Assembly (NCBI RefSeq): GCF_012927485.1 | Contig: NZ_JABBPC010000013.1 | Location: 1 to 64,000 of the forward strand | Reading direction: 5' to 3' | DNA: 64,000 bases | Source of the DNA: Polaromonas sp. | GTDB lineage: Bacteria; Pseudomonadota; Gammaproteobacteria; Burkholderiales; Burkholderiaceae_C | Shown: positions 1 through 64,000 of the stretch, piece by piece | Position numbering within the stretch: the first letter of the stretch is position 1 | Layout: each line of letters begins with the position of its first letter | The notes under the pieces: model-generated | Seen by the model: only the letters and a program-made list of their open reading frames with translations | Databases searched by the model: none | Told to the model about the DNA's origin: nothing | Translations under genes and position numbers: made by a program

Positions 1-666
1 CAGTATGTTTTGATCGTCATAAATTCCGACGGCCATGCAACGTACCCCCAATTCCAACTCTTCATTGTCACGCGCAATGCCATATTGCCTGGCTTTGGAT
101 AACTCGCGTTCCAAGGCCGGCAATTGGGTGATGCTGTTTCGGGTCTGCCCCGACAAGCCCGTCCGCGTTGCATAGGTGCGTAAACGTTGAGGATCGTCAG
201 AAGCCAAGAATAGCTTGCCTACGGAAGTCAGATGAAGCGGTGCTCGGCCCCCAATAGCCCGCACTACCTGCATGCCAGATCGCTCGCTGTAAGCACGTTC
301 CACGTAAATTATTTCGTCACCTTGCCGAACACTCAGATTCACTGGTTGCTGGGTCAGCTTATGCAATTCGCGCATCGGAGTGAGTGCAGCATCGCGCACA
401 TTCAGCCGGGCCTTAACGAGATTTCCCAGTTCCAAGAGACGCATGCCGAGCCGATAACTACCCGCAGCCGGCCTTTCCACAAAACGCCCTGTTGCCAGAT
501 CGTTCAGGATGCGGTGGGCAGTGGACGGGTGCAGCCCTGACTTCCCGCTGATTTCTTTGAGTGACACTGCCTCCTCACGCGTTGCCAAAATTTCGAGGAG
601 AGTAAATATTCGTTCAATCACTTGAACCGTCGGAATAGCAGGAATGGCGATGTCGGGCTTTTTCAT
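1..666 (-). CDS. IclR-family transcriptional regulator, C-terminus cut by window edge
   Basis: Reads MKKPDIAIPAIPTVQVIERI from an ATG at 666-664 and stays open for 222 codons to the window edge, so the C-terminal end is missing. Residues about 10-75 form the winged helix typical of IclR proteins (SLKEISGKSGLHPSTAHRIL is the recognition part). The following region, with LRELGN-like linker (LLELGNLVKARL) and the effector-domain text SVRQGDEIIYVER and GRAPLHLTSVGKLFLA, matches the IclR ligand-binding domain. IclR proteins are one-component regulators, usually of a neighbouring catabolic gene; the target would lie left of the window and cannot be named. The family call is sure; ligand and target are unknown. 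Confidence 0.93.
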   Translation of the reverse strand, partial: MKKPDIAIPAIPTVQVIERIFTLLEILATREEAVSLKEISGKSGLHPSTAHRILNDLATGRFVERPAAGSYRLGMRLLELGNLVKARLNVRDAALTPMRELHKLTQQPVNLSVRQGDEIIYVERAYSERSGMQVVRAIGGRAPLHLTSVGKLFLASDDPQRLRTYATRTGLSGQTRNSITQLPALERELSKARQYGIARDNEELELGVRCMAVGIYDDQNIL

Positions 667-727
667 GTGCAGACTTTCTGCATCAAATTTTACGCTGTGA
701 AATAAAGAATCATCTGCTGATCCAACT

Positions 728-1516
728 TCAAGCCTCTTTTTTTTGTTTGTGAAGCCCGTGTTGGCTTATTGCCGAAGGCGTATCAAACAGTACCCATTGA
801 CCGTCAACCAATATTTCATTGGGACTGAATCGAGCTTTGTAATTCATTTTCGGACTTTCGGCGATCCAATAGCCCAAATATAGGTAAGGCAGGCCAATAC
901 GCTTCGCCTGCTCTATTTGCCAGAGCACGTTGTAGTTGCCGTAGCTCGCTTGGTCGTCTGGTTCGTAAAAAGTATAGACAGCAGAAATACCGTCTTCCAG
1001 CACATCGAGGATTGAGACCATCTTGAGCGCACCGGCCTCACCATTGGCCAGGCTCTCGCGAAACTCCACCAAGCGCGAATTGACACGGCTTTGGAGCAGG
1101 AATTGAGTGTATTGATCAATACTGTCGTGGTCCATCCCCCCTCCGGCGTGCCGACCGCGCTGGTAGCGCAGGTAGAGTTGGTAATGCTCCGGCACGAAAC
1201 ACAGTTTGAGTGTGCGCGCTTGCAGCGACTGGTGCCGATTCCAGGCGCGACGCTGGCTTCGGTCTGCTTTAAAGTTGCTGACGGGAACGCGTAACGGAAC
1301 GCAGGCCTGGCACTTATCGCAGTAAGGTCGGTAGGTGAACATTCCACTGCGTCGAAACCCACTGGTCACAAGGCTTGAATACGCGTCGTTATGAATAAGG
1401 TGGCTGGGCGTAGCTACTTGTGAGCGGGCTTGCTTGCCCGGCAGGTAACTGCAAGGGTAGGGCGCTGTGGCATAAAACTGCAAGGTTTGCAGTGGCAGGT
1501 CTTTAAGGTGCGTCAC
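728..1516 (-). CDS. bpt: Aspartate/glutamate leucyltransferase (Bpt, ATE family)
   Basis: Leucyl-tRNA-dependent transferase that adds Leu to N-terminal Asp or Glu, making the substrate a ClpS/ClpAP N-degron. The 262-residue length fits the family. Cys22 and the cluster YCDKCQAC (C66, C69, C72) match the conserved N-terminal ATE cysteines, and the C-terminal GNAT-like part contains YLYLGYWI followed by NYKARFSP, the family signature. The GTG start (1516-1514) overlaps the aat stop (GTGA), so the two genes are translationally coupled, second gene of an aat-bpt operon. Its downstream partners clpS and clpA sit 45 kb away in this window. Bpt rather than eukaryote-type Ate1 is inferred from length and from the neighbour. 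Confidence 0.93.
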
Positions 1517-2307
1517 GATGAGGTAAACGGTCCGGCCGTCAAAATTTGATTCCAGTATAAAGGGTCAAATCGCCAAGTGGGGGCGACTTTGCCAACGCTC
1601 TGATGAAGGTGTGATACGAACTCGGCGCGGCTGATTTCGGCCGCTCCCAGTGATGCAAGATGCCGGGTACTTTGCTGGCAATCGATCATCGGAATATGAT
1701 GAATCCGACCGAAGGCCACTAAGGCAGCCAATGCAATTTTAGAGGCGTCGGTCTTGTGTGCGAACATGGACTCACCAAACACCATGCCGCCGAGATTGAC
1801 GCAGTAAAGGCCTCCGGTAAGTTCACCTCCTACCCAAGTTTCTACGCTATGGGCGTGACCGGCCCTATGCAAGGCAGCATAGGCCCGTACCATGTCGGGA
1901 ACAATCCAGGTGCCTGGTTGCCCGGCGCGGGGCTTGTTGGCACAGGCATTGATAACATGGTCGAAGTCACTGTCAAACCTGATTTCAAAGCTCGGATCAT
2001 CCAGAAAATGCAGCAGAGTTTTGCGTAAAGACTGGTGCAGCTTGAAGTTAGTGGTTTTCAATACCATGCGCGGATCTGGACTCCACCACAGCACTGGCTG
2101 TCCCAGACTGAACCACGGGAAAATACCAAGGGAGTAGGCCTGAACCAAGGTGGAAACATCCAGCGTCGCGCCAGCGGCCAATAGACCCGGCGCAGGGTCC
2201 TGGTGACTCCAGGCATCGTTTAGAGGCGGAAAGCTTTCCCCTGAATTAAGCCAATGTATAGGGCGCGGTAGTTTTCCCATAGCTCCGTAGGTTATTGTTA
2301 TGTGCAT
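1513..2307 (-). CDS. aat: Leucyl/phenylalanyl-tRNA--protein transferase
   Basis: Transfers Leu or Phe from tRNA to N-terminal Lys/Arg of proteins destined for ClpS/ClpAP. Family signatures are clear: [50 protein letters not shown] (GLYGV-like core) and [15 protein letters not shown]. Two starts are possible: ATG at 2307 or the in-frame ATG at 2280 ([11 protein letters not shown]), which is nearer the usual family N-terminus, but the GGAG in front of it is only 2 nt away, so the longer form is kept. First gene of the operon with bpt (GTGA overlap). Length 264 aa is slightly above the family norm, in line with a short N-terminal extension. Confidence 0.94.
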
Positions 2308-2683
2308 AAATTCGGCGCGAACCAGGACGTATCGGCAGCGGAATATGACTTGAAGTTGAGCATCGATTGGGTAACTCGTTTACCTCCGCGATGGAGTTGC
2401 TCACCGATAATGTCGAGGCACTTCGCTTGCCAAACGATGACTAGAGTTTGTTTGCCTGCATTAATCTTATCAATAGCCGCCACCTTGTTGGTACCGGTTG
2501 AATTTCACACCTTTGTTAATCACACGCTCGGCGTAGTTGAGCGAGCTGCTTGATTGCTATCGCCAGGGACTACTTTTTTGACCTAAGTATTGAAGTTACG
2601 AAGGATTCTTTCCATAACTTACGTAATCTAGCTCTTGGGTGTGCACAGAGGCGGTTCAAACAAAGAATATCGTTTTGCAAGCA
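2308..2683. other. Non-coding gap left of dif, with one copy of an element-end sequence
   Basis: No convincing gene: the open frames here are short, unrelated to known families and AT-shifted. It must hold the aat promoter. At 2614-2625 lies ATAACTTACGTA, a 12-bp exact match to 3882-3893 just inside the right end of the Xer element; the flanks (AGGATTCTTTCC before it, TCTAGCTCTTGG after it) also loosely resemble sequence around the right end (GAATTTCC; TCTAGCTTTTTGCAC near 3933). This could be the scar of an earlier insertion at the same site. Confidence 0.5.
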
Positions 2684-2711
2684 ACTTAACATAATATACA
2701 TCGTGGAACAT
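2684..2711 (-). other. dif: Chromosomal dif site (left junction of the Xer element)
   Basis: XerCD recombination site for chromosome dimer resolution. On the plus strand: XerD arm ACTTAACATAA (2684-2694), centre TATACA (2695-2700), XerC arm TCGTGGAACAT (2701-2711). Against the E. coli dif read in the same direction the XerD arm matches 10 of 11 and the centre is identical; the XerC arm is divergent (3 of 11), as expected if it was brought by an inserted element. Written XerC-to-XerD the site is on the minus strand. Support from polarity: KOPS-type octamers GGGTAGGG at 1455-1462 (plus strand) and CCCTNCCC at 7774, 9899, 18796, 31911, 36275 and 53773 all point toward this site, with none found by eye pointing away. 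Confidence 0.85.
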
Positions 2712-2767
2712 ACAATCAAGGCCCGCAGATTCCCCTGAAAACCCGCCAAGCCCGGGAAAACCGCGCC

Positions 2768-3370
2768 ATGCTTAGTTCTCGCTTTAAAGTGCTGTGTGCC
2801 GATGCAGGTCTGTCTATTGAGGAAGCTGCGAAACTTCTTCACGTCACACCGCGCACGATTCGGTATTGGTTTTCCGGCAAAGTCGGTGTGCCATATGCCG
2901 CCTATAAATTGGTGCGGGTGCTGCGCTGGTTTGAGTTGCCAGGTCGGGAGTGGCATGGTTGGCATTTCCACGGCGGTAAGCTCTGGACGCCTGAGGGTCA
3001 TAGCTTCGAGCCTCATGACGCCACCTGGTGGTCGCTGCTGGTCAGACAAGCGCGCAATTTCAAGGTGCTATACCAACGTAACGGCCAGCTCTTACAGGCA
3101 CTTGGAGTCCATGGCATGGCAGCGCCGGTGGGCGCCGGGGATGCGTCAGCGTCCCCAGAGCCCTTAGGTGCTGTCGTGCCGGGGTCTGCGGCCACCGCCG
3201 CAGACCGGCGCGAAGCGCCGGGCTCTAATTTATTTATAGAACACTTTAGGAAATTAGGGGTCATCGATTCGCGAAAAACACTGCCTGTCATTGGAGAAGG
3301 CTCAAAGTGGTCAGGCCAGAGCCTGAAGGGTAAAGTTTCGCATGGTGGAAAACAAGGGGCGAGGGTATGA
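2768..3370 (+). CDS. XafT-like Xer recombination activation factor (VC1465 family), with long tail
   Basis: Residues 1-115 look like the VC1465/XafT family: N-terminal helix-turn-helix (LSIEEAAKLLHVTPRTIRYW, about 15-34), then the W/H/G-rich stretch WHGWHFHGGKLWTPEGHSF and ATWWSLLVRQAR. In TLC-phi this factor activates XerD-first recombination at the phage att site without FtsK, and here the gene lies directly beside the dif junction, which supports the same role. From about residue 117 the protein turns into a low-complexity Ala/Pro/Gly tail encoded by hairpin-forming DNA, so the functional protein may be shorter in relatives and the tail may be read-through of a structured segment. ATG at 2768; no strong Shine-Dalgarno. 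Its stop overlaps the next frame (ATGA at 3367). Confidence 0.8.
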   Translation: MLSSRFKVLCADAGLSIEEAAKLLHVTPRTIRYWFSGKVGVPYAAYKLVRVLRWFELPGREWHGWHFHGGKLWTPEGHSFEPHDATWWSLLVRQARNFKVLYQRNGQLLQALGVHGMAAPVGAGDASASPEPLGAVVPGSAATAADRREAPGSNLFIEHFRKLGVIDSRKTLPVIGEGSKWSGQSLKGKVSHGGKQGARV

Positions 3371-3665
3371 ACGCCCTCACCTGTCCTGAAACCGTCCAGA
3401 CGATGGTTCAGAGCTTGCCAAAGTGGGTGCCGGGGATGGTTCGGTGGTCGGTCAAAGTGGCTAATCATGGGCCGCGCTGGGTGCCGGTGAGGCTTCGAGC
3501 TGCACCGCTGTGGTGCATGGCGCGGATCGTTCGGAGGGCGGTGGATCGGCTGCTGAGCGCTGAAATAGGCGCACCGGGGTATGGGGTGCAACCCCATGGA
3601 AGCGAAGCGCAACTGACTGCGCCTTGGCACTGGTGGCATAGAAAAGCCAATCCCGCAGGGTTGGC
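3137..3665. repeat. Array of small stable hairpins inside the Xer element
   Basis: At least six inverted repeats seen by eye: 3137-3144/3149-3156 (8 bp, one G-T, loop GTCA); 3183-3192/3197-3206 (10 bp perfect, GGTCTGCGGC, loop CACC); 3207-3211/3215-3219 (GGCGC-GAA-GCGCC); 3501-3506/3512-3517 (TGCACC, loop GCTGT); 3581-3587/3591-3597 (ATGGGGT-GCA-ACCCCAT); 3646-3654/3658-3665 (GCCAA, bulged T, CCC-GCA-GGG, TTGGC). Three have GNA triloops, which make unusually stable DNA mini-hairpins. Such arrays are typical of single-strand origins and packaging signals of filamentous phages, or of a structured RNA. They overlap both reading frames of the element. Confidence 0.65.
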
Positions 3666-3855
3666 CCCCGACGCGAGGCACACCCTCAAAGCAGGAACAA
3701 ACGCGCTCACGCGCCATGAAAAACCTGACCCCGAACCCAGCGGCTCCGCAGGAACGCAGGACCCTGAATTTAGCGGCTCCGCAGGAACGCAGGACCCTGA
3801 ATTTAGCGGCTCCGTAGGAACGCAGGCTTCCAGCAGCGCCAAAAAATTTAACTAA
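3367..3855 (+). CDS. Hypothetical protein of the Xer element with 11-residue tandem repeat
   Basis: 162-residue reading frame whose ATG overlaps the stop of the XafT-like gene (ATGA), which suggests coupling. No domain is recognised. The first 120 residues are Trp/Arg-rich without clear signal peptide or membrane segment; the C-terminus is 2.6 copies of an 11-residue unit (GSAGTQDPEFS) encoded by a 33-bp repeat. The antisense strand is open over nearly the same region (3013-3882) and the DNA carries hairpins, so the frame may be open by base composition rather than selection. Real protein or structured non-coding segment cannot be decided here; a moderate confidence is given because of the overlap and position. 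Confidence 0.4.
   Translation: MNALTCPETVQTMVQSLPKWVPGMVRWSVKVANHGPRWVPVRLRAAPLWCMARIVRRAVDRLLSAEIGAPGYGVQPHGSEAQLTAPWHWWHRKANPAGLAPDARHTLKAGTNALTRHEKPDPEPSGSAGTQDPEFSGSAGTQDPEFSGSVGTQASSSAKKFN
3742..3830 (+). repeat. 33-bp direct tandem repeat, 2.6 copies
   Basis: Units at 3742-3774 and 3775-3807 are identical; a third partial copy starts at 3808 and diverges after about 20 bp with one early C-to-T change. Period 33 keeps the frame and gives GSAGTQDPEFS repeats. The near identity points to recent slippage or expansion. Confidence 0.9.
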
Positions 3856-3884
3856 ATTTGAAAGAATTTCCAATGGAATCAATA

Positions 3885-3912
3885 ACTTACGTAGCTATAC
3901 ATCGTGGAACAT
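3885..3912 (-). other. Right att junction of the Xer element (dif-like, degenerate XerD arm)
   Basis: Plus strand: ACTTACGTAGC (3885-3895) in place of the XerD arm, then TATACA (3896-3901) and XerC arm TCGTGGAACAT (3902-3912), the last 17 bp identical to the left dif copy. Only the first five bases of the XerD arm agree with the left copy, so XerD should bind poorly. In the integration model the XerC arm here is the original chromosomal one. Confidence 0.75.
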
Positions 3913-4071
3913 CTGAGTATTGTTTTCCGTGGTCTAGCTTTTTGCACTTCGCTACATGAGTGAGTTGTCCATACCTCCAGACTTCCTGTTTATCAAGTAT
4001 GAGTTTTACAGCCTCGCGTCAACGCTCTTTGCCGCGCCATAAGCGGTCAGACTTTGCGCTGTTCTCGCGCA

Positions 4072-4743
4072 CTACCATTGCCCAATTGGCCGCTTGCTGC
4101 GTATGACTGCTGCAATGGCTTCGGCCGAATCCGGCCGGTTGCCGCGCTGGGCGAACTGCAACGCGGTTAGGCCTTGTTTATTTTTGAGCTGTGAGTCAGC
4201 GCCTTCCTGCAGCAGTAGCTTGACTGCCGCAGGCGTTCCATACCGAGCCGCCATCATCAAGGGTGTGGTGCCGTTAGGCGATTCGGCGTCGATGTAGGCG
4301 CTGTTTTCGAGCAACAGACTGATGATGGTTAGCTGTCCGCTGCTGGCCGCGTAATGCAGTGGTGTCCAGCCGGTCTTATTAACATCGGCACCTCTTTTTA
4401 TCAGCTTTTCGACCAAGTCCTGGTGACCTTCGAGCGCTGCCAGCATGAGCGGGCTTTCATCCTTGGCGTTGAGAAGGTTTACATCTGTTTTAGGCCAGTC
4501 GATCAACGCTTGCGCAGCGTTGAGTGAGGGTTCACGCACCGCAATATACAAGCCATCGAGGCCGTGTGGGTCGAGGGTATTGGCATCAAAACCACGCGCC
4601 AGAAGCTCTTTTATCTTGCCTGGATCATCCCGTTTAATGGCGATGAAGAAGTCGTCATAGGAGCCAGCATAAACCCCACTAAATCCAATAAAAACAAAGA
4701 GATAAATAACTGTTTTAATGTGATTTGCGAAGTTTTTTCTCAT
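4072..4743 (-). CDS. Secreted/periplasmic ankyrin-repeat protein
   Basis: 223 residues. An N-terminal hydrophobic segment (residues about 10-27, VIYLFVFIGFSGVYA) looks like a signal peptide with cleavage after an Ala/Gly-rich end. Residues about 30-215 are ankyrin repeats: recurring patterns such as ESPLMLAALEGHQDLVEKL, GWTPLHYAASSGQLTIISLL and GTTPLMMAARYGTPAAVKLL. Ankyrin repeats bind partner proteins; no catalytic domain is present. The ATG overlaps the tatD stop (ATGA), so it is the last gene of the mltG-tmk-holB-pilZ-tatD run, a position ankyrin proteins often hold in Comamonadaceae. Function unknown. Confidence 0.9.
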   Translation of the reverse strand: MRKNFANHIKTVIYLFVFIGFSGVYAGSYDDFFIAIKRDDPGKIKELLARGFDANTLDPHGLDGLYIAVREPSLNAAQALIDWPKTDVNLLNAKDESPLMLAALEGHQDLVEKLIKRGADVNKTGWTPLHYAASSGQLTIISLLLENSAYIDAESPNGTTPLMMAARYGTPAAVKLLLQEGADSQLKNKQGLTALQFAQRGNRPDSAEAIAAVIRSKRPIGQW

Positions 4744-5534
4744 ACCAAAACCGTGGTAAACAGCTGCTCAAAGTTGCGGCTGGTCGCCTCGCCGATAGCA
4801 TCCAAAGGTTGTCGCTTGATTTCGGCAATCTGTTGCGCCACTAAAGGGACATACGATGGATTGTTGATTTTGCCGCGATAAGGCACGGGGGCCAAATAGG
4901 GACTATCGGTTTCGATCAGGATGCGGTCAAGCGGGACAAATCGGACTATCTCCCGTAGGTCGCCTGCATTTTTAAAAGTCAATATGCCTGAGAAGGAAAT
5001 ATAAAAACCGAGGTCAAGTGCAGCGCGAGCCACTGTTTCAGTCTCGGTGAAGCAGTGAAAGACGCCGCCTGCCCGCACTGCGTCTGCGTCCTCGCTTTTT
5101 TCTCTCAAAATGGAGAGAGTATCGTCCGAAGCGCTCCGGGTATGAATCACCAGCGGTTTCCCGGTCTGCCGAGAAGCTCGGATATGCACTCGAAAGCGCT
5201 CGCGCTGCCATTCCATGTCAGCTACAGTGCGCTCGCCAAGCCGAAAATAATCCAGTCCAGTTTCACCAATACCAACGACTTTCGGCAGGCTTGCACGCTG
5301 CACCAGGTCGGCCAGCGTGGGTTCCAGCACGCCTTCGTTGTCGGGGTGCACACCGACGGTTGACCAGAAGTTGTCATAGCGGGTGGCGAGATGGTGTACC
5401 GTCTCGAATTCTTCCAGCGTCGTACAAATGCACAGCGCCCTGTCCACCTGGGCGTCGTGCATGGCCTGGCGAATTTGCGGTAATTGGGCCTGTAGCTCGG
5501 GAAAGCTCAAGTGGCAATGGGAATCGGTAAACAT
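4740..5534 (-). CDS. tatD: TatD-family metal-dependent hydrolase (3'-5' DNase)
   Basis: 264 residues, the usual TatD/YcfH length. Metal ligands are visible: DSHCHL (HxH at the start of the barrel), GETGLDYF, VIHTRSA, FHCFTE and ETDSPYLAP, each in the expected order. TatD proteins are cytoplasmic nucleases that act on DNA and aminoacyl-D-Tyr-type substrates in quality control. The gene follows pilZ after 98 bp and runs into the ankyrin gene with a 4-bp overlap. YcfH-like rather than classical TatD of the tat operon, judging by its place beside holB; the two cannot be told apart firmly by sequence alone. Confidence 0.93.
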   Translation of the reverse strand: MFTDSHCHLSFPELQAQLPQIRQAMHDAQVDRALCICTTLEEFETVHHLATRYDNFWSTVGVHPDNEGVLEPTLADLVQRASLPKVVGIGETGLDYFRLGERTVADMEWQRERFRVHIRASRQTGKPLVIHTRSASDDTLSILREKSEDADAVRAGGVFHCFTETETVARAALDLGFYISFSGILTFKNAGDLREIVRFVPLDRILIETDSPYLAPVPYRGKINNPSYVPLVAQQIAEIKRQPLDAIGEATSRNFEQLFTTVLV

Positions 5535-5632
5535 TCAGAAAAATCTTTTAGGTATAAAACCTCTGCACAGCTTAAGCAGACCGTGCAACAAGCTGTTGAA
5601 ATAGTCGCGTCCGTTTGCCGTTCCAATACTGC

Positions 5633-6013
5633 CTAAATAGTCTGCGTGGGTCGGTCAGAGGCCAGATGAACGCCCAAGATTTCTTCAATCTTGATCTTCA
5701 GCAGGCGGGATTTCTCGTCGGACGGAAACCTTACACCAACGCCCTGTGTTCGGTTACCTGAAGCGCGCGGCGGGGTGACCCAAGCCACTTTGCCAGCCAC
5801 TGGATAGCGTTGGGTGTCATCGGGAAGCGTCAGCAAAACATAGACATCATCCCCAAGCTTGTACTCGCGGGTTGTCGGAATAAACACACCGCCTTCTTTA
5901 AACAAAGGAATGTAAGCGGCATAGAGCGCTGCCTTTTCCTTAATTGCCAGCTGAACAACGCTAGGCCGAGAGGTGGATGCGGCAGGGGAACTGACAGGTA
6001 ACTTGGTGCTCAT
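5633..6013 (-). CDS. pilZ: PilZ-domain protein, type IV pilus type
   Basis: 126 residues, a single PilZ domain: SVVQLAIKEKAALYAAYIPL then LFKEGGVFIPTTREYKLGD and a final beta strand GVGVRFPSDEKSRLLKIKIE. The canonical c-di-GMP RxxxR and DxSxxG motifs are not evident, as in Pseudomonas aeruginosa PilZ (PA2960), which lies likewise between holB and tatD. In that family PilZ works in type IV pilus assembly with PilB and FimX instead of binding the nucleotide. No pilus genes are in this window. It follows holB after 67 bp, apparently in the same transcript. Confidence 0.88.
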   Translation of the reverse strand: MSTKLPVSSPAASTSRPSVVQLAIKEKAALYAAYIPLFKEGGVFIPTTREYKLGDDVYVLLTLPDDTQRYPVAGKVAWVTPPRASGNRTQGVGVRFPSDEKSRLLKIKIEEILGVHLASDRPTQTI

Positions 6014-6080
6014 AAGGCGAGTTTATCGGTTTGATGGCCGAATTGCGATAGTTGTATGCCATTGCACGGTGCGTAGTCCG

Positions 6081-7196
6081 CTATTTGGCGTTAAGTGCTG
6101 CTTGGGCACGGCTGACCAACGACTCGAGCATCAAGCCCGGATTGTAAGGATGCTCCACGGTGCGAGTGAGCGCGGTTAATTCCTTGGACCAATTGGCAAG
6201 GGCGTAAAGACCAGGCCTGGCGGCAGGAGCGCTACCTGACCTGCTAGCGATCAGCGGAAGGTCGTCAGTGCTAAAAAAGCGCGGGGAAGCCCCCACCCTA
6301 AGCGCAAAAACGTCATGGCAAAGCTTCTGCAAAGCATCGACGGCTTGCGCGGGGGCCAAATGCGCCAATGCAGCGACCTCGCCCCGCGCCATGGCTTGCG
6401 GCAGGGCCTTCCAGTGCTCGGCAGCTTCCCTGGACGGACTATTTTGCGCCCAAGCCAGAGCATTGGCGGGGCGCCCGCCAGCCGCTATCAGCAACGTCTG
6501 CAAATCTGCCGTCCGGTGCGCGGGGGCAACCTTTTTGGAATTCCCCGCGCGCTCACCTAGGCGAGTAGTTTCATTTTCGAGCCAGGCCAATGCCTTATCG
6601 AAATTAGGCCAAACCATGGTGTGGCCAAGACAGCGACTGCGTAGGGTTGGAAGCAATTGGTGAGCCGCCTCGCTGGCCAGAATAAATTTAACGGGTCCGG
6701 GCGGCTCTTCCAGGGTTTTTAGCAGGGTATTGGCCGTGATGTTGTTCATGCGCTCGGCCGGAAACACCAATACCACTTTGGTGGTGCCGCGCGAGCGCGT
6801 GAACTGGGTAAATGACACGGCTTCCCGCGCTGCATCTACCTTGATTTCTTTGCTCGGCTTGCGCTTCTTGCTGTCTAAATCATCTTGCGTTTTTTCGTCT
6901 AGCGGCCACCCAAGGGCAAGCGACAAGGTTTCAGGCATCAGCATACAAAGGTCGGCGTGGGTGTGCACGTCCACAGCATGACAGCTGCCGCAAGTGCCGC
7001 AGGCACCATGAGCCGTAGCATGCTCGCACAGCCAAGCCCGAGCCAGCGCCAGCGCCAGCTCAAACTGCCCTAGCCCCGAAGGTCCGTTGAGCAGCCAGGC
7101 GTGCCCGCGTTGAGTCAGCAGGCTTTCCAGCTGGGTTTGCAACCAAGGAGCGAGGCGTTGGTCTTCGGCTGAGGTATCGGCACTTGCATCGCTCAT
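6081..7196 (-). CDS. holB: DNA polymerase III subunit delta prime
   Basis: Clamp-loader subunit. Near residue 38 [11 protein letters not shown] is the degenerate Walker A of delta prime (no Lys-Thr pair, so no ATP hydrolysis). The zinc module is complete: [17 protein letters not shown] has the four cysteines. Further on are [21 protein letters not shown] and TLRSRC (SRC motif contacting the neighbouring gamma/tau ATP site). The C-terminal collar domain is present; 371 residues is a little over the family norm, with a Ser/Lys/Arg insertion around 225-240. Its ATG overlaps the tmk stop by 4 bp; tmk-holB is a widespread pair. Confidence 0.94.
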
Positions 7197-7876
7197 GACA
7201 ACCAGCCTTTAGCGACGACAACCTGCCGCACCGCCTGCCAAACCGCGTCGCGGGTTTGGGACGCGTCGATGCGGGCGAAGCGTTCGGGATGGCCGCGCTG
7301 GCGATCAGCATAGCCTTGAGCCACCTTGCGGAAAAACTCCAGCGGTTGAGATTCAAATTTATCGGGTAGCCGTGCACCGGCAAGCCGCACTGCGGCCGCC
7401 TCAGGAGGCAGGTCAAACCAGACCGTGAGGTGGGGTTCTATGACGGTTTCAACTTCGGGTTTCATCGGCGAGTTCCCGGCCGGGTCGCCCAAAAGCCCTT
7501 CGTCGGATTGCACCCATTGCTCCAGGGTCGACAGCAAGTCCAGGTCAAAACCGCGTCCTCCCCCTTGATAAGCAAATGTGGCGTCGGTGAATCGATCGCA
7601 CAGCACCACGTCGCCACGTACCAATGCAGGGGCGATCACGTTCACCAAGTGATCACGGCGGGCCGCGAAAATCAGCAGGGCTTCGGTCAACGGATCCATG
7701 GCGTCGCCGAGCACCATGGCGCGAAGCTTTTCAGCCAGCGGTGTGCCGCCAGGTTCTCGAGTTAAGGTTACCGCCCTGCCCTGCGCACTAAACGCGTCAG
7801 CTAGACCCGAGATGTGTGTGGATTTACCCGCGCCATCTATGCCCTCAAAACTGATGAAAAGTCCGTGCATTGTCAT
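7193..7876 (-). CDS. tmk: Thymidylate kinase
   Basis: Phosphorylates dTMP to dTDP. P-loop [12 protein letters not shown] (about residues 9-20), [10 protein letters not shown] (substrate/LID-associated), [19 protein letters not shown] (DR(Y/F) motif and catalytic region) and [16 protein letters not shown] are in order. 227 residues is slightly longer than usual because of an insertion near residues 126-142 ([19 protein letters not shown]). ATG at 7876 or the in-frame ATG at 7870. Five bases separate it from mltG upstream and it overlaps holB by 4 bp, so all three are one transcript. Confidence 0.96.
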
Positions 7877-7881
7877 TATGC

Positions 7882-8895
7882 TTACTGACCCCGAATGTAT
7901 TTGTTGACGGCACGATTGTGTTCGTCCAGGCTGGCGCTGAATTGGCTACTCCCGCTCCCGTCATTCCGCGCCACAAAATAAAGTGCTTTGGTGGGCGCGG
8001 GCTGCACGGCCGCCAGCAAGGCGGCTTTGCCTGGCATGGCAATTGGCGTGGGCGGCAAACCGATGCGGGTGTAGGTGTTGTAAGGCGTGTCGCTCAGCAA
8101 GTCGCGTTTGCGCAAGAGGCCATCAAACTGCGCGCCCAAACCATAAATCACGGTTGGATCAGTCTGAAGCGGCATCCCGATGCGCAGTCGGTTGCTAAAG
8201 ACACCTCCGATTTGCGGCCGGTCGGCGGGTTTGCCAGTCTCTTTTTCTACAATACTCGCTAATATCAGGGCCTCCTCCGGCGTTTTTAGGGGTGTAGCCG
8301 GGCTCCGCATGGCCCAAGCGACGCCCAACCGCTGATCCATAGCCCGGGCGGCTCGCTTTAGCACCGTCAGATCGCTGGACCCTTTGGCATAAGTGTAGGT
8401 GTCTGGGAAGAATCGGCCTTCAGGATAGACCCCAGGTTTATTCAGTTCTTGCATGATTATTTCGGGGCTTAGACCAAGCGTATCAGGCGCAAGCTGCTCT
8501 GCTTTTTGCAGCGCGACTCTCACTTGGCTGAAGGTCCATCCTTCTACTAGAGTGACGCTTTTGAGGGTTTCTTCGCCGCGCACCAACATTCTTAATAGTT
8601 TGCGGGGCGTAGTACCGGACACCAGTTCATAGCTCCCGGCCTTAATCTGCCGGGCCTGACCCGAAATTCGGAACCAAGCCTGCAGTAACAGCACCGGCAC
8701 AACGGCACCACTGGCTACGACCACTGCGGCTACGCCGCTGGCGGTTGTGCCAGGTTCGATTTCAAGGTCTAAAACCTGGCTGCCGGGCTTCAAGTGCAAT
8801 GCCATGGGCTGGTTTACCCACCAGCCAACGGCACCGCCCAGCAGGAGTGCGCCGGCAAATACCAGTATCACGAAACTTTTAAAGACACGACGCAC
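7882..8895 (-). CDS. mltG: Endolytic murein transglycosylase MltG
   Basis: Inner-membrane lytic transglycosylase that terminates glycan strand growth. One membrane helix at about 7-27 ([20 protein letters not shown]), a LysM-like segment with [20 protein letters not shown], and the catalytic YceG core: [13 protein letters not shown] with the essential Glu, [38 protein letters not shown]. 337 residues, normal. Start taken as GTG at 8895. First gene of the minus-strand operon; the divergent ygfZ starts 84 bp away, a common bacterial arrangement. The shared gap holds both promoters. Confidence 0.95.
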
Positions 8896-8979
8896 AGCTG
8901 AACTACCTTTTCAATACAGAACGGAAAATCAGAGGACTATGATAATTCAGGCCATTCCTCCAACCACACCAGAGCGCCC

Positions 8980-9930
8980 ATGCCCATGCCCAGCATTGCC
9001 CTAGATATTTCAGGTGTCGTAGAACTGACGCACCTCGGCGTGATTCGCGTGACTGGCGAAGAGGCCGTGAAGTTTCTGCAGAGCCAGTTGACCCAGGACA
9101 TCGCCTTGCTGGCGCTGTCGGAGGCGCACCTGGCCGCGTTCTGTAATGCCAAAGGCCGCATGCAGGCGAGCTTCATCGTATTCAAGCGAATCCAAGGTAG
9201 CGAGGAAGAAGTCCTGCTGGTATGCAGTCGCGACCTTCTCGCCACTACACTGAGGCGCCTGTTGATGTTCGTAATGCGCGCAAAAGTCAAACTCATCGAC
9301 GCCAGCAATGATTTTACGCTGTATGGTGTGGCCGGAAATGCTATTGAATTAATAGCTAAAGACACATGCCCCGCGTGGACCAAGGCTGATGTTGGCGATG
9401 GAAACTTGGTGTATTTATACCCTGGCGCAGATGTAGCGCGTGCGCTCTGGTGCTTGCCTGCCAGTTCGTCGATACCTGGCGGCCCATCCATCGCCCTGAC
9501 CCTTTGGCACTGGCTGGATGTTCAGTCCGGCATTGCCATGATTACCCGGCCTATTTTTGAGGCTTTTGTGCCGCAAATGCTTAATTACGAATCTGTCGGG
9601 GGCGTGAGTTTTAAAAAAGGTTGCTACCCCGGCCAGGAAGTCGTTGCGCGGAGTCAGTTTCGCGGCACGCTGAAACGGCGGGCCTATGTCGCGCATACCC
9701 AGGGAACGCCGGTTGTTGGACAAGAAGTGTTTCAAGCCCGTGACACGGAACAACCCTGCGGCCTGGTGGCTGCCTGTGCAGCAAATCCGTCAGGCGGATT
9801 TGACGCCATCGTGTCGATGCAGACTTCAGCCGCTGCCGACTCGGCTGATGGCCGTCTTAGCTTGGGAAGTAGCTCGGGCGCTCCTTTGGCGCTGCTGCCC
9901 CTTCCCTATCCCCTGCTCCAGGATATCTGA
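8980..9930 (+). CDS. ygfZ: YgfZ-type folate-binding iron-sulfur cluster assembly protein
   Basis: Folate-binding protein of the GcvT/COG0354 family that supports repair or biogenesis of some Fe-S enzymes, such as MiaB. The family signature K-G-C-Y-x-G-Q-E is present as FKKGCYPGQEVVARSQFRG near residues 207-225, with the reactive Cys; the N-terminus VRVTGEEAVKFLQSQLTQD also fits. 316 residues. Around residue 122 the text AIELIAK is encoded by a 17-bp palindrome that recurs elsewhere in the window, so the protein seems to carry a repeat-derived insert. Start at 8980; the second Met two codons on is an alternative. Divergent from mltG. Confidence 0.93.
   Translation: MPMPSIALDISGVVELTHLGVIRVTGEEAVKFLQSQLTQDIALLALSEAHLAAFCNAKGRMQASFIVFKRIQGSEEEVLLVCSRDLLATTLRRLLMFVMRAKVKLIDASNDFTLYGVAGNAIELIAKDTCPAWTKADVGDGNLVYLYPGADVARALWCLPASSSIPGGPSIALTLWHWLDVQSGIAMITRPIFEAFVPQMLNYESVGGVSFKKGCYPGQEVVARSQFRGTLKRRAYVAHTQGTPVVGQEVFQARDTEQPCGLVAACAANPSGGFDAIVSMQTSAAADSADGRLSLGSSSGAPLALLPLPYPLLQDI
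9340..9356. repeat. GCTATW-N5-WATAGC palindrome, copy 1 (inside ygfZ)
   Basis: GCTATT (9340-9345), 5-nt spacer, AATAGC (9351-9356). Same 6-5-6 design as at 17507, 34022 and 57254. In frame inside ygfZ. Confidence 0.7.
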
Positions 9931-9954
9931 ACGCATGAACTCGCGGGCTTCACA

Positions 9955-10875
9955 GTGTGCCTGATTGCGTTTGCTATCGGCGCCTCAACCCGCTGGCCGC
10001 TGGTGATTGCAGCCAACCGCGACGAGTTTTTGAACCGTCCGACCCGGCCTCTGGAAATCTGGCGGTCAGACTCTGGTCAAGAGATCATCTCCGGCCGCGA
10101 CCTGCGTGCTGGTGGAACCTGGATGGGCATCACCCGCGGTGGTCGGGTGGCTTTTCTCACCAATGTGCGGGAGGCTCATCCATTGGCCGCGTCGCGTTCT
10201 CGAGGAGAGCTGGTCACGCGCTGGCTTGACCAGTCATGCGACGCCAACGCGTTTGCTCTGACGCTTGAGGAACATCACGCAGCTTATGGCGGCTTCAACC
10301 TGGTGCTGGGTGACTTTCAGCGAAACGCCTGGACTTGGCTTACAAACAAATTCGCAACCGGCACGTCCGCTTGGCATAGCCAGTCTCTGCCGCCCGGGGT
10401 GTACGCCCTTTCGAATGCGGCGCTAAACACCCCGTGGCCAAAGGCCTGCGCCCTAAAAGCCATCCTCACTGCCGCCTTGACTGCACAAGCTGGTACGCCT
10501 GAGCCACACGCCGTGCAGGCGCTGCAATCGTTATTGTGGGCGGCGCTAGCTAGCCGGAAACGCGCCCCTCGCGAAAATCTACCCTCTAGCGGTGTACCTT
10601 TGGCGCTGGAGGAGGCACTGTCAAGTGCATTTGTCGAGTCGCCCGACCACGCCTATGGCACGCGCAGCAGCACCGTATTACTGGCTAGCGCGCAGCATAG
10701 CCTCACCGGCGCGGAGCACTGGAATGTTCAAGTAGAAGAGCACACACCTCGGCGTGACCGGTGCGGGCAACTGCAAGGGGGTGATCAGGCGGACGCTATT
10801 CCTAACCACGGCCTCACGCCACCACAGAGCAGCTGCTACGTGATTCCCTGGTATCAACGCCAGCTCAGACGTTAG
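9955..10875 (+). CDS. NRDE-family (TANGO2-like) protein
   Basis: Starts GTG-TGC at 9955, giving MCLIAFAIG; after Met removal Cys2 would be the N-terminal residue, the feature that links this family to Ntn hydrolases. The naming motif NRDE is at residues 21-24 (VIAANRDEFLNRPT), followed by GRDLRAGGTWMGITRGGRVAFLTNVRE and, near the C-terminus, YGTRSSTVLLA, all typical. The family includes human TANGO2; its bacterial role is unsettled (haem handling has been proposed). 306 residues is a little long, with a tail of about 20 residues of no clear likeness. It follows ygfZ by 24 bp, likely one transcript. The GTG choice rests on the conserved MCLI start. Confidence 0.9.
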   Translation: MCLIAFAIGASTRWPLVIAANRDEFLNRPTRPLEIWRSDSGQEIISGRDLRAGGTWMGITRGGRVAFLTNVREAHPLAASRSRGELVTRWLDQSCDANAFALTLEEHHAAYGGFNLVLGDFQRNAWTWLTNKFATGTSAWHSQSLPPGVYALSNAALNTPWPKACALKAILTAALTAQAGTPEPHAVQALQSLLWAALASRKRAPRENLPSSGVPLALEEALSSAFVESPDHAYGTRSSTVLLASAQHSLTGAEHWNVQVEEHTPRRDRCGQLQGGDQADAIPNHGLTPPQSSCYVIPWYQRQLRR

Positions 10876-11024
10876 CGCCAATGATTGCGATACGGTCCGT
10901 CGCTGCGGCTTATGCGTCTGTCACGGGGTCGATGCGACCAATAGTATGTTCAAAATATATCCAGCTGAATCTTCGTCGACTCCCCAAACACGCGATCAAC
11001 TGAGCAGCCTACAAGCGAGACATC

Positions 11025-11909
11025 ATGGTCAGAAAAACCGCCTCCCACTTCTCCGTCAAATCTCTGCGCGGCACCCGCGTGTTGAGCCTGGCACTCAATT
11101 TGCCTGGCCCTGCGGCGCTGATGCGTTGCCAGCAAATGGGCGCGCGCTGCATTAAATTGGAGCCCCCCAGTGGTGACCCAATGGGCCACTACAGCAAACC
11201 TTCTTATGCGCAACTGCATGAAGGCGTGAAAGTATTGGTGGCTGACTTAAAGACTGAAGCGGGCCAAAATGTGCTTCACCGCGAGCTGGCTAAAGCGGAT
11301 GTGTTGCTGACCTCGTTTCGACCCTCAGCGCTGGTAAAACTGGGCTTGACATGGAAGTCTCTTCACCGCCAACACCCGCACCTGAGCCAGATCGCCATCG
11401 TCGGCAGCCCAGGTGAGCGAGCCGACGAACCCGGCCACGATCTCACCTACCTGGCCGAAAAAGGCCTGGTGCCCGGCTTGGATCTACCCGCATCCTTGTA
11501 TGCCGACATGGGCGGCTCTTTGATGGCCAGCGAAGCAATACTGCAAGCCACCATGGCGCAGCGCATCAAAGGTCAAGGCGTGTACATTGAGGTGGCGCTG
11601 TCGAATGCCGCGGCTTATTTGGCCTTGCCGCTGCAATGGGGCCTGACGCAGCCGAGTGGATCAGTCGGCGGCGCCCACGCCGGTTATCGAATTTATCCCT
11701 GCAAGGATGGCCGCGTGGCCGTCGCTGCCCTGGAGCCTCACTTTGCCGCCGCTTTGTGCGAGGCGGCTGGCGCTCCGGCCTTCGACATGCGTGCCATGTT
11801 CGCTCCGGCCACGCATGAACTCATCGCTGGTTTCTTGCTCACCCAGACGCGCAGGCAATTGGACAATCTCGCCGGAGCGAAGGACATTCCGCTGCACACG
11901 ATGGTCTGA
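11025..11909 (+). CDS. Class III CoA-transferase (CaiB/BaiF family)
   Basis: 294 residues with the family N-terminus LRGTRVLSLALNLPGPAALM, GARCIKLEPPSGDPM, VADLKTEAG, ADVLLTSFRPSALVKLGL (the Asp-adjacent nucleotide loop), GHDLTYLAEKGL, and IYPCKDGRVAVAALEPHF. Members move CoA between acyl groups or racemise 2-methylacyl-CoA. It is shorter than the usual 380-400 residues: it ends soon after the ALEPHF region, as some compact alpha-methylacyl-CoA racemase-like members do. The catalytic Asp expected near GPD/LDLPASLYADMGG is plausible at ADMGGS. Substrate unknown. Stands alone after the NRDE gene with a 149-bp gap. Confidence 0.85.
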   Translation: MVRKTASHFSVKSLRGTRVLSLALNLPGPAALMRCQQMGARCIKLEPPSGDPMGHYSKPSYAQLHEGVKVLVADLKTEAGQNVLHRELAKADVLLTSFRPSALVKLGLTWKSLHRQHPHLSQIAIVGSPGERADEPGHDLTYLAEKGLVPGLDLPASLYADMGGSLMASEAILQATMAQRIKGQGVYIEVALSNAAAYLALPLQWGLTQPSGSVGGAHAGYRIYPCKDGRVAVAALEPHFAAALCEAAGAPAFDMRAMFAPATHELIAGFLLTQTRRQLDNLAGAKDIPLHTMV

Positions 11910-12027
11910 ATGCGCACGGCCTGAAATAGACTCATTACTCATCGGCCCATCATAAATAGCCCGCCGGAAGCTACCAGAAAATAGCAGCCTGACAGTTGAC
12001 TGGGTTGGCTGAAGAGACCGTGCGTTA

Positions 12028-12055
12028 AAGAGCCATAACCAAATCTCTGGCTCTT
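12028..12055 (-). terminator. Possible terminator of the HTH-receiver gene
   Basis: AAGAGCCA (12028-12035) pairs with TGGCTCTT (12048-12055), 12-nt loop, 8 bp downstream of the stop at 12063. The minus-strand T run after it is short (TTT), so termination efficiency is uncertain. Confidence 0.4.
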
Positions 12056-12062
12056 GTAAATC

Positions 12063-12683
12063 TCAGCTTGAAATCAGTTTTCGCTTTCGATTACCCAGCA
12101 ACGCTACGAAGTACCCATTGAGCCAGCTCATGTCCAACGGTTTTCCCAAAAGAACCGTATTTTCGGGCAACCCGCCTCGCTCGGCTACTTGGGTTTCACT
12201 AAGGCCGGTGAGCGCCAAGACAGAGATGTCGGCAAAAGAGGGATTGGCCCGCAGCGTTCTTAGTAACTCGAAGCCATCTACCCCGGGCATATTCAGATCT
12301 GTGATCAAAACGTCCGGGTGTAAAGAGGCCATGTCAATCAACGCGTCGATTGCCGAGGCCATCGCAGTGCAATCAATTGGCAGGTTCCATTGCTCGACCA
12401 TGCTTTTGATCAATTCGCGGGTAAGGGCATCGTCTTCAACTACAAGAAGCTTAAGCGCGGCTTCATTCGCGCGCCGGGATGAGACTTTTAGGTGGTGTCG
12501 CTTCTGGTAGTCGAGTATCGACTGCATTGAAATTCGCCGGTGGCCTCCACCCGTTTTCCATGCCCGCAGCTCGTTTTTTTCTACCAATGCCTGAACAGTT
12601 CCTACCGAAAGGTCAAGCAGCATCGCAGCATAGGAAGTACCGCAAAACTCTTCCGCCGACTTTGGGAGAATATCAATTTTCAT
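12063..12683 (-). CDS. Response regulator with N-terminal excisionase/MerR-like HTH
   Basis: Two domains in an unusual order. Residues about 14-65 are an excisionase-type winged helix (SYAAMLLDLSVGTVQALVEK, ELRAWKTGGGHRRISMQSIL). Residues about 78-195 are a receiver: LKLLVVEDDALTRELI (acidic pocket DD), VLITDLNMPGVDGFELL (phospho-acceptor Asp in TDLNMPG), LALTGLS (switch Thr) and LGKPLD (Lys). DNA binding in front and receiver behind suggests dimerisation control of promoter binding by phosphorylation. No histidine kinase is nearby, so it is an orphan. Upstream lies an AT-rich tract with a 10-bp inverted repeat. Targets unknown. Confidence 0.88.
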   Translation of the reverse strand: MKIDILPKSAEEFCGTSYAAMLLDLSVGTVQALVEKNELRAWKTGGGHRRISMQSILDYQKRHHLKVSSRRANEAALKLLVVEDDALTRELIKSMVEQWNLPIDCTAMASAIDALIDMASLHPDVLITDLNMPGVDGFELLRTLRANPSFADISVLALTGLSETQVAERGGLPENTVLLGKPLDMSWLNGYFVALLGNRKRKLISS

Positions 12684-12769
12684 AGCTCTTTCAACGCAAT
12701 TTGAACCGAATGAGTTTACACATTTTCACTTCTTTTTTAAATTTTTCTCAAATGGAAATCCATTACTTT

Positions 12770-12799
12770 TTTGTAAAAATACTACTTATTTTTTACAAA
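12770..12799. promoter_or_regulatory. AT-rich inverted repeat upstream of the HTH-receiver gene
   Basis: TTTGTAAAAA (12770-12779) and TTTTTACAAA (12790-12799) form a perfect 10-bp inverted repeat with a 10-nt spacer, 87 bp before the start codon at 12683, in a strongly AT-rich tract. Half-sites about two helical turns apart suit a dimeric regulator, possibly the gene product itself. Inference from position only. Confidence 0.4.
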
Positions 12800-13140
12800 G
12801 TAAAAAATTGGTTTTGAAAATTACTTCGCAATACGAACTGGCTGTTCGATTCAAAATTCTTCTAGATCATTTTTTGGCGACGGTGCCCTCCCGTGATCGG
12901 CCAAGCGCGCCCTTGCCATTCAGGAGTATTGCAACCGCCCTTCATCCTGGCGGCTATATTGTTCTTGCAACTTTACGTCCAAGCAAATTGCCGAAAAGAA
13001 CAAGTTAATACACGCAACGGGTCTCTAACCCGCCGGACCCGGTGTTTCTGGGAAAAGCGGGAATGCTGTCAAGTTAATCGTGGCTCCGCGCGATCTCCAG
13101 GGATCAGAAGAATTTCAAGCCTAAAGAATCAATTATTAGC
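12800..13140. other. Non-coding gap between HTH-receiver gene and ygiQ
   Basis: About 340 bp with no family-like reading frame; the short open frames have no start signals worth noting. No terminator with a clear T run was found for the ygiQ-like gene ending at 13141. Confidence 0.5.
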
Positions 13141-15531
13141 TTAGCGCAGTCTGCGCAGTAATTTGCCTGCGGTCTTACCCGAACCGTTTTCCCTTGGCGG
13201 AAGTCCAGTGTGCTGGGTCAGGATTCGACCTTTAACCGTAGGCGTAACCTGAGTCACGGAGCTTGTCGAGTTTTTGCGGCGTGCACTGCTATAACCGCCA
13301 CCGGTCAGCGGCTGATAGGTTGGAATCAGGTGGTTCTTGCCGTTGCCAATCAAATCCACGCGGCCCATGCTTTTAAGAGCTTCCCGCAGCAATGGCCAGT
13401 TGATGGGATCGTGGTAGCGCAAAAACGCCTTGTGCAGGCGCCGGCGACGATCGCCGCGAACGACGTCGACGGTTTCGCTGTCCCGCGTGATTTTGCGAAG
13501 CGGATTCTTGTTCGTGTGGTACATCGCCGTGGCTGTGGCCATCGGCGAGGGATAAAAAGTTTGCACCTGATCAGCCCTAAAACCATTTTTCTTGAGCCAG
13601 ATTGCAAGGTTCATCATGTCCTCATCGCTGGTACCAGGATGGGCCGCGATGAAATAGGGTATTAAAAATTGCTTTTTGCCCGCTTCAAGTGTGTATTTCT
13701 CGAACATCTGCTTGAACTTATCGTAGTTGCCGATGCCGGGTTTCATCATCTTGGTTAACGGCCCCTGTTCAGTGTGCTCAGGCGCGATCTTGAGATATCC
13801 GCCCACATGGTGCGAGACGAGTTCTTTCACATACTCAGGGCTTTGCAAGGCCAGGTCGTAACGCAGGCCAGAACTAATGAGTATCTTTTTCACGCCTTTG
13901 AGTGCCCGCGCACGGCGATACATCTTGATCAGCGGATTGTGATCGGTGTTCAGATTTTGGCAAATGCCCGGGTAAACACAGGAGGGCTTGCGGCAGGCGG
14001 CTTCAATTTCGGGTGATTTGCAGCCGATGCGGTACATGTTCGCGGTGGGACCGCCCAAGTCGGATATCGCTCCGGTAAATCCTTTGACCGTATCGCGGAT
14101 CGCTTCAATTTCGCGGATGACCGAGTCTTCTGACCGACTCTGGATGATCCGGCCTTCGTGTTCTGTGATTGAACAAAAGGTGCAGCCGCCGAAGCAGCCG
14201 CGCATGATGTTGATGCTAAAGCGGATCATTTCCCAAGCAGGAATCTTGGTAGCGTGGTCATGGCTGCCGTTTTCGTCGGCATAACTGGGGTGTGGTGAAC
14301 GCGCGTAAGGCAGATCAAAGACATAGTCCATCTCGACCGTCGTTAGCGGAATGGGAGGCGGGGTGATCCAAACGTCGCGCGCAGTAGCGCCCTCACCGTG
14401 GGCCTGTACCAGCGCTCTGGCATTTCCTGGATTGGTTTCCAGGTGCAACACGCGATTGGCGTGGGCATACAGCACAGCGTCGCTTTTGACCTGCTCATAC
14501 GAAGGCAGGCGAATGACTGAGCGATCGCGCGGCGGGACCTTGACTTTGCCCTGCATGGAGGACAGGTTCGGGTTGGGCACAAAAGTCAAAGGTTTGACAA
14601 CGGGATTGGCGTTTTCCGAGGCTGTCTTTTTAGGATGCACGAGGGCCGGCGATCCCGCCGTCTCGGCTTTCACAGCCACCTCAGCCGCCTCATCTTCGCG
14701 GGCGCACGTGGCACCCTGCTCTTTGGCCTGCTCCGAAATTATCATGTAGGGATTGACGTGCGCTTCCACGCGACCCGGCGCATCAACACTGGTGGAATCG
14801 ATCTCGTACCAGCCCTGCGCGGTCTTGTCGCCAATTCGGCGAATAAAAGCGGTGCCGCGAATGTCGGTCATGGTCGCAACGGATTCCTTAGCGGCCAAGC
14901 GGTGCGCAACTTCGACAATAGCGCGTTCGGCGTTGCCGTATAGGAGCAAGTCACATTTCGAGTCCACCACCACACTGCGGCGGACTTTGTCAGACCAGTA
15001 GTCGTAGTGCGCAATGCGCCGAAGCGAGCCTTCAATTCCGCCAAGAATGATCGGGATTTCTTTGTAGGCTTCCTTGCAGCGCTGTGAATACACCAGTGCT
15101 GCACGGTCAGGGCGCTTTCCGCCAATATCGCCGGGCGTGTAAGCGTCGTCACTACGAATCTTTCGATCCGCTGTGTAGCGGTTGATCATCGAGTCCATGT
15201 TGCCGGCTGCCACGCCAAAAAACAGGTTGGGCTTGCCCAGTACCTTGAACGACTCAGCGCTTTGCCACTCGGGCTGCGCAATGATCCCTACGCGAAACCC
15301 CTGTGCTTCCAGCAGACGCCCGATCACCGCCATGCCGAAGCTGGGATGGTCTACGTAGGCGTCGCCGGTGACGATGATGATGTCGCAACTGTCCCAACCG
15401 AGCACGTCCATTTCCGCCCGGCTAGTCGGCAGGAATTTGGCCGTACCAAAGCGAGCGGCCCAGTACTTCCGGTAACTGGGTAGCGGCTTTGCAGAGCGCA
15501 TGAAGAAAGAGACGTCGACGGGGGCGTTCAT
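13141..15531 (-). CDS. ygiQ: YgiQ-family radical SAM protein (UPF0313)
   Basis: 796 residues. N-terminus: [21 protein letters not shown], a B12-binding-like Rossmann segment. Core: [18 protein letters not shown] with the radical SAM cluster (CxxxCxxC), [38 protein letters not shown] and [11 protein letters not shown]. These match the YgiQ family, whose reaction is unknown. Around residues 275-330 there is an insertion rich in Ala/Glu/Lys ([20 protein letters not shown]), and the C-terminal tail from about 745 is Ser/Thr/Arg/Lys-rich and probably disordered. Single gene, ATG at 15531. Confidence 0.93.
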
Positions 15532-15772
15532 GAGGGCGATCGGTAAGAACCGCGGCCATTATCTTGTGGTAACGCCTACGATTTAAAAATAACCCTCAAT
15601 CTTAAGGTTTTAAACCTCTCCCCGCACTTGACAGGGACTTTTAGGCGCTCTCGGCGCTTTTGTAGCAGCACGTTGAGCCCCAAAAAAGTTTTAACACTGG
15701 ATCCAATCTGGAATCGGCCTCAGCCCCTAAGAGGAGGACCGACCTATCGATTCGAAATCAACCGACCGGGAG

Positions 15773-16234
15773 TCAGTAACGAGCCGTCATCTGGCCGCGC
15801 ACTTCTCCGCCGGGATTGGCCGCCGTATGGATGTTGGCGTACCAGCGGCCGGCCACCAAGTCAGCCGCTTGCGCTGGCGTTAAAGTGGCACTTCCTTCCA
15901 TCGGGCTAACGATCGGGCCTGGCCACGGAAGGGCAACGCCTGCGTTGGCACCGATGGCAGCAGGGCCGTGGAAGTGGGCCGCAGTGGCGGGTCCCGTTAG
16001 GCTGGCGAAGGTGACTTTCCAACGAAGCAGGTTGGTGTCCTTGTCAAGCATTGCGTCGACCGACCCGGTGCCTTGGCTGGCATTGGTCGGCATCTCGTTG
16101 GCAGCACGGAGCTGAGTGGTGAAGGCAACCAGATTCGACTGGCGGTTCATCATGCCGCAGCCCGATATGGCGGCAACGGCCGCCACAGTGATGACAGCAA
16201 GGGAAATGCGGGTGGCTTGGCGACGTGTTCGCAT
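15773..16234 (-). CDS. CHRD-domain lipoprotein
   Basis: Start placed at the ATG 16234-16232 (MRTRRQATRISL) because AAAGGA lies 8 nt before it; an upstream ATG at 16261 lacks this. A hydrophobic signal with lipobox-like AAISGCGMM puts an acyl-Cys near residue 26, so an envelope lipoprotein. The mature part is one CHRD domain: FTTQLRAANEMP, GSVDAMLDKDTNLLRWKVTF, AAHFHGPAAIGANAGVAL, WYANIHTAANPGGEVRGQM. CHRD domains are found in chordin and in many secreted bacterial proteins; their function in bacteria is unknown. Monocistronic. Confidence 0.9.
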   Translation of the reverse strand: MRTRRQATRISLAVITVAAVAAISGCGMMNRQSNLVAFTTQLRAANEMPTNASQGTGSVDAMLDKDTNLLRWKVTFASLTGPATAAHFHGPAAIGANAGVALPWPGPIVSPMEGSATLTPAQAADLVAGRWYANIHTAANPGGEVRGQMTARY

Positions 16235-16439
16235 GGTTCGTTCCTTTAAGTTATCAAACAAATTTCATAGGCACAGAGCCCACATGATCTTAGGGCAAAT
16301 CCGATGTGGTCGTCGTGTTTGACCACGACTTGGCCGTCTTGAATTCCGGCTGGGTGTTGAAGCAAGTTGCCGTCATCCATTTCCTACAAAAGTACGCCAT
16401 TGAACCTGCCCCTGTTTGACGTACCCCTTAGCTGCTCGA

Positions 16440-16738
16440 CTATGCGGCCTTCAATAGCTGTGCCGCGTGCCAGCTGTTCTCAAACTGCATCGGGCTGACG
16501 TAGCCCAATGTCGAGTGAATTCTGCGGTGGTTGTAGAACGTCATCCAGTCAATGACCTCATTCATGGCCTGCCTGCGTGTCGCGAATTTTCTGCCGTACA
16601 AACGGCCCACTTTCAGGCGACCCCAGAAGCTATCCGTGGGGGGCATTATCCCAACAATCGCCTTTGCGACTCATCGAGCTTTTCATCTTGTAGCGCGCCA
16701 GTGCTGACTGGAATTCGTGGCCGCAGTATTGGGCACAT
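16440..16738 (-). pseudogene. IS3-family transposase remnant (OrfB C-terminus, frameshifted)
   Basis: The minus strand reads [30 protein letters not shown], then [16 protein letters not shown] and FYNHRRIHSTLGYVSPMQFE, the end of an IS3-type integrase core including the catalytic-region Glu position altered to Asp (usually PTESFWG). One extra base in a C run near 16645 puts WDNAP and TDSFWG in different frames. The upstream nine-tenths of the IS are missing; the left edge abuts an IS30 remnant at 16739. Dead element. Confidence 0.85.
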
Positions 16739-17040
16739 TCAACTGGTCGTCGCAACATTGAATTGTTGAACGGATTTTAAGTACTCGTTAACGGCTTCGG
16801 CTGGTGTCTTCCAGCCTAGCGCTTTCCGAGGCCTGATGTTCAGCGTGTGAGCTACGGCTTGGATCTCTTGTGCGCTCCATCTAGACAGGTCTGTGCCCTT
16901 TGGGAAGTATTGCCGCAGAAGACCATTCGTGTTCTCGTTTGTGTCGCGCTGCCACGGACTGCGGCAAAGAAGACCTTCACGCCAGACTCGGTCGTAAACC
17001 GCGCATGATCTGACAGCTCCTTTCCACGATCCCAGGTCAG
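16739..17040 (-). pseudogene. IS30-family transposase remnant (C-terminal third, frameshifted)
   Basis: Reads WQRDTNENTNGLLRQYFPKG, DLSRWSAQEIQAVAHTLN and RPRKALGWKTPAEAVNEYL, the standard IS30 end. Upstream the text LTWDRGKELSDHARFTTESG and VKVFFA lies in another frame, so a small indel near 16970 breaks the gene. The stop at 16739 is followed within a few bases by IS3 sequence, with no room for an IS30 terminal repeat, so this is a deletion junction rather than a clean insertion. The N-terminal part is absent. Confidence 0.85.
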
Positions 17041-17498
17041 TGATCGCTAGAGCAAAGGAAACCGACTGAAACAGCATAACCCTGCGCAGTAAATTTATGA
17101 CGTACGGTGTAGCAAAGTCATTGACACATTCCGGCCTTACGCGTTCTTACAGAGGTACACCGTCTGTCGGGGTCTACAAGTGCAAGCCTGCGCAACGAAT
17201 CCCTAATTAATCCGATACCGAATACATCGGCCAATGAACCTTTTTTGGTGTGCGGTTGCAAGGGAGTGTCCAAACTTTTACCGCTCCGTCCGGCCTGGGT
17301 GTGAATGGGCACGGAGTTTGCCTAGCCTGCTTTGAACGCCTGACCCACCATCGCACCACTCGCCTATCAGACAGCCGGCTTATTACTAGCGCTAGCGCAG
17401 GCCCCGGCAAGGATGGTGTCAGTGCTGGCTACACGGTACAAAAACGTGTACCGCTGGCTACATGGTGGCTACACGGGATGTTGACACCACAAATTAAA
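17041..17498. other. Non-coding IS-scar region upstream of tRNA-Lys
   Basis: No recognisable gene in about 460 bp. Short open frames exist on the minus strand but resemble no family. A 7-bp inverted repeat CGGTACA/TGTACCG with 6-nt loop and several GGCTACA copies lie at about 17430-17475. Likely degraded mobile-element DNA given the neighbours. Confidence 0.45.
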
Positions 17499-17532
17499 AG
17501 CCCCTTGCTATTAATTAAATAGCTATGGGGCT
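17499..17532. repeat. GCTATW-N5-WATAGC palindrome, copy 2, with GC outer stem
   Basis: GCTATT (17507-17512), spacer, AATAGC (17518-17523), flanked by AGCCCC (17499-17504) and GGGGCT (17527-17532), so the whole folds as a longer hairpin. It lies 22 bp beyond the 3' end of the first tRNA-Lys gene and could help end its transcript. Confidence 0.7.
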
Positions 17533-17553
17533 AATGCCTATAAGGCTTGTGAC

Positions 17554-17629
17554 TGGTGGGTTCTGCGAGATTCGAACTCGCGACCGACGGATTAAGAGTC
17601 CGCTGCTCTACCAGCTGAGCTAAGAACCC
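17554..17629 (-). tRNA. tRNA-Lys (anticodon CTT)
   Basis: Minus strand: acceptor GGGTTCT pairs with AGAACCC, then A73 and an encoded CCA. D arm GCTC/GAGC, anticodon loop CTCTTAA (anticodon CTT), T arm GCGAG-TTCGAAT-CTCGC. 76 nt, all stems intact. Second of two lysine tRNAs in tandem. Confidence 0.97.
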
Positions 17630-17662
17630 AAATGGGATTTAAATTCCATCAACCCAAAAAAT

Positions 17663-17738
17663 TGGTGGGACGTGCGGGGGTCGAACCCACGACAAACGGA
17701 TTAAAAGTCCGCTGCTCTACCAACTGAGCTAACGTCCC
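17663..17738 (-). tRNA. tRNA-Lys (anticodon TTT)
   Basis: Minus strand: acceptor GGGACGT/ACGTCCC, A73 and encoded CCA. Anticodon stem GCGGA/TCCGT with loop CTTTTAA (anticodon TTT), T arm GTGGG-TTCGACC-CCCGC. 76 nt. Separated from the CTT gene by 33 bp, probably cotranscribed. The two genes cover both lysine codons. Confidence 0.97.
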
Positions 17739-17816
17739 AGAATTTCTTCCGGTCCGTACCGCATCGTTTGCAGCACAGCTCTAAATTATAGTGTTATTTT
17801 TTAACTCTTCTCGAAA

Positions 17817-18659
17817 CTATCCAGCAATTTTATTGAGCACCCAACCGGCGGCGCACAACCCAAATGTGGAAGTTACACAGACGAGTGATCCGTAGCCGTG
17901 GCAATTAAGACTGCCGTCGCTCTGCATCGCGGAGTGGCCGTGAGTTTTTAGATCTTCTTCCGTAACGATTTCCGGCTGATCGAAGGCTTTGGCCGGCACT
18001 GGCTGCAACACAGGCTCCCGACTAAAAACAGAGGCGACTCCGATCTTTCCCTGACGCGCCGCATTGTGTTCTTTTCGGAGTCGGTAACGCATCTGCGCGA
18101 GCAAGGGGTCGTGCGTAACAAGTGACAAATCGTCAATCTCAACCCGATGCGCGAGCCGCTTCCCGCCCGCCGCTCCCACGCTGATCAAAGTGACCTTGCT
18201 TGCAATCGCCCAAGCGGCCATCGCAGTCTTAGCCTTCACCTGATCGCAGGCGTCGATTACGGTTAATTGTTCCGGATCAAAACCTTCGCCTAAAGCAAGC
18301 ATACTTGGCCAATTGGCAGCATCCACAAACTCTTCAATGCAAGCCACCTGGCAAGCCGGGTTAATGAGGGCTATTCGTTCACGCATCGCCTGTACTTTAG
18401 CCTGACCCAACGTGCTATCAAGGGCATGAACTTGGCGGTTAATATTCGATTCTGCAATGTGGTCAAGGTCAATCAGCGTTAGGCGGGCTACCCCGCTACG
18501 CGCAACGGCTTCCGCAGCCCATGAACCCACGCCTCCCAGACCCACCACCACGATATGTGCGGCGCGAATCCGCCGTCCCCCCGCCGCACCATAAAGCCGA
18601 TCAAGACTACCAAAGCGCCGATTGAGGTCGGCAGTCGCCACACCGGTTTCAGAGTTCAT
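17817..18659 (-). CDS. tcdA: tRNA threonylcarbamoyladenosine dehydratase (TcdA)
   Basis: E1-like enzyme that uses ATP to cyclise t6A37 of tRNAs to ct6A. 280 residues. Nucleotide-binding VVVGLGGVGSWAAEAVARSG (about 36-55), LIDLDHIAESNINRQ (Asp and the Asn/Arg pair), VIDACDQVKAKTAM, and SVGAAGGKR are the family signatures. The catalytic Cys of classical E1 is not needed in this family. The C-terminal hydrophobic stretch (LVCVTSTFGLCAAGWVLN) is the usual membrane-associating end. Located next to two tRNA-Lys genes, which are t6A substrates; this may be coincidence. 33 bp after the sulfur transporter gene. Confidence 0.94.
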   Translation of the reverse strand: MNSETGVATADLNRRFGSLDRLYGAAGGRRIRAAHIVVVGLGGVGSWAAEAVARSGVARLTLIDLDHIAESNINRQVHALDSTLGQAKVQAMRERIALINPACQVACIEEFVDAANWPSMLALGEGFDPEQLTVIDACDQVKAKTAMAAWAIASKVTLISVGAAGGKRLAHRVEIDDLSLVTHDPLLAQMRYRLRKEHNAARQGKIGVASVFSREPVLQPVPAKAFDQPEIVTEEDLKTHGHSAMQSDGSLNCHGYGSLVCVTSTFGLCAAGWVLNKIAG

Positions 18660-18692
18660 GCTGGGTACCGGAAGAACGCAGCAGGCGAAGGC

Positions 18693-19796
18693 TCATGCTC
18701 GCCATATCTGATATTTCAAGCCACCTACGCAGCCCGTTAATATGGCTGCCACGGCGACAAAACTCGTCGCGCTCAAGGTCGCGATGCCAGACAGTCCCTG
18801 CCCTACGGTGCAGCCCATTGCGGACACACCGCCCACACCCATCAATGTGGCACCGAGCAAGTGATTGGCGGTGTCCTGCACGTCGCGAAAGCCCTCCCAG
18901 CGAAACTTGCGCGAAAACAGCGAATAAATGGCTGAGCCCACGACAACACCAAATACCGACACGATGCCGAGCGTGAGGACCTTGCTCTTGTCGCTAAAAA
19001 ACATGAGCCAATCCAGGGCGTAAGCCACTGGTGCAACAAAGCTCATGGCTTCTGACCTGCCGGAGTTAGTGGCGACGAAGGCCTCCTGCAAAGTTTCCGG
19101 ATTCTCGATCACATAACCCAGGCTGCCGCTAACCCACCACATAGCCGAAATAACAGCGCCAATACCCAAGCCCGCCAGCAGGTTGTCAAAGTGACGAAAA
19201 TCTTTGCCATACAAAGCCCAGGTGATCAAACCCAATCCGATTAACAGGGCTAGACCCAGCCCAGCAGCGCCGGGTGTCACGCCCAGTATGCCTGCGGCCC
19301 AGTTCGGCAAGGCGGCGTTGGTTGTGAAGTCGAGCGCTACCTTGTCGATGGTGGCCACGCGAACCACAGCGGTGATACCTTTAAGCGTCGCGAAACCGGC
19401 AATGCCCATCACGGCAAGCACCACGAGCGATTTCAGACTGCCGCCCCCGATGCGTACCAGTGTCTTGCCACCGCAACCAGAAGACAAAACCATGCCAAAA
19501 CCAAACAGGGCGCCGCCAACTAACGCAGAGAGCCAGATAAATCGGTTCGAGGCATAAAGCGTTTTGCCGGGATCAATGACGCCTGCTGCAGCCATACCGA
19601 AAAAGCCAATCATGGCAACGCCGATCGCCATGGCCCACATTCGCATGCGCGTCCAGTCAGCCATATTTACGATATCGCTGACCGCACCCATCGTGCAAAA
19701 ACGGGTGCGTTGCGAGATCGCGCCGAAGATCATCGAAAGGCCGAATCCAGCCCAAAGAACCTGCGTGGTGAGCGAGTTGAATTCGGAAATATCCAT
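18693..19796 (-). CDS. YeeE/YedE-family membrane protein, probable thiosulfate/sulfur uptake
   Basis: 367 residues with about nine or ten hydrophobic helices. Conserved cysteines stand in the family motifs: TRFCTMGAVSD near the N-terminus, LSSGCGGKTLVRIG, and AMGCTVGQGLSG near the C-terminus; in structurally known relatives (TsuA/YeeE) these line the path for thiosulfate. Unlike rhodanese-linked members, no TusA or rhodanese gene follows directly. Location in the inner membrane. It lies between cpoB and tcdA on the same strand (48 and 33 bp gaps), so it may share their transcript. Substrate is inferred. Confidence 0.87.
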   Translation of the reverse strand: MDISEFNSLTTQVLWAGFGLSMIFGAISQRTRFCTMGAVSDIVNMADWTRMRMWAMAIGVAMIGFFGMAAAGVIDPGKTLYASNRFIWLSALVGGALFGFGMVLSSGCGGKTLVRIGGGSLKSLVVLAVMGIAGFATLKGITAVVRVATIDKVALDFTTNAALPNWAAGILGVTPGAAGLGLALLIGLGLITWALYGKDFRHFDNLLAGLGIGAVISAMWWVSGSLGYVIENPETLQEAFVATNSGRSEAMSFVAPVAYALDWLMFFSDKSKVLTLGIVSVFGVVVGSAIYSLFSRKFRWEGFRDVQDTANHLLGATLMGVGGVSAMGCTVGQGLSGIATLSATSFVAVAAILTGCVGGLKYQIWRA

Positions 19797-19844
19797 CCCT
19801 CATTTTAAGTGGGAACGGAAGCTGAATTTGACCTTGCGTGCCGG

Positions 19845-20600
19845 CTACTTCAATTTGCTTAACCGCTCTTTGGCCACTGAGGCAGCTTCAGACTGTGGAT
19901 AAGTTTTCGCAAGGTCTTCAAGTGTTTTGCGGGCCGACTTGGCGTCCTTGAGTTCCAATTGACAATTGGCCACCGACAAGAGTGCTTCTGGTGCTCGCAT
20001 ATGACTGGGGTCGGCCGCGACCAAGGCGCGGAAGTTCACTATCGCATACCGGTAGTCGCGTAAGGCATACTGGGCGTTGGCCAGCCAGAACAGCGCAGAC
20101 GCCTTGTAGCCAGTTTGGGGGTAATGTTTCATGAAAGTCATGAAACTCGACTGAGCAGCGGCAAAATCGCCCTTACGAAGAATAGCAAGCGCTGCCTCAA
20201 ATTCCTGCTTTTCCGCCGGGTCTGCCAAAAACTCCTTGCCGTCCACGGTCACCTTGCCGGGTTCAAACTTTCGCAAGCGATCGTCGACACCTTGAGTAAG
20301 GTCTTTCTGGGTGCGCTGCATATCGGCAACACCTCTCGTCAGTTGCTCGTTTTGACCCCGCATCGTGGCCATCTCGTTACGCAGAGCCTCAATCTGGTTG
20401 GACAGATCGAGCAGGCTACGCCGCAACTGGACGTTGTCGTCGCTGGCTTTCCGCAAATCCTCTGCCGTCCGCTGCTGCGAAGAATCAACTTTTTGTCGCA
20501 AATCGAGCAGTGCTCTGCGAGCCTCGTCATCTTCAAACAAGGCTGCATGAGCACTCAATGCCAATATGCAGGCCGCAAACCCTGCGGCTGCTTTGAACAT
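19845..20600 (-). CDS. cpoB: Cell division coordinator CpoB (YbgF), Tol-Pal system
   Basis: Periplasmic protein that links outer-membrane constriction with septal murein synthesis. Signal peptide to about AHA (residue 20), coiled-coil with heptads (residues about 25-100, LLDLRQKVDSSQQRTAEDL), then TPR-like repeats in the C-terminal half (AALAILRKGDFAAAQSSFMTF, ASALFWLANAQYALRDYRYA). ATG at 20600 is preferred to the GTG two codons earlier. Directly follows pal (21 bp). The tail end TYPQSEAA is encoded over a TGTGGATAA octamer-like DnaA box, most likely chance. Confidence 0.93.
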   Translation of the reverse strand: MFKAAAGFAACILALSAHAALFEDDEARRALLDLRQKVDSSQQRTAEDLRKASDDNVQLRRSLLDLSNQIEALRNEMATMRGQNEQLTRGVADMQRTQKDLTQGVDDRLRKFEPGKVTVDGKEFLADPAEKQEFEAALAILRKGDFAAAQSSFMTFMKHYPQTGYKASALFWLANAQYALRDYRYAIVNFRALVAADPSHMRAPEALLSVANCQLELKDAKSARKTLEDLAKTYPQSEAASVAKERLSKLK

Positions 20601-20621
20601 ATTCACAGTTCGGCTGCCAAA

Positions 20622-21158
20622 TTAACGGTAGTTCATTTCTGCACGGCGATTCTTAGCCATCGACTCTTCATCCGAGCCCGAGGCGGCTGGCTTTTCCTTG
20701 CCAAAACTCACCGCTTCCACCTGGGAATCTGCAACGCCCAAAAGCTCTAGCGCCCGTCGTACGGCTTCAGAGCGTTTTTGTCCCAGCGCCAGGTTGTACT
20801 CACGGCCGCCGCGTTCGTCGGTATGCCCTTCGATGGCCGCCTTGCGGGACTTATTGGCAGTCAGATACTTCGCATGCGCCTCAATAGTGCCCTGAAATTC
20901 GGGCTTCACCACATAGCTGTCAAAATCGAAATAAACGATTTTGGCGGTATTGGCGGGTCCAGCGCCGGTTGCTTCCGTGCCACCAATTTGAACCGGGGCT
21001 ACTCCCCTGCTAGCTGCGCCACCTGCATCGTCGCCCGGCTTCGCAGTTGCCGTCCTGTCTTCCACAGGAATATCGGCAAGTTTGACATTGGAGCCGCAGG
21101 CGGACAGCGTGGCGGCAAGAACAAGGGAAGAAAATATGGAAAAGAGAGCGCGCTTCAT
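20622..21158 (-). CDS. pal: Peptidoglycan-associated lipoprotein Pal
   Basis: 178 residues. Lipobox LSACGSN gives an acylated Cys at about position 21; a flexible linker follows; residues about 70-178 are an OmpA-like peptidoglycan-binding domain: IVYFDFDSYVVKPEFQ, AAIEGHTDERGGREYN, LGQKRSEAVRRAL. It anchors the outer membrane to murein and is moved by TolB. Lies between tolB and cpoB. The 63-bp gap to tolB contains a short TAAAAA repeat, just before the Shine-Dalgarno (AGAGG). Confidence 0.96.
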   Translation of the reverse strand: MKRALFSIFSSLVLAATLSACGSNVKLADIPVEDRTATAKPGDDAGGAASRGVAPVQIGGTEATGAGPANTAKIVYFDFDSYVVKPEFQGTIEAHAKYLTANKSRKAAIEGHTDERGGREYNLALGQKRSEAVRRALELLGVADSQVEAVSFGKEKPAASGSDEESMAKNRRAEMNYR

Positions 21159-21171
21159 GAAATACCTCTAC

Positions 21172-21196
21172 TAAAAAATAAAAATAAAAATAAAAA
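21172..21196. repeat. Short TAAAAA microsatellite between tolB and pal
   Basis: TA6 followed by three TA5 units (plus strand), 14 bp upstream of the pal start. On the coding strand it is T-rich and lies in the leader ahead of the AGAGG ribosome site. Unit number changes would alter spacing by 6 bp. Confidence 0.75.
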
Positions 21197-21221
21197 GAAA
21201 TGACAAATCCAGCGGTAAAGA

Positions 21222-22532
21222 CTATCGCTGAAAAGGTCCCCAATCGGGCTCGCGGATATCCCCGCCAGCTCCAGACAATCTGGCCTTGATCTTGCCATCG
21301 AGCGTCGTCGTCATGAGTGCTTCTTTGCCCTGCTGCTGGGTCGCATACACAATCAACCGACTATTAGGCGCAAAACTCGGGCGTTCGTCCGCCGTGGTAT
21401 CGGTAATGGGAGTTACCGAACCGGTGGCAAGTTCCATCAAATGCAGCTTGAATGCACCAGCCACCCTTGAAACATAAGCCAGCCACCGCCCATCAGGACT
21501 GACCGCTGGGGAGATGTTGTAACTGCCGGTAAACGTCACCCGTTCAGGGGCGCCGCCTGCGGGGCTCATACGGTAAATCTGTGGTGCACCGCCGCGATCG
21601 CTGACAAAGTAAATATATTTTCCATCGGGAGAATAGGCCGGCTCGGTGTCAATGCTGGACGACTGCGTCAGCCTCTTGGGCTCGCTCCCATTAAGGCCTA
21701 AGGCGTAGATTTGCGAGCCGCCTTCCCGGCTGAGAGTCGCAACCAACTGCTTGCCGTCCGGAGACCACGCTGGTGCACTGTTTGAACCCCTAAAATTGGC
21801 CAGCAGACGCCGCTTTCCGGTAGCCACATCATGTGAATAAATCACCGGCTTGCGAGACTCGAAAGAAACATAGGCCAACTGGGCACCGTTCGGCGACCAA
21901 GAAGGCGAAATGATGGGTTCCATGCTCGTGAGCGCGGACTGGGCGCCCTCACCGTCAGAATCCGCCACCCACAAGTTATAACGCGGACCGGCCTTGGTAA
22001 CATAGGCGATCCTTGTTGAAAAAATTCCTTTTTCGCCGGTCAGCTTTTCATACACAAAGTCGGAAATGCGGTGTGCAGACAAGCGCAAATCAGCCTGAGT
22101 TACGGTGAAGCTCTGGCCACCCAGATCTTGTCCCCGCACAATATCCCAAAGGCGAAGTCGGACATCAAAGCGGCCATCGGCAAGATGTGAAACGCTTCCA
22201 GTCACCATCGCATCCGCGCCTTTCTGTCGCCAACTGGCCAGGTCTGGACGAGTGTTCTCGTCTGCCACTAGGCTGGCAGCGTCTACTGCGCGAAACATGC
22301 CGCTGCGTTCAAGATCGGCCTTGACGATGCCGCCGATTTTCTGCGGCGACTGGGCGTCTCCCCGAAATGGCGCCACAGCGATGGGCAGTTGGGTCAGGCC
22401 CACACCGGTTACCTCTACGCGGAATTGCGCAAAGGCGGCGCTCGCGCAGCTGGCAAAAAAACCGGCACCGACCAGGCCTTTAAGGGCTGCTCGGCGCTTG
22501 AATGGGGTTTGAGAAAAAATATCACGCGTCAT
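21222..22532 (-). CDS. tolB: Tol-Pal system beta-propeller protein TolB
   Basis: Periplasmic partner of Pal. 436 residues from the ATG at 22532 (MTRDIFSQTPFK); longer reading upstream has no likely start and lies within waaE. The signal region contains FKRRAALKGLVGAGFF, a twin-arginine-like pattern, unlike E. coli TolB, which uses Sec. After it come the N-terminal domain (GGIVKADLERSGMF) and a six-bladed propeller with repeated S-W-S-P-x-G-x-x-L-A-Y type motifs (SPSWSPNGAQLAYVS, APAWSPDGKQLVA, EPAYSPDGKYIYF, SPAVSPDGRWLAY). Its start overlaps the waaE end by 11 bp, so the genes are coupled. Confidence 0.95.
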   Translation of the reverse strand: MTRDIFSQTPFKRRAALKGLVGAGFFASCASAAFAQFRVEVTGVGLTQLPIAVAPFRGDAQSPQKIGGIVKADLERSGMFRAVDAASLVADENTRPDLASWRQKGADAMVTGSVSHLADGRFDVRLRLWDIVRGQDLGGQSFTVTQADLRLSAHRISDFVYEKLTGEKGIFSTRIAYVTKAGPRYNLWVADSDGEGAQSALTSMEPIISPSWSPNGAQLAYVSFESRKPVIYSHDVATGKRRLLANFRGSNSAPAWSPDGKQLVATLSREGGSQIYALGLNGSEPKRLTQSSSIDTEPAYSPDGKYIYFVSDRGGAPQIYRMSPAGGAPERVTFTGSYNISPAVSPDGRWLAYVSRVAGAFKLHLMELATGSVTPITDTTADERPSFAPNSRLIVYATQQQGKEALMTTTLDGKIKARLSGAGGDIREPDWGPFQR

Positions 22533-23322
22533 GTTTACGACCCAAACAATACAACTCAAAATATTTGCCAAATGCTGACTGGGCTTGCATGGTACACACT
22601 GCGAAACCCATAGCGCCATCTAAAAACCCCAGCTGAAACACATAGCTGCGAACAAAAGCAGTGAGGCCTGAAAGTGCAGCGCGTGCGATTGTGGCGCGCT
22701 CCCCGCGCGCATACCGCTGCCGAGCCCAGTCCTGGCTGTAGCGCTGCAGCTTGCGCCAATAATGTTCAGGGGTTGGATAACTGTAGTGCAAAAGCGGGTT
22801 TTTTAAACGCACGACCGGGGTATCGGCTCTGATCATCTGTAATTTTTCGTGCACCAAATCTTCGGTGAAACGAGCCTCGCCGCGTTGAAACAGTCTGAGC
22901 ACATAGTCGGGTGTCCAGCCGCAGTGCCGAATCCACACGCCGCAAAATTGAGTCAGTCGAGGCAGTGCAAAAGCCGGTGGTTGACCACTAATCTGCGCAA
23001 GATGCGCTTGAATTTCCCGTGCCAGCTCCGGCGTAACGCGTTCATCTGCATCAAGGGACAGCACCCAATCAGATGTTGCAGCATCCAACGCGCGATTTTT
23101 CTGGACGCCGAACCCTTGCCAGTCTGAGCTGATACTGACCTCCGCACCGAGGGATCTCGCGATCTCTGTAGTGCCATCAGTGCTGCCCGAATCGAGCACC
23201 ACGACCTGATCTGCAAACACTACCGAGCTCAGGCAGTCCGCAATGTTATGCGCCTCATTTTTTGTGATCACCGCGACGGATAGGCTAACCAACGAATACC
23301 TTTGCAATTTTTTTGGCAACAT
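22522..23322 (-). CDS. waaE: WaaE-like family 2 glycosyltransferase (LPS core)
   Basis: GT-A glycosyltransferase: SVAVITKNEAHNIADCL, VVLDSGSTDGTTEIA (nucleotide-sugar binding), NRALDAATSDWVLSLDADERV (DxD metal motif as DAD) and GWTPDYVLRLFQRG. Typical of WaaE/KdtX enzymes that add glucose to heptose I of the LPS core; the exact linkage is not visible. Start is unsure: ATG at 23322 or a TTG at 23292 with AAAGG 6 nt ahead, which would begin directly at the conserved part. It overlaps tolB by 11 bp and diverges from waaL-like, so the LPS and Tol-Pal loci adjoin here. Confidence 0.87.
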   Translation of the reverse strand: MLPKKLQRYSLVSLSVAVITKNEAHNIADCLSSVVFADQVVVLDSGSTDGTTEIARSLGAEVSISSDWQGFGVQKNRALDAATSDWVLSLDADERVTPELAREIQAHLAQISGQPPAFALPRLTQFCGVWIRHCGWTPDYVLRLFQRGEARFTEDLVHEKLQMIRADTPVVRLKNPLLHYSYPTPEHYWRKLQRYSQDWARQRYARGERATIARAALSGLTAFVRSYVFQLGFLDGAMGFAVCTMQAQSAFGKYFELYCLGRKHDA

Positions 23323-23449
23323 CGATCAGCAAAATTGCCCGGTCAAATGCCTCTGCAGCATAGTAGAGTTACCCTCGAATTTGAGCGCAAAGCGAGAAAT
23401 GGAATCATCGATAATGCGGTCTACTTAACAGGTATCCCCTGCACCCATT

Positions 23450-24709
23450 TTGCTACAAAAAAAAATCACTTTGCGGCTTGTCATCATTTGCATGATGGCG
23501 GCCTCCGTTGGACTGTCGATGGTAATCATCAGCATTTCCAAGTTCTTGCTGCTGATTTGTGGACTCGCTGCTTTACTCTTTGCCCGCCGAGCGCCTGACG
23601 CAGGCAAGCCCTTGACGGGCCTGTTCACACCCATTGCGGTGCTGATCGCAATTTGCGTATTCGCACTCAGTCTGCTTTGGACCGTAGCACCTCAAGCCGA
23701 TGCGCTTGGCTCTGTGGCCAAGTACGGGAAGCTTCTCGTTATCGTGCTGATGATGGTCCTTCTTCGGGACCGGCGCGAGGCAATGTACGGATTGACGTCG
23801 TTTGCTGCAGCGCAATTGTTCCTCGTAGCAAGCTCTTGGATGCTGCTGGCGCGTTGGCCTGTTCCTTGGGCGACGTCCAACATGGCCTTGACGGAATACG
23901 CGGTGTTTTCAAGCTATCTGGACGAAGGCATCATCAGCGCCGTCTTCGCGGCAATCTGTTGGCATCTGCGGAGCTTGGTGCCAGGCCGATTTGGCAGGCC
24001 TCTTGCAATTTTTATTGCATTGATCGCCTTAGTTGATGTTTTTTTTGTGCTGAGCGGTCGGAGCGGCCATGTCGTCGGCATCGCCCTGTTGTCCATTGCA
24101 ATCATGTGGGAACTTCCGAAGAAATACCGCGGAGTCGTTGTCTTGTTGCCCTTCTTGCTGGCCCTGGCTTTGTTTTTCAGCTCAAGCAAAGTACGCGAGC
24201 GATTGACACAGGTCAGAACTGACGTCAACTCCTATTCAACCCAGGTAGACGCCACGAGCTCATCAGGGATACGGCTAAGTCTTTGGCGCAGGGCAATCCA
24301 GGTCATGTCTCAACATCCAGTTGCAGGCGCGGGCGTCGGCAGCTGGAGTACCGAATACAACCGGCTTGAACGAGCACAAAATCCGGCGCACATAGATATA
24401 AACGGCAACGGAAACCCACACCAGGAATACCTCCTGTGGGGCGCGCAACTGGGCATCCCCGGCGTGCTTCTACTTGGTTTCTTGATGTCTTCGGTGTTGA
24501 AGGACACCCAGGGAATGGGACGACCCTACGCGCGCGCTACGCAATCCACGCTACTGGCACTAGCCGTGGCCTGCCTGTTCAATTCCAGTATTTACGACGC
24601 GCAGATTGGTGATTTTTTCTGCGTACTGATAGGGTTGCTGCTAGCGCTGGGCCTAAGGAGTGCCGATATTCAGAAGGCTGCCGCTCCTCAACAAAAGTAT
24701 GCGACTTGA
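23450..24709 (+). CDS. O-antigen ligase family protein (WaaL/RfaL-like)
   Basis: 419 residues, about ten to twelve hydrophobic helices; the Wzy_C-type loop is visible as WRRAIQVMSQHPVAGAGVGS and NPHQEYLLWGAQLGIPG, with the conserved His of ligases in PHQEYL. These enzymes join undecaprenyl-linked glycan to lipid A core in the periplasm. The start shown is a TTG at 23450; an in-frame ATG at 23489 is also possible and would shorten the first helix. The stop overlaps the msbA ATG by one base (TGATG), so the pair is coupled. Polymerase (Wzy) or ligase cannot be separated by sequence alone; context favours ligase. Confidence 0.82.
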   Translation: MLQKKITLRLVIICMMAASVGLSMVIISISKFLLLICGLAALLFARRAPDAGKPLTGLFTPIAVLIAICVFALSLLWTVAPQADALGSVAKYGKLLVIVLMMVLLRDRREAMYGLTSFAAAQLFLVASSWMLLARWPVPWATSNMALTEYAVFSSYLDEGIISAVFAAICWHLRSLVPGRFGRPLAIFIALIALVDVFFVLSGRSGHVVGIALLSIAIMWELPKKYRGVVVLLPFLLALALFFSSSKVRERLTQVRTDVNSYSTQVDATSSSGIRLSLWRRAIQVMSQHPVAGAGVGSWSTEYNRLERAQNPAHIDINGNGNPHQEYLLWGAQLGIPGVLLLGFLMSSVLKDTQGMGRPYARATQSTLLALAVACLFNSSIYDAQIGDFFCVLIGLLLALGLRSADIQKAAAPQQKYAT

Positions 24710-26478
24710 TGACCCAGCCTCGTGAAGCCAACGCAGTCGGCACAACTGCTAAACCGACAGTGCTACGCAGAATCGCACGAGTTTGGCCGTACTTCCGTGG
24801 CTCGCGGGCCGGGTGGGCATTGGCAATAGGCGCGACTCTCGTGGCCTCTGCAACTGAGCCTTTCGTTCCAGCCTTGCTCAAACCGCTGTTGGACCGTGGT
24901 TTTCAAAAGGATTCATTTAACCTCTGGCTGGTTCCGATCGCGCTGATGCTTTTGTTCAGCCTCCGTGGGCTCTCAGGCTTCTTGGCCCAATTTGCCCTGG
25001 CGAAAGTAACCAACGACGGGCTACTGCGACTGCGCCAAGCGATGTTTGGCAAGCTGTTAAGTGTGCGGTTGACCTTATTTGCGGATCAAACCTCCAGCGC
25101 CATCGCCAACACCGTGGTGTATGAGGTGTTCAATGGCTCTTCCCTCCTGATCAATGCCATCATGAAGCTCACCAGAGATCTTCTGACACTGTTGGCGCTC
25201 ATCGGCTATCTGATTTTTTTAAACTGGAAGCTGACACTGGTCGTCTCACTTTTGTTTCCCGCCGTTGCGTTTGTAATTCAGATCTTGTCAAAGCGCCTTT
25301 ACCGCCTGACCAAGGAAAGCCAAACCGCTACGGATAACCTTGCTTATGTAGTCGAAGAAAACGTCATGGCCCATCGCGACGTTCGCCTATATGGCGCTCA
25401 AGCCAGCCAAGCAACCCGCTTCGATGCCCTTAGCAATTCTTTGCGCCGCCTCTCGATGAAGTCCACCGCCGCTTACGCAGGAATGAGTGCGACCACGCAA
25501 GTTCTGGCCGCCATGGCACTTTCGGCCGTCATTTCCATTGCTTTGCTGCAAAGCGCCGAAAACACAACCACGGTTGGCGGCTTTGTGGCCTTTGTCACCG
25601 CGATGCTGCTGCTGATTGCACCCGTTAAAAGCTTATCGGACGCAGCGACACCCGTGACCCGGGGGCTGGCTGCACTTGAACGCGGCCTTGATCTCATGGA
25701 GCTGACCCAGGACGAAACCGGTGGCTCTTTTTTGAAGGCCAGAGCCCAGGGCGACATTGAGTTTTTCAACGTTAGTGTGGCCTACAAAACCGGCGCCGCT
25801 CCTGCGCTCAACCAGTTCACCCTCTCCATCCATGCAGGGGAAACGATCGCTATCGTTGGAGCTTCGGGCTCTGGCAAAACTACGCTAGTGAACCTATTGC
25901 CCAGATTTGTAGAAATGAATTCGGGCAATGTCACCCTTGATGGCCAGGAGATTCGCGCCTGGGATCTGGCGTCTTTGCGCTCCCAATTCGCGTTCGTGAG
26001 CCAGCATGTGGTGATGCTCAACAGCAGCATCGCCGAGAATGTAGCGCTTGGTCAAGCCGTCCTTCGCGACCGCGTGAAAGAGTGTCTGATAGCCGCCAAT
26101 TTGGCGGGGCTACTCGCCGAACTGCCCGAAGGCCTAGACACCATCCTCGGCCACAATGCCATGCAGTTGTCAGGAGGGCAACGCCAACGGCTCGCAATTG
26201 CACGGGCTCTTTACAAGAATGCGCCTATTCTGATCTTGGATGAGGCCACGTCGGCATTGGATACCGAATCCGAGCTGGCCGTACAGGAAGCGATCAGGCG
26301 GCTTACCTCCAGCCGCACTTCGCTAATCATTGCCCACCGCCTGTCCACCATCCAGCACGCCGATCGCATCATCATGATGGATTCCGGCAGAATGATTGAA
26401 TCGGGTACGCACGCGGAGCTGCTCGCAAAAAACGGCGCCTACGCGCATCTTTATAAGCTTGGTTTTAAATCCGCTTAG
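24709..26478 (+). CDS. msbA: Lipid A export ATP-binding/permease MsbA
   Basis: Half-transporter ABC exporter that flips lipid A-core across the inner membrane. Six-helix membrane domain to about residue 320, then nucleotide-binding domain: Walker A GASGSGKTT, Q-loop FVSQHVVML, signature LSGGQRQRLAIARAL, Walker B ILILDEATSALD, H-loop IIAHRLSTI. 589 residues from the ATG at 24709 overlapping the waaL-like stop. MsbA is assigned by length and by the LPS neighbours; a related lipid exporter is a less likely alternative. Confidence 0.92.
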   Translation: MTQPREANAVGTTAKPTVLRRIARVWPYFRGSRAGWALAIGATLVASATEPFVPALLKPLLDRGFQKDSFNLWLVPIALMLLFSLRGLSGFLAQFALAKVTNDGLLRLRQAMFGKLLSVRLTLFADQTSSAIANTVVYEVFNGSSLLINAIMKLTRDLLTLLALIGYLIFLNWKLTLVVSLLFPAVAFVIQILSKRLYRLTKESQTATDNLAYVVEENVMAHRDVRLYGAQASQATRFDALSNSLRRLSMKSTAAYAGMSATTQVLAAMALSAVISIALLQSAENTTTVGGFVAFVTAMLLLIAPVKSLSDAATPVTRGLAALERGLDLMELTQDETGGSFLKARAQGDIEFFNVSVAYKTGAAPALNQFTLSIHAGETIAIVGASGSGKTTLVNLLPRFVEMNSGNVTLDGQEIRAWDLASLRSQFAFVSQHVVMLNSSIAENVALGQAVLRDRVKECLIAANLAGLLAELPEGLDTILGHNAMQLSGGQRQRLAIARALYKNAPILILDEATSALDTESELAVQEAIRRLTSSRTSLIIAHRLSTIQHADRIIMMDSGRMIESGTHAELLAKNGAYAHLYKLGFKSA

Positions 26479-26544
26479 CTTTAATTATTTCTCGTTTCCC
26501 GCGTGATTTCAGTCTCAACTTAATACCTGAAGGTCTATATCCAG

Positions 26545-27414
26545 ATGAGCGTTTCAATCAGCGGTTTTACCTTCATACGCAATGGCGTAGACCTTGGCTT
26601 TCCCTTTGAAGCATCCATACGTTCCCTGTTGCCTTTGGTCGATGAGTTTGTTGTAGCTGTCGGTCAGGGCTCGGACAACACGCTCGATCGCGTACGGGCC
26701 ATTGCGGACCCCAAGATAAGGATTGTTGAGACGTTGTGGAACGAGCGCATGGCTGACCGCGGGTTTGTCTATGCACAGCAAAAAATGATCGCCCAGTACT
26801 CCTGCACGGGTGACTGGGCGTTCTATCTAGAGGGTGATGAAGTCGTGCACGAAGCCGAACTGGCAGCCATCCGAGCCAGCGTCGAGCGCCACCATTCAAA
26901 TGCTGCTGTTGAAGCGCTCGTATTTGATTACCACCATTTTTACGGTTCACCAGAGTGGATTTCCATCAGCCCTGGCTGGTATCGCCGCGAATGCCGATTG
27001 ATACGAAACACGATCCGCAGTTACGCCCCCGATGGCCAGTACTGGCTAGTCACCAGCGAACATAAAAGAGGGCGCAACCCTCATGCCGCCCTTGCCAATG
27101 CGCACATTTATCACTACGGATGGATCCGTCGCAACGAAAAAATGCAGAAAAAAGCGGATCAGGTCAGTAAGTATTGGGCAACGCCTGCTGTGCAGGTGCA
27201 ATACAGTCAGTTTGATCGCCGTGCCCTGGCACCGTTTAAAGGCACGCATCCGCACGTCGCGCAAGAATGGCTGGCAAACGATGCCGAACAAGTTCTCAAT
27301 ATCGACCCCAGCTATGAGCCCACGCCAAAAGAGAACAAGTACCACTTCATGCGGCAGGTTGAAACGCTTGTAGGGATGGATTTCAGCCGCAAGCACTTTA
27401 AGTTGGTGGCGTAA
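26545..27414 (+). CDS. Family 2-like glycosyltransferase, surface glycan
   Basis: 289 residues. GT-A start SISGFTFIRNGVDLGFPFEAS, LVDEFVVAVGQGSDNT, then the acidic ED motif FYLEGDEVVHEAEL and DYHHFYG; later WYRRECRLIR and NAHIYHYGWIR. This is a known group of LPS-linked glycosyltransferases without tested substrate. Sugar and acceptor are unknown. Lies 66 bp after msbA on the same strand, likely in its transcript, and converges with the next gene (33 bp gap). Confidence 0.83.
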   Translation: MSVSISGFTFIRNGVDLGFPFEASIRSLLPLVDEFVVAVGQGSDNTLDRVRAIADPKIRIVETLWNERMADRGFVYAQQKMIAQYSCTGDWAFYLEGDEVVHEAELAAIRASVERHHSNAAVEALVFDYHHFYGSPEWISISPGWYRRECRLIRNTIRSYAPDGQYWLVTSEHKRGRNPHAALANAHIYHYGWIRRNEKMQKKADQVSKYWATPAVQVQYSQFDRRALAPFKGTHPHVAQEWLANDAEQVLNIDPSYEPTPKENKYHFMRQVETLVGMDFSRKHFKLVA

Positions 27415-27447
27415 TACCGCATCTAGCCACTGCACACTTTCAGCATC

Positions 27448-28323
27448 TTAAGCAAGCCAGGCTTTCAGCTTACTGAAACGGCGTTTGCGCCGAAACTCCG
27501 CAGACTCCTCGGGTTCCGGTAGCGCCGTTTGAAGGGCTGTTTGGCCACGTCGAAGGTAATAACGATCAAACAACGACGAGGTCATTCCCCATTTGCGCAT
27601 GAACTGCTTCCTGCCGTTGTTTTTGACAATTCGCCCTGTGCTTTTGCACATGAAGTGATACACCAAACTGTCTCCCACCCCCAAAAAAACACGGCAGCCA
27701 GCAGCCCACATTTTCATGGAAAAGTCATTGTCGCTGCTCATGCCGGGACTGAATTCTGTGCTGTATCCGCCTACTGCCTGCCACCAGCGCCGATGTACCA
27801 ACGTGGGCGGCCAAGTTGAACCATACCAATCGGCTTTGACCAAAGTCTGGTAGTTATCTAGGGCTTCACGCTCACGGAAAGAGGCGGCATCACGTCCAAA
27901 ATCATAAACACTGACACAAGGATTGCCCGATTCGACTGGTTCAATCATGGTGCCCGACAAAACAAACGCGTCGTGTCCAATTTGCTGTACTTTCTCCAGC
28001 AACCGCGTGTCCCACTGAGGGCAGCAATACATGTCGTCATTGAGGTACAAAATGAGATCATGCTCGGCAAGTCCAGCGGCTTGGTTGACCGTGAGACAAA
28101 TGCCAGTGTTGAGGGCTGAGTAAGTGTGTGCGATGCCTTGGGAGCGGACCCACGCCAGAGTGCCATCCGTGCCGTCGTTGACATGGATGATGATTTGATG
28201 CGCAAACGCACTATTGGCCCTCACACTCTCAACGCACAGTTTAAGCAGTGCCAGGTTGTTCCAGCTCGGAATAATGATCGAAAACAGGCTCAAAGGCGGA
28301 ATCGGTTGCGGACTTAGATTCAT
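27448..28323 (-). CDS. Family 2 glycosyltransferase
   Basis: 292 residues from the ATG at 28323 (MNLSPQPIPPLSLFSIIIPS); an upstream ATG reading lies inside the neighbouring gene. GT-A features: FSIIIPSWNNLALLKLCVES, IIIHVNDGTDGTLAW, and the metal motif as LILYLNDDMYCCPQWD; then DFGRD and SSDNDFSMKMWAAGCRVF. Rhamnosyl or similar transfer is possible but not shown. Start lies 15 bp after the GT4 gene stop, downstream in the same minus-strand run. Confidence 0.85.
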   Translation of the reverse strand: MNLSPQPIPPLSLFSIIIPSWNNLALLKLCVESVRANSAFAHQIIIHVNDGTDGTLAWVRSQGIAHTYSALNTGICLTVNQAAGLAEHDLILYLNDDMYCCPQWDTRLLEKVQQIGHDAFVLSGTMIEPVESGNPCVSVYDFGRDAASFREREALDNYQTLVKADWYGSTWPPTLVHRRWWQAVGGYSTEFSPGMSSDNDFSMKMWAAGCRVFLGVGDSLVYHFMCKSTGRIVKNNGRKQFMRKWGMTSSLFDRYYLRRGQTALQTALPEPEESAEFRRKRRFSKLKAWLA

Positions 28324-28337
28324 GTATTTACCAAGGT

Positions 28338-29543
28338 CTAGTGGGAACGAGCGAAACGCGATGCAGCCTTTGCGATATCGCGGTACATCACCTCCTGCTG
28401 ACCAGCGATTTTGGACCAGGACCACTGGGCTGCGAAAGAGCGGGCTGCTTCGGATAAATGCCGGTACAAGACAGGATCGTCAAGAACTCGACCAAGCCTT
28501 TCCGAAAGTTGCTTGGCGTCGGTCGGGGAAGGCAGTATCAATGCATTCACGCCATCCGTAAGCAGGCCTGCAATGCCACAGTAGCGCGAATCACTCACCA
28601 CAATCGGTAATCCATAGGCCATCGCCTCGAGGACCACCATGGCAAATGTGTCTTCAAGGGTAGGATGCGCCAGCACATCCGCCGCCCGATACAAAGTTGA
28701 TATCTCCCTAAGATGCCCCAGAAAGTACACTCGCTCAGCCACTTTCAAGGCGATAGCCTTTTGCCTGAACCTATCGATGTAAGAAGGATTACCCACCACT
28801 GCCAAGGCAACATTTGGGGGCAGGCGCTTCAATGCCTCCAGCAGAGTATCCAGGCCTTTTTTCTGATAATCGTTGGCTACAAAAGCAATCAGCGGTCCCG
28901 CCGTCGGCAGGCCCAAACCGAGTCGCGCAGCCAAGCGGTCTGGCCCAGCTGCCGGCAAAACTACGCCTGGCGGGATGACTGACAGGGCTAATGAGCAGCC
29001 CGGGTAGGTCCGTTCGAGAACTTCTTTTAGCGTTGGCGAGGTGGCGACTATGTGGCGCTGATCCCGAAGTGCAAACCGGAATTTTTCGATCGCAAGATAG
29101 GTCAGCAAACGCGGACTGGTAACGACCTTAATCCATCGCAGCAAGCGACGCCCACCCGTGCGCTGATGGAACAAGTTGTATTTAACCGGCAAAACGTGAA
29201 CCGTCTGGACATCGCCGTGCCAGGTATTTTCGTGCGAGTGCACCACGTCAAATCCGCGCCGGGTCGCCCACCAGGTGGCCGTGGCAAACCACAACTGGTT
29301 CATCCAGCGGGGCTTGCGTAGCGGCGCTGAAATGCGGTGGTAGATCACACCAGGCCAATGATGGTCTATTTCCTGAGCAAATACATGCATTTCATGCCTC
29401 GCGGCGAGCTGCTCGACCAGCGCAATGGAATAACGTTCGGCGCCTCCGCCGGTTGGGGAAAAAGTTCGGTTGAATACTGCAATCCGAAGTTTTTTCTGAC
29501 TGGCTGCAGCATCCTCACCAGAGCTAGAGGGACGCAAATTCAT
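28338..29543 (-). CDS. Family 4 glycosyltransferase (WaaG-like)
   Basis: 401 residues with GT-B fold: N-terminal RIAVFNRTFSPTGGGAERYS, VVHSHENTWHGDVQTVH; C-terminal VANDYQKKGLDTLLEAL, LAHPTLEDTFAMVVLEAMAYG with the E-x7-E nucleotide-sugar motif, and LPIVVSD. Closest in pattern to WaaG/RfaG LPS core glucosyltransferases. The substrate is inferred from family and from the neighbouring LPS genes. Its ATG overlaps the polysaccharide deacetylase stop by 4 bp. Confidence 0.87.
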   Translation of the reverse strand: MNLRPSSSGEDAAASQKKLRIAVFNRTFSPTGGGAERYSIALVEQLAARHEMHVFAQEIDHHWPGVIYHRISAPLRKPRWMNQLWFATATWWATRRGFDVVHSHENTWHGDVQTVHVLPVKYNLFHQRTGGRRLLRWIKVVTSPRLLTYLAIEKFRFALRDQRHIVATSPTLKEVLERTYPGCSLALSVIPPGVVLPAAGPDRLAARLGLGLPTAGPLIAFVANDYQKKGLDTLLEALKRLPPNVALAVVGNPSYIDRFRQKAIALKVAERVYFLGHLREISTLYRAADVLAHPTLEDTFAMVVLEAMAYGLPIVVSDSRYCGIAGLLTDGVNALILPSPTDAKQLSERLGRVLDDPVLYRHLSEAARSFAAQWSWSKIAGQQEVMYRDIAKAASRFARSH

Positions 29544-30313
29544 TTTTTCCGACGGTCCTCATAGCCAGTCGCAATCTTGAGCCAAAAAACCGGCAAGCTG
29601 GTCGAGCGTAAAACCGGCACTCGCGGAAGTTGCAGCCAGTCTGACCCCGCATGACAGCGACTACGCTCCGTAGTAGTAGCACTCACAAAGCCTAACTGAC
29701 GGGCCATGGTCACATGTTTGGCTTCATAGTGACCGTAGGGGTAGCAAAAATGATTGACTGGCTGGCCAATCACTGACTCTAGTTCACTTTTTCCCCGCGT
29801 CATTTCAATATGGCAAACGGCATCATCAGCGGCCAATAAATTCACGTGAAGATGAGTGTGCGAACCAATCTCTTGCCCTGCCAAGACCCATTGACGAATC
29901 TCCGCCTGATTCATCAGTGGCGTCTGTGCAATGCCCAGGCTCTCATCCCACAGATTGGTCTTGCCGAGGAGCCCGCTTACGGCGTAACAGGTGGATGTAA
30001 ACCCTTGTTTCCGCAATGTAGGCAAGGCATGCGTGAGATTATTTCGATAGCCATCATCGAACGTAATGCCGATTACTTTTCCGTCCTGGTCGCCACTCAA
30101 GTAAGGCTGCAAACCAGTCATCGACAAGCCGGTGAAGCCGAGCATTTTCAGGCAGGCCATTTGCCGCGCAAAGGCATCGGGTGTCACATACAAACTGCGG
30201 AAGGGACTGCCTTTGGCCGGAGCCTGGGCGATCTGGTGGTACACCAGAATTGGAATGGGCCGGTGATTGGCAGTGCGGGTAGTCGCCGTGCGCGGAAGAA
30301 CGCTTGAGGTCAT
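29540..30313 (-). CDS. Polysaccharide deacetylase family protein
   Basis: 257 residues. NodB homology: ILVYHQIAQAP, GITFDDGYRNN (catalytic base and metal Asp), EIGSHTHLHVNL (metal His pair), and HFCYPYGHYEAKH (motif 3). Carbohydrate esterase family 4 enzymes remove N- or O-acetyl groups from glycans. No signal peptide is clear, so it may act in the cytoplasm on a glycan precursor, fitting the neighbouring glycosyltransferases. It overlaps the rng stop by 4 bp. Confidence 0.88.
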   Translation of the reverse strand: MTSSVLPRTATTRTANHRPIPILVYHQIAQAPAKGSPFRSLYVTPDAFARQMACLKMLGFTGLSMTGLQPYLSGDQDGKVIGITFDDGYRNNLTHALPTLRKQGFTSTCYAVSGLLGKTNLWDESLGIAQTPLMNQAEIRQWVLAGQEIGSHTHLHVNLLAADDAVCHIEMTRGKSELESVIGQPVNHFCYPYGHYEAKHVTMARQLGFVSATTTERSRCHAGSDWLQLPRVPVLRSTSLPVFWLKIATGYEDRRKK

Positions 30314-31785
30314 AGCAGGACGATGTCGTACTGTTCCTGCGCCATAGCCGCTTCGGCTTGCAGAGAAATTGGCTTGCCGATAAAGTCGCTCAGGCTGGCC
30401 AGATGCCGGCTTTCTTCATCCAGAAAAAGCTCAATCACTTTGGGCGAGGCGACGACGCGGAACTCCCGGGGATTGAACTGTCGGGCTTCGCGCAAAATTT
30501 CGCGCAGGATGTCATAGCTTACGCTGCGCGCGGTTTTGACGACGCCTTTGCCGATGCATGCGTTGCAAGGTTCGCACAGCTGATGAGCCAGCGACTCACG
30601 GGTTCGCTTGCGCGTCATTTCCAGCAAGCCCAGCGCAGAAAACCCATTGACGGTGGTTTTGATCCGGTCACGCGCCAGCTGCTTCTGGAACTCAGCCAGC
30701 ACCGCGTCCCGGTGATTTTCCTTCACCATGTCGATGAAATCGAGAATCACAATACCGCCGAGATTACGCAGGCGAAGTTGCCGCGCAATCGCCTGCGAGG
30801 CTTCGAGATTAGTTTTGAAGATGGTGTCATCGAAATTTCGGGCACCCACAAATCCGCCGGTATTCACGTCGATTACCGTCAGGGCTTCCGCTTGGTCAAT
30901 GATCAGGTAGCCGCCAGATTTGAGGTCGACCCGCCGGCCCAGCGCTTTCGCAATTTCTTCGTCAATGTTGAATAAATCAAAAATCGGCCGCTCCCCGCTG
31001 TAAAGCTGAAGCTTTGGTACGGTGGCGGGCATGAACTCCGTTGCAAAGGTCTTCAGTTTTTCAAACTGCTCGCGTGAATCGATGCGAATGGTTTGCGTAC
31101 TTTCCATCGCCACGTCACGCAACACACGTTGCAGCAGGCTGAGGTCTTGGTGCAACACCGAAGCGGACGGCACGCGTAGCGAAGTGTCCTTAATACGTGC
31201 CCAGGTTTTGCGTAAGTAGGCAATGTCTTCTGCCAGCTCTGCGTCAGCGGCATCTTCCCCGTTGGTCCGAAGAATGAAGCCACCGCCCATGTCCCCGCTA
31301 AGCGCCTGGACGCGCTGGCGAAGTTCTTCGCGTTGCCGCAGCGGGATTTTTTGCGAAACGCCGATATGATTGTCTTGGGGCAAAAAAACCAGCAGGCGGC
31401 CCGCAATGCTGATTTGCGTCGTCAACCGTGCGCCTTTGGTTCCAATGGGGTCTTTGAGCACCTGCACCATGAGGGATTGACCGTCAAACAATTGCTTCTC
31501 AATGGGCTGGAGCGGGGTCGGGGACAGTGCCTCGCTCTCAGCGTGGCGGCTGTTGATGCTGCTCATCAAATCGGCGACATGCAAAAAAGCAGCCCGATCC
31601 AAGCCAATGTCGATGAACGCTGACTGCATACCGGGTAGCACTCGCGCTACCTTGCCTAAATAAACATTACCTACGAGGCCGCGCTCCAGCGTGCGTTCAA
31701 CCTGCAATTCCTGCACCGCGCCTTGCTCGACCACAGCGACCCGGGTTTCCTGCGGCGACCAATTAATCAGGATATCTTGTTGCAT
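30310..31785 (-). CDS. rng: Ribonuclease G
   Basis: 491 residues, about the length of RNase G and much shorter than RNase E. S1 domain near the N-terminus (GLVGNVYLGKVARVLPGMQS, DIGLDRAAFLHVADL), catalytic DNase-like core IDVNTGGFVGARNFDDTIFK and ILDFIDMVKENHR (Asp metal ligands), and zinc-link CEPCNACIGKG (CxxC). It matures 16S rRNA 5' ends and degrades some mRNAs. The run maf-rng is conserved in proteobacteria; here maf lies 21 bp upstream. Confidence 0.95.
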   Translation of the reverse strand: MQQDILINWSPQETRVAVVEQGAVQELQVERTLERGLVGNVYLGKVARVLPGMQSAFIDIGLDRAAFLHVADLMSSINSRHAESEALSPTPLQPIEKQLFDGQSLMVQVLKDPIGTKGARLTTQISIAGRLLVFLPQDNHIGVSQKIPLRQREELRQRVQALSGDMGGGFILRTNGEDAADAELAEDIAYLRKTWARIKDTSLRVPSASVLHQDLSLLQRVLRDVAMESTQTIRIDSREQFEKLKTFATEFMPATVPKLQLYSGERPIFDLFNIDEEIAKALGRRVDLKSGGYLIIDQAEALTVIDVNTGGFVGARNFDDTIFKTNLEASQAIARQLRLRNLGGIVILDFIDMVKENHRDAVLAEFQKQLARDRIKTTVNGFSALGLLEMTRKRTRESLAHQLCEPCNACIGKGVVKTARSVSYDILREILREARQFNPREFRVVASPKVIELFLDEESRHLASLSDFIGKPISLQAEAAMAQEQYDIVLL

Positions 31786-31806
31786 GGGCTTTAAAAAAAT
31801 TACGCG

Positions 31807-32409
31807 CTAAATTTTGAGACCAGCAGCACGCAAGAGCAGGGCCGTTTCCCGCAACGGGAGCCCCATGATGCCACTGTAACTACCATTAATACGCGTGATA
31901 TGCATCGCCACCCTTCCCTGAATGGCATAAGCCCCCGCTTTATCCATCGGCTCGCCGGTTGCCACATAAGACCGGATTTGCGCAGCCGTCATGTGATCAA
32001 AGCTCACCCGCGACGTACTAAGCGCCTCCAAGCGCCGCCGCCCCTGTTGTATCGCTATGGCAGTCAGGACGCGGTGAGTTGCACCGGCCAAATCGCGCAG
32101 CATTCGCGCAGCGTCCGGGGCATCGTCCGGTTTCCCGTAAATGGTGCGTCCCAGTGCCACAGTGGTGTCGGAGCACAAAATAGGTCCTGACTTAAGTTGC
32201 CGATGCTTCAGGCGCGCTACGGCCGCGTCAAGTTTGAGGTTTGTGACCCGCTTGACATACGCCGAAGGCGTCTCATCTTTAAGCATCACCTCCAGCGCCT
32301 CAGCGTCTTCACCGGCATCCGGCAACAGCGGCTCATACCGGACTCCGAGTTGCTCAAGCAATTGCCGGCGTCTAGGGCTTTGCGAAGCAAGATAGATGAA
32401 ATCAGCCAT
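31807..32409 (-). CDS. maf: Maf/YhdE-family nucleoside triphosphate pyrophosphatase
   Basis: 200 residues. LASQSPRRRQLLEQLG is the S-x-R-R phosphate-binding signature; TNLKLDAAVARL with catalytic region ILCSDTTVALG (Asp-Thr) and GKPDDAPDAARMLRDLAG fit the family. The enzyme hydrolyses dTTP/UTP or modified nucleotides to limit misincorporation. Located between rlmH and rng, as in many proteobacteria. Confidence 0.94.
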   Translation of the reverse strand: MADFIYLASQSPRRRQLLEQLGVRYEPLLPDAGEDAEALEVMLKDETPSAYVKRVTNLKLDAAVARLKHRQLKSGPILCSDTTVALGRTIYGKPDDAPDAARMLRDLAGATHRVLTAIAIQQGRRRLEALSTSRVSFDHMTAAQIRSYVATGEPMDKAGAYAIQGRVAMHITRINGSYSGIMGLPLRETALLLRAAGLKI

Positions 32410-32447
32410 GAACGCTCAGTCGTGCCGGGTAAAGCGCGGAGGCATGC

Positions 32448-32915
32448 TTACTCACGGTGGTAAGGGTGGTTAATAGTGATGCTCCAAGCCCGATAAAGCT
32501 GCTCAATTAGTAGCACCCGCACCATGGCGTGTGGCAGCGTCAGGTCTGACAAACGCAGACGTTCGTGCGCAGACTGCTTGAAACTGGCTTCCAGCCCATC
32601 GGGCCCGCCAATGACGATCGCGACATCGTCGCCGGACAATTGCCATCCCTTAAGTTTTTCGGCAAGTGCCATCGTGGTAATTGCAGTACCCCGTTCATCC
32701 AGCGCCACGACACGGCAACCCCGGGGAATGGCGCTCTCGATGCGTCCCCGTTCCGCGGCAAGCAAACCCTCCATAGTTTTGGACGCACGAGGCTCTGTTT
32801 TGACCGCCTTGAGCTCGACTTTTAACTCGGGGGGAAATCTTTTGGCGTAGTCGTCGTAAGCCGTTTGAGCCCAATCAGGGACCTTCTGGCCGACGGCTAT
32901 GATCAACAGCCTCAT
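32448..32915 (-). CDS. rlmH: 23S rRNA pseudouridine1915 N3-methyltransferase RlmH
   Basis: 155 residues, SPOUT methyltransferase. [47 protein letters not shown] (SAM-binding knot) and [17 protein letters not shown] with the end HPYHRE are diagnostic. It modifies 70S ribosomes at Psi1915. Its start overlaps the rsfS stop by 4 bp; the rsfS-rlmH coupling is common. Confidence 0.97.
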
Positions 32916-33775
32916 TTGCTCCGAGTCGCGATTTTCTTGGCAGTGGGTACCTTGGCTGACGTTTTACTGGCAGCTTTAGGCGTAGTTTTAGTGGTCGCCT
33001 TGGCAACAACTTTCTTGGCTGGCGCTCTTTTAGAGGCAGGCAATTTAACGCTCGGCGTTTTGGTCGCTGGCCCGGTTTCCGATTTTTTCGATGCGGGCTT
33101 GGCGGTCACTTTAGCGCCTAACTTTGCGCTGACCCTGGCTGATTTAGCGATCGGCTCTGCCGCAGGAGTTGTTGCGTTCCTTTTGGCGGTCCAGTCGTTA
33201 GTTTTGCCCACCCTGCCAACATAGCTGCTGTCGGCTACGTGTGCGAGAACTTTTGCGGGATCTTTGGCGACGCGTAAAGCTGTTTTGACGCCGGGCTTCA
33301 CGGCAGATTTCGCCCCGGGTTTCCGTTTCAATGGAGCAGTAATCTCTGCTTTAATTTGAGGTTTGGAAGCTTTCACCAGAGGCGCTGGTGCACCTAATTT
33401 GAGCTTAATGGGTTTGTCGCCCCAAAGCTCTTCCAGGTTGTAGTACTGGCGGATCGTTGGCTGCATGATGTGCGCGACCGCCGCGCCGCAGTCGACAATA
33501 ATCCACTCTCCGTTGCTCTCGCCTTCGATGCGGGGTTTGGCAAACCCAGCGTCCCGCACTGAATCGCGCACACTGGCGGCGAGTGCCTTGGTCTGGCGAT
33601 TGGAAGTTCCCGAGGCTACGATCACGCGCTCGAACAAAGACGTGATGTGCTCAGTATCGAATACCTGGATATTCTGCGCCTTGACATCCTCCAAGCCATC
33701 AATGATTGCGCGCTGCAATTTCTGCACATCTTTCTTGTCGGCTGGGCTGGTGGTTTTGACAGTATTGGAGGTCAT
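32912..33775 (-). CDS. rsfS: Ribosomal silencing factor RsfS with long Lys/Ala-rich C-terminal extension
   Basis: Residues about 15-115 are the RsfS/DUF143 domain: [67 protein letters not shown]. It binds uL14 and stops subunit joining when nutrients are low. The usual length is about 105-140 residues; here the protein is 287 residues, and the extra 150 (about 125-287) are Lys/Ala/Thr/Pro-rich with histone H1-like repeats ([20 protein letters not shown]). That tail is positively charged and probably disordered, so it might bind rRNA or DNA. Coupled with rlmH and 26 bp after nadD. Confidence 0.9.
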
Positions 33776-33801
33776 GCAGTGCTTTGCTTCAAGGAGGAAA
33801 A

Positions 33802-34434
33802 TTAATAGGAACGGTACAGATGGTGGAGTGAAATATAACGCGCAACCGACGCGGGAACCAGCTGGGCGATTCCCGCAGCAGAAACCTCATCCGAGGCCAG
33901 CAACTTGCGAATTTGGGTGGCACTAACAGGCATCAAAGGAAGCTTGAGTGCAGCAAAGCGATTGTTGTGGCCTGGAAAAGCGTCACATTGAGTCTGAGTC
34001 AGCGTGTATTGCGCGCGATCAGCTATACAAATTATAGCAAGTTCGGAAATCGCCTGCCAGCGGTGCCATTGCCTGAATGCTGCGAACTGGTCCGCCCCGA
34101 TGAACAGGTAAAGTTGGGCCTGAGGATCTTCAGCTTGCAAGGTCCGAAGCGTATCAAACGTAAAAGTCGGTGCCGCGCGTTTTAATTCTCGGTCGTCCAC
34201 CACCACCCGTGGCATCTCTTCGAATGCCAATCGGGTCATGGCCAGCCGATGAACAGGCGCACTCAACGCTCTGGCCTTGTACCACGCCGGCCCGGTCGGA
34301 ATAACATACAGAAGGTCTAATTCAAACTGGTCCAGCGCCGCCAATGCCAGGGCCACGTGCGCATTGTGTGGTGGGTCAAACGCGCCCCCAAACACACCAA
34401 TGCGCTTGACCCGCGGAGAGGAGTCCGCACTCAA
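33802..34434 (-). CDS. nadD: Nicotinate-nucleotide adenylyltransferase
   Basis: 210 residues. [19 protein letters not shown] holds the GxFDPxHxxH nucleotidyl-transfer motif; [16 protein letters not shown] and [12 protein letters not shown] (ISSTxIR) follow. It makes deamido-NAD from nicotinate mononucleotide. The start at 34434 is a TTG that overlaps the hemF stop (TTGA); no better start in frame is seen nearby. A 17-bp palindrome of the recurrent type sits at 34022-34038 inside the coding region and gives ICIADR-region residues. Confidence 0.92.
34022..34038. repeat. GCTATW-N5-WATAGC palindrome, copy 3 (inside nadD)
   Basis: GCTATA (34022-34027), spacer CAAAT, TATAGC (34033-34038). Same 6-5-6 design as the other copies; in frame within nadD. 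Confidence 0.7.
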
Positions 34435-35348
34435 ATCCAGTCCCGTCTGACCAAAAACTCTTTGTACAAACGCTCTTCAGGCGATCCGGCTTCAACCTGG
34501 CGCTGATAGGCCCAGCTCGCCAGCGGCGGCATCGACATCAGAATGGATTCAGTGCGGCCGCCCGACTGCAAGCCAAAGTGGGTACCTCGGTCCCATACCA
34601 GGTTGAACTCCACATACCGGCCTCGCCGGTAGAGCTGGAAGTCGCGCTCCCGGTCGCCATAAGGGGTATCTTTTCGGCGTTCGACAATCGGAAGATAGGC
34701 CCGCAAAAACGAATCCGCCACGCTTTGCATCATGGCAAAGCTCTGGTCCATACCCAATTCCTGAAAATCGTCGAAAAATATGCCGCCTATGCCGCGCTGC
34801 TCGTTTCGGTGCTTGAGGTAAAAATAGTCGTCGCACCATTGTTTGAAACGCGGGTATTTGTCGCTGCCAAACGGCGCCAACGTATCTCGGCAAACCTGGT
34901 GGAAATGTACGGCGTCTTCGACAAAACCGTAGTAAGGTGTCAGATCCATGCCACCGCCAAACCAGCACACGGGCTCGCCGATTCCAGTTGTCGGCGTCGC
35001 TGCGAGCATGCGCACATTCATGTGCACGGTCGGCACGTAGGGATTGCGGGGGTGAAAAACCAGCGAAACGCCCAAGGCTTCAAAGGGTGCTCCCGCCAGT
35101 TCGGGCCGGTGTTGGGTGGCCGAGGGCGGCAGCTGAAGACCGCGCACATGCGAAAACCCGCACCCGGCGCGTTCAAACACCACACCGCGTTCCAGAATCT
35201 GGGTCGTGCCATTTCCCTGCAGCGACTCACCCGGCTCTTTTTGCCAGTGATCGGTCACAAAAGACTGCCCGTCAACCTTGACAACCGCACTGGTAATGCG
35301 CTCCTGCAGTTCCAGCAGAAAGGTCCGAACGGCTGAAAGATCAATCAT
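34431..35348 (-). CDS. hemF: Oxygen-dependent coproporphyrinogen-III oxidase
   Basis: 305 residues, normal. [34 protein letters not shown] (signature), [37 protein letters not shown] and [21 protein letters not shown] are family landmarks. It converts coproporphyrinogen III to protoporphyrinogen IX in haem synthesis with O2. The purD-hemF-nadD order on one strand suggests a shared transcript; purD ends 73 bp upstream. Confidence 0.97.
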
Positions 35349-35421
35349 ATTAATTTCACCTGGGAACCCACTTAACTATGTCAGAAGGGTGAACGGGACG
35401 GGGCAGCTAACTCCACTCCCA

Positions 35422-36729
35422 TCAAGCTTTGATAGCCCGATGCCCGATATCCTTGCGGTACTGGACGCCGTCGAAGTGAATACCTTGCGCAACCTCGTAA
35501 GCGCGATGCTGAGCGGCTTTGACGGTACTGCCCAGCGCGGTCACACATAGCACGCGCCCACCAGCAGTCACTGTGACGCCATCTTGTTCGCGCGTCCCGG
35601 CATGGAAAACTAAAACATCCTCAGCCGCCTTGGGCAGACCGTGGACCGCATCGCCGTTGCGGGGATTGAGCGGGTAGCCGGCGGCGGCCATCACCACGCC
35701 CAAAGCCGGGCGGCGATCCCACTCAAGCTCCACCTGATCAAGCGTGCCAGAGGTCGCCGCCATCATCACTTCATACAAATCCGTTTTCAAACGCATCATG
35801 ATGGGCTGGGTTTCAGGGTCACCCATGCGGCAGTTGAATTCCAGCGCCTTAGGTTTACCTTGCGCGTCGATCATGAGGCCCGCATACAGAAAGCCGGTAA
35901 ACGGAATGCCGTCTTTTTCCATGCCCTTGATGGTGGGCATAATAATTTCGCGCATAACGCGGCCGTGCACCTCGGGCGTCACCACAGGAGCCGGTGAATA
36001 CGCTCCCATGCCACCCGTATTCGGTCCTTGGTCGCCATTCAACAGGCGCTTGTGGTCTTGGCTTGTGGCCATAGCGGTCACGTTTTTGCCGTCGCACAGC
36101 ACAATGAAACTGGCTTCTTCGCCCTGGAGGAATTCCTCGATGACCACCCGTGGTGACACTTTGCCATCTGCGTCCTGGTTGTGGGCAACACCCAACACGT
36201 TTTGATCCGGGCCGCTGGCTAGCATGAACTCAATCGCCTCATGCGCCTCATGCAGCGTCATGGCAACCACCACGCCCTTCCCTGCCGCCAGGCCATCGGC
36301 TTTCACCACGATAGGCGCGCCTTGTTCATCGATATAAGCATGCGCAGCCACCGCATCCGAAAAAATCTCGTAGCGTGCTGTGGGAATATGGTGGCGCTTC
36401 ATGAAAGCTTTGGAAAAGGCTTTCGAGCTTTCAAGTTGGGCCGCCGCTTTAGTAGGGCCAAAAACCCGCAATCCATGCATGCGAAATTCATCCACAATGC
36501 CGGCTGCCAGCGGTTGCTCGGGGCCGACCACCGTGAGCGCTATTTTTTGTGAAACTGCCCACGAACGGAGTTCCTGAATATCCGTAATGTTGATATTCTC
36601 CAGCCGCGCATCCAACGCCGTACCACCATTCCCCGGGGCCACATACACGGCTTGCACTTTCGGCGATTGAGCCAGTTTCCAGGCAAGGGCGTGTTCACGG
36701 CCGCCACTGCCCACCACTAAAACTTTCAT
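35422..36729 (-). CDS. purD: Phosphoribosylamine--glycine ligase
   Basis: 435 residues, ATP-grasp enzyme of purine synthesis. MKVLVVGSGGREHALAWKL, YVAPGNGGTALD, VKADGLAAGKGVVVA (ATP-grasp P-loop), GPNTGGMGAYSPAPVVT, LYAGLMIDAQGKPKALEFNCRMGDPETQ are conserved. Located between yebC and hemF, 35 bp after yebC. Confidence 0.97.
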   Translation of the reverse strand: MKVLVVGSGGREHALAWKLAQSPKVQAVYVAPGNGGTALDARLENINITDIQELRSWAVSQKIALTVVGPEQPLAAGIVDEFRMHGLRVFGPTKAAAQLESSKAFSKAFMKRHHIPTARYEIFSDAVAAHAYIDEQGAPIVVKADGLAAGKGVVVAMTLHEAHEAIEFMLASGPDQNVLGVAHNQDADGKVSPRVVIEEFLQGEEASFIVLCDGKNVTAMATSQDHKRLLNGDQGPNTGGMGAYSPAPVVTPEVHGRVMREIIMPTIKGMEKDGIPFTGFLYAGLMIDAQGKPKALEFNCRMGDPETQPIMMRLKTDLYEVMMAATSGTLDQVELEWDRRPALGVVMAAAGYPLNPRNGDAVHGLPKAAEDVLVFHAGTREQDGVTVTAGGRVLCVTALGSTVKAAQHRAYEVAQGIHFDGVQYRKDIGHRAIKA

Positions 36730-36764
36730 GCTGCAGCTTTCATTGTTGAGGCTTTACGGCTTGT

Positions 36765-37490
36765 TTATTCGGAAAGAGAGGTGTTATGAAAGACTTCTTG
36801 CGTGTCGTCAAGATCTTCCAGTACATCAAGCAGCTTTTGCATTTTCTGGGCTTCGTCACCCGTCAGCTCAATCGTGTTGTCGGCACGCATGGTCACTTCG
36901 GCCAGTTCGGGCTTAAGGCCAGCGGCTTCCAAAGCGTGTTTCACAACTTCAAATTCAGCGAACGGCGTTAGTACTTCAATAGCGCCATCGTCATGCGAGA
37001 TCACATCGTCGGCGCCCGCCTCTAAAGCCACCTCCATGACCTTCTCTTCGGGCGTGCCAGGCGCAAAAATTAACTGACCGCAGTGTTTAAATTGAAACAC
37101 CACCGAGCCTTCAGCGCCCATATGGCCACCGTGCTTTGCAAACACGTGGCGAACTTCCGCCACCGTGCGCACCCGGTTGTCGGTCATGCAATCGACGAGG
37201 ATAGCCGCCCCGCCAATGCCATAGCCTTCATAACGAATTTCCTCGTAATGAACACCTTCCAAATTACCCGTCGCCTTGTCGATGTTGCGCTTGACGTTGT
37301 CTGCGGGCATGTTGGCGGCCTTGGCCTTCTCCACGGCCAGCCGCAAACGCGGATTGGTATCCAGGTCACCGCCCCCCAAACGGGCTGCCACCATGATTTC
37401 GCGGATTACCCGCGTCCAGACCTTGCCGCGTTTGTCGTCCTGACGACCCTTGCGGTGTTGAATATTCGCCCACTTACTATGTCCAGCCAC
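36765..37490 (-). CDS. yebC: YebC/PmpR-family protein (TACO1 homologue)
   Basis: 241 residues. [71 protein letters not shown] match the family. Bacterial members act at ribosomes to ease stalling at polyproline, or as DNA-binding regulators in the PmpR branch. Start is GTG at 37490 (encoding the conserved MAGHSKW). First gene of the long minus-strand run to rng. Confidence 0.96.
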
Positions 37491-37791
37491 GGCAAAACCC
37501 TCAGTTACTTAATGAATCGATCGATTAATTGATTTAATCTACAGCCTGCATTTTACTTTTTCACTTGCCGGCTAACCCTGATCGCCGAATCCGGAAAAGG
37601 CGCTTGATGTCTGCGAAGAACACACCAATCTAATATACCTTGTGACCTACCTGGGCGTAGCCACAATGTAATTACCGGCACCCCGGTTAGCGGCAAGCGT
37701 TGACGTTTCAAACGAAAAATGCCCCGGAAATGAGCCGGCATCTGCGGGGCAAAAAGCATTCAACAATTAACGACAAGAAAGTCACTGATCT
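37491..37791. other. Intergenic region between divergent yebC and upp
   Basis: About 300 bp with no gene; it must hold promoters for yebC and upp. An ATCGATCGAT-rich, AT-rich patch lies near 37515-37540. No riboswitch or terminator fold is evident. Confidence 0.5.
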
Positions 37792-38421
37792 ATGAGCAAC
37801 GTTTACCTAATTGACCACCCCCTTGTGCAGCACAAGCTAACACTGATGCGCCGCAAAGACGCTTCCACGAACACCTTTCGCACTTTGCTGAATGAGCTGA
37901 GCAGCCTGATGGCTTATGAGGTGACGCGGGACATGCCTCTTCAGGAGGTCGAAGTCGAGACGCCACTCGAAACCATGACCGGCAAGGTGATTGATGGCAA
38001 GAAACTGGTATTTGTTTCCATTCTGCGCGCAGGCAATGGCATCCTAGAAGGGATGCTCAATGTGGTTCCAGGTGCCCGTGTAGGTCACGTGGGCCTGTAC
38101 CGGGACCCCAAAACGCTGGAACCGGTTGAGTATTACTTCAAGATGCCGCAGGAGATGGAAGAGCGCGACATCGTCATCGTCGATCCCATGTTGGCCACCG
38201 GAAATTCAGCCATTGCCGCCGTGAACAGACTTAAAAAACTCAGGCCTAAATCTATTAAGTTCGTCTGCCTGCTGACCTGCCCGGAAGGTATCGCGGCGTT
38301 ACAAAAAGCCCATCCGGATGTAGCCATTTACACCGCAGCCATTGATCGGCAACTCAACGAGCATGGCTATATACTGCCCGGCTTAGGCGACGCAGGTGAC
38401 CGCATATTCGGAACAAAATAG
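37792..38421 (+). CDS. upp: Uracil phosphoribosyltransferase
   Basis: 209 residues, standard. [74 protein letters not shown] (PRPP loop) and [24 protein letters not shown] are diagnostic. Salvages uracil to UMP. Monocistronic, closed by a strong terminator starting at its stop. Confidence 0.98.
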
Positions 38422-38472
38422 GCAAAATCCCGCCACGGGCGTGAGCAGCCTCTTTGCCTATTGCCATTTTTT
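38417..38472 (+). terminator. Rho-independent terminator of upp
   Basis: AATAGGCAAA (38417-38426) pairs perfectly with TTTGCCTATT (38453-38462); the loop holds a small CCCG-CCA-CGGG hairpin; a T6 run follows at 38467-38472. The stem overlaps the upp stop codon. It ends where the convergent esterase gene ends. Confidence 0.8.
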
Positions 38473-39661
38473 AGGTCTCCACGCCAGCCAGTACACTGCG
38501 CGTCAGTCGATCCGGGCTTGGGGATTTAGAGGCCCGCTTGTGGTGTGCAAAGAAAGTCCACATCATCAGCGTCGAATCAGGCCCTTCAGGCGCACTAAAA
38601 GCCACGCTGGCATCGCCGCCGCTCCAGGCATGGCCCAACGCGCCGATTTCGCACTTCACCAGCTGAGGTTTTCTGCCGGCATAGTAAGTCGCAGTCTGGT
38701 AGGTGTGGCGGGGGCTGCGTCCGCCTAGGCGCCCCGGATAACTGCGGATGACCGCCTCAGGTCGGGTAATGACCGACTCATTGATGATCCGGAATTGCTC
38801 TGACAGCTGGGCCACATTGATGCGGCGCACAACCGGGTCGCGCTCGCCGTGGATCAGGATTACGGGCATGCCGGGGAACTGCGGCTGCGCTTTGACCAGG
38901 GCATGTGCCGTTTCGCTGTGTGCCAGGATGGCGCCGTGCTGCATCGCACGGTAAGCGCTCATGGGAGAGTCGGTGGTGCCGAAGACCGGTGCCGAATGCA
39001 AACCGACTGCCGCAATCATCTCGGGATAGCGCACGGCCACTATAGTCGCCAGCGCTGCCCCAGCCGAGAGCCCCGCTACATACGTACGCGACTCGTCGAA
39101 CCCGTGCTTGCGTTGCACATACGCAATCATTTCTGCAATCAACCTGACGTCGCCCAACCCCTGCTGGGTCGCTCGCTTGTACCAGTGCCAGCAGCCGTGT
39201 GAATCTGCCGCGGCCGATTGCTGCGGGTACAGCACCGCAAAGCCCTTGCGTTCGGCCAGTTGGTTCATGCGTGTTGCGGCGGCAAAATCGGGGGCGGTCT
39301 GCTGACATCCGTGCAGCATGACGACCAAGGGCTGTGTCGTCTGAGCCGCGCCAGCGGGCAAATACAGCCAGTACGACATGCGCCGCGTGGGCGCCAGCCG
39401 TCCTGCTTCAGGTATTGAAAAATACGATTTCTTCCAGACGCCGGGCAGGCCGGTCGCTGGGCGAACGGGCTCCGCAGACAAGGTGCGACGGACCTTTGCA
39501 GCCTTGGGCTTGGGCACCTTCACCAGTTTGGCGCGCCGCACTGGTATGGCCCGGGCAGCCTTGGGCAAAAGGCTCTTAAACAGCTTGCGGCCTTGCGCCC
39601 GTTGGGCTTTGCCAACTCGGGAGAGGTTCTTAAGCCACAAACTGCTCAAGCTTTTAGCCAT
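38471..39661 (-). CDS. PHB depolymerase family esterase with basic N-terminus
   Basis: 396 residues, alpha/beta hydrolase of the PhaZ/LpqC esterase family. LVVMLHGCQQTAPDFA (oxyanion HGC), GLSAGAALA (catalytic Ser in G-L-S-A-G), VILIHGERDPVVR (acid) and LGHAWSGGDA (catalytic His) are all present. The first 60 or so residues are very rich in Lys/Arg/Ala (LFKSLLPKAARAIPVRRAKL) with no signal peptide, so the enzyme is probably intracellular; that region might bind granules or nucleic acid. Substrate could be polyhydroxybutyrate, or another ester. Convergent with upp. Confidence 0.87.
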   Translation of the reverse strand: MAKSLSSLWLKNLSRVGKAQRAQGRKLFKSLLPKAARAIPVRRAKLVKVPKPKAAKVRRTLSAEPVRPATGLPGVWKKSYFSIPEAGRLAPTRRMSYWLYLPAGAAQTTQPLVVMLHGCQQTAPDFAAATRMNQLAERKGFAVLYPQQSAAADSHGCWHWYKRATQQGLGDVRLIAEMIAYVQRKHGFDESRTYVAGLSAGAALATIVAVRYPEMIAAVGLHSAPVFGTTDSPMSAYRAMQHGAILAHSETAHALVKAQPQFPGMPVILIHGERDPVVRRINVAQLSEQFRIINESVITRPEAVIRSYPGRLGGRSPRHTYQTATYYAGRKPQLVKCEIGALGHAWSGGDASVAFSAPEGPDSTLMMWTFFAHHKRASKSPSPDRLTRSVLAGVET

Positions 39662-39919
39662 CGTGCAAATAAAAGGGCTAAGCCGCGGAATGGTATGCTG
39701 GATTTGCTACCTTTGGGAAAAGTCGGCAGCCTTGGATTTTCAATCATGCGGTTCAGTATAGGCATATTTTGCTGCACTGCAGCAAAATACATCCACACAG
39801 TGGTAACCATATCCCGCGCAGCCTGAAGCCGATTCCACGGGACTCCGCTTGCCCAGTAGCCAACCCGTTACGATTCAGTTCGTAGCGACATAGCCTTGAC
39901 TCCATTTCGCCACCCAAGC

Positions 39920-40891
39920 ATGACCGTCCTGACCGCCGCCCTGTACAAATTCGTTGAGCTCCCGGACTTTGCCGAGCTCCAGGCACCCCTGCTCGCCTGC
40001 TGTGAATCCCACGCCGTAAAAGGCACGCTGCTGTTGGCTCCCGAGGGCATTAATGGCACCATTGCCGGGAGCCCGCAAGGCATTTATGCAGTGTTGGCCT
40101 TTCTTCGCTGCGATCCCCGGCTGTCCACGCTCGACCATAAAGAAGCGCCTACCGACAAGCTACCGTTTTATCGCATGAAGGTGCGTCTAAAACGGGAAAT
40201 AGTGACGCTTGGCGTGCCAGACTTGCATCCGGCGCTCATGGCGGGTCGCTATGTCAAGCCGGCACATTGGAACCAGTTGCTCCAGGACCCTGACATCGTG
40301 CTGGTGGATACACGCAACGATTACGAGGTCTCCATTGGCACTTTCACCGGTGCTGTCAACCCGGGCACCAGCAGCTTTTCAGAGCTACCGGACTGGGTGG
40401 AACGGGAGATGTGTGAAGGCGGGAAGCTGGCCATGGTGGATGGCAGAAAGCCCAAAGTCGCCATGTTCTGCACCGGTGGCATACGCTGCGAAAAATCCAC
40501 TGCGTTGCTCCGCTCCCACGGCTTCGACGAGGTGTATCACCTCGAAGGCGGCATCCTCAAATATCTCGAAACGGTGCCGGTAGAACTAAGCCGATGGCAA
40601 GGCGAGTGTTTTGTGTTTGATGAACGCGTGGCCGTCGGGCATGGGCTAAGCGCTGGTCATTACACGCTGTGCCGTTCTTGCCGCGACCCCCTGAGCGACC
40701 AAGACCGGGCCTCTCCGCTGTTTGAGCTTGGCGTCAGCTGCGCGCACTGCCACGCTGCCACGAGCGAGCAGCAAAAGCAAGGCTACCGTGAACGTCAGCG
40801 CCAGGTAGAACTCGCCGATGCACGCCAGCAAGCCCATATCGGTGTGAGCCAGGGGGCGCACAGCGACGTACGGTCTTCAGACACCTCCTGA
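39920..40891 (+). CDS. trhO: tRNA uridine(34) hydroxylase TrhO (YceA rhodanese)
   Basis: 323 residues from the ATG at 39920 (MTVLTAALYKF). An N-terminal alpha/beta domain (GTLLLAPEGINGTIAG), a rhodanese domain with catalytic Cys in MFCTGGIRCEKST, and a Cys-rich C-terminus (CRSCRDPLSDQD, CAHCHAATSEQQ). TrhO makes 5-hydroxyuridine at tRNA position 34 using O2. Overlaps nothing; the GST gene begins 9 bp on, so they are likely one transcript. Confidence 0.93.
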   Translation: MTVLTAALYKFVELPDFAELQAPLLACCESHAVKGTLLLAPEGINGTIAGSPQGIYAVLAFLRCDPRLSTLDHKEAPTDKLPFYRMKVRLKREIVTLGVPDLHPALMAGRYVKPAHWNQLLQDPDIVLVDTRNDYEVSIGTFTGAVNPGTSSFSELPDWVEREMCEGGKLAMVDGRKPKVAMFCTGGIRCEKSTALLRSHGFDEVYHLEGGILKYLETVPVELSRWQGECFVFDERVAVGHGLSAGHYTLCRSCRDPLSDQDRASPLFELGVSCAHCHAATSEQQKQGYRERQRQVELADARQQAHIGVSQGAHSDVRSSDTS

Positions 40892-40899
40892 GCTTTGCA

Positions 40900-41598
40900 A
40901 TGACACCCCTGCCGGCTGCGGCACTTGAACCCGACCTGCCCGTTTTGTATTCTTTTCGTCGCTGCCCATACGCCATACGGGCACGATTGGCGATAGCAGC
41001 CAGCGGTCTAACCTGTGCGCTGCGCGAAGTGGACTTACGCAATAAACCGCAGGCCTTACTGGATACCTCGCCAAAAGGCACGGTGCCCGTGTTGATTACC
41101 CTCGATGGACGCGTGTTGGACCAGAGCCTGGACATCATGCTCTGGGCGTTAAAGCAGCATGATCCCGAAAGATGGCTAGCGCCTGAGACTGGCTCAATTG
41201 AATCCATGCAGACACTGATCGCTCAATGCGACGGCGACTTTAAACAGCACCTAGACCGCTATAAATATCCTGACCGTTATAAAGACACAAAAATAGGTGA
41301 GCGCAAAGACCTTGGAGCGCAAACTTCCCAAGCGGCGGGCGCCAAATTTCTGCTTCAACTCAATGCACGTTTGGCCATCGGTGGCTATCTTTTCGGCTGC
41401 CGTGCGGCGTGGGCTGACATGGCGATTGCACCGTTTGTGCGCCAGTTTGCAGACACTGACAGGGAATGGTTCGACCGACAGCCTTGGCCCCGCTTGCTGC
41501 ATTGGTTGTCAGCTTGGCAGTCATCCGATCTTTTCAAACGCACCATGGACAAGTACCCCCCTTGGATATCCGGTGACGTGGGTACGCGCTTCCCCTGA
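40900..41598 (+). CDS. Glutathione S-transferase family protein
   Basis: 232 residues. Thioredoxin-like start LYSFRRCPYAIRARLAIA with the C-P-Y site, then KGTVPVLITLDGRVLDQSLD (cis-Pro and G-site Ser) and an all-helical C-terminus (AAWADMAIAPFVRQFAD). This is the YfcF/GST N-3 type in many beta- and gammaproteobacteria; the glutathione-linked function is not known. A short near-duplication, DRYKYP-DRYKDT, occurs at about residues 117-128. Probably cotranscribed with trhO. Confidence 0.9.
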   Translation: MTPLPAAALEPDLPVLYSFRRCPYAIRARLAIAASGLTCALREVDLRNKPQALLDTSPKGTVPVLITLDGRVLDQSLDIMLWALKQHDPERWLAPETGSIESMQTLIAQCDGDFKQHLDRYKYPDRYKDTKIGERKDLGAQTSQAAGAKFLLQLNARLAIGGYLFGCRAAWADMAIAPFVRQFADTDREWFDRQPWPRLLHWLSAWQSSDLFKRTMDKYPPWISGDVGTRFP

Positions 41599-41645
41599 AT
41601 TAGCAATTCTTGCAGGCCGGTGCAAAGCGCCGGGCACATAACTTC

Positions 41646-42077
41646 TTAGCGATGGATGCGCCTGGAGAGCACCACCGAGGTACGGGTGCGCTCCACGCCC
41701 TCAAGCAGGCCAATGCTGTCGATCAGCGCGTCTAACCGAACAATCGAGCTGGCCTGCACGATGGCGATCATGTCAAAGGTTCCACTGACCGACAGCAGTG
41801 AGCCAACCTCAGGAATCTTGCGCAGCGCCGCTTCAACCAGGCCAGACAACTTGGGACCGACGGTGAGCATCACATGCGCCTCGACCAGGGACTGCTCATA
41901 GGCGTCACCGAGGCGCACGCCATAGCCGACGATTACTTTGTCGCGCTCCAGTCGTGCAATACGCGCTTGTACCGCCGTGCGTGACAGCCCCGCCTTGCGG
42001 GCGAGCAAAGCCACCGGAGAGCGTGCGTTTTCGCGCAGCTCGTTGAGTAAAGTTCGGTCGATAAGATCAAGATTCAT
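41646..42077 (-). CDS. Lrp/AsnC-family regulator
   Basis: 143 residues. HTH in LLNELRENARSPVALLARKAGLS followed by RTAVQARIARLERDKVI; the RAM effector domain is the rest (AHVMLTVGPKLSGLVEAALRKI, LLSVSGTFDMIAIV). Divergent from the saccharopine dehydrogenase-like gene (126-bp gap to the upstream reading, ATG at 42216), which is its likely target; lysine or a related amino acid would be the probable effector. Inference from position. Confidence 0.9.
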   Translation of the reverse strand: MNLDLIDRTLLNELRENARSPVALLARKAGLSRTAVQARIARLERDKVIVGYGVRLGDAYEQSLVEAHVMLTVGPKLSGLVEAALRKIPEVGSLLSVSGTFDMIAIVQASSIVRLDALIDSIGLLEGVERTRTSVVLSRRIHR

Positions 42078-42215
42078 GCGTAATTGAGTGTGGAGTACGT
42101 CGATTTGCCTAAATTATGGCTCCGATTTGTATAAATTGACACTTCATACCGTTGCCAATGGCGCAAACAATAAGGAAGAAATCAAAAGCTGGAAAAAATC
42201 AAATTGGGAACTCTT

Positions 42216-43316
42216 ATGAAAAAAATTCTGGTGATGGGAGCGGGGAAAATTGGGTCAACAATAGCTAATCTTCTCGACTCTGTCGAAGACTACTCGGTCA
42301 CGCTGGCTGACTCATCCCAAGCCGCGCTGGCGAAAGTCAAAGCCACATCACTTGTTCGGTTGCAGCCGCTGGATATTACCGATCCGGCTGCATTGCGCGC
42401 GGCACTGGCGGGTCAATTTGCCGTACTGAGTGCTGCGCCATTTCACCTTACCGCGCAGATAGCAGGAGCCGCTGTTGCCGAAAAAGTGCACTACCTCGAT
42501 TTGACGGAAGACGTGGCCAGCACGCGCCGCGTCAAGGAACTGGCCACTACCGCGCATTCGGCACTCATTCCGCAGTGCGGCTTGGCGCCGGGCTTTGTGT
42601 CTATCGTGGCGGCCGAGTTGTGCCGCCGTTTTGACAGCCCGCACAGCGTGCGTCTGCGTGTGGGCGCGCTGCCGCAGTACCCATCGAATGCGCTCAACTA
42701 CAACCTGACCTGGAGCACTGACGGGGTCATCAACGAGTATTGCGAGCCTTGCGAAGCGATTGTCGAGGGCGTGCTACGTCAAGTCCCACCGCTGGCGGAG
42801 CATGAAGAGTTTTCGTTAGATGGCGTGACTTACGAGGCCTTCAATACCTCAGGTGGCTTGGGCACCTTGTGCGAGACTTTGCTCGGCAAGGCGAGCAACC
42901 TCAACTACAAAACCATTCGCTATCCCGGCCACGCGGCCATCATGAAGGTACTGCTTAACGATCTCCGGCTGCGCGACCGTCGCACTGTGCTCAAAGACAT
43001 TCTGGAAAATGCGTTACCAACCACCCAGCAAGACGTAGTGATCGTCTTTGTCACCGTCAGTGGCCAGCGCGAAGGTCGTTTAATGCAGGAGACCTATGCA
43101 CACAAGATCTACAGCCGCGTGGTCGGCGGGGCGCTGTGCAGTGCCATTCAGATCACCACGGCTGCCGGCATCTGTGCCGTGCTGGATCTACTCGCCGCTG
43201 GGCAATTGCCTCAAAGAGGGTTTATCCGGCAAGAAGACATTGCGCTGGCAGACTTTCTTGCGAACCGCTTCGGCATAGCCTATGCCGACCAATCGTCACA
43301 ACTCGCCGCCGCCTGA
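42216..43316 (+). CDS. Saccharopine dehydrogenase-like NADP-binding protein
   Basis: 367 residues from the ATG at 42216 (MKKILVMGAGKIGSTIANLL). Rossmann fold GAGKIGS, SAAPFHLTAQIAGAAVAEKVHYLDLTED, IPQCGLAPGFVSIVAAEL and NLTWSTDGVINEYCEPCEAI are typical of the lysine-forming/LYS9-type saccharopine dehydrogenase family. It may link lysine and aminoadipate semialdehyde in catabolism or act on a related opine-like compound. Divergent from an Lrp-type regulator. No other lysine-degradation gene is adjacent. Confidence 0.87.
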   Translation: MKKILVMGAGKIGSTIANLLDSVEDYSVTLADSSQAALAKVKATSLVRLQPLDITDPAALRAALAGQFAVLSAAPFHLTAQIAGAAVAEKVHYLDLTEDVASTRRVKELATTAHSALIPQCGLAPGFVSIVAAELCRRFDSPHSVRLRVGALPQYPSNALNYNLTWSTDGVINEYCEPCEAIVEGVLRQVPPLAEHEEFSLDGVTYEAFNTSGGLGTLCETLLGKASNLNYKTIRYPGHAAIMKVLLNDLRLRDRRTVLKDILENALPTTQQDVVIVFVTVSGQREGRLMQETYAHKIYSRVVGGALCSAIQITTAAGICAVLDLLAAGQLPQRGFIRQEDIALADFLANRFGIAYADQSSQLAAA

Positions 43317-43433
43317 GGCGCGCCTTTCGCAGCTACCTTTTGAAACGGGACACACGCCGGTCCACACAGGCAGAGCCGATACGCTAGCCAATAACAATCG
43401 GAGCGTTGATTCTTCCAACTAATCCGGACGGAC

Positions 43434-44888
43434 TCAAACTTCTGGAGTAATTGCCTCGGCATAGTCATACAGGGTGCCCAGGATCGCTTCGCCTCGCTCA
43501 TCCGCCGTAGCCGACAGCGTATCAATCTCAGCGAACAGAGCGTCTACATTGCGTGCGCCGCCCTCGCCTTCCAGGAGCCGCGCGGCTCTGTGGGTTTCCC
43601 AACGCTCGGCCTCTTCAGGCGTCAGGGTATTGCCGAAATTGCGAGCGCGGTAGCGAAATAGCAGTTCTTCCAGCCGATCATCGTCAAACCCCGTGCGGTT
43701 GTGCGCCAGCTCGGCAGGGGATAACGCGCGCAACTGGTTCAGACGGCGGCGGTCAGCATGGCCTATGAAGCCGCCGTATAAATCTTCATCCACATCAGGC
43801 GTCTCCTCCTTGGGCCGGTAAAAGACTTCCGGCCAGACCGCACTCATGTCCGGCAAGCCAGCCGCTTTTTCAGCATGGCGCAGCGCAGCGTCCATATCCA
43901 CACCCCAGCGGGTCGCCATTTCCGGTGTGAGGGTTTGCAGCTGGCGTATCACCATGGGCGATTTATTGAGGTGAACGGATTTAACAGGCAGGCGCTGCAT
44001 GCCCTCTGGCAAGTCGGCGCTCCGGGTGAACAAACGCTGCCGCAGCGTCGCTACGTCGAGCAGCGGCAACTCGCTCGGGTCATACGCCAAATCCCAAGCC
44101 AGTAATTCGTTTTTGTTGGTAGGGTGAGTCGCGAGTGGCCACATGACGGCCAGACAGCCGCGCTCAGACGGGAACATGCCCGAAATATGGAGAAAAGGTC
44201 GTGCGGTTTCACGGCTGGTTGGCAAACCCAGTTCGGCTGCAACGCGGTCCTTTTTGTGCAAGTTCAGACAAAAATCGAACAGCTTGGGCTGTGCGGTTCG
44301 AATCAGGCGGGCAAGCGCGATGGTGGCTCGCACGTCGGACAAAGCATCATGCGCCGCTTCATGAAGCAAGCCGTTGGCGCGCGCCAGGTCTTCCAGCTTG
44401 AAGCTGGGCTTGCCCAGATGGGGGCCCTCCTCTTTAACAGGCCACACGATTCCGTTCGGACGCAACGCATAGGCCATGCGCACAACGTCCAGCAAATCCC
44501 AGCGGCCGCAGTCGTTTTGCCATTCGCGCGCGTAGGGATCAATCAGGTTGCGCCAAAAGAGGTGCCGCGTCACTTCGTCGTCGAAGCGTATGGTGTTGTA
44601 GCCCACGCCTATCGTGCCGGGCTGCGACAGCACCGCCTCAATCTGCGCCGCAAATGCGTATTCAGCAATACCGTGCTGAAGACAGTGCTGCGGCGTGATG
44701 CCAGTGATCAGACACGATGCGGGATCGGGCAGATAGTCGTTGGCGGGTTGGCAGTAAAGCATCAGTGGCGGGCCCACCTCATTCAACTCAGCATCGGTAC
44801 GAATTCCTGCAAACTGCGCAGGCCTGTCACGACGGGTATTGAGGCCAAAAGTTTCGTAATCGTGCCAAAAGAAAGTGTGCGCAGCCAT
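43434..44888 (-). CDS. sbcB: Exodeoxyribonuclease I
   Basis: 484 residues. DEDDh nuclease start FFWHDYETFGLN (Asp-Glu), GVGYNTIRFDDEVTR, AHDALSDVRATIALARLI (second Asp and His), then the SH3-like and helical C-terminal parts (RAVRN-like YRARNFGNTLTPEEAERW). It degrades single-strand DNA 3' to 5' and acts with RecBCD/RecF pathways and mismatch repair. Monocistronic, convergent with the dehydrogenase gene. Confidence 0.95.
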   Translation of the reverse strand: MAAHTFFWHDYETFGLNTRRDRPAQFAGIRTDAELNEVGPPLMLYCQPANDYLPDPASCLITGITPQHCLQHGIAEYAFAAQIEAVLSQPGTIGVGYNTIRFDDEVTRHLFWRNLIDPYAREWQNDCGRWDLLDVVRMAYALRPNGIVWPVKEEGPHLGKPSFKLEDLARANGLLHEAAHDALSDVRATIALARLIRTAQPKLFDFCLNLHKKDRVAAELGLPTSRETARPFLHISGMFPSERGCLAVMWPLATHPTNKNELLAWDLAYDPSELPLLDVATLRQRLFTRSADLPEGMQRLPVKSVHLNKSPMVIRQLQTLTPEMATRWGVDMDAALRHAEKAAGLPDMSAVWPEVFYRPKEETPDVDEDLYGGFIGHADRRRLNQLRALSPAELAHNRTGFDDDRLEELLFRYRARNFGNTLTPEEAERWETHRAARLLEGEGGARNVDALFAEIDTLSATADERGEAILGTLYDYAEAITPEV

Positions 44889-44976
44889 AGTTTGGTTTTT
44901 GTAATATTTTTAAGCGGAAAAATCTTCTCGCCCTGGCAGGACGACCACAACAGACGAGTATTTTTGTAGCGTCATG

Positions 44977-45010
44977 AAAAAAGCCGATAGCGTTATGCTA
45001 CCGGCTTTTT
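44977..45010 (-). terminator. Terminator of clpA (bidirectional form)
   Basis: AAAAAAGCCGATAGC and GCTACCGGCTTTTT form a stem with one mismatch and a short TTAT loop, with T runs on both strands. Lies 45 bp after the clpA stop, between clpA and the sbcB promoter. Confidence 0.8.
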
Positions 45011-45054
45011 AGTCTCTCCTTGCCTTTTCAGGCAGCGCAACGAACTACGCGCAA

Positions 45055-47385
45055 TCAGCTGGCTTCGGCGACCTCCGCCTTGGACTTGCCTTCCCGCTTT
45101 GGCAGCGGCTGGATATCGAGCTGAACTTCGCCCGATTCCACGCCTTTTTCGTCGGTGGTCACTTTCATGTCGACGGTCAGGCGACCGCCATCAATCAAGC
45201 GCCCAAACAACAGCTCATCAGCCAGCGCCCGGCGAATCGTATCTTGAATCAGACGCTGCATAGGTCGAGCGCCCATGAGGGGGTCAAAACCTTTTTTGGC
45301 CAGGTATTTGCGCAATACGTCGGTAAAAGTGACCTCCACCTTTTTCTCGGCTAATTGCGTCTCGAGTTGCAGCAAAAACTTGTCAACAACACGCAAGATA
45401 ACGGTTTCGTCCAGTGCCTTGAAACTCACCACCGCATCGAGCCGGTTGCGGAATTCAGGCGTGAACAGCCGTTTGATATCCGCCATTTCGTCGCCCGCCT
45501 CACGCGGGTTGGTGAACCCAATGGTGGCTTTGTTCATGGTCTCGGCACCCGCATTGGTGGTCATGACAATGATCACATTGCGGAAATCGGCCTTGCGCCC
45601 ATTGTTGTCCGTCAGCGTGCCATGGTCCATGACCTGCAGCAGCACGTTGAAGATATCAGGATGCGCTTTTTCAATTTCGTCGAGCAACAGCACGCAATGG
45701 GGTTTTTTAGTAATCGCCTCGGTCAGCAGGCCACCCTGATCAAATCCCACATAGCCCGGAGGCGCGCCAATCAGGCGACTCACCGCGTGACGCTCCATGT
45801 ACTCCGACATATCAAAACGAATCAGTTCGATGCCCATGATGTAAGCCAGCTGCTTGGCAGCTTCTGTTTTCCCCACGCCCGTGGGTCCGGAGAACAAGAA
45901 GCAACCAATCGGCTTGTCGTCTTTGCCAAGCCCCGAGCGCGCCATTTTGACGGACGACGCCAGCATATCCAGCGCTTTGTCCTGGCCAAACACCACGCTT
46001 TTCAAGTCGCGTTCTAGTGTTTTGAGCTTGCCGCGGTCATCGTTCGAGACACTCGCTGCAGGAATGCGGGCAATCTTCGCCACGATTTCTTCCACCTCGG
46101 CCTTGCTGATGATTTTCTTGCGTTTGGAAGCCGGCAGAATTCGCTGGGCCGCACCCGCTTCGTCAATCACGTCGATGGCCTTGTCAGGCAGGTGACGGTC
46201 ATTGATGTATTTGGCACTCAACTCGGCGGCGGCTTGGAGAGCGCCCACCGCGTATTTGACACTATGGTGTTCTTCAAAACGGGACTTCAAACCTTTAAGA
46301 ATCTCAACCGTTTCCTGTATCGTAGGCTCGACGACATCCACCTTCTGGAATCGTCGTGACAGCGCGGCGTCTTTCTCGAAGATGCTGCGGTACTCGGTAA
46401 AGGTCGTGGCTCCGATGCATTTGAGCTGCCCGGAACTGAGTGCTGGCTTGAGCAAATTGGACGCATCCAGCGTACCGCCCGACGCTGCCCCCGCACCGAT
46501 CAGGGTGTGGATCTCATCAATAAACAATATACCGTTGGGCTTGTCTTTCAGCGCTTTCAACACACCTTTAAGCCGCTGTTCGAAATCCCCGCGGTATTTG
46601 GTGCCTGCCAGCAACGCGCCCATATCCAGCGAATACACCTGTGCCTCGGCCAGAATTTCAGGCACATCCTTTTGCGTGATACGCCAGGCCAGGCCCTCGG
46701 CAATGGCCGTTTTTCCTACGCCGGCCTCCCCCACCAGCAGCGGGTTATTTTTGCGCCTCCGGCAGAGCGTCTGGATGACACGCTCGACTTCATACTGGCG
46801 CCCGATCAAGGGATCGATCTTGCCTTCTTTGGCGAGCTGGTTCAAATTGACCGTGAACTGCTCCAGCGGTGAGGCCTTTTCGTTCTTTTCGGCGCCCTCT
46901 TCATTCTCCGCAGCGCTCTCGCCGGTTTTGGTGGGCTCGGGCGGATCGCTTTTCTTAATGCCGTGCGCGATGAAGTTCACCACGTCTAGGCGCGTGACTC
47001 CCTGCTGGTGCAGGTAGTACACGGCGTGCGAGTCTTTCTCTCCAAAAATCGCGACCAATACATTGGCGCCAGTGACTTCTTTTTTTCCATTGCCGGTGGA
47101 CTGCACGTGCATGATGGCGCGTTGAATCACCCGTTGGAAGCCCAACGTCGGTTGCGTGTCCACATCATCGGTACCGGCTACCTGCGGCGTGTTGTCCTTG
47201 ATGAAATTGGCAAGCGCCTTGCGCAAATCATCCACATTGGCGGAACAGGCTCGCAACACCTCGGCTGCACTGGGGTTGTCAAGCAAGGCGAGCAGCAAGT
47301 GTTCTACGGTGATGAACTCGTGACGTTGCTGCCGGGCCTCGACAAAGGCCATGTGCAAGCTGACTTCTAATTCTTGGGCAATCAT
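45055..47385 (-). CDS. clpA: ATP-dependent Clp protease ATP-binding subunit ClpA
   Basis: 776 residues. N-domain (ELEVSLHMAFVEARQQRHEF, the ClpS-binding face), first AAA+ with Walker A GEAGVGKTA and Walker B ILFIDEIHTLIG, second AAA+ with GPTGVGKTE and VLLLDEIEKAHPD. The hexamer unfolds substrates for ClpP; with ClpS it recognises N-degrons made by Aat/Bpt. The start has a strong AAAGGAAG. The C-terminal tail has an acidic/basic extension (KREGKSKAEVAEAS). Lies 68 bp after clpS. Confidence 0.98.
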   Translation of the reverse strand: MIAQELEVSLHMAFVEARQQRHEFITVEHLLLALLDNPSAAEVLRACSANVDDLRKALANFIKDNTPQVAGTDDVDTQPTLGFQRVIQRAIMHVQSTGNGKKEVTGANVLVAIFGEKDSHAVYYLHQQGVTRLDVVNFIAHGIKKSDPPEPTKTGESAAENEEGAEKNEKASPLEQFTVNLNQLAKEGKIDPLIGRQYEVERVIQTLCRRRKNNPLLVGEAGVGKTAIAEGLAWRITQKDVPEILAEAQVYSLDMGALLAGTKYRGDFEQRLKGVLKALKDKPNGILFIDEIHTLIGAGAASGGTLDASNLLKPALSSGQLKCIGATTFTEYRSIFEKDAALSRRFQKVDVVEPTIQETVEILKGLKSRFEEHHSVKYAVGALQAAAELSAKYINDRHLPDKAIDVIDEAGAAQRILPASKRKKIISKAEVEEIVAKIARIPAASVSNDDRGKLKTLERDLKSVVFGQDKALDMLASSVKMARSGLGKDDKPIGCFLFSGPTGVGKTEAAKQLAYIMGIELIRFDMSEYMERHAVSRLIGAPPGYVGFDQGGLLTEAITKKPHCVLLLDEIEKAHPDIFNVLLQVMDHGTLTDNNGRKADFRNVIIVMTTNAGAETMNKATIGFTNPREAGDEMADIKRLFTPEFRNRLDAVVSFKALDETVILRVVDKFLLQLETQLAEKKVEVTFTDVLRKYLAKKGFDPLMGARPMQRLIQDTIRRALADELLFGRLIDGGRLTVDMKVTTDEKGVESGEVQLDIQPLPKREGKSKAEVAEAS

Positions 47386-47453
47386 TGATCTTCCTTTCGG
47401 CTTGCTTGGGTTTCTACTCTACTGACATCTGAAGAGAATATTGGCAGTATTTC

Positions 47454-47852
47454 TCATAATTCAATGGGCTCGCAGACACATTGCAGCGGGTGCCCGTTTT
47501 TTCGGGCTGCTTCGGTCACCTGGTCCACTTTGGTTGCCGCCACATCCTTGGAGAACACGCCGCACACGGCTTTCCCGTCCAGGTGAATCTTCAACATTAT
47601 TTGCGTAGCGGTTTCCCGGTCTTTACTAAAAAACTCCTGAATGACCACCACGACGAATTCCATCGGGGTGTAGTCATCATTGAGCAGAACCACTTGATAC
47701 ATCAGCGGCGGGCTGGTTTTCTGCGGAAGGCGCTCCAAAACGACCGAATCCCCGCCATTCCCATCGTCAGGTCTGACCACGGGAGCACTAGGGTGCGCCG
47801 GAGATTTGGGAGATTTCGTTACCATGGAATTCATTCTAGCTATCCCTATCAT
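47454..47852 (-). CDS. clpS: ATP-dependent Clp protease adapter ClpS
   Basis: 132 residues. [19 protein letters not shown] is the N-degron pocket region (Asn-Asp-Asp), with [21 protein letters not shown] at the end. The N-terminal 45 residues are Pro/Ser-rich and longer than usual, as the start may be at any of three in-frame ATGs (47852, 47834 or 47825). It delivers primary N-degrons to ClpA; operon with clpA. Confidence 0.95.
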
Positions 47853-47954
47853 TTTGTGCGCCTAGCAAGGGAATTGGTGGCAGGAAGGCTACATTCAAGC
47901 AAAAATTTTGGCGCCACTTCCGCCACTCCTACCTCCAAGCATGATCGGCCCCCA

Positions 47955-47988
47955 TTAAAAAACCGCCTCGGGATCGCTCCCGGGCGGC
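47955..47988 (-). terminator. Terminator downstream of icd
   Basis: Minus strand: CCGCCCGGGA, GCGA loop, TCCCGAGGCGG, then T6. About 25 bp after the icd stop (48012). Strong GC stem with T tract. Confidence 0.9.
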
Positions 47989-48011
47989 CTGTAGGGCGAA
48001 TCAAGCACGTT

Positions 48012-49265
48012 TTACATATGGTCAATCATGACTTGGCCGAAACCAGAGCAGCTGACCTGGGTGGCACCTTCCATGAGCCGAGCGAAGTCATAGGTGACCT
48101 TCTTGGACTCAATCGACTTTTCCATCGATTTGATGATTAAATCCGCGGCCTCAAGCCAACCCATGTGGCGCAACATCATTTCTGCAGACAGGATCAGGGA
48201 GCCGGGGTTCACGTAATCTTTACCGGCATATTTAGGGGCTGTACCGTGCGTCGCCTCAAACATCGCGATGGTGTCGCTCAGGTTGGCGCCCGGTGCAATA
48301 CCAATGCCGCCCACTTGGGCCGCCAGCGCGTCCGAAACATAATCGCCATTCAGGTTCAGCGTGGCAATCACGCTGTACTCGGCCGGACGCAACAAAATCT
48401 GCTGCAGAAAAGCGTCAGCAATCACGTCCTTCAGGATGATGTCCTTGCCTGTTTTTGGATTTTTGAACTTGCACCATGGACCACCGTCGATCGGTTCAGC
48501 GCCAAATTCCTTTTGCGCCAAAGCGTAGGACCAGTCGCGAAAACCTCCCTCGGTGAACTTCATGATATTGCCTTTGTGCACGATGGTCACGCTGGGCTTG
48601 TCGTTGTCGATCGCGTACTGGAGGGCCTTGCGAACGAGACGCTCGGTACCTTCACTGGAAACGGGCTTGATACCAATCCCCGAGGTATTGGGGAAGCGGA
48701 TTTTCTTGACGCCCAGTTCTTCCTGCAAAAACTTGATGAGCTTCTTGGCCTTATCGCTGCCCGATTCGAATTCGATACCGGCATAAATGTCTTCCGAGTT
48801 TTCGCGAAAGATCACCATATTGGTCTTTTGGGGCTCCTTCACAGGGGAAGGAACGCCCGCGAAATACTGGATCGGACGTAAGCAAACGTACAGGTCAAGT
48901 TCTTGACGCAGCGCCACATTCAGGCTGCGGATTCCGCCACCCACAGGCGTCGTTAGCGGACCTTTAATGGAAACCACATAGTCGCGTACGGCGTGCATCG
49001 TTTCCTCGGGTAGCCAGACGTCTGGGCCATACACTTTGGTTGATTTTTCGCCGGCAAACACCTCCATCCAGTGGATCTTTTTCTTGCCACCATAAGCTTT
49101 GGCAACCGCTGCGTCTACCACCTTCAGCATCACCGGCGTGATGTCTACGCCTGTGCCGTCGCCTTCAATAAAGGGAATAACGGGCTCGTCAGGCACATTC
49201 AGTGAATTATCGGCATTAACCGTGATTTTCTGGCCCTGAGCGGGCACCTTGATGTGCTGGTACAT
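48012..49265 (-). CDS. icd: NADP-dependent isocitrate dehydrogenase
   Basis: 417 residues from the ATG at 49265 ([10 protein letters not shown]), as the TTG six bases upstream is weaker. [33 protein letters not shown] (phospho-site Ser in RENSEDIY), [37 protein letters not shown] and [27 protein letters not shown] match the E. coli-type dimeric enzyme of the TCA cycle. The active-site Ser suggests control by phosphorylation as in E. coli, but no AceK gene is in this window. Confidence 0.96.
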
Positions 49266-49469
49266 GTGCAATAGTCTCCGGTGAGCAATGAGGGCGCCTG
49301 GGAAGACACCTCTTTAAGCAGTTTAGATGATCCTCCCAAATTTTAGCCGTAAAAATTATTGGAAAGAATTTACGAGAACCTGTCAACGGCTTGTGAGCGG
49401 GCTTCGTTATGGACGGGCCTCCGAGAAGTTCGGGGTAATTTTTCCAATAACGTTATTAAGGAAATCCAA

Positions 49470-49736
49470 ATGAACAAAATTCTCGCTACTTTGATCGCCG
49501 GCCTCTTTGTTGCTGGTGCTTACGCGCAAGCGCCAGCCGCTGCACCGGCACCTGCTGCCCCAGCTTCCGCTGTGGTTGCTGCTCCTGCTGCCAAGCCTGC
49601 AGCTATGACCAAAGCAGATAAAGCTGCTGCCAAAGCTGCCAAGAAAGAAAAAGCTGCTGCTGCCAAAAAAGCAAAAGCTGAAGCTGCTGCTGCCAAAAAA
49701 GCCGACGCTGCTGCCAAGAAAGCAGAAGTCAAGTAA
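49470..49736 (+). CDS. Secreted Lys/Ala-rich low-complexity protein
   Basis: 88 residues from the ATG at 49470, with AAGGAAAT 5-12 nt before it; the longer upstream reading has no start signal. Signal peptide MNKILATLIAGLFVAGAYAQ, then Pro/Ala repeats and a KADKAAAKAAKKEKAAAAKK type helix, the whole rich in Lys and Ala. No domain. Similar short proteins are common in Comamonadaceae and are sometimes mislabelled histone-like; being exported, a DNA role is unlikely, and an envelope or structural role is open. Ends in a good terminator. Confidence 0.85.
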   Translation: MNKILATLIAGLFVAGAYAQAPAAAPAPAAPASAVVAAPAAKPAAMTKADKAAAKAAKKEKAAAAKKAKAEAAAAKKADAAAKKAEVK

Positions 49737-49756
49737 TTCCTTCTGACTTCAGTCAA

Positions 49757-49783
49757 AATGCCCGCCTTGTGCGGGCATTTTTT
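49757..49783 (+). terminator. Terminator of the Lys/Ala-rich gene
   Basis: AAAATGCCCGC, CTTGT loop, GCGGGCATTTTTT, 20 bp after the stop. Confidence 0.92.
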
Positions 49784-49829
49784 ATGCCCGTCGTTTATGC
49801 TGAAAGTCTAACTTCAACACGGTGAGTCT

Positions 49830-50324
49830 ATGTTTTTTAAACTCAACGCCTTCTTCCCCGGTAGGGCTTACAAAGGCTTGCCCTACTTGCTGTTTCTCGC
49901 AGCCGCAATTTCCCCTCTTGGCGCGTCGTCTCAAGAAGGCCCACAGATGACTCTGGAGCGAGTTAAGCTGTCTGCTGGCATGCATCTGATTGATGCCCAA
50001 GTAGCGGTAACTCCCGCACAACGCGAGATGGGCTTGATGTTTCGCAAGGATATGCCGCAACATGAAGGCATGATTTTTGTGTTCGAGCAGCCGACCAAAC
50101 AATGCTTCTGGATGAAAAATACCGTGTTGCCCCTGACCGCGGCTTTCGTGGCAGACGACGGCACTATCGTGAACACCGCCGACATGAAGCCGCAAACCAC
50201 AGACTCTCACTGCTCAGCCCAACCGGTTCGCTACGTTCTGGAAATGAATAAAGGCTGGTTTGTCAAAAAGGGCATCAAAGCTGGCAGCAAGCTGAGCGGC
50301 TCACTTTTCGAAGCAAAACGCTGA
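49830..50324 (+). CDS. DUF192-family secreted protein
   Basis: 164 residues. Signal peptide (about residues 10-32, GLPYLLFLAAAISPLGASS), then the DUF192 core: GMHLIDAQVAVTPAQREMGLMFRKDMP, GMIFVFEQPTKQCFWMKNTVLPL, and the C-terminal VRYVLEMNKGWFVKKGIKAGSKL. The family is small, beta-rich and functionally unassigned in bacteria, found in the periplasm. Monocistronic; the gene is flanked by two terminators. Confidence 0.92.
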   Translation: MFFKLNAFFPGRAYKGLPYLLFLAAAISPLGASSQEGPQMTLERVKLSAGMHLIDAQVAVTPAQREMGLMFRKDMPQHEGMIFVFEQPTKQCFWMKNTVLPLTAAFVADDGTIVNTADMKPQTTDSHCSAQPVRYVLEMNKGWFVKKGIKAGSKLSGSLFEAKR

Positions 50325-50342
50325 TTTTTGGATTTTGGGTAC

Positions 50343-50372
50343 AAAAAAAGCCGATACGAAATCGGCCTTTTT
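50343..50372. terminator. Bidirectional terminator between DUF192 gene and sodB
   Basis: AAAAAAAGCCGAT and AATCGGCCTTTTT with loop ACGA; T runs on both strands suit both convergent genes. Confidence 0.88.
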
Positions 50373-50392
50373 ACCTGCTTTGCAAAACCGGA

Positions 50393-50974
50393 TTATGCGA
50401 AGTTGGCTTCGGCAAATTTCCAGTTCACCAGGTTCGACAGGAAAGTTTCAACAAATTTCGGGCGTTGGTTCCGGTAGTCGATGTAGTAGGCGTGCTCCCA
50501 GACATCGACCGTCATCAGGGCCTTGTCAGCCGTCGTTAGCGGTGTACCAGCGGGACCAGTGTTTACGATGTCCACCGTGCCATCCGCTTTTTTGACCAAC
50601 CAGGTCCATCCCGAGCCAAAGTTGCCGACAGCAGATTTGACAAATGACTCTTTGAAGGCGGCGTACGAGCCGAACTTGGCGTTGATGGCGGCACCTAAGG
50701 CACCGCTGGGCTCGCCGCCACCGGAAGGCTTCATGCAGCTCCAGAAAAAGGTGTGGTTCCAAGTCTGCGCAGCGTTGTTGTACACGCCTCCGCTGGATTT
50801 TTTGACGATTTCTTCGAGCGTCATCGCTTCAAACTCGGTGCCTTTCTGCAAGTTATTGAGGTTCACCACGTAAGCGTTGTGATGCTTGCCGTAGTGATAT
50901 TCAAAGGTTTCCTGGCTGTAGTACGGCGCGAGCGCGTCATTCGCATAAGGGAGGGCTGGGAGCTTGTGTTCCAT
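50393..50974 (-). CDS. sodB: Superoxide dismutase (Fe type)
   Basis: 193 residues. Metal ligands: H-x in [17 protein letters not shown], and [23 protein letters not shown] with the Gln-His pair and GSGWTWLV are typical of Fe-SOD. It removes superoxide in the cytoplasm. Start has AAAGGAAA at good spacing. Monocistronic, ending at the shared terminator with the DUF192 gene. Confidence 0.96.
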
Positions 50975-51032
50975 GATTTTCCTTTGGGTGGTTGATGAAC
51001 TTCTAATAACCGATAAAAACCATTGTAAAAAA

Positions 51033-52352
51033 CTAAATGAGCCGAGGTGCAGAAACAGTCAAATCGACCTCTCCATCGGCAAGGGTAGCGCGCACTGGCT
51101 GGCCCACGTGGGTCATTTTTACACTAACAATCGGTAGCCCCTGCAGGTCAGCCAGCCAGGAGTAACCTCGTTCCAAGACCAGTTGGGGATCCAGTAATTG
51201 AAGGCGCAATTGGGCGCGCTCGATTAGTTGGCGATTGCGTTGGAGGCAGCCGGCCACCGCTCTCGGGAAATCATGGTTCAGATAATCTATCTTGGACCGT
51301 TCGCGCTCAAAAGTCAGGCGTGTGGCATGGTTCAGGCTTTGCGCAAGCCTTGCCAACCGAGCCTGCTGCCGGGTCACCAGGTGCGAAGGCCGACCGACAC
51401 GCGACGCCGCCCAATCCAGCCGCTGACTATGCGTCTGCAGTTGGCGGTCTACCCCGTTTTGCAAACGGGACCGGGCTAGGTCTAACACCCCCAGCCAAAC
51501 ACTTCGAGGCTGCGCACAGAGCTCCGCGGCTGCTGTGGGCGTTGGCGCACGCACATCAGCACAAAAATCGGCAATGGTGAAATCTGTCTCATGCCCTACG
51601 CCGCTAATTATGGGCACAGGCGAAGCCACAATGGTGCGCGCGAGGTGCTCGTCGTTAAACGCCCACAAATCTTCCATGGCGCCGCCCCCGCGAACAAGTA
51701 ACAACACGTCGACCTCATCTTCATCCCGGCGGCGATAAGCCTTCAGCAACGCCTGGCGCAACTCACTCGCCGCTTGACCGCCCTGCACGCTGGCGGGGTA
51801 GATCACAACGGGTATGTGGGGCGTGCGGCGCTGCAGTGCGGTCACGACATCGTGCAAGGCCGCGGCGCCCAACGAAGTGACCACGCCAATCGCCCGCGGC
51901 AGTAAAGGCAGAGGCCGTTTACGGCTTGCTTCAAAAAGCCCCTCCGTTGCAAGTTTGGCCTTGAGTGCCACAAACTGCTCAAATAGATTGCCTTGCCCAG
52001 CCTGTCGCAAGGACTCGACCACCAGTTGCAGTTCGCCGCGCGGTTCGTACACGCCCAAGCGGCCCCGTAACTCCACCAGTTGCCCATCACAAGGGGAGAA
52101 TTCCAGCAAACCGGCCGCGCGACGAAACATAGCGCACCGAACCTGGCCCTGCTCGTCCTTGAGCGAAAAATAGCAGTGTCCGCTGCCAGCTCGCGAGAAG
52201 CCGGTAATTTCACCTTTTACGGAGACAGGATTGAAACGGGCCTCCAAACTGTCTGCAATCGCCCGCAGCAGGACCCCCACAGGCCAAATACGGTCGCCGG
52301 TTTCTCGCCGGGAACTTAGCGGTGATTCATGACGGTCGGATGGGTCAAACAT
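51033..52352 (-). CDS. xseA: Exodeoxyribonuclease VII large subunit
   Basis: 439 residues from the ATG at 52352 ([11 protein letters not shown]). OB-fold start [25 protein letters not shown], then [40 protein letters not shown] and [29 protein letters not shown] are the catalytic core, and a long coiled-coil tail follows. It degrades single-strand DNA into oligonucleotides with XseB, which is not in this window. Start 335 bp from exbB in a divergent arrangement. Confidence 0.96.
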
Positions 52353-52358
52353 GGCCAA

Positions 52359-52693
52359 ACGTCTTGATTTGACGGAGGTAGTACTCCACAGAACACCAAT
52401 TGGCGTGGCCTGAAGCCCCAGTTTTGTGCGGACGTCGTGATGAATTCATGTAACTCATTGATTTTAAAGTACTTAATTTTGCTCAAATTTTCATCGTTCT
52501 GTCATAAGCACGATTTGGCGCGCCTCTACGGCCTCTGCGCCATTACTTATTCACAAAGTTATCCACAATTTCTGTGGGTTATGTCTTACAAAACAGCGCA
52601 TTGGGAGCTTTGCCGCGCAAGTTGAAGCAATGGCCGATTGCAGGAGTTCAGTGGGCCATAATTCAAGCTAAATTATCTGTTTGGAGATGTTCA
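52359..52693. promoter_or_regulatory. xseA-exbB divergent region with DnaA-box pair
   Basis: 335 bp without a gene. At 52547-52555 TTATTCACA and 52559-52567 TTATCCACA are both matches to the DnaA-box consensus TTATNCACA, same strand, 3-bp spacer; TGTGGGTTA at 52573-52581 is a weaker inverted copy. They lie about 130 bp before the exbB start. Regulation of exbBD or xseA by DnaA is possible; an origin is unlikely so near dif. Confidence 0.55.
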
Positions 52694-53332
52694 TTGTTTT
52701 CGATCATACAAGCCGCAGGCTGGCCTATTTGGCCTTTGGTAGCCTGCTCTATCTTGGCTCTTGCGCTGGTCATTGAGCGTTTTTCCAGCCTTAAAACCCC
52801 AAAAGTCGCTCCGCCGAAACTACTTGACGAAGCCATGACCGTCTCGCGAACCGCCGTCCCATCGCCCGATGTGGTGTCGCAGCTAGAACAAAACTCTCTC
52901 CTCGGCGAAGTACTTGCCAGCGGCTTCCGTGCGCTAAATACCAACCCAAGAATCAGTGAAGACGACCTGCGCTCTACGATGGAAGGCGCTGGTCGCCAAG
53001 CCGCTCACAAGCTGGAGCGCTATTTGGCTGCGCTGGCAACTATCGCCTCTGCCGCGCCTTTGCTGGGCCTGCTGGGCACTGTCATCGGCATGATCCAGAT
53101 TTTTGGTTCCCAAGCTGGCGCAGGCAGTGCCGGCAACGCTTCCGGCGGCAACCCGGCGCAACTGGCACAGGGCATTTCCATCGCGCTTTACAACACCGCT
53201 TTTGGCTTGATGGTGGCCATACCTTCACTGATTTTCTGGCGCTATTTTCGGGCCCGCGTTGACGGCTACCTGTTGACCATGGAACTGGCTGCTGAACGCT
53301 TTGTGCGTCACCTTAATAGTTTGCGGAAATGA
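52694..53332 (+). CDS. exbB: TonB/Tol-type proton channel protein ExbB (MotA/TolQ family)
   Basis: Start placed at TTG 52694, since GGAG lies 7 nt before it (52683-52686) and the protein then begins MFSIIQAAGWPIWPL-like text, as in relatives; an upstream reading has no family likeness. 212 residues: three membrane helices (residues about 8-28, then VIGM-containing and the last at FGLMVAIPSLIFW), with LGLLGTVIGMIQIF and GISIALYNTAFGLMVAIPS as the MotA_ExbB signature. It uses proton flow to power TonB or Tol. Overlaps exbD by 4 bp. It might be TolQ; context with lpxK favours the ExbB label used for this betaproteobacterial locus. Confidence 0.9.
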   Translation: MFSIIQAAGWPIWPLVACSILALALVIERFSSLKTPKVAPPKLLDEAMTVSRTAVPSPDVVSQLEQNSLLGEVLASGFRALNTNPRISEDDLRSTMEGAGRQAAHKLERYLAALATIASAAPLLGLLGTVIGMIQIFGSQAGAGSAGNASGGNPAQLAQGISIALYNTAFGLMVAIPSLIFWRYFRARVDGYLLTMELAAERFVRHLNSLRK

Positions 53333-53763
53333 AGATGAACTTTCGCCCCCACCCGCATGATGAGCCGGAGATCAATCTCATCCCGTTCATAGATGTATTG
53401 CTCGTGGTGCTCATCTTTCTGATGCTGTCGACCACCTACAGCAAATTCACTGAACTTCAGGTGAAATTGCCTGCGGCGGATGCGGAGCAGCAGCGCGACT
53501 ATCCCAAAGAAGTCATCGTTGCCGTGAGCAGCGACGGCCGCTACATGGTCAACAAGACCCTCGTCGAGGGTCGGAGTATCGAGGTGCTCGGCGACGCACT
53601 AGCCGCGGCAGCCAAGGCCGGCAAAGATAGCGTCATCATCATCAGCGCAGATGCCAGCGCCACGCACCAGGCCGTGATCACGGTTATGGAGGCTGCGCGG
53701 CGACAAGGGCTCACGCAAATTACCTTTGCAACACAGAGCACTGCGCAGGCTGGCGCGAAGTAG
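53329..53763 (+). CDS. exbD: ExbD/TolR-family biopolymer transport protein
   Basis: 144 residues. Short cytoplasmic N-terminus, one membrane helix with the essential Asp (NLIPFIDVLLVVLIFLML), and a periplasmic domain VIVAVSSDGRYMVNK to the C-terminus. Functions with ExbB in energy transfer from the proton gradient. The start overlaps the exbB stop (ATGA); an alternative ATG is two codons on. lpxK follows after 55 bp. Confidence 0.93.
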   Translation: MKMNFRPHPHDEPEINLIPFIDVLLVVLIFLMLSTTYSKFTELQVKLPAADAEQQRDYPKEVIVAVSSDGRYMVNKTLVEGRSIEVLGDALAAAAKAGKDSVIIISADASATHQAVITVMEAARRQGLTQITFATQSTAQAGAK

Positions 53764-53818
53764 CTCTTCAGGCCCTCCCCATAGTCCTTAATTTGCGCCG
53801 TGAAATGACAAGAAACAT

Positions 53819-54862
53819 GTGAATCACCTCTTACAAAAGGCTTGGGCCTCTCGTAATTGGCTGGCCTACCTACTCTGGCCTGCGGCGCAACTGTACGGCT
53901 TGGCGGTGCAGTTGCGCCGAGCGCTTTACCACAGCGGATTTCTCCAGTCCCAGCGCTTTAGGATCCCCGTGATTGTGGTCGGCAATGTCGTGGCTGGCGG
54001 GGCAGGAAAAACACCATTGGTGATGGCACTGGTCAAGCATTTGCAGGCACAGGGCCTTCAGGTTGCTGTGATCTCGCGCGGCTACGGGCGAGCCGGTCGT
54101 GAGAGCCTCGAAGTCAAAACGGATACGCCCAGTGACGAGTCTGGTGATGAGCCGGGGCTTATAAAACGGGCAACCAATGCGCCGGTTTTTGTGGCCTCCC
54201 GGCGCACTGACGCCATGCTGTCCCTGCTCGCCACGTACCCGGCCACCGCTGTGGTGGTGAGCGACGATGGCCTGCAGCACTATGCCCTGCAGCGCGATAT
54301 CGAGATTGCTGTATTCGACGACCGCGGTGTAGGCAATGGCTGGATGCTGCCCGCTGGCCCGCTGCGCGAATCCTGGCCCGATCGCAAAAGGCAAGGTATT
54401 GATTTGGTACTGCACTCTGGACAGAAACCCGCTTTTGAGGGATTTACCTCAAGTAGGCAACTTGCAGATCATGCGGTCGCGGCCGATGGTAGTCGGTTTG
54501 AATTAGCCGCCTTGCGAGGCCGCCCCCTAGTTGCCCTGGCGGGCATCGCGAATCCTGAAGCATTTTTTACCATGCTCAGGACGCGCGGGCTAACGCTTGA
54601 AAAAACGATTCCATTGCCCGACCACTATCATTTTGATAATGACGACCTGACGGATTACGCAGGTCAGACGGTGCTTTGCACCGAAAAGGACGCCGTCAAA
54701 CTATTTTCAATGCCAAATCTGGCTCCACGCCACCTGCTGGCTGTGCCCCTCGCATTTTCGGCCGAGCCCGCTTTTTTTGCGGCCCTTGACACCCTTCTGG
54801 CTCCTTTGCTTTCTACACCGCTTTCTCAACTACCATTGGTTCATGGACACCAAATTACTTGA
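53819..54862 (+). CDS. lpxK: Tetraacyldisaccharide 4'-kinase
   Basis: 347 residues. Membrane-associated N-terminus, Walker [64 protein letters not shown], and [15 protein letters not shown] match LpxK, which phosphorylates the 4' position in lipid A synthesis. Start GTG at 53819. ycaR overlaps its end by 20 bp. This joins msbA (24.7 kb) and kdsB in lipid A/KDO supply. Confidence 0.95.
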
Positions 54863-55025
54863 ACTACTGGTCTGCCCCGTAACCAAGGGCAAACTCGAAT
54901 ACGACCGCGAGAAACAGGAACTCATCTCCCGCAGTGCCCGGCTGGCCTACCCTGTGCGCGACGGCATACCGGTGCTGCTGGAAAATGAAGCGCGAACCCT
55001 CTCCGATGAAGAGCTTGGTTTGTAA
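54843..55025 (+). CDS. ycaR: Trm112-like YcaR (UPF0434) protein
   Basis: 60 residues from the ATG at 54843 ([18 protein letters not shown]). C-P-V-T near the start and [16 protein letters not shown] are the family signature. The usual second Cys pair is missing (CPVT only), as in many UPF0434 members. Role unknown; typically between lpxK and kdsB, as here. Overlaps lpxK by 20 bp and kdsB by 1 bp. Confidence 0.93.
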
Positions 55026-55807
55026 TGTCTGGTGAGATCCTTGCCGGCATGAGCTTCACCGTTCTCATTCCCGCACGTCTGGGGTCCACACGCCTGCCGA
55101 ACAAACCACTGGCCGATATCGCCGGCGCGCCCATGGTCGTTCGCGTGGCGCAGCGCGCCATGCAGAGCACGGCCGCGCGCACCGTGGTGGCGACCGACAG
55201 CCCTGAGGTCATCGAAAAATGCGCGCTCTTTGGGGTCTCGGCAGTGCTGACTCGCTTTGACCACGCGAGTGGCAGCGATCGCCTCGCCGAGGCCTGCAGC
55301 CTGCTCGGCCTGGATGACAAGGACATCGTGGTGAACGTACAAGGTGACGAACCACTCATTAACCCGGCGCTGATTGACGCCGTTGCGCACCTGCTCAATG
55401 AGCGCCCGGACTGCGCCATGAGCACGGCCGCCTATCCGATTGACCAATTGGCTGACTTTCTAAATCCCAATGTAGTCAAAGTGGTGCTTGATGCGCGCGA
55501 TACCGCGTTGTATTTCAGCCGCGCGCCAATCCCCGCCGCACGCGACTTTGCCGGCGAGGCCTGGTGGAAAGCCGGCAGTGAACTACCCAAACCACTCCGC
55601 CACGTCGGCATCTACGGTTATCGCGTCGGTTTTTTGCGGCAGTTTCCAGGCCTTCCGCAGGCTCCGATGGAACAACTCGAGTCGCTGGAGCAATTGCGGG
55701 CTCTGTGGCATGGCCACCGAATTTGCGTGCATATTAGCGACGAGGCAGCCGGCCTCGGGGTGGATACACCCGAAGATCTAAACCGGGCGCGCAAGCTGTT
55801 TTTATAA
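55025..55807 (+). CDS. kdsB: 3-deoxy-manno-octulosonate cytidylyltransferase
   Basis: 260 residues. [20 protein letters not shown] (activation loop), [34 protein letters not shown], and [11 protein letters not shown]-like [14 protein letters not shown] are the conserved CMP-KDO synthetase motifs; [15 protein letters not shown] ends the fold. Makes CMP-KDO for the inner core of LPS. Start at 55025 or the ATG at 55049 (MSFTVLI), which is closer to the family N-terminus. Confidence 0.97.
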
Positions 55808-55963
55808 GATGCAGAGGAGATTTCTCGACACGATGTAAGCTGCAATCAAGGGGTACATGCTATCCTTGCAAAGTACAAAGACAAGCTTGCATGGTGCGGT
55901 GGAAATCTTCAACATCCACCGGGCAACCGATAGGATGATCGGCCCACCGACCTTCCGGGTTGA

Positions 55964-56653
<690 letters not shown>

Positions 56654-56678
56654 GTCGATGCGGTGAATCTTGTTGAAA

Positions 56679-56704
56679 CGGCCGTCCTTGAGGATGGCCT
56701 TTTT
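56679..56704 (+). terminator. Terminator of adk
   Basis: GGCCGTCC, TTGA loop, GGATGGCC (one G-T pair), then T5, about 26 bp after the adk stop. Confidence 0.88.
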
Positions 56705-56910
56705 GCATGGACGATTGCCGCCGCAACGCCGGCCGTCATAACAGCCGCACCCTGGTCATCAGGCTGGGCCATTTACAAACGGCTTCTCGGCGTCCTAGGG
56801 CGAATCGCCCTTTTCGCTTTGCAACAGTTTTTTTCTGGTTCCATGGACGGTTGATCAGCGACCTAGCGCCTTCCCTTAGGAGAGCATCTCTCTTAAAAAC
56901 AGTGCGTTAC

Positions 56911-57888
56911 TCAAACCGCATGCGGAACTGCCGTACCGTAGATCAGCAAACGAAGAATCAGATCTACTCTCGCCTTGACCGGACTCAAACCTTCTGAATC
57001 TGAAAGGGTGTCACCCGGCTTGGGCAATACACGCCCATTCAGGCAACGCGTCGCGCGAACTACCCTGACGCCCGCAGCCTGCGCCTTGAGCAAAGCAGCT
57101 TCAAGTGCATAGTGCAACGTACCGTTGCCCGTTCCAGCAACCACCAAACCATGCACACCTCGCGCCTGCAGGGCCTCAACCACTGCGCCGTCTGCTCCCG
57201 CATAGTTCATGACAATTTCCACGCGCGGCCAGTCGGCAACGCTGGCCAAATTTGCTATATTCTTTATAGCTAGAGGCAATCGCCCTTCAATCGCCACGGG
57301 CCAATTTCTCAACAATCTGACGGCGCCCTCTTCTACATAACCGATAGGCCCGGCATCGCCAGAGCTGAAGGCATCAAGCTGGTAGGCGTGCACTTTCTGC
57401 ACATCCAGAGCGCCGTGAATCGTGCCCGCACAGACCGCCACCACGCCCTTCGCACCCGGGTGACGGGCGACGGCTATGGCATCCAGCAGATTTTGCGGGC
57501 CGTCCGGCGCGAGCGAGGTCGCGGGGCGCATGGCGCATGTCAGCACGACCGGCTTGGCCGGCTCGCATACTGCCTGTAAAAAATACGCGCTTTCTTCCAG
57601 CGTGTCGGTGCCGTGCGTGATGACGATGCCCTGAACATCTGGCTGCGCTAGAAAATGGTTGACGCGCGCGGCGAGCTGCACCCAAACGGCAAAACTCATG
57701 TCCTTGCTGTCTATCTGGGTAAGTTGCTCTGTTAATACAAGACCGCCGCCGGCTATTCCGGGAATCGCAGCGAGCAACTGCTCAACGCCTACTTGGGCGG
57801 CCGTGTAGCCAATGTTGTCAGAAGCGGTGGCGGCTCGGCCAGCAATGGTGCCGCCAGTCCCCAAAATAACAATGTTGTGACAAGCCAT
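56911..57888 (-). CDS. L-asparaginase
   Basis: 325 residues. VILGTGGTIAGRA (first catalytic Thr region), DSKDMSFAVW, GIVITHGTDTLEESAYFL (second Thr, Asp and Lys region), PVVLTCAMRPATSLAPDGPQN and KVHAYQLDAFSSGDAGPIG are typical. No signal peptide, so cytoplasmic. It hydrolyses Asn to Asp. A recurrent 17-bp palindrome (57254-57270) is inside the gene and supplies part of LAIKNIANLASV. The start is 28 bp from an SOS box shared with lexA. Confidence 0.94.
   Translation of the reverse strand: MACHNIVILGTGGTIAGRAATASDNIGYTAAQVGVEQLLAAIPGIAGGGLVLTEQLTQIDSKDMSFAVWVQLAARVNHFLAQPDVQGIVITHGTDTLEESAYFLQAVCEPAKPVVLTCAMRPATSLAPDGPQNLLDAIAVARHPGAKGVVAVCAGTIHGALDVQKVHAYQLDAFSSGDAGPIGYVEEGAVRLLRNWPVAIEGRLPLAIKNIANLASVADWPRVEIVMNYAGADGAVVEALQARGVHGLVVAGTGNGTLHYALEAALLKAQAAGVRVVRATRCLNGRVLPKPGDTLSDSEGLSPVKARVDLILRLLIYGTAVPHAV
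57254..57270. repeat. GCTATW-N5-WATAGC palindrome, copy 4 (inside asparaginase gene)
   Basis: GCTATA (57254-57259), spacer TTCTT, TATAGC (57265-57270). Same 6-5-6 design as copies at 9340, 17507 and 34022. Confidence 0.7.
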
Positions 57889-57916
57889 AAAGCGTAAATT
57901 TGCATTCTATTAAAAA

Positions 57917-57951
57917 CTGGATGAAAATACAGGTACTGGGTATTAATACAG
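57917..57951. promoter_or_regulatory. Tandem LexA (SOS) boxes between asparaginase gene and lexA
   Basis: Box 1 at 57917-57932: CTG, ten bases (GATGAAAATA), CAG. Box 2 at 57936-57951: CTG, GGTATTAATA, CAG. Both fit CTG-N10-CAG, separated by 3 bp. lexA starts at 58045, the asparaginase gene at 57888, so both could be controlled; autoregulation of lexA is the expected part. Confidence 0.85.
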
Positions 57952-58044
57952 TTATTAAAACTACCGTGTCAATGGCCGTACCAAAGGTACTTCTTTGGGC
58001 ACACCAATAAATACCCACCCCAGCTCAACCAAGGAAACCCGGTC

Positions 58045-58749
58045 ATGACTACCCTAAACGATTTTCCGCAACTAGCCTCCGAGGGTCCAAAGCTAACAGC
58101 GCGCCAGCAACAAATTCTGGAGTTGATCCAAAATGCCATCGCACGCACCGGCGCTCCGCCGACACGGGCCGAAATAGCAACTGAACTCGGGTTTCGCTCA
58201 GCCAATGCAGCCGAGGAACATCTACAGGCCCTGGCCCGTAAAGGTGTCATTGAACTGGTTAGCGGCACCTCACGCGGGATACGCCTGCGCAGCGACACAC
58301 TGCGCTCTCTGAACGAATTCCGAATCAAACAGTTTTCCCTGCCTTTGCAAACCTTCGCTCAGCTCGCCTTACCTTTGGTGGGGAGAGTTGCTGCGGGTAA
58401 TCCGATTCTGGCGCAAGAACATGTCGAGCAGACTTATTATTTTGAGAGCAGCCTGTTTCTACATCGTCCTGACTATCTCTTGAAGGTGCGTGGCATGAGC
58501 ATGCGCGATGCCGGCATCTTGGATGGAGATCTACTCGCCGTCAAACAAGCCAAGGAGGCGAAAAACGGCCAAATTGTCGTGGCCCGATTGGGCGATGAGG
58601 TGACCGTTAAACGATTTCGCCGCAACAAGCAACGCATCGAACTGCTACCCGAAAATCCCGATTTCAAAACAATTGTGGTGGAACCGGGCGAGCCTTTCGA
58701 ACTTGAAGGCCTGGCCGTCGGTTTGATTCGCAACACTATGCTGATGTAG
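58045..58749 (+). CDS. lexA: SOS repressor LexA
   Basis: 234 residues, longer than E. coli LexA by about 32. N-terminal w[58 protein letters not shown]; cleavage site VAAGNP (Ala-Gly); catalytic Ser in [10 protein letters not shown] and Lys in [11 protein letters not shown] linker of about 25 extra residues joins the domains. RecA-stimulated self-cleavage relieves repression. Two boxes lie upstream. The small hypothetical gene follows after 138 bp. Confidence 0.96.
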
Positions 58750-58887
58750 ACCTCCCCTATTCCAGCCGCGCAACAGGTGGCGGGCGTTTGGTCCCTAGTG
58801 GCCAACACCCTGATGGCGTGGCACCACTGGCAAACTAGCCAACACGAAATCCTGCTTGTGTAAACCTCTCTCAAACAGGAGTTCATC

Positions 58888-59277
58888 ATGGGAAATATAA
58901 GATTCTTGCATTCACCGATGCTGTCAGTTTTGCGCGGGCCAGTGCAGGCTGTCGCAGCGTGGTTTGTAACCACACAAAAAGCTTCAGGCCAACCGGCCAT
59001 GCCGGTGGGTGTCCAGCGAGCGACCAGTCAATTGGAACTACCCTTTGCATCTAACAACACTGTCGTGCGGCGCCGTCACGCCCTCGTCAATACGACTGCA
59101 ACCAAATTCAGCAAAACGGCTCTGGAAGTTCCTGCTCGCAGTCGCCTGAGAGTTGTTCGACAGTTTGACTCAGCTGTCAGCTCAGCCTGCGCCGGTCGCA
59201 TGGTCATCTCGGGTCGGATGACCGATGTCTGTGCAGAACTCGATCGCTTGGTGCAACGCGAATCTGGAGTGAATTGA
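58888..59277 (+). CDS. Hypothetical protein downstream of lexA
   Basis: 129 residues; ATG preceded by AACAGGAG at good spacing. No domain is recognised. N-terminus (MGNIRFLHSPMLSVLRGPVQ) is mildly hydrophobic but not a clear signal peptide; the middle is basic with TVVRRRHALVN, and the C-terminus ends CAGRMVISGRMTDVCAELDRL. It lies after lexA and could be SOS-linked by read-through, but no SOS box of its own was seen in the 138-bp gap. Function unknown. Confidence 0.7.
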   Translation: MGNIRFLHSPMLSVLRGPVQAVAAWFVTTQKASGQPAMPVGVQRATSQLELPFASNNTVVRRRHALVNTTATKFSKTALEVPARSRLRVVRQFDSAVSSACAGRMVISGRMTDVCAELDRLVQRESGVN

Positions 59278-59411
59278 AGTCACCCCGAAAAATCAACCTG
59301 TCCAGGCTTGTTTATTCAGTCCTGAGCCGAACAACACTAAAAAATGGCGCACTCAAACCCAAGCGCAACGCAGCGCTAATTTATTAAATGGTTTGTACCG
59401 GGCCTTCAAGC

Positions 59412-59696
59412 TTAACAAGCGGGGCGCAAACAGGCCGTGATTTCTTTGCGTCGCTCTCCTCGGGGTTGGGCGTAGGTGACACGATAGATGGTTTCAGGCA
59501 AAGCGCGTTGGGCGAACTCACCCGGGTGCCGTTTAGCCAAGTGAGCTGCAATTTGCCGGGATGAGCAGCGCTTGCGAACAAGTTCAGTCATGGATTCAAA
59601 CAGGGATGCCGACAATCGGCTTGGGTGGCTGCCTACCGTGGCGGTGTTGCGGCTCAGCACGCGACCTGTGGCTCGTAGACTCAACTCCTGCTCCAA
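59412..59696 (-). pseudogene. IS30-family transposase N-terminal fragment
   Basis: 94 codons ending in an early stop. ELVRKRCSSRQIAAHLAKRH, then LPETIYRVTYAQPRGERRKE, matches the IS30 N-terminal region (S-x-x-Q-I-A, ETIY, PRGELR-K). The catalytic DDE part is absent. It complements in content the C-terminal scrap at 16739-17040, but the two need not be one IS copy. No inverted repeats were found next to it. Confidence 0.75.
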
Positions 59697-59794
59697 GCGC
59701 TAATTTCATGGGCACACCTTAGAGAAATTTTGCAGGTGTGTTGGACTTCAGCTTTGAGGCCGCCATTCCGGTTTTTATTCGGGTGCTAAACACC

Positions 59795-60250
59795 CTACCG
59801 GACAGGTAATTCCGCAAACTTTAGCAAGCGCGTGGACATCAGGGTTTCGGCTAGAAAACACACCAGCGCAAACAGAAAGCAGACCACACCCGACAGGAAG
59901 CACACCGTGGCGATTCTGAAAATGGGCAACTCAGTGGTCTCGCCCAGAAACAGAAGAATAATGGTGGTACCGATTAAAATCGCGCAGAAGGTCAGCAGCG
60001 CAATGCAAATGTTGACCAGCCAGCCGCGGTGCCTCAGGCGCAGTAACTCCGCATACATTTTGATGGCGGGAGACTCGGCAACATCCCCTGCCTCCAGCCG
60101 GTTTTCAAGAAAGCGCGCTCGGTCAATGATCCGGGCCAGCCGACCAGCCACGGCGCCAATCATTCCAGATACCGCAGTCAGAAAAAACACCGGCGCAACG
60201 GCCAGCTGTATACCGTGGGTGACCGCCGCAAGGTCAGGCGCAAAGTTCAT
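59795..60250 (-). CDS. DUF2721-family membrane protein
   Basis: 151 residues from the ATG at 60250 (MNFAPDLAAVTHGIQ); GGAG sits 7 nt before it, whereas the ATG at 60268 has none. Three hydrophobic helices (about 13-37, 83-105 and 117-140), with MIGAVAGRLARIIDRARFLE as the soluble family motif. DUF2721 proteins are inner-membrane and unassigned. Stands alone between an IS30 scrap and the Hsp70-like gene. Confidence 0.88.
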   Translation of the reverse strand: MNFAPDLAAVTHGIQLAVAPVFFLTAVSGMIGAVAGRLARIIDRARFLENRLEAGDVAESPAIKMYAELLRLRHRGWLVNICIALLTFCAILIGTTIILLFLGETTELPIFRIATVCFLSGVVCFLFALVCFLAETLMSTRLLKFAELPVR

Positions 60251-60498
60251 CCGGGACTCCAACCGCATAAAGTTAATGACGCTTGTATTCTGTCATGCGA
60301 AAGCCCATTTTGTGCCTGCAATCGGCAACCAGAATCTGCAACTAGAGCCGCCGTGCCGTCGCCACTTATCCCGGGCTCTTGCGGCTATCGGCCTCCAGCA
60401 AACACTTCACGCACATTTACAACGGCGATGCCGAGTCATCGCAATTGACATCAACAATCAGCGCGTTGGCGATGTAACGCCTTTCCGCCACGCGGGGA

Positions 60499-61758
60499 CT
60501 AGGCAAACTTGCGCAGCGCATCCAGCGCCAAGCCAGTGCCGATGCTGCCAAACAGATCGCCTTCAACGCTACGAGACTGTGCCAGCAGCGACGAGATGCG
60601 TTCGCGTAACAGTGGTACGCCGCTTGAGCCCCCGGTAAAAAACACTGTGTCGACATCATCCGGCTTGACCCCTGCGTCTCGCAGCAGCGTAATAACCGTG
60701 CGTTCAACTTTATCCACCAGATCACTGATTGCGCCATCAAAATCCGGTCGATGTAACGTTAGCGTTTCGCCCGGCGCAATACGGCTCAGATCCATTATGG
60801 TGGCGGGCGCGTCTGACAATGCAATCTTGGCCGCCTCAACCTGCATCGCGAGCCAGTGGCCCGCCCGCTCCCGAACCAGATTTTGCAAACGCTCGAACTT
60901 GTCTTTCTCAAGCGCACCGCGCTGGATCTCGCTAATTTGGGCCCACGACTTTTTGGTGTAAGCCAGGTTGATGGTGTGCCAGGTCGCCAGATTGAAATAA
61001 TGGCTCGACGGGACCTCAAGACCGTTTTGAAGACGGCTACCGAGGCCGAGCGTTGGCATCACGCTGGCCATGCTCAGGTATTTATCGAAGTCAGTGCCGC
61101 CTATGTGCACGCCGCCGCTGGCCAGAATGTCCTCTCGTCGATCTGCACGGCGCCTGCGTTCAGGCCCGACGCGGATCAGCGTGAAGTCCGAAGTACCACC
61201 TCCGATGTCAACTACCAGCACCAACTCTTCACGCGAGACATGCGATTCATAGTCAAAAGCGGCCGCGATCGGTTCATACTGAAAAGCAATGTCACGCAGG
61301 CCAGCCTTGCGAGCGATGTCTGCAAGCGTGCGTTCGGCACGTTGATCGGCTTGGGCATCGTCATCGACAAAAAATACTGGTCGGCCCAATACAGCAGAGG
61401 TGAATTCGCGCGCCGCCGCACACTCGGCCCGGCGCTTAAGCTCGCCGACAAACTGTGCCAACAATTCGCGAAACGGCAGAGCCCGACCACTGACCTCCGT
61501 GTGGTCATCAATCATGGAGGTGCCCAGGAGGCTTTTGAGGGAACGCATCAAACGCCCCTCATGCCCGGCCAAGTAGTCTGCCAAGGCGGCGCGGCCATAA
61601 GTAACGTGAGCATCTTCCGCATGAAAAAAGACAACAGAAGGCAGGGTCAACTTGCCGTCTTCAAGCGGTAACAAGGCACTTTGCCCAGGACGAATCCAAC
61701 CTGCTGTGGAGTTGGACGTCCCAAAGTCAATCCCGCATGCGGTAGCCAAGGCGCTCAT
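60499..61758 (-). CDS. YegD-like Hsp70 family protein
   Basis: 419 residues, ATPase domain only. GIDFGTSNSTAG (phosphate 1), FDYESHVSREELVLVVDIGGGTSDFTLIRV (phosphate 2), and FFTGGSSGVPLLRERI (adenosine) are the actin/Hsp70 motifs. There is no substrate-binding beta domain or lid, so it belongs to the short YegD type, function unknown. The ATG overlaps the preceding gene's stop (ATGA). Confidence 0.9.
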   Translation of the reverse strand: MSALATACGIDFGTSNSTAGWIRPGQSALLPLEDGKLTLPSVVFFHAEDAHVTYGRAALADYLAGHEGRLMRSLKSLLGTSMIDDHTEVSGRALPFRELLAQFVGELKRRAECAAAREFTSAVLGRPVFFVDDDAQADQRAERTLADIARKAGLRDIAFQYEPIAAAFDYESHVSREELVLVVDIGGGTSDFTLIRVGPERRRRADRREDILASGGVHIGGTDFDKYLSMASVMPTLGLGSRLQNGLEVPSSHYFNLATWHTINLAYTKKSWAQISEIQRGALEKDKFERLQNLVRERAGHWLAMQVEAAKIALSDAPATIMDLSRIAPGETLTLHRPDFDGAISDLVDKVERTVITLLRDAGVKPDDVDTVFFTGGSSGVPLLRERISSLLAQSRSVEGDLFGSIGTGLALDALRKFA

Positions 61759-62279
61759 CGATCAAGAGGCTTGTAAAAGTCGTTCTCGGCCCATTCCACC
61801 GCGCTCGCACGATTGAGCTTGAAAGACGGCGGGACACGCACCTGAGCGAGGGCGTTGCCCCCTTCATCGTGTGCCGTCAGCAGGGCGTGAGGGTTCTCGT
61901 CGTCCGGGACGATGTCCAGCGATACGCTGACCCTGCCGCCATTTGCGGTCACCGTGATGCGCTGGTGCAGTGTCGCGTGCAGTTGCTGCTCGTGCCTGCG
62001 GACAAATTCCGAGGCCGTTTTAACCAGGGTGCTGAACGCATTCCCATCCAGTGGTTTTGGATTCTTTTTATCGCGTCCCATGGTCCATGGGCCGACTAGC
62101 GCGGGCTCAGGTTCGCCGTCTTTGATCATCGCCACGGCCCAGCCGTCATCGTCTTCATTTTTAAGCACTTGCGCAGTCCACCCGTCTCCACGCCAAACAC
62201 GCGGTTGCTGGGGTTTAAGGGAGGGCTCGGGCGGGGATTCGGCAGCCAGGTCGGGCGAAGGGATGCGGGGGTCGGTCAA
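61755..62279 (-). CDS. Hypothetical protein upstream of the Hsp70-like gene
   Basis: 174 residues, soluble, no signal peptide. RVWRGDGWTAQVLKNEDDDGWAVAMIKDGEPEPALVGPWTMGRDKKNPKPLD and LKTASEFVRRHEQQLHATL are its more conserved-looking parts; the C-terminus NRASAVEWAENDFYKPLDR is acidic. No family is recognised. It overlaps the Hsp70-like gene by 4 bp, so a joint role is likely, possibly as co-chaperone or substrate adaptor (inference). TTG start at 62279. Confidence 0.75.
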   Translation of the reverse strand: MTDPRIPSPDLAAESPPEPSLKPQQPRVWRGDGWTAQVLKNEDDDGWAVAMIKDGEPEPALVGPWTMGRDKKNPKPLDGNAFSTLVKTASEFVRRHEQQLHATLHQRITVTANGGRVSVSLDIVPDDENPHALLTAHDEGGNALAQVRVPPSFKLNRASAVEWAENDFYKPLDR

Positions 62280-62530
62280 TGCTCAATTACTCAGGTCAAA
62301 GATCGCGCTCAAAAGAAGCGCTTATCGGCAAACTAAAAGATGGTGCTGCAGGTCGGAGCGAGATTTTACTGTCCGTTGCAGGCTCTTCGCAAAAGCTTAC
62401 ACTTAAGGTTCAGGTCGAATCCCTGATCCGTGGCGCGGAATAGCGCCTTGCTCACCTTGACGATTCTCAGTTGGCGCATAGTTATGTTTTGGGTACCCAA
62501 ACGGAATCCATGGCGATTCGAGAGGCCTCA

Positions 62531-63325
62531 ATGCCATCAGTTCGCAAGTTCTTTCAGAATCAGACAATATTAGCCGCCCATCGGGGCAAGCGCGCTGCTT
62601 TTTTGTTTTTTGTGCTTGTAACAGCACTGCTGTTTGCCCTGGCAGTGCCTGCACTTAGCGCCGGTGTCTATGAGGCTGGTCAACCCGACTGGCAGCGCAC
62701 GCTTTTATCCGTGCTCGCCAATCCGAGCGTTGCATTAGTCCTGGTAGTGATTGGTATCTACGCCCTGATTTTCGAACTTTCGTCGCCGAGCTTCGGCCTA
62801 GCGGGTGCGACCGGTGCGATCTGCCTGTTGATGGCCTGGTTTGCGCTGCAGCTCTTACCCGTGAACTACGCTGGGCTGGCGCTGATTTTTCTCGGCATGG
62901 CTCTGCTCGTGGCGGAGTTGCTATCACCAAGCTTCGGCGCATTGGGCGCTGGCGGAGTAATCGCTTTCATCGCCGGAGGCCTCGTGTTGTTCGACCGGAA
63001 CGCGGCAGGGTTCGGTGTACCCGTGGCCCTCGTCTTGGCGCTGGCCGTCACTTCGGCGGCGGTGATTTTGCTCGGTGGCGGTATGGCCCTGAAGGCGCGC
63101 AGCCGACCAGCGATCAGCGGAGGCGAAGGCCTGCCGGGCGCCTCCGGCGAAGTGCTGGAGGTCAGTGAAGACGAAATTTGGGCGCAAGTTCAAGGTGAAC
63201 GCTGGCGTGTCACCAGCCAAGAACCACTGGCGGCCGGCCAGCGCATCCGCGTGCTCAGTTTGCAAGGGCTGACGCTTCAAGTGAAAATTGACACCCACCC
63301 CATCATTGAAGGAGTTCCGTCATGA
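62531..63325 (+). CDS. NfeD-family membrane protein without protease domain
   Basis: 264 residues from the ATG at 62531, as AGAGG lies 5 nt before it. A hydrophobic N-terminus ([24 protein letters not shown]) is followed by about four membrane segments ([36 protein letters not shown] and others) and a C-terminal OB-fold ([23 protein letters not shown]). The ClpP-like serine protease of full-length NfeD1 is missing or reduced to the signal region, so this is the short NfeD1b-like type. Overlaps the slipin gene (ATGA), a standard pairing. Confidence 0.86.
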
Positions 63326-64000
63326 GCGCCAGTTTCAACCTCAGCCTGGGAAGTGTGCTGATCCCGCTGCTGATTGTGTTCATTGTGCTGGCGTCCAGCG
63401 CAGTCCGCGTTCTGCGAGAGTATGAGCGTGCGGTGGTGTTCCAACTCGGGCGCTTCTGGAAAGTCAAGGGCCCGGGGCTGGTGATACTCATTCCTGCGCT
63501 GCAGAAGATGGTGCGGGTTGACCTTCGCGTCGTGACAATGGACGTGGCGCCGCAAGATGTGATCTCCCGCGACAACGTCTCGGTAAAAGTCAGCGCTGTG
63601 ATTTTCTTTCGCGTCATTGACCCCCAGAAAGCCATTATTCAAGTGGAGAATTTCCTGATGGCCACCAGCCAGCTGGCTCAAACCACCTTGCGTGTGGTGC
63701 TTGGCAAACATGAGCTCGATGAAATGCTGGCTGAACGCGAGAGACTTAATGTCGACATCCAGCGCATCCTTGACGCGCAGACCGACGGCTGGGGAATCAA
63801 GGTCACCAATGTCGAGATCAAGGACATTGACCTGAATGAATCGATGGTGCGCGCCATCGCCCGCCAAGCCGAAGCTGAACGTGAACGTCGTGCCAAGGTG
63901 ATTCACGCCGAGGGCGAAAAGCAGGACGCCGGAGCACTCCTTGAAGCGGCACAGATGCTGGCGCAGCAACCTGAAGCGATGCAGCTGCGCTATTTGCAAA
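63322..64000 (+). CDS. Slipin / SPFH-domain protein, cut by window edge
   Basis: 226 codons read to the window end. One N-terminal hydrophobic segment ([20 protein letters not shown]), then the SPFH domain: [60 protein letters not shown], and the coiled-coil [20 protein letters not shown]. It is a stomatin/YbbK-QmcA type protein that forms membrane microdomain cages with NfeD. The C-terminus is beyond the window. Confidence 0.93.

What the first reader, a model, noticed from the sequence alone, without database searches (positions are those of the whole stretch)
2684..3912. A 1.2-kb Xer-exploiting element inserted exactly at the chromosomal dif site
Left junction has a good XerD arm, centre TATACA and XerC arm; the right junction repeats the centre and XerC arm exactly (17 bp) but has a degenerate XerD arm. 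This is the footprint expected from TLC-phi-type integration, with a XafT-like gene 57 bp inside. It carries no replication or integrase gene, so it would be a very small satellite, or a defective relic, parasitic on host XerCD and perhaps on a helper phage.
Basis: partly seen in the sequence, partly recalled or inferred. Interest (0 to 1): 0.9.

Follow-up and report, generated by a model that had tools for sequence, protein, structure and literature searches.

The report
Phage-dependent mini-satellite at bacterial dif site
A 1.2-kilobase mobile element sits exactly in the bacterium's chromosome-resolution site, carries one gene that probably switches on the host's recombinase plus what looks like the replication start of a filamentous phage, and so looks like one of the smallest natural virus satellites, a kind of natural phagemid.

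Summary
Confirmed and extended. Window 2695-3895 is a 1,201-bp insertion in the chromosomal dif of a Polaromonas-like bacterium. Left: intact dif. Right: the same centre and XerC arm (17 bp) with a degenerate XerD arm. Its only recognised gene is DUF3653, the Pfam family of the VC1465-like protein of satellite phage TLC. It is not a lone relic: 8 of 87 same-genus and 22 of 399 same-family genomes carry relatives; 33 of 36 gene copies lie 65-104 bp from a dif-type core. Some lie in tandem, congeners have empty sites, and the gene is under purifying selection. New here: inside the gene lies a hairpin plus motif resembling one beside the rep gene of Zot-bearing filamentous phages; a phage-only profile has this as its only significant hit in the 64-kb window (E=1.9e-6). 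A GTATGGGG/CCCCATGG hairpin is shared with filamentous phages, and a palindrome lies 36 bp from the right centre. Best reading: a Xer-integrated, rep-less satellite that probably borrows a filamentous helper's Rep and virion, with a XafT-like factor activating XerD. Integration anatomy is shown; helper replication, packaging and XerD activation are inferred. Against: no Zot in 8 of 8 same-genus carriers; 7 of 22 elements show neither origin motif.

The parts
2684..2711 (+). left junction: intact dif (XerD arm 2684-2694, centre 2695-2700, XerC arm 2701-2711)
2695..3895 (+). the element, 1,201 bp, centre to centre
2768..3370 (+). XafT-like DUF3653 gene, 200 aa; residues 5-52 modelled as four helices of helix-turn-helix type, low confidence from residue 113 on
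   Evidence: PF12375 E=6.2e-11; mean pLDDT 56.2, residues 1-50 in blocks of 75-88; dN/dS 0.05-0.45
3205..3251 (+). candidate class II plus-strand origin: hairpin CCGGCGCGAAGCGCCGG (3205-3221) then an AT-rich motif, inside the gene's 3' part
   Evidence: phage-only profile hit 3206-3251, E=1.9e-6, next E=3.3 in 64 kb; fold as single-stranded DNA z -2.62
3367..3855 (+). second ORF, 162 aa, no family; whether it is a gene is uncertain
3579..3599 (+). hairpin GTATGGGG-TGCAA-CCCCATGG shared with filamentous phages, near zot in several; candidate packaging or intergenic signal
   Evidence: fold z -2.50
3860..3870 (+). palindrome GAAAGAATTTC, 36 bp left of the right centre; candidate binding site of the XafT-like protein
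3885..3912 (+). right junction: degenerate XerD arm (3885-3895), centre 3896-3901, XerC arm 3902-3912

Best explanation
It is a minimal integrative element exploiting Xer. Its circular form has one attP: palindrome, degenerate XerD arm, TATACA, XerC arm. XerC and XerD recombine attP with dif, leaving an intact dif on the left (read from the anatomy). The XafT-like protein probably binds the palindrome through its helix-turn-helix and activates or recruits XerD on the poor arm, so FtsK is not needed (inferred). It has no rep, but carries a hairpin and motif like those beside rep in filamentous phages with class II G2P-type Reps, so a co-infecting helper probably replicates it by rolling circle (inferred) and, with the second hairpin as a possible packaging signal, exports it in helper virions (inferred, least certain). 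It would thus be a natural phagemid-like satellite.
For: Footprint and empty sites. Of 36 DUF3653 copies 33 have a dif-type core 65-104 bp upstream: 27 with XerD arm 7-9 of 9, 6 second tandem copies with 3-4 of 9, as the model predicts. In the G051 pair, identical copies, the left and middle XerC arms match and the right one differs, as expected if the host arm was displaced. TLC-Kn1 has DUF3653 (E=3.8e-24) and the same junction pattern. Motif II hit 6 IMG/VR contigs: 5 of 6 with zot, 3 of 6 with rep, the motif directly upstream of rep in those 3; motif I hit 28: 28 of 28 inside a rep ORF, 27 of 28 with zot, one of the 28 (L104) being in the profiles' training set; reversed motifs hit 0 and 0. 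Rep tree: 30 class I on one side, 6 class II and one unclassified on the other; the rep of satellite G316 falls where its class II motif predicts. Rep in 1 of 26 delimited elements, Zot in 0 of 26. Palindrome exact in 13 of 22 elements, versus 1 of 22 phage att sites and 99 of 4,332 background 60-mers. GTATGGGG hairpin in 12 of 22 elements and 13 of 34 motif-bearing viral contigs. A same-genus prophage, G060, has zot, rep and a class II-like motif.
Against: Zot in 0 of 8 same-genus carriers versus 9 of 79 others; PF23343 Rep in 2 of 8 carriers, not in the window's genome. No relative or right-end match in IMG/VR, none in phages or plasmids with the window protein at 1e-5. 7 of 22 elements show neither origin class, G014 only weakly (E=0.076). 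The patterns were drawn from the elements, so the phages were picked to match the core; and the window's own motif misses the exact motif II pattern (0 for G000). Of 7 of 299 family genomes with motif II, 3 have neither rep, zot nor DUF3653 nearby. 5 of 16 GTATGGGG matches have none nearby. Motif I lies within rep, so its split in the tree is partly by construction. The palindrome was found by eye in the same elements. TLC-Kn1 shows no such palindrome by eye and its gene points the other way. Nicking, packaging and XerD activation are untested.
Confidence: 0.77

Rival explanations
1. Xer-integrated element that spreads without phage, for example by natural transformation of excised circles; the origin and hairpin are inherited but unused.
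For: No Zot in 8 of 8 carriers; no IMG/VR relatives found; 7 of 22 elements lack a recognised origin class.
Against: Motif I or II kept at a similar place in 15 of 22 elements, one of them weakly; the G316 rep agrees with its motif class.
Confidence: 0.12
2. Defective relic of a larger dif-integrated filamentous prophage that lost its genes by deletion.
For: No rep or zot in it; a 6.63-kb phage occupies dif in G054.
Against: Compact layout in 22 delimited elements, purifying selection, tandem copies; no DUF3653 hit in the G054 phage.
Confidence: 0.06
3. Host-domesticated locus helping chromosome dimer resolution at dif.
For: Position at dif; the gene probably acts on Xer (inferred).
Against: Not found in 79 of 87 congeners; element GC 0.576 versus 0.518 in both flanks; different elements side by side in G015 and G271.
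Confidence: 0.03

Closest known systems
TLC satellite phage of Vibrio cholerae (TLC-Kn1 record HM134800 seen; passages of review PMC4246890 seen)
   Same: At dif, degenerate XerD arm on one side, DUF3653 gene beside the junction; the review states the degenerate XerD site and the lack of structural genes.
   Different: The review gives TLC an autonomous replication module; none was found in the window element, and its gene is oriented the other way.
Zot-encoding filamentous phages (G054, G060, G247; IMG/VR L104, L125, L129)
   Same: Class I or II motif; in some the GTATGGGG hairpin and a dif-type att core.
   Different: They carry rep and zot; delimited or whole-contig examples are about 6-7 kb; no DUF3653 hit in the viral contigs or the G054 phage.
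G316 2.73-kb element
   Same: dif insertion, DUF3653, class II motif, no Zot.
   Different: Encodes its own G2P-type Rep, so closer to TLC.
XafT-type IMEXs of beta- and gamma-proteobacteria (Midonet 2019; recalled, paper not held)
   Same: XafT-like protein and Xer integration (recalled).
   Different: I cannot say whether rep-less 1-2 kb elements were described there.

Membership tests
IMEX (integrative mobile element exploiting Xer) | inserted at dif with centre and one arm duplicated | tested here: met
IMEX (integrative mobile element exploiting Xer) | no integrase of its own | tested here: met
   five ORFs of the element scanned with Pfam, no integrase family
IMEX (integrative mobile element exploiting Xer) | empty sites in relatives | tested here: met
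   11 of 26 non-carrier loci with the neighbour gene 30-127 bp away
IMEX (integrative mobile element exploiting Xer) | recombination needs XerC and XerD | not testable with these tools
   needs bench work
TLC-type satellite | degenerate XerD arm, XafT-like DUF3653 protein | tested here: met
TLC-type satellite | own replication module | tested here: not met
   so it may integrate like TLC but is not filed as TLC
TLC-type satellite | XerD-first, FtsK-independent activation | not testable with these tools
   inferred only
Inoviridae phage | zot and rep genes | tested here: not met
Inoviridae phage | coat protein genes | not tested
   no dedicated coat profile was run
helper-dependent satellite of a filamentous phage | shares the helper's origin | tested here: inconclusive
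   sequence match only, E=1.9e-6; that the motif is an origin is inferred
helper-dependent satellite of a filamentous phage | replicated and packaged by a helper | not testable with these tools
   no Zot in the 8 carriers

The most novel reading that the evidence does not exclude
A widespread class of natural phagemids, down to about 1.1 kb, whose only clear gene is a Xer activator and whose coding sequence doubles as the helper's replication origin; the activator binds a palindrome next to a broken XerD arm, replacing arm recognition by protein contact.
Probability: 0.55. Interest if true: 0.88.

Novelty: new variant of a known kind. Interest (0 to 1): 0.78.

Why it matters
It would be among the smallest integrating virus satellites I know of (from recall), and it makes two open points testable: how a XafT-like factor gets XerD onto a degenerate arm (a palindrome at a near-fixed place gives a target), and how little DNA suffices for a filamentous-phage satellite. 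It also suggests Rep-origin pairings (class I and II) for little-studied filamentous phages.

Tried and rejected
Motif I profile in the window: no significant hit (E=1.3), so the element is not class I. IMG/VR search with the 3-row DUF3653 alignment: 59 pattern stretches, 0 confirmed. Extended hairpin pattern and right-end pattern in IMG/VR: 0 and 0. Named phage records for the class II Rep of L125: no match at 1e-5; its intergenic DNA gave only short weak hits in tailed-phage records. PDB fold search: 0 hits at E<=0.001, top rows mostly helix-turn-helix regulators, model mean pLDDT 56.2, so no fold is claimed for the DUF3653 part. GC skew samples in G017 were noisy. Papers: searches listed, by title and start of abstract, no paper on rep-less DUF3653 elements (one search showed 20 of 48, all unrelated by title); the main XafT paper is not held, so absence from print is not claimed. 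Seen of papers: passages of PMC9765430 and PMC4246890; the rest only as listings. Not delimited: the second G015 element and those of G368, G126, G216, G037, G433, G409, G436, G446. The 22 delimited elements include two identical G051 copies and one Ramlibacter locus (L003). In one search, 4 of the 14 loci listed were examined for length; G527's gene (L184) has an in-frame TAG, and in L187 both XerD arms are poor.

Full report
Observation. The window holds dif at 2684-2711 and a partial copy at 3885-3912 that repeats the centre and XerC arm exactly. With up to 3 mismatches the 17-bp core is found only twice in the window, and 0 of 100 shuffles do as well. Between the two centres lie 1,201 bp. 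Element GC is 0.576 against 0.518 in both flanks.

Is it dif? In 75 of 87 same-genus genomes the 18-bp core (up to 1 mismatch) occurs, once in 72 of these 75; the reversed control gave none. In G086, a single contig, it lies at 1,827,104 of 3,837,686; of eight sampled 20-kb stretches the four to the left have positive skew, three to the right negative and one 0.0003. G017 samples are noisy.

Empty sites. One search had 80 matches and gave 30 as loci; with 9 more I examined 39. Of the 30, 4 are carriers. Of the 26 others the ankyrin gene next to dif ends 30-127 bp away in 11, 234-1,191 bp away in 6 (not explained), and is not in the locus in 9. In carriers, distance minus element is 179 (window, from the tblastn hit), 80 (G014), 96 (G001), 136 (G051, two copies) and 98 bp (Ramlibacter L003); for the G054 phage it is 71 bp.

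Relatives. DUF3653 relatives were found in 8 of 87 same-genus genomes, 22 of 399 same-family genomes in 19 of 141 genera, and 13 of 300 genomes at order level, two of them already counted. Four order-level loci from other families lie between two dif-type cores with another XerC arm, 1.56-2.03 kb apart; one of the four genes has an in-frame stop and one locus has poor XerD arms on both sides. Of 36 copies have a dif-type core 65-104 bp upstream: 27 with XerD arm 7-9 of 9, 6 second tandem copies with 3-4 of 9; three (G062, G144, G478) have none. The 22 delimited elements are 1,078-2,728 bp. G051 has two identical copies of 1,345 bp; G199 and G271 have two different ones, and G015, G316 and G368 two gene copies.

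The gene. PF12375 hits the window protein at 6.2e-11 and the TLC-Kn1 VC1465-like protein at 3.8e-24. TLC-Kn1 junctions show the same pattern, good XerD arm on one side and poor on the other, as the review states for TLC (PMC4246890, passages). That XafT is this protein, and that XafT-type IMEXs are widespread, I recall from Midonet 2019, which I could not read. The model shows helix-turn-helix-type helices and a low-confidence tail. NG86 dN/dS over 96 codons is 0.05-0.45 in 10 pairs of five genes; dS exceeds 1 in 7 of the 10.

Origin. At index 470-540 of many elements lies one of two motifs. Motif I hit 28 IMG/VR contigs, in 28 of 28 inside a rep ORF, 27 with zot; motif II hit 6, 5 of 6 with zot and 3 of 6 with rep, the motif lying directly upstream of rep in those 3. 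The rep and zot profiles were built from loci that include L104, one of the 28. Reversed motifs hit none. In family genomes motif II hit 7 of 299: three DUF3653 elements, one zot-rep prophage (G247) and three with none of these nearby; the window itself misses that exact pattern. A profile from six phage sequences, none from the elements, finds 10 of 22 elements at E<1e-4 and G014 at 0.076; the class I profile finds 4; 7 have neither. In the 64-kb window its only significant hit is 3206-3251, E=1.9e-6, next E=3.3. The six phages were picked with a pattern drawn from the elements, so the core match is partly by construction; their zot and rep content and the upstream GC hairpin were not selected. 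In a midpoint-rooted tree of 37 Reps, 30 class I lie on one side and 6 class II plus unclassified L116 on the other; motif I lies within rep, so that part is partly by construction. The satellite G316 rep falls on the class II side, as its motif predicts; support for the largest pure class II clade, of 4, is 0.789.

Second hairpin. GTATGGGG...CCCCATGG has 16 matches in 15 of 299 genomes and none in the reversed control: 7 in DUF3653 elements of 6 genomes, 4 beside zot, 5 with no rep, zot or DUF3653 in the locus. A slightly shorter form is in 12 of 22 elements and 13 of 34 motif-bearing viral contigs. The longest-stem pattern has one IMG/VR match, a Zot and Rep phage, L104. Packaging signal is my inference from its place after zot.

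Palindrome. GAA[AGT]nnn[CT]TTC lies in the last 60 bp of 13 of 22 elements exactly (11 of 13 at -35 to -37, two at -33 and -45) and 8 more with one mismatch; G104 has none. It is in 1 of 22 phage att contexts, some of which are near-identical phages or intact dif, and 99 of 4,332 background 60-mers, exact form in both. It was first seen by eye in these elements.

Against. Zot is in 0 of 8 carriers and 9 of 79 others. Rep PF23343 is in 8 of 87 genomes, carriers G051 (weak) and G071 only; G071 has a class I motif in its element and a class I-type rep elsewhere. No free form was seen. Helper dependence therefore rests on sequence, not on co-residence. A possible helper type exists in the genus: G060 has zot, rep and a class II-like motif.

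Verdict. My odds: Xer-integrated mobile element about 0.95; helper replication about 0.8; packaging about 0.65; overall 0.77. New variant of the TLC-like IMEX kind, distinguished by lack of rep and by size.

Noticed in passing
window 3739-3826: 33-bp tandem repeat, 2.7 copies, inside the second ORF.
   Followed up: partly
L096 (G316), minus strand 4971-7699: 2.73-kb dif element with DUF3653 and its own G2P-type Rep, followed by a second DUF3653 copy; an intermediate between TLC and the window type.
   Followed up: partly
L045 5969-6340 and similar ORFs in other elements: Small ribbon-helix-helix-like ORF overlapping the 3' part of DUF3653 in another frame; only a weak HicB hit, 0.019, for the one tested with a hit.
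   Followed up: partly
G001:C17 42253 and 43295 (L051): Two dif-like sites with centre TGTACA 1,042 bp apart, on another contig than dif.
   Followed up: no
G003:C3 126974 and 151776 (L052, L053): Two dif-like sites with centre GATACA and identical near flanks, 24.8 kb apart on a 207-kb contig; perhaps a Xer-flanked segment.
   Followed up: no
G072:C18 311 and C82 84: Two exact dif cores, each near a contig end; perhaps a broken array.
   Followed up: no
G062:C26 130819 (L011, L048): DUF3653 relative 55 kb from dif with no dif-like site next to it.
   Followed up: no
G071:C10 about 56633 (L195, L205): rep gene with a class I-like motif away from dif, near an ORF that looks integrase-like by eye.
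   Followed up: partly
L158 (G146) and L159 (G322): Class II motif with a dif-like core 728 and 664 bp upstream but no DUF3653 hit; possible further elements.
   Followed up: no
L023, L035, L036, L038, L040, L043: dif loci without a DUF3653 relative where the ankyrin gene is 234-1,191 bp away; other insertions are possible.
   Followed up: no
L003 5000-5900: Left flank of the Ramlibacter element holds short phage-lysis-like ORFs by eye, so another element may lie beside it.
   Followed up: no
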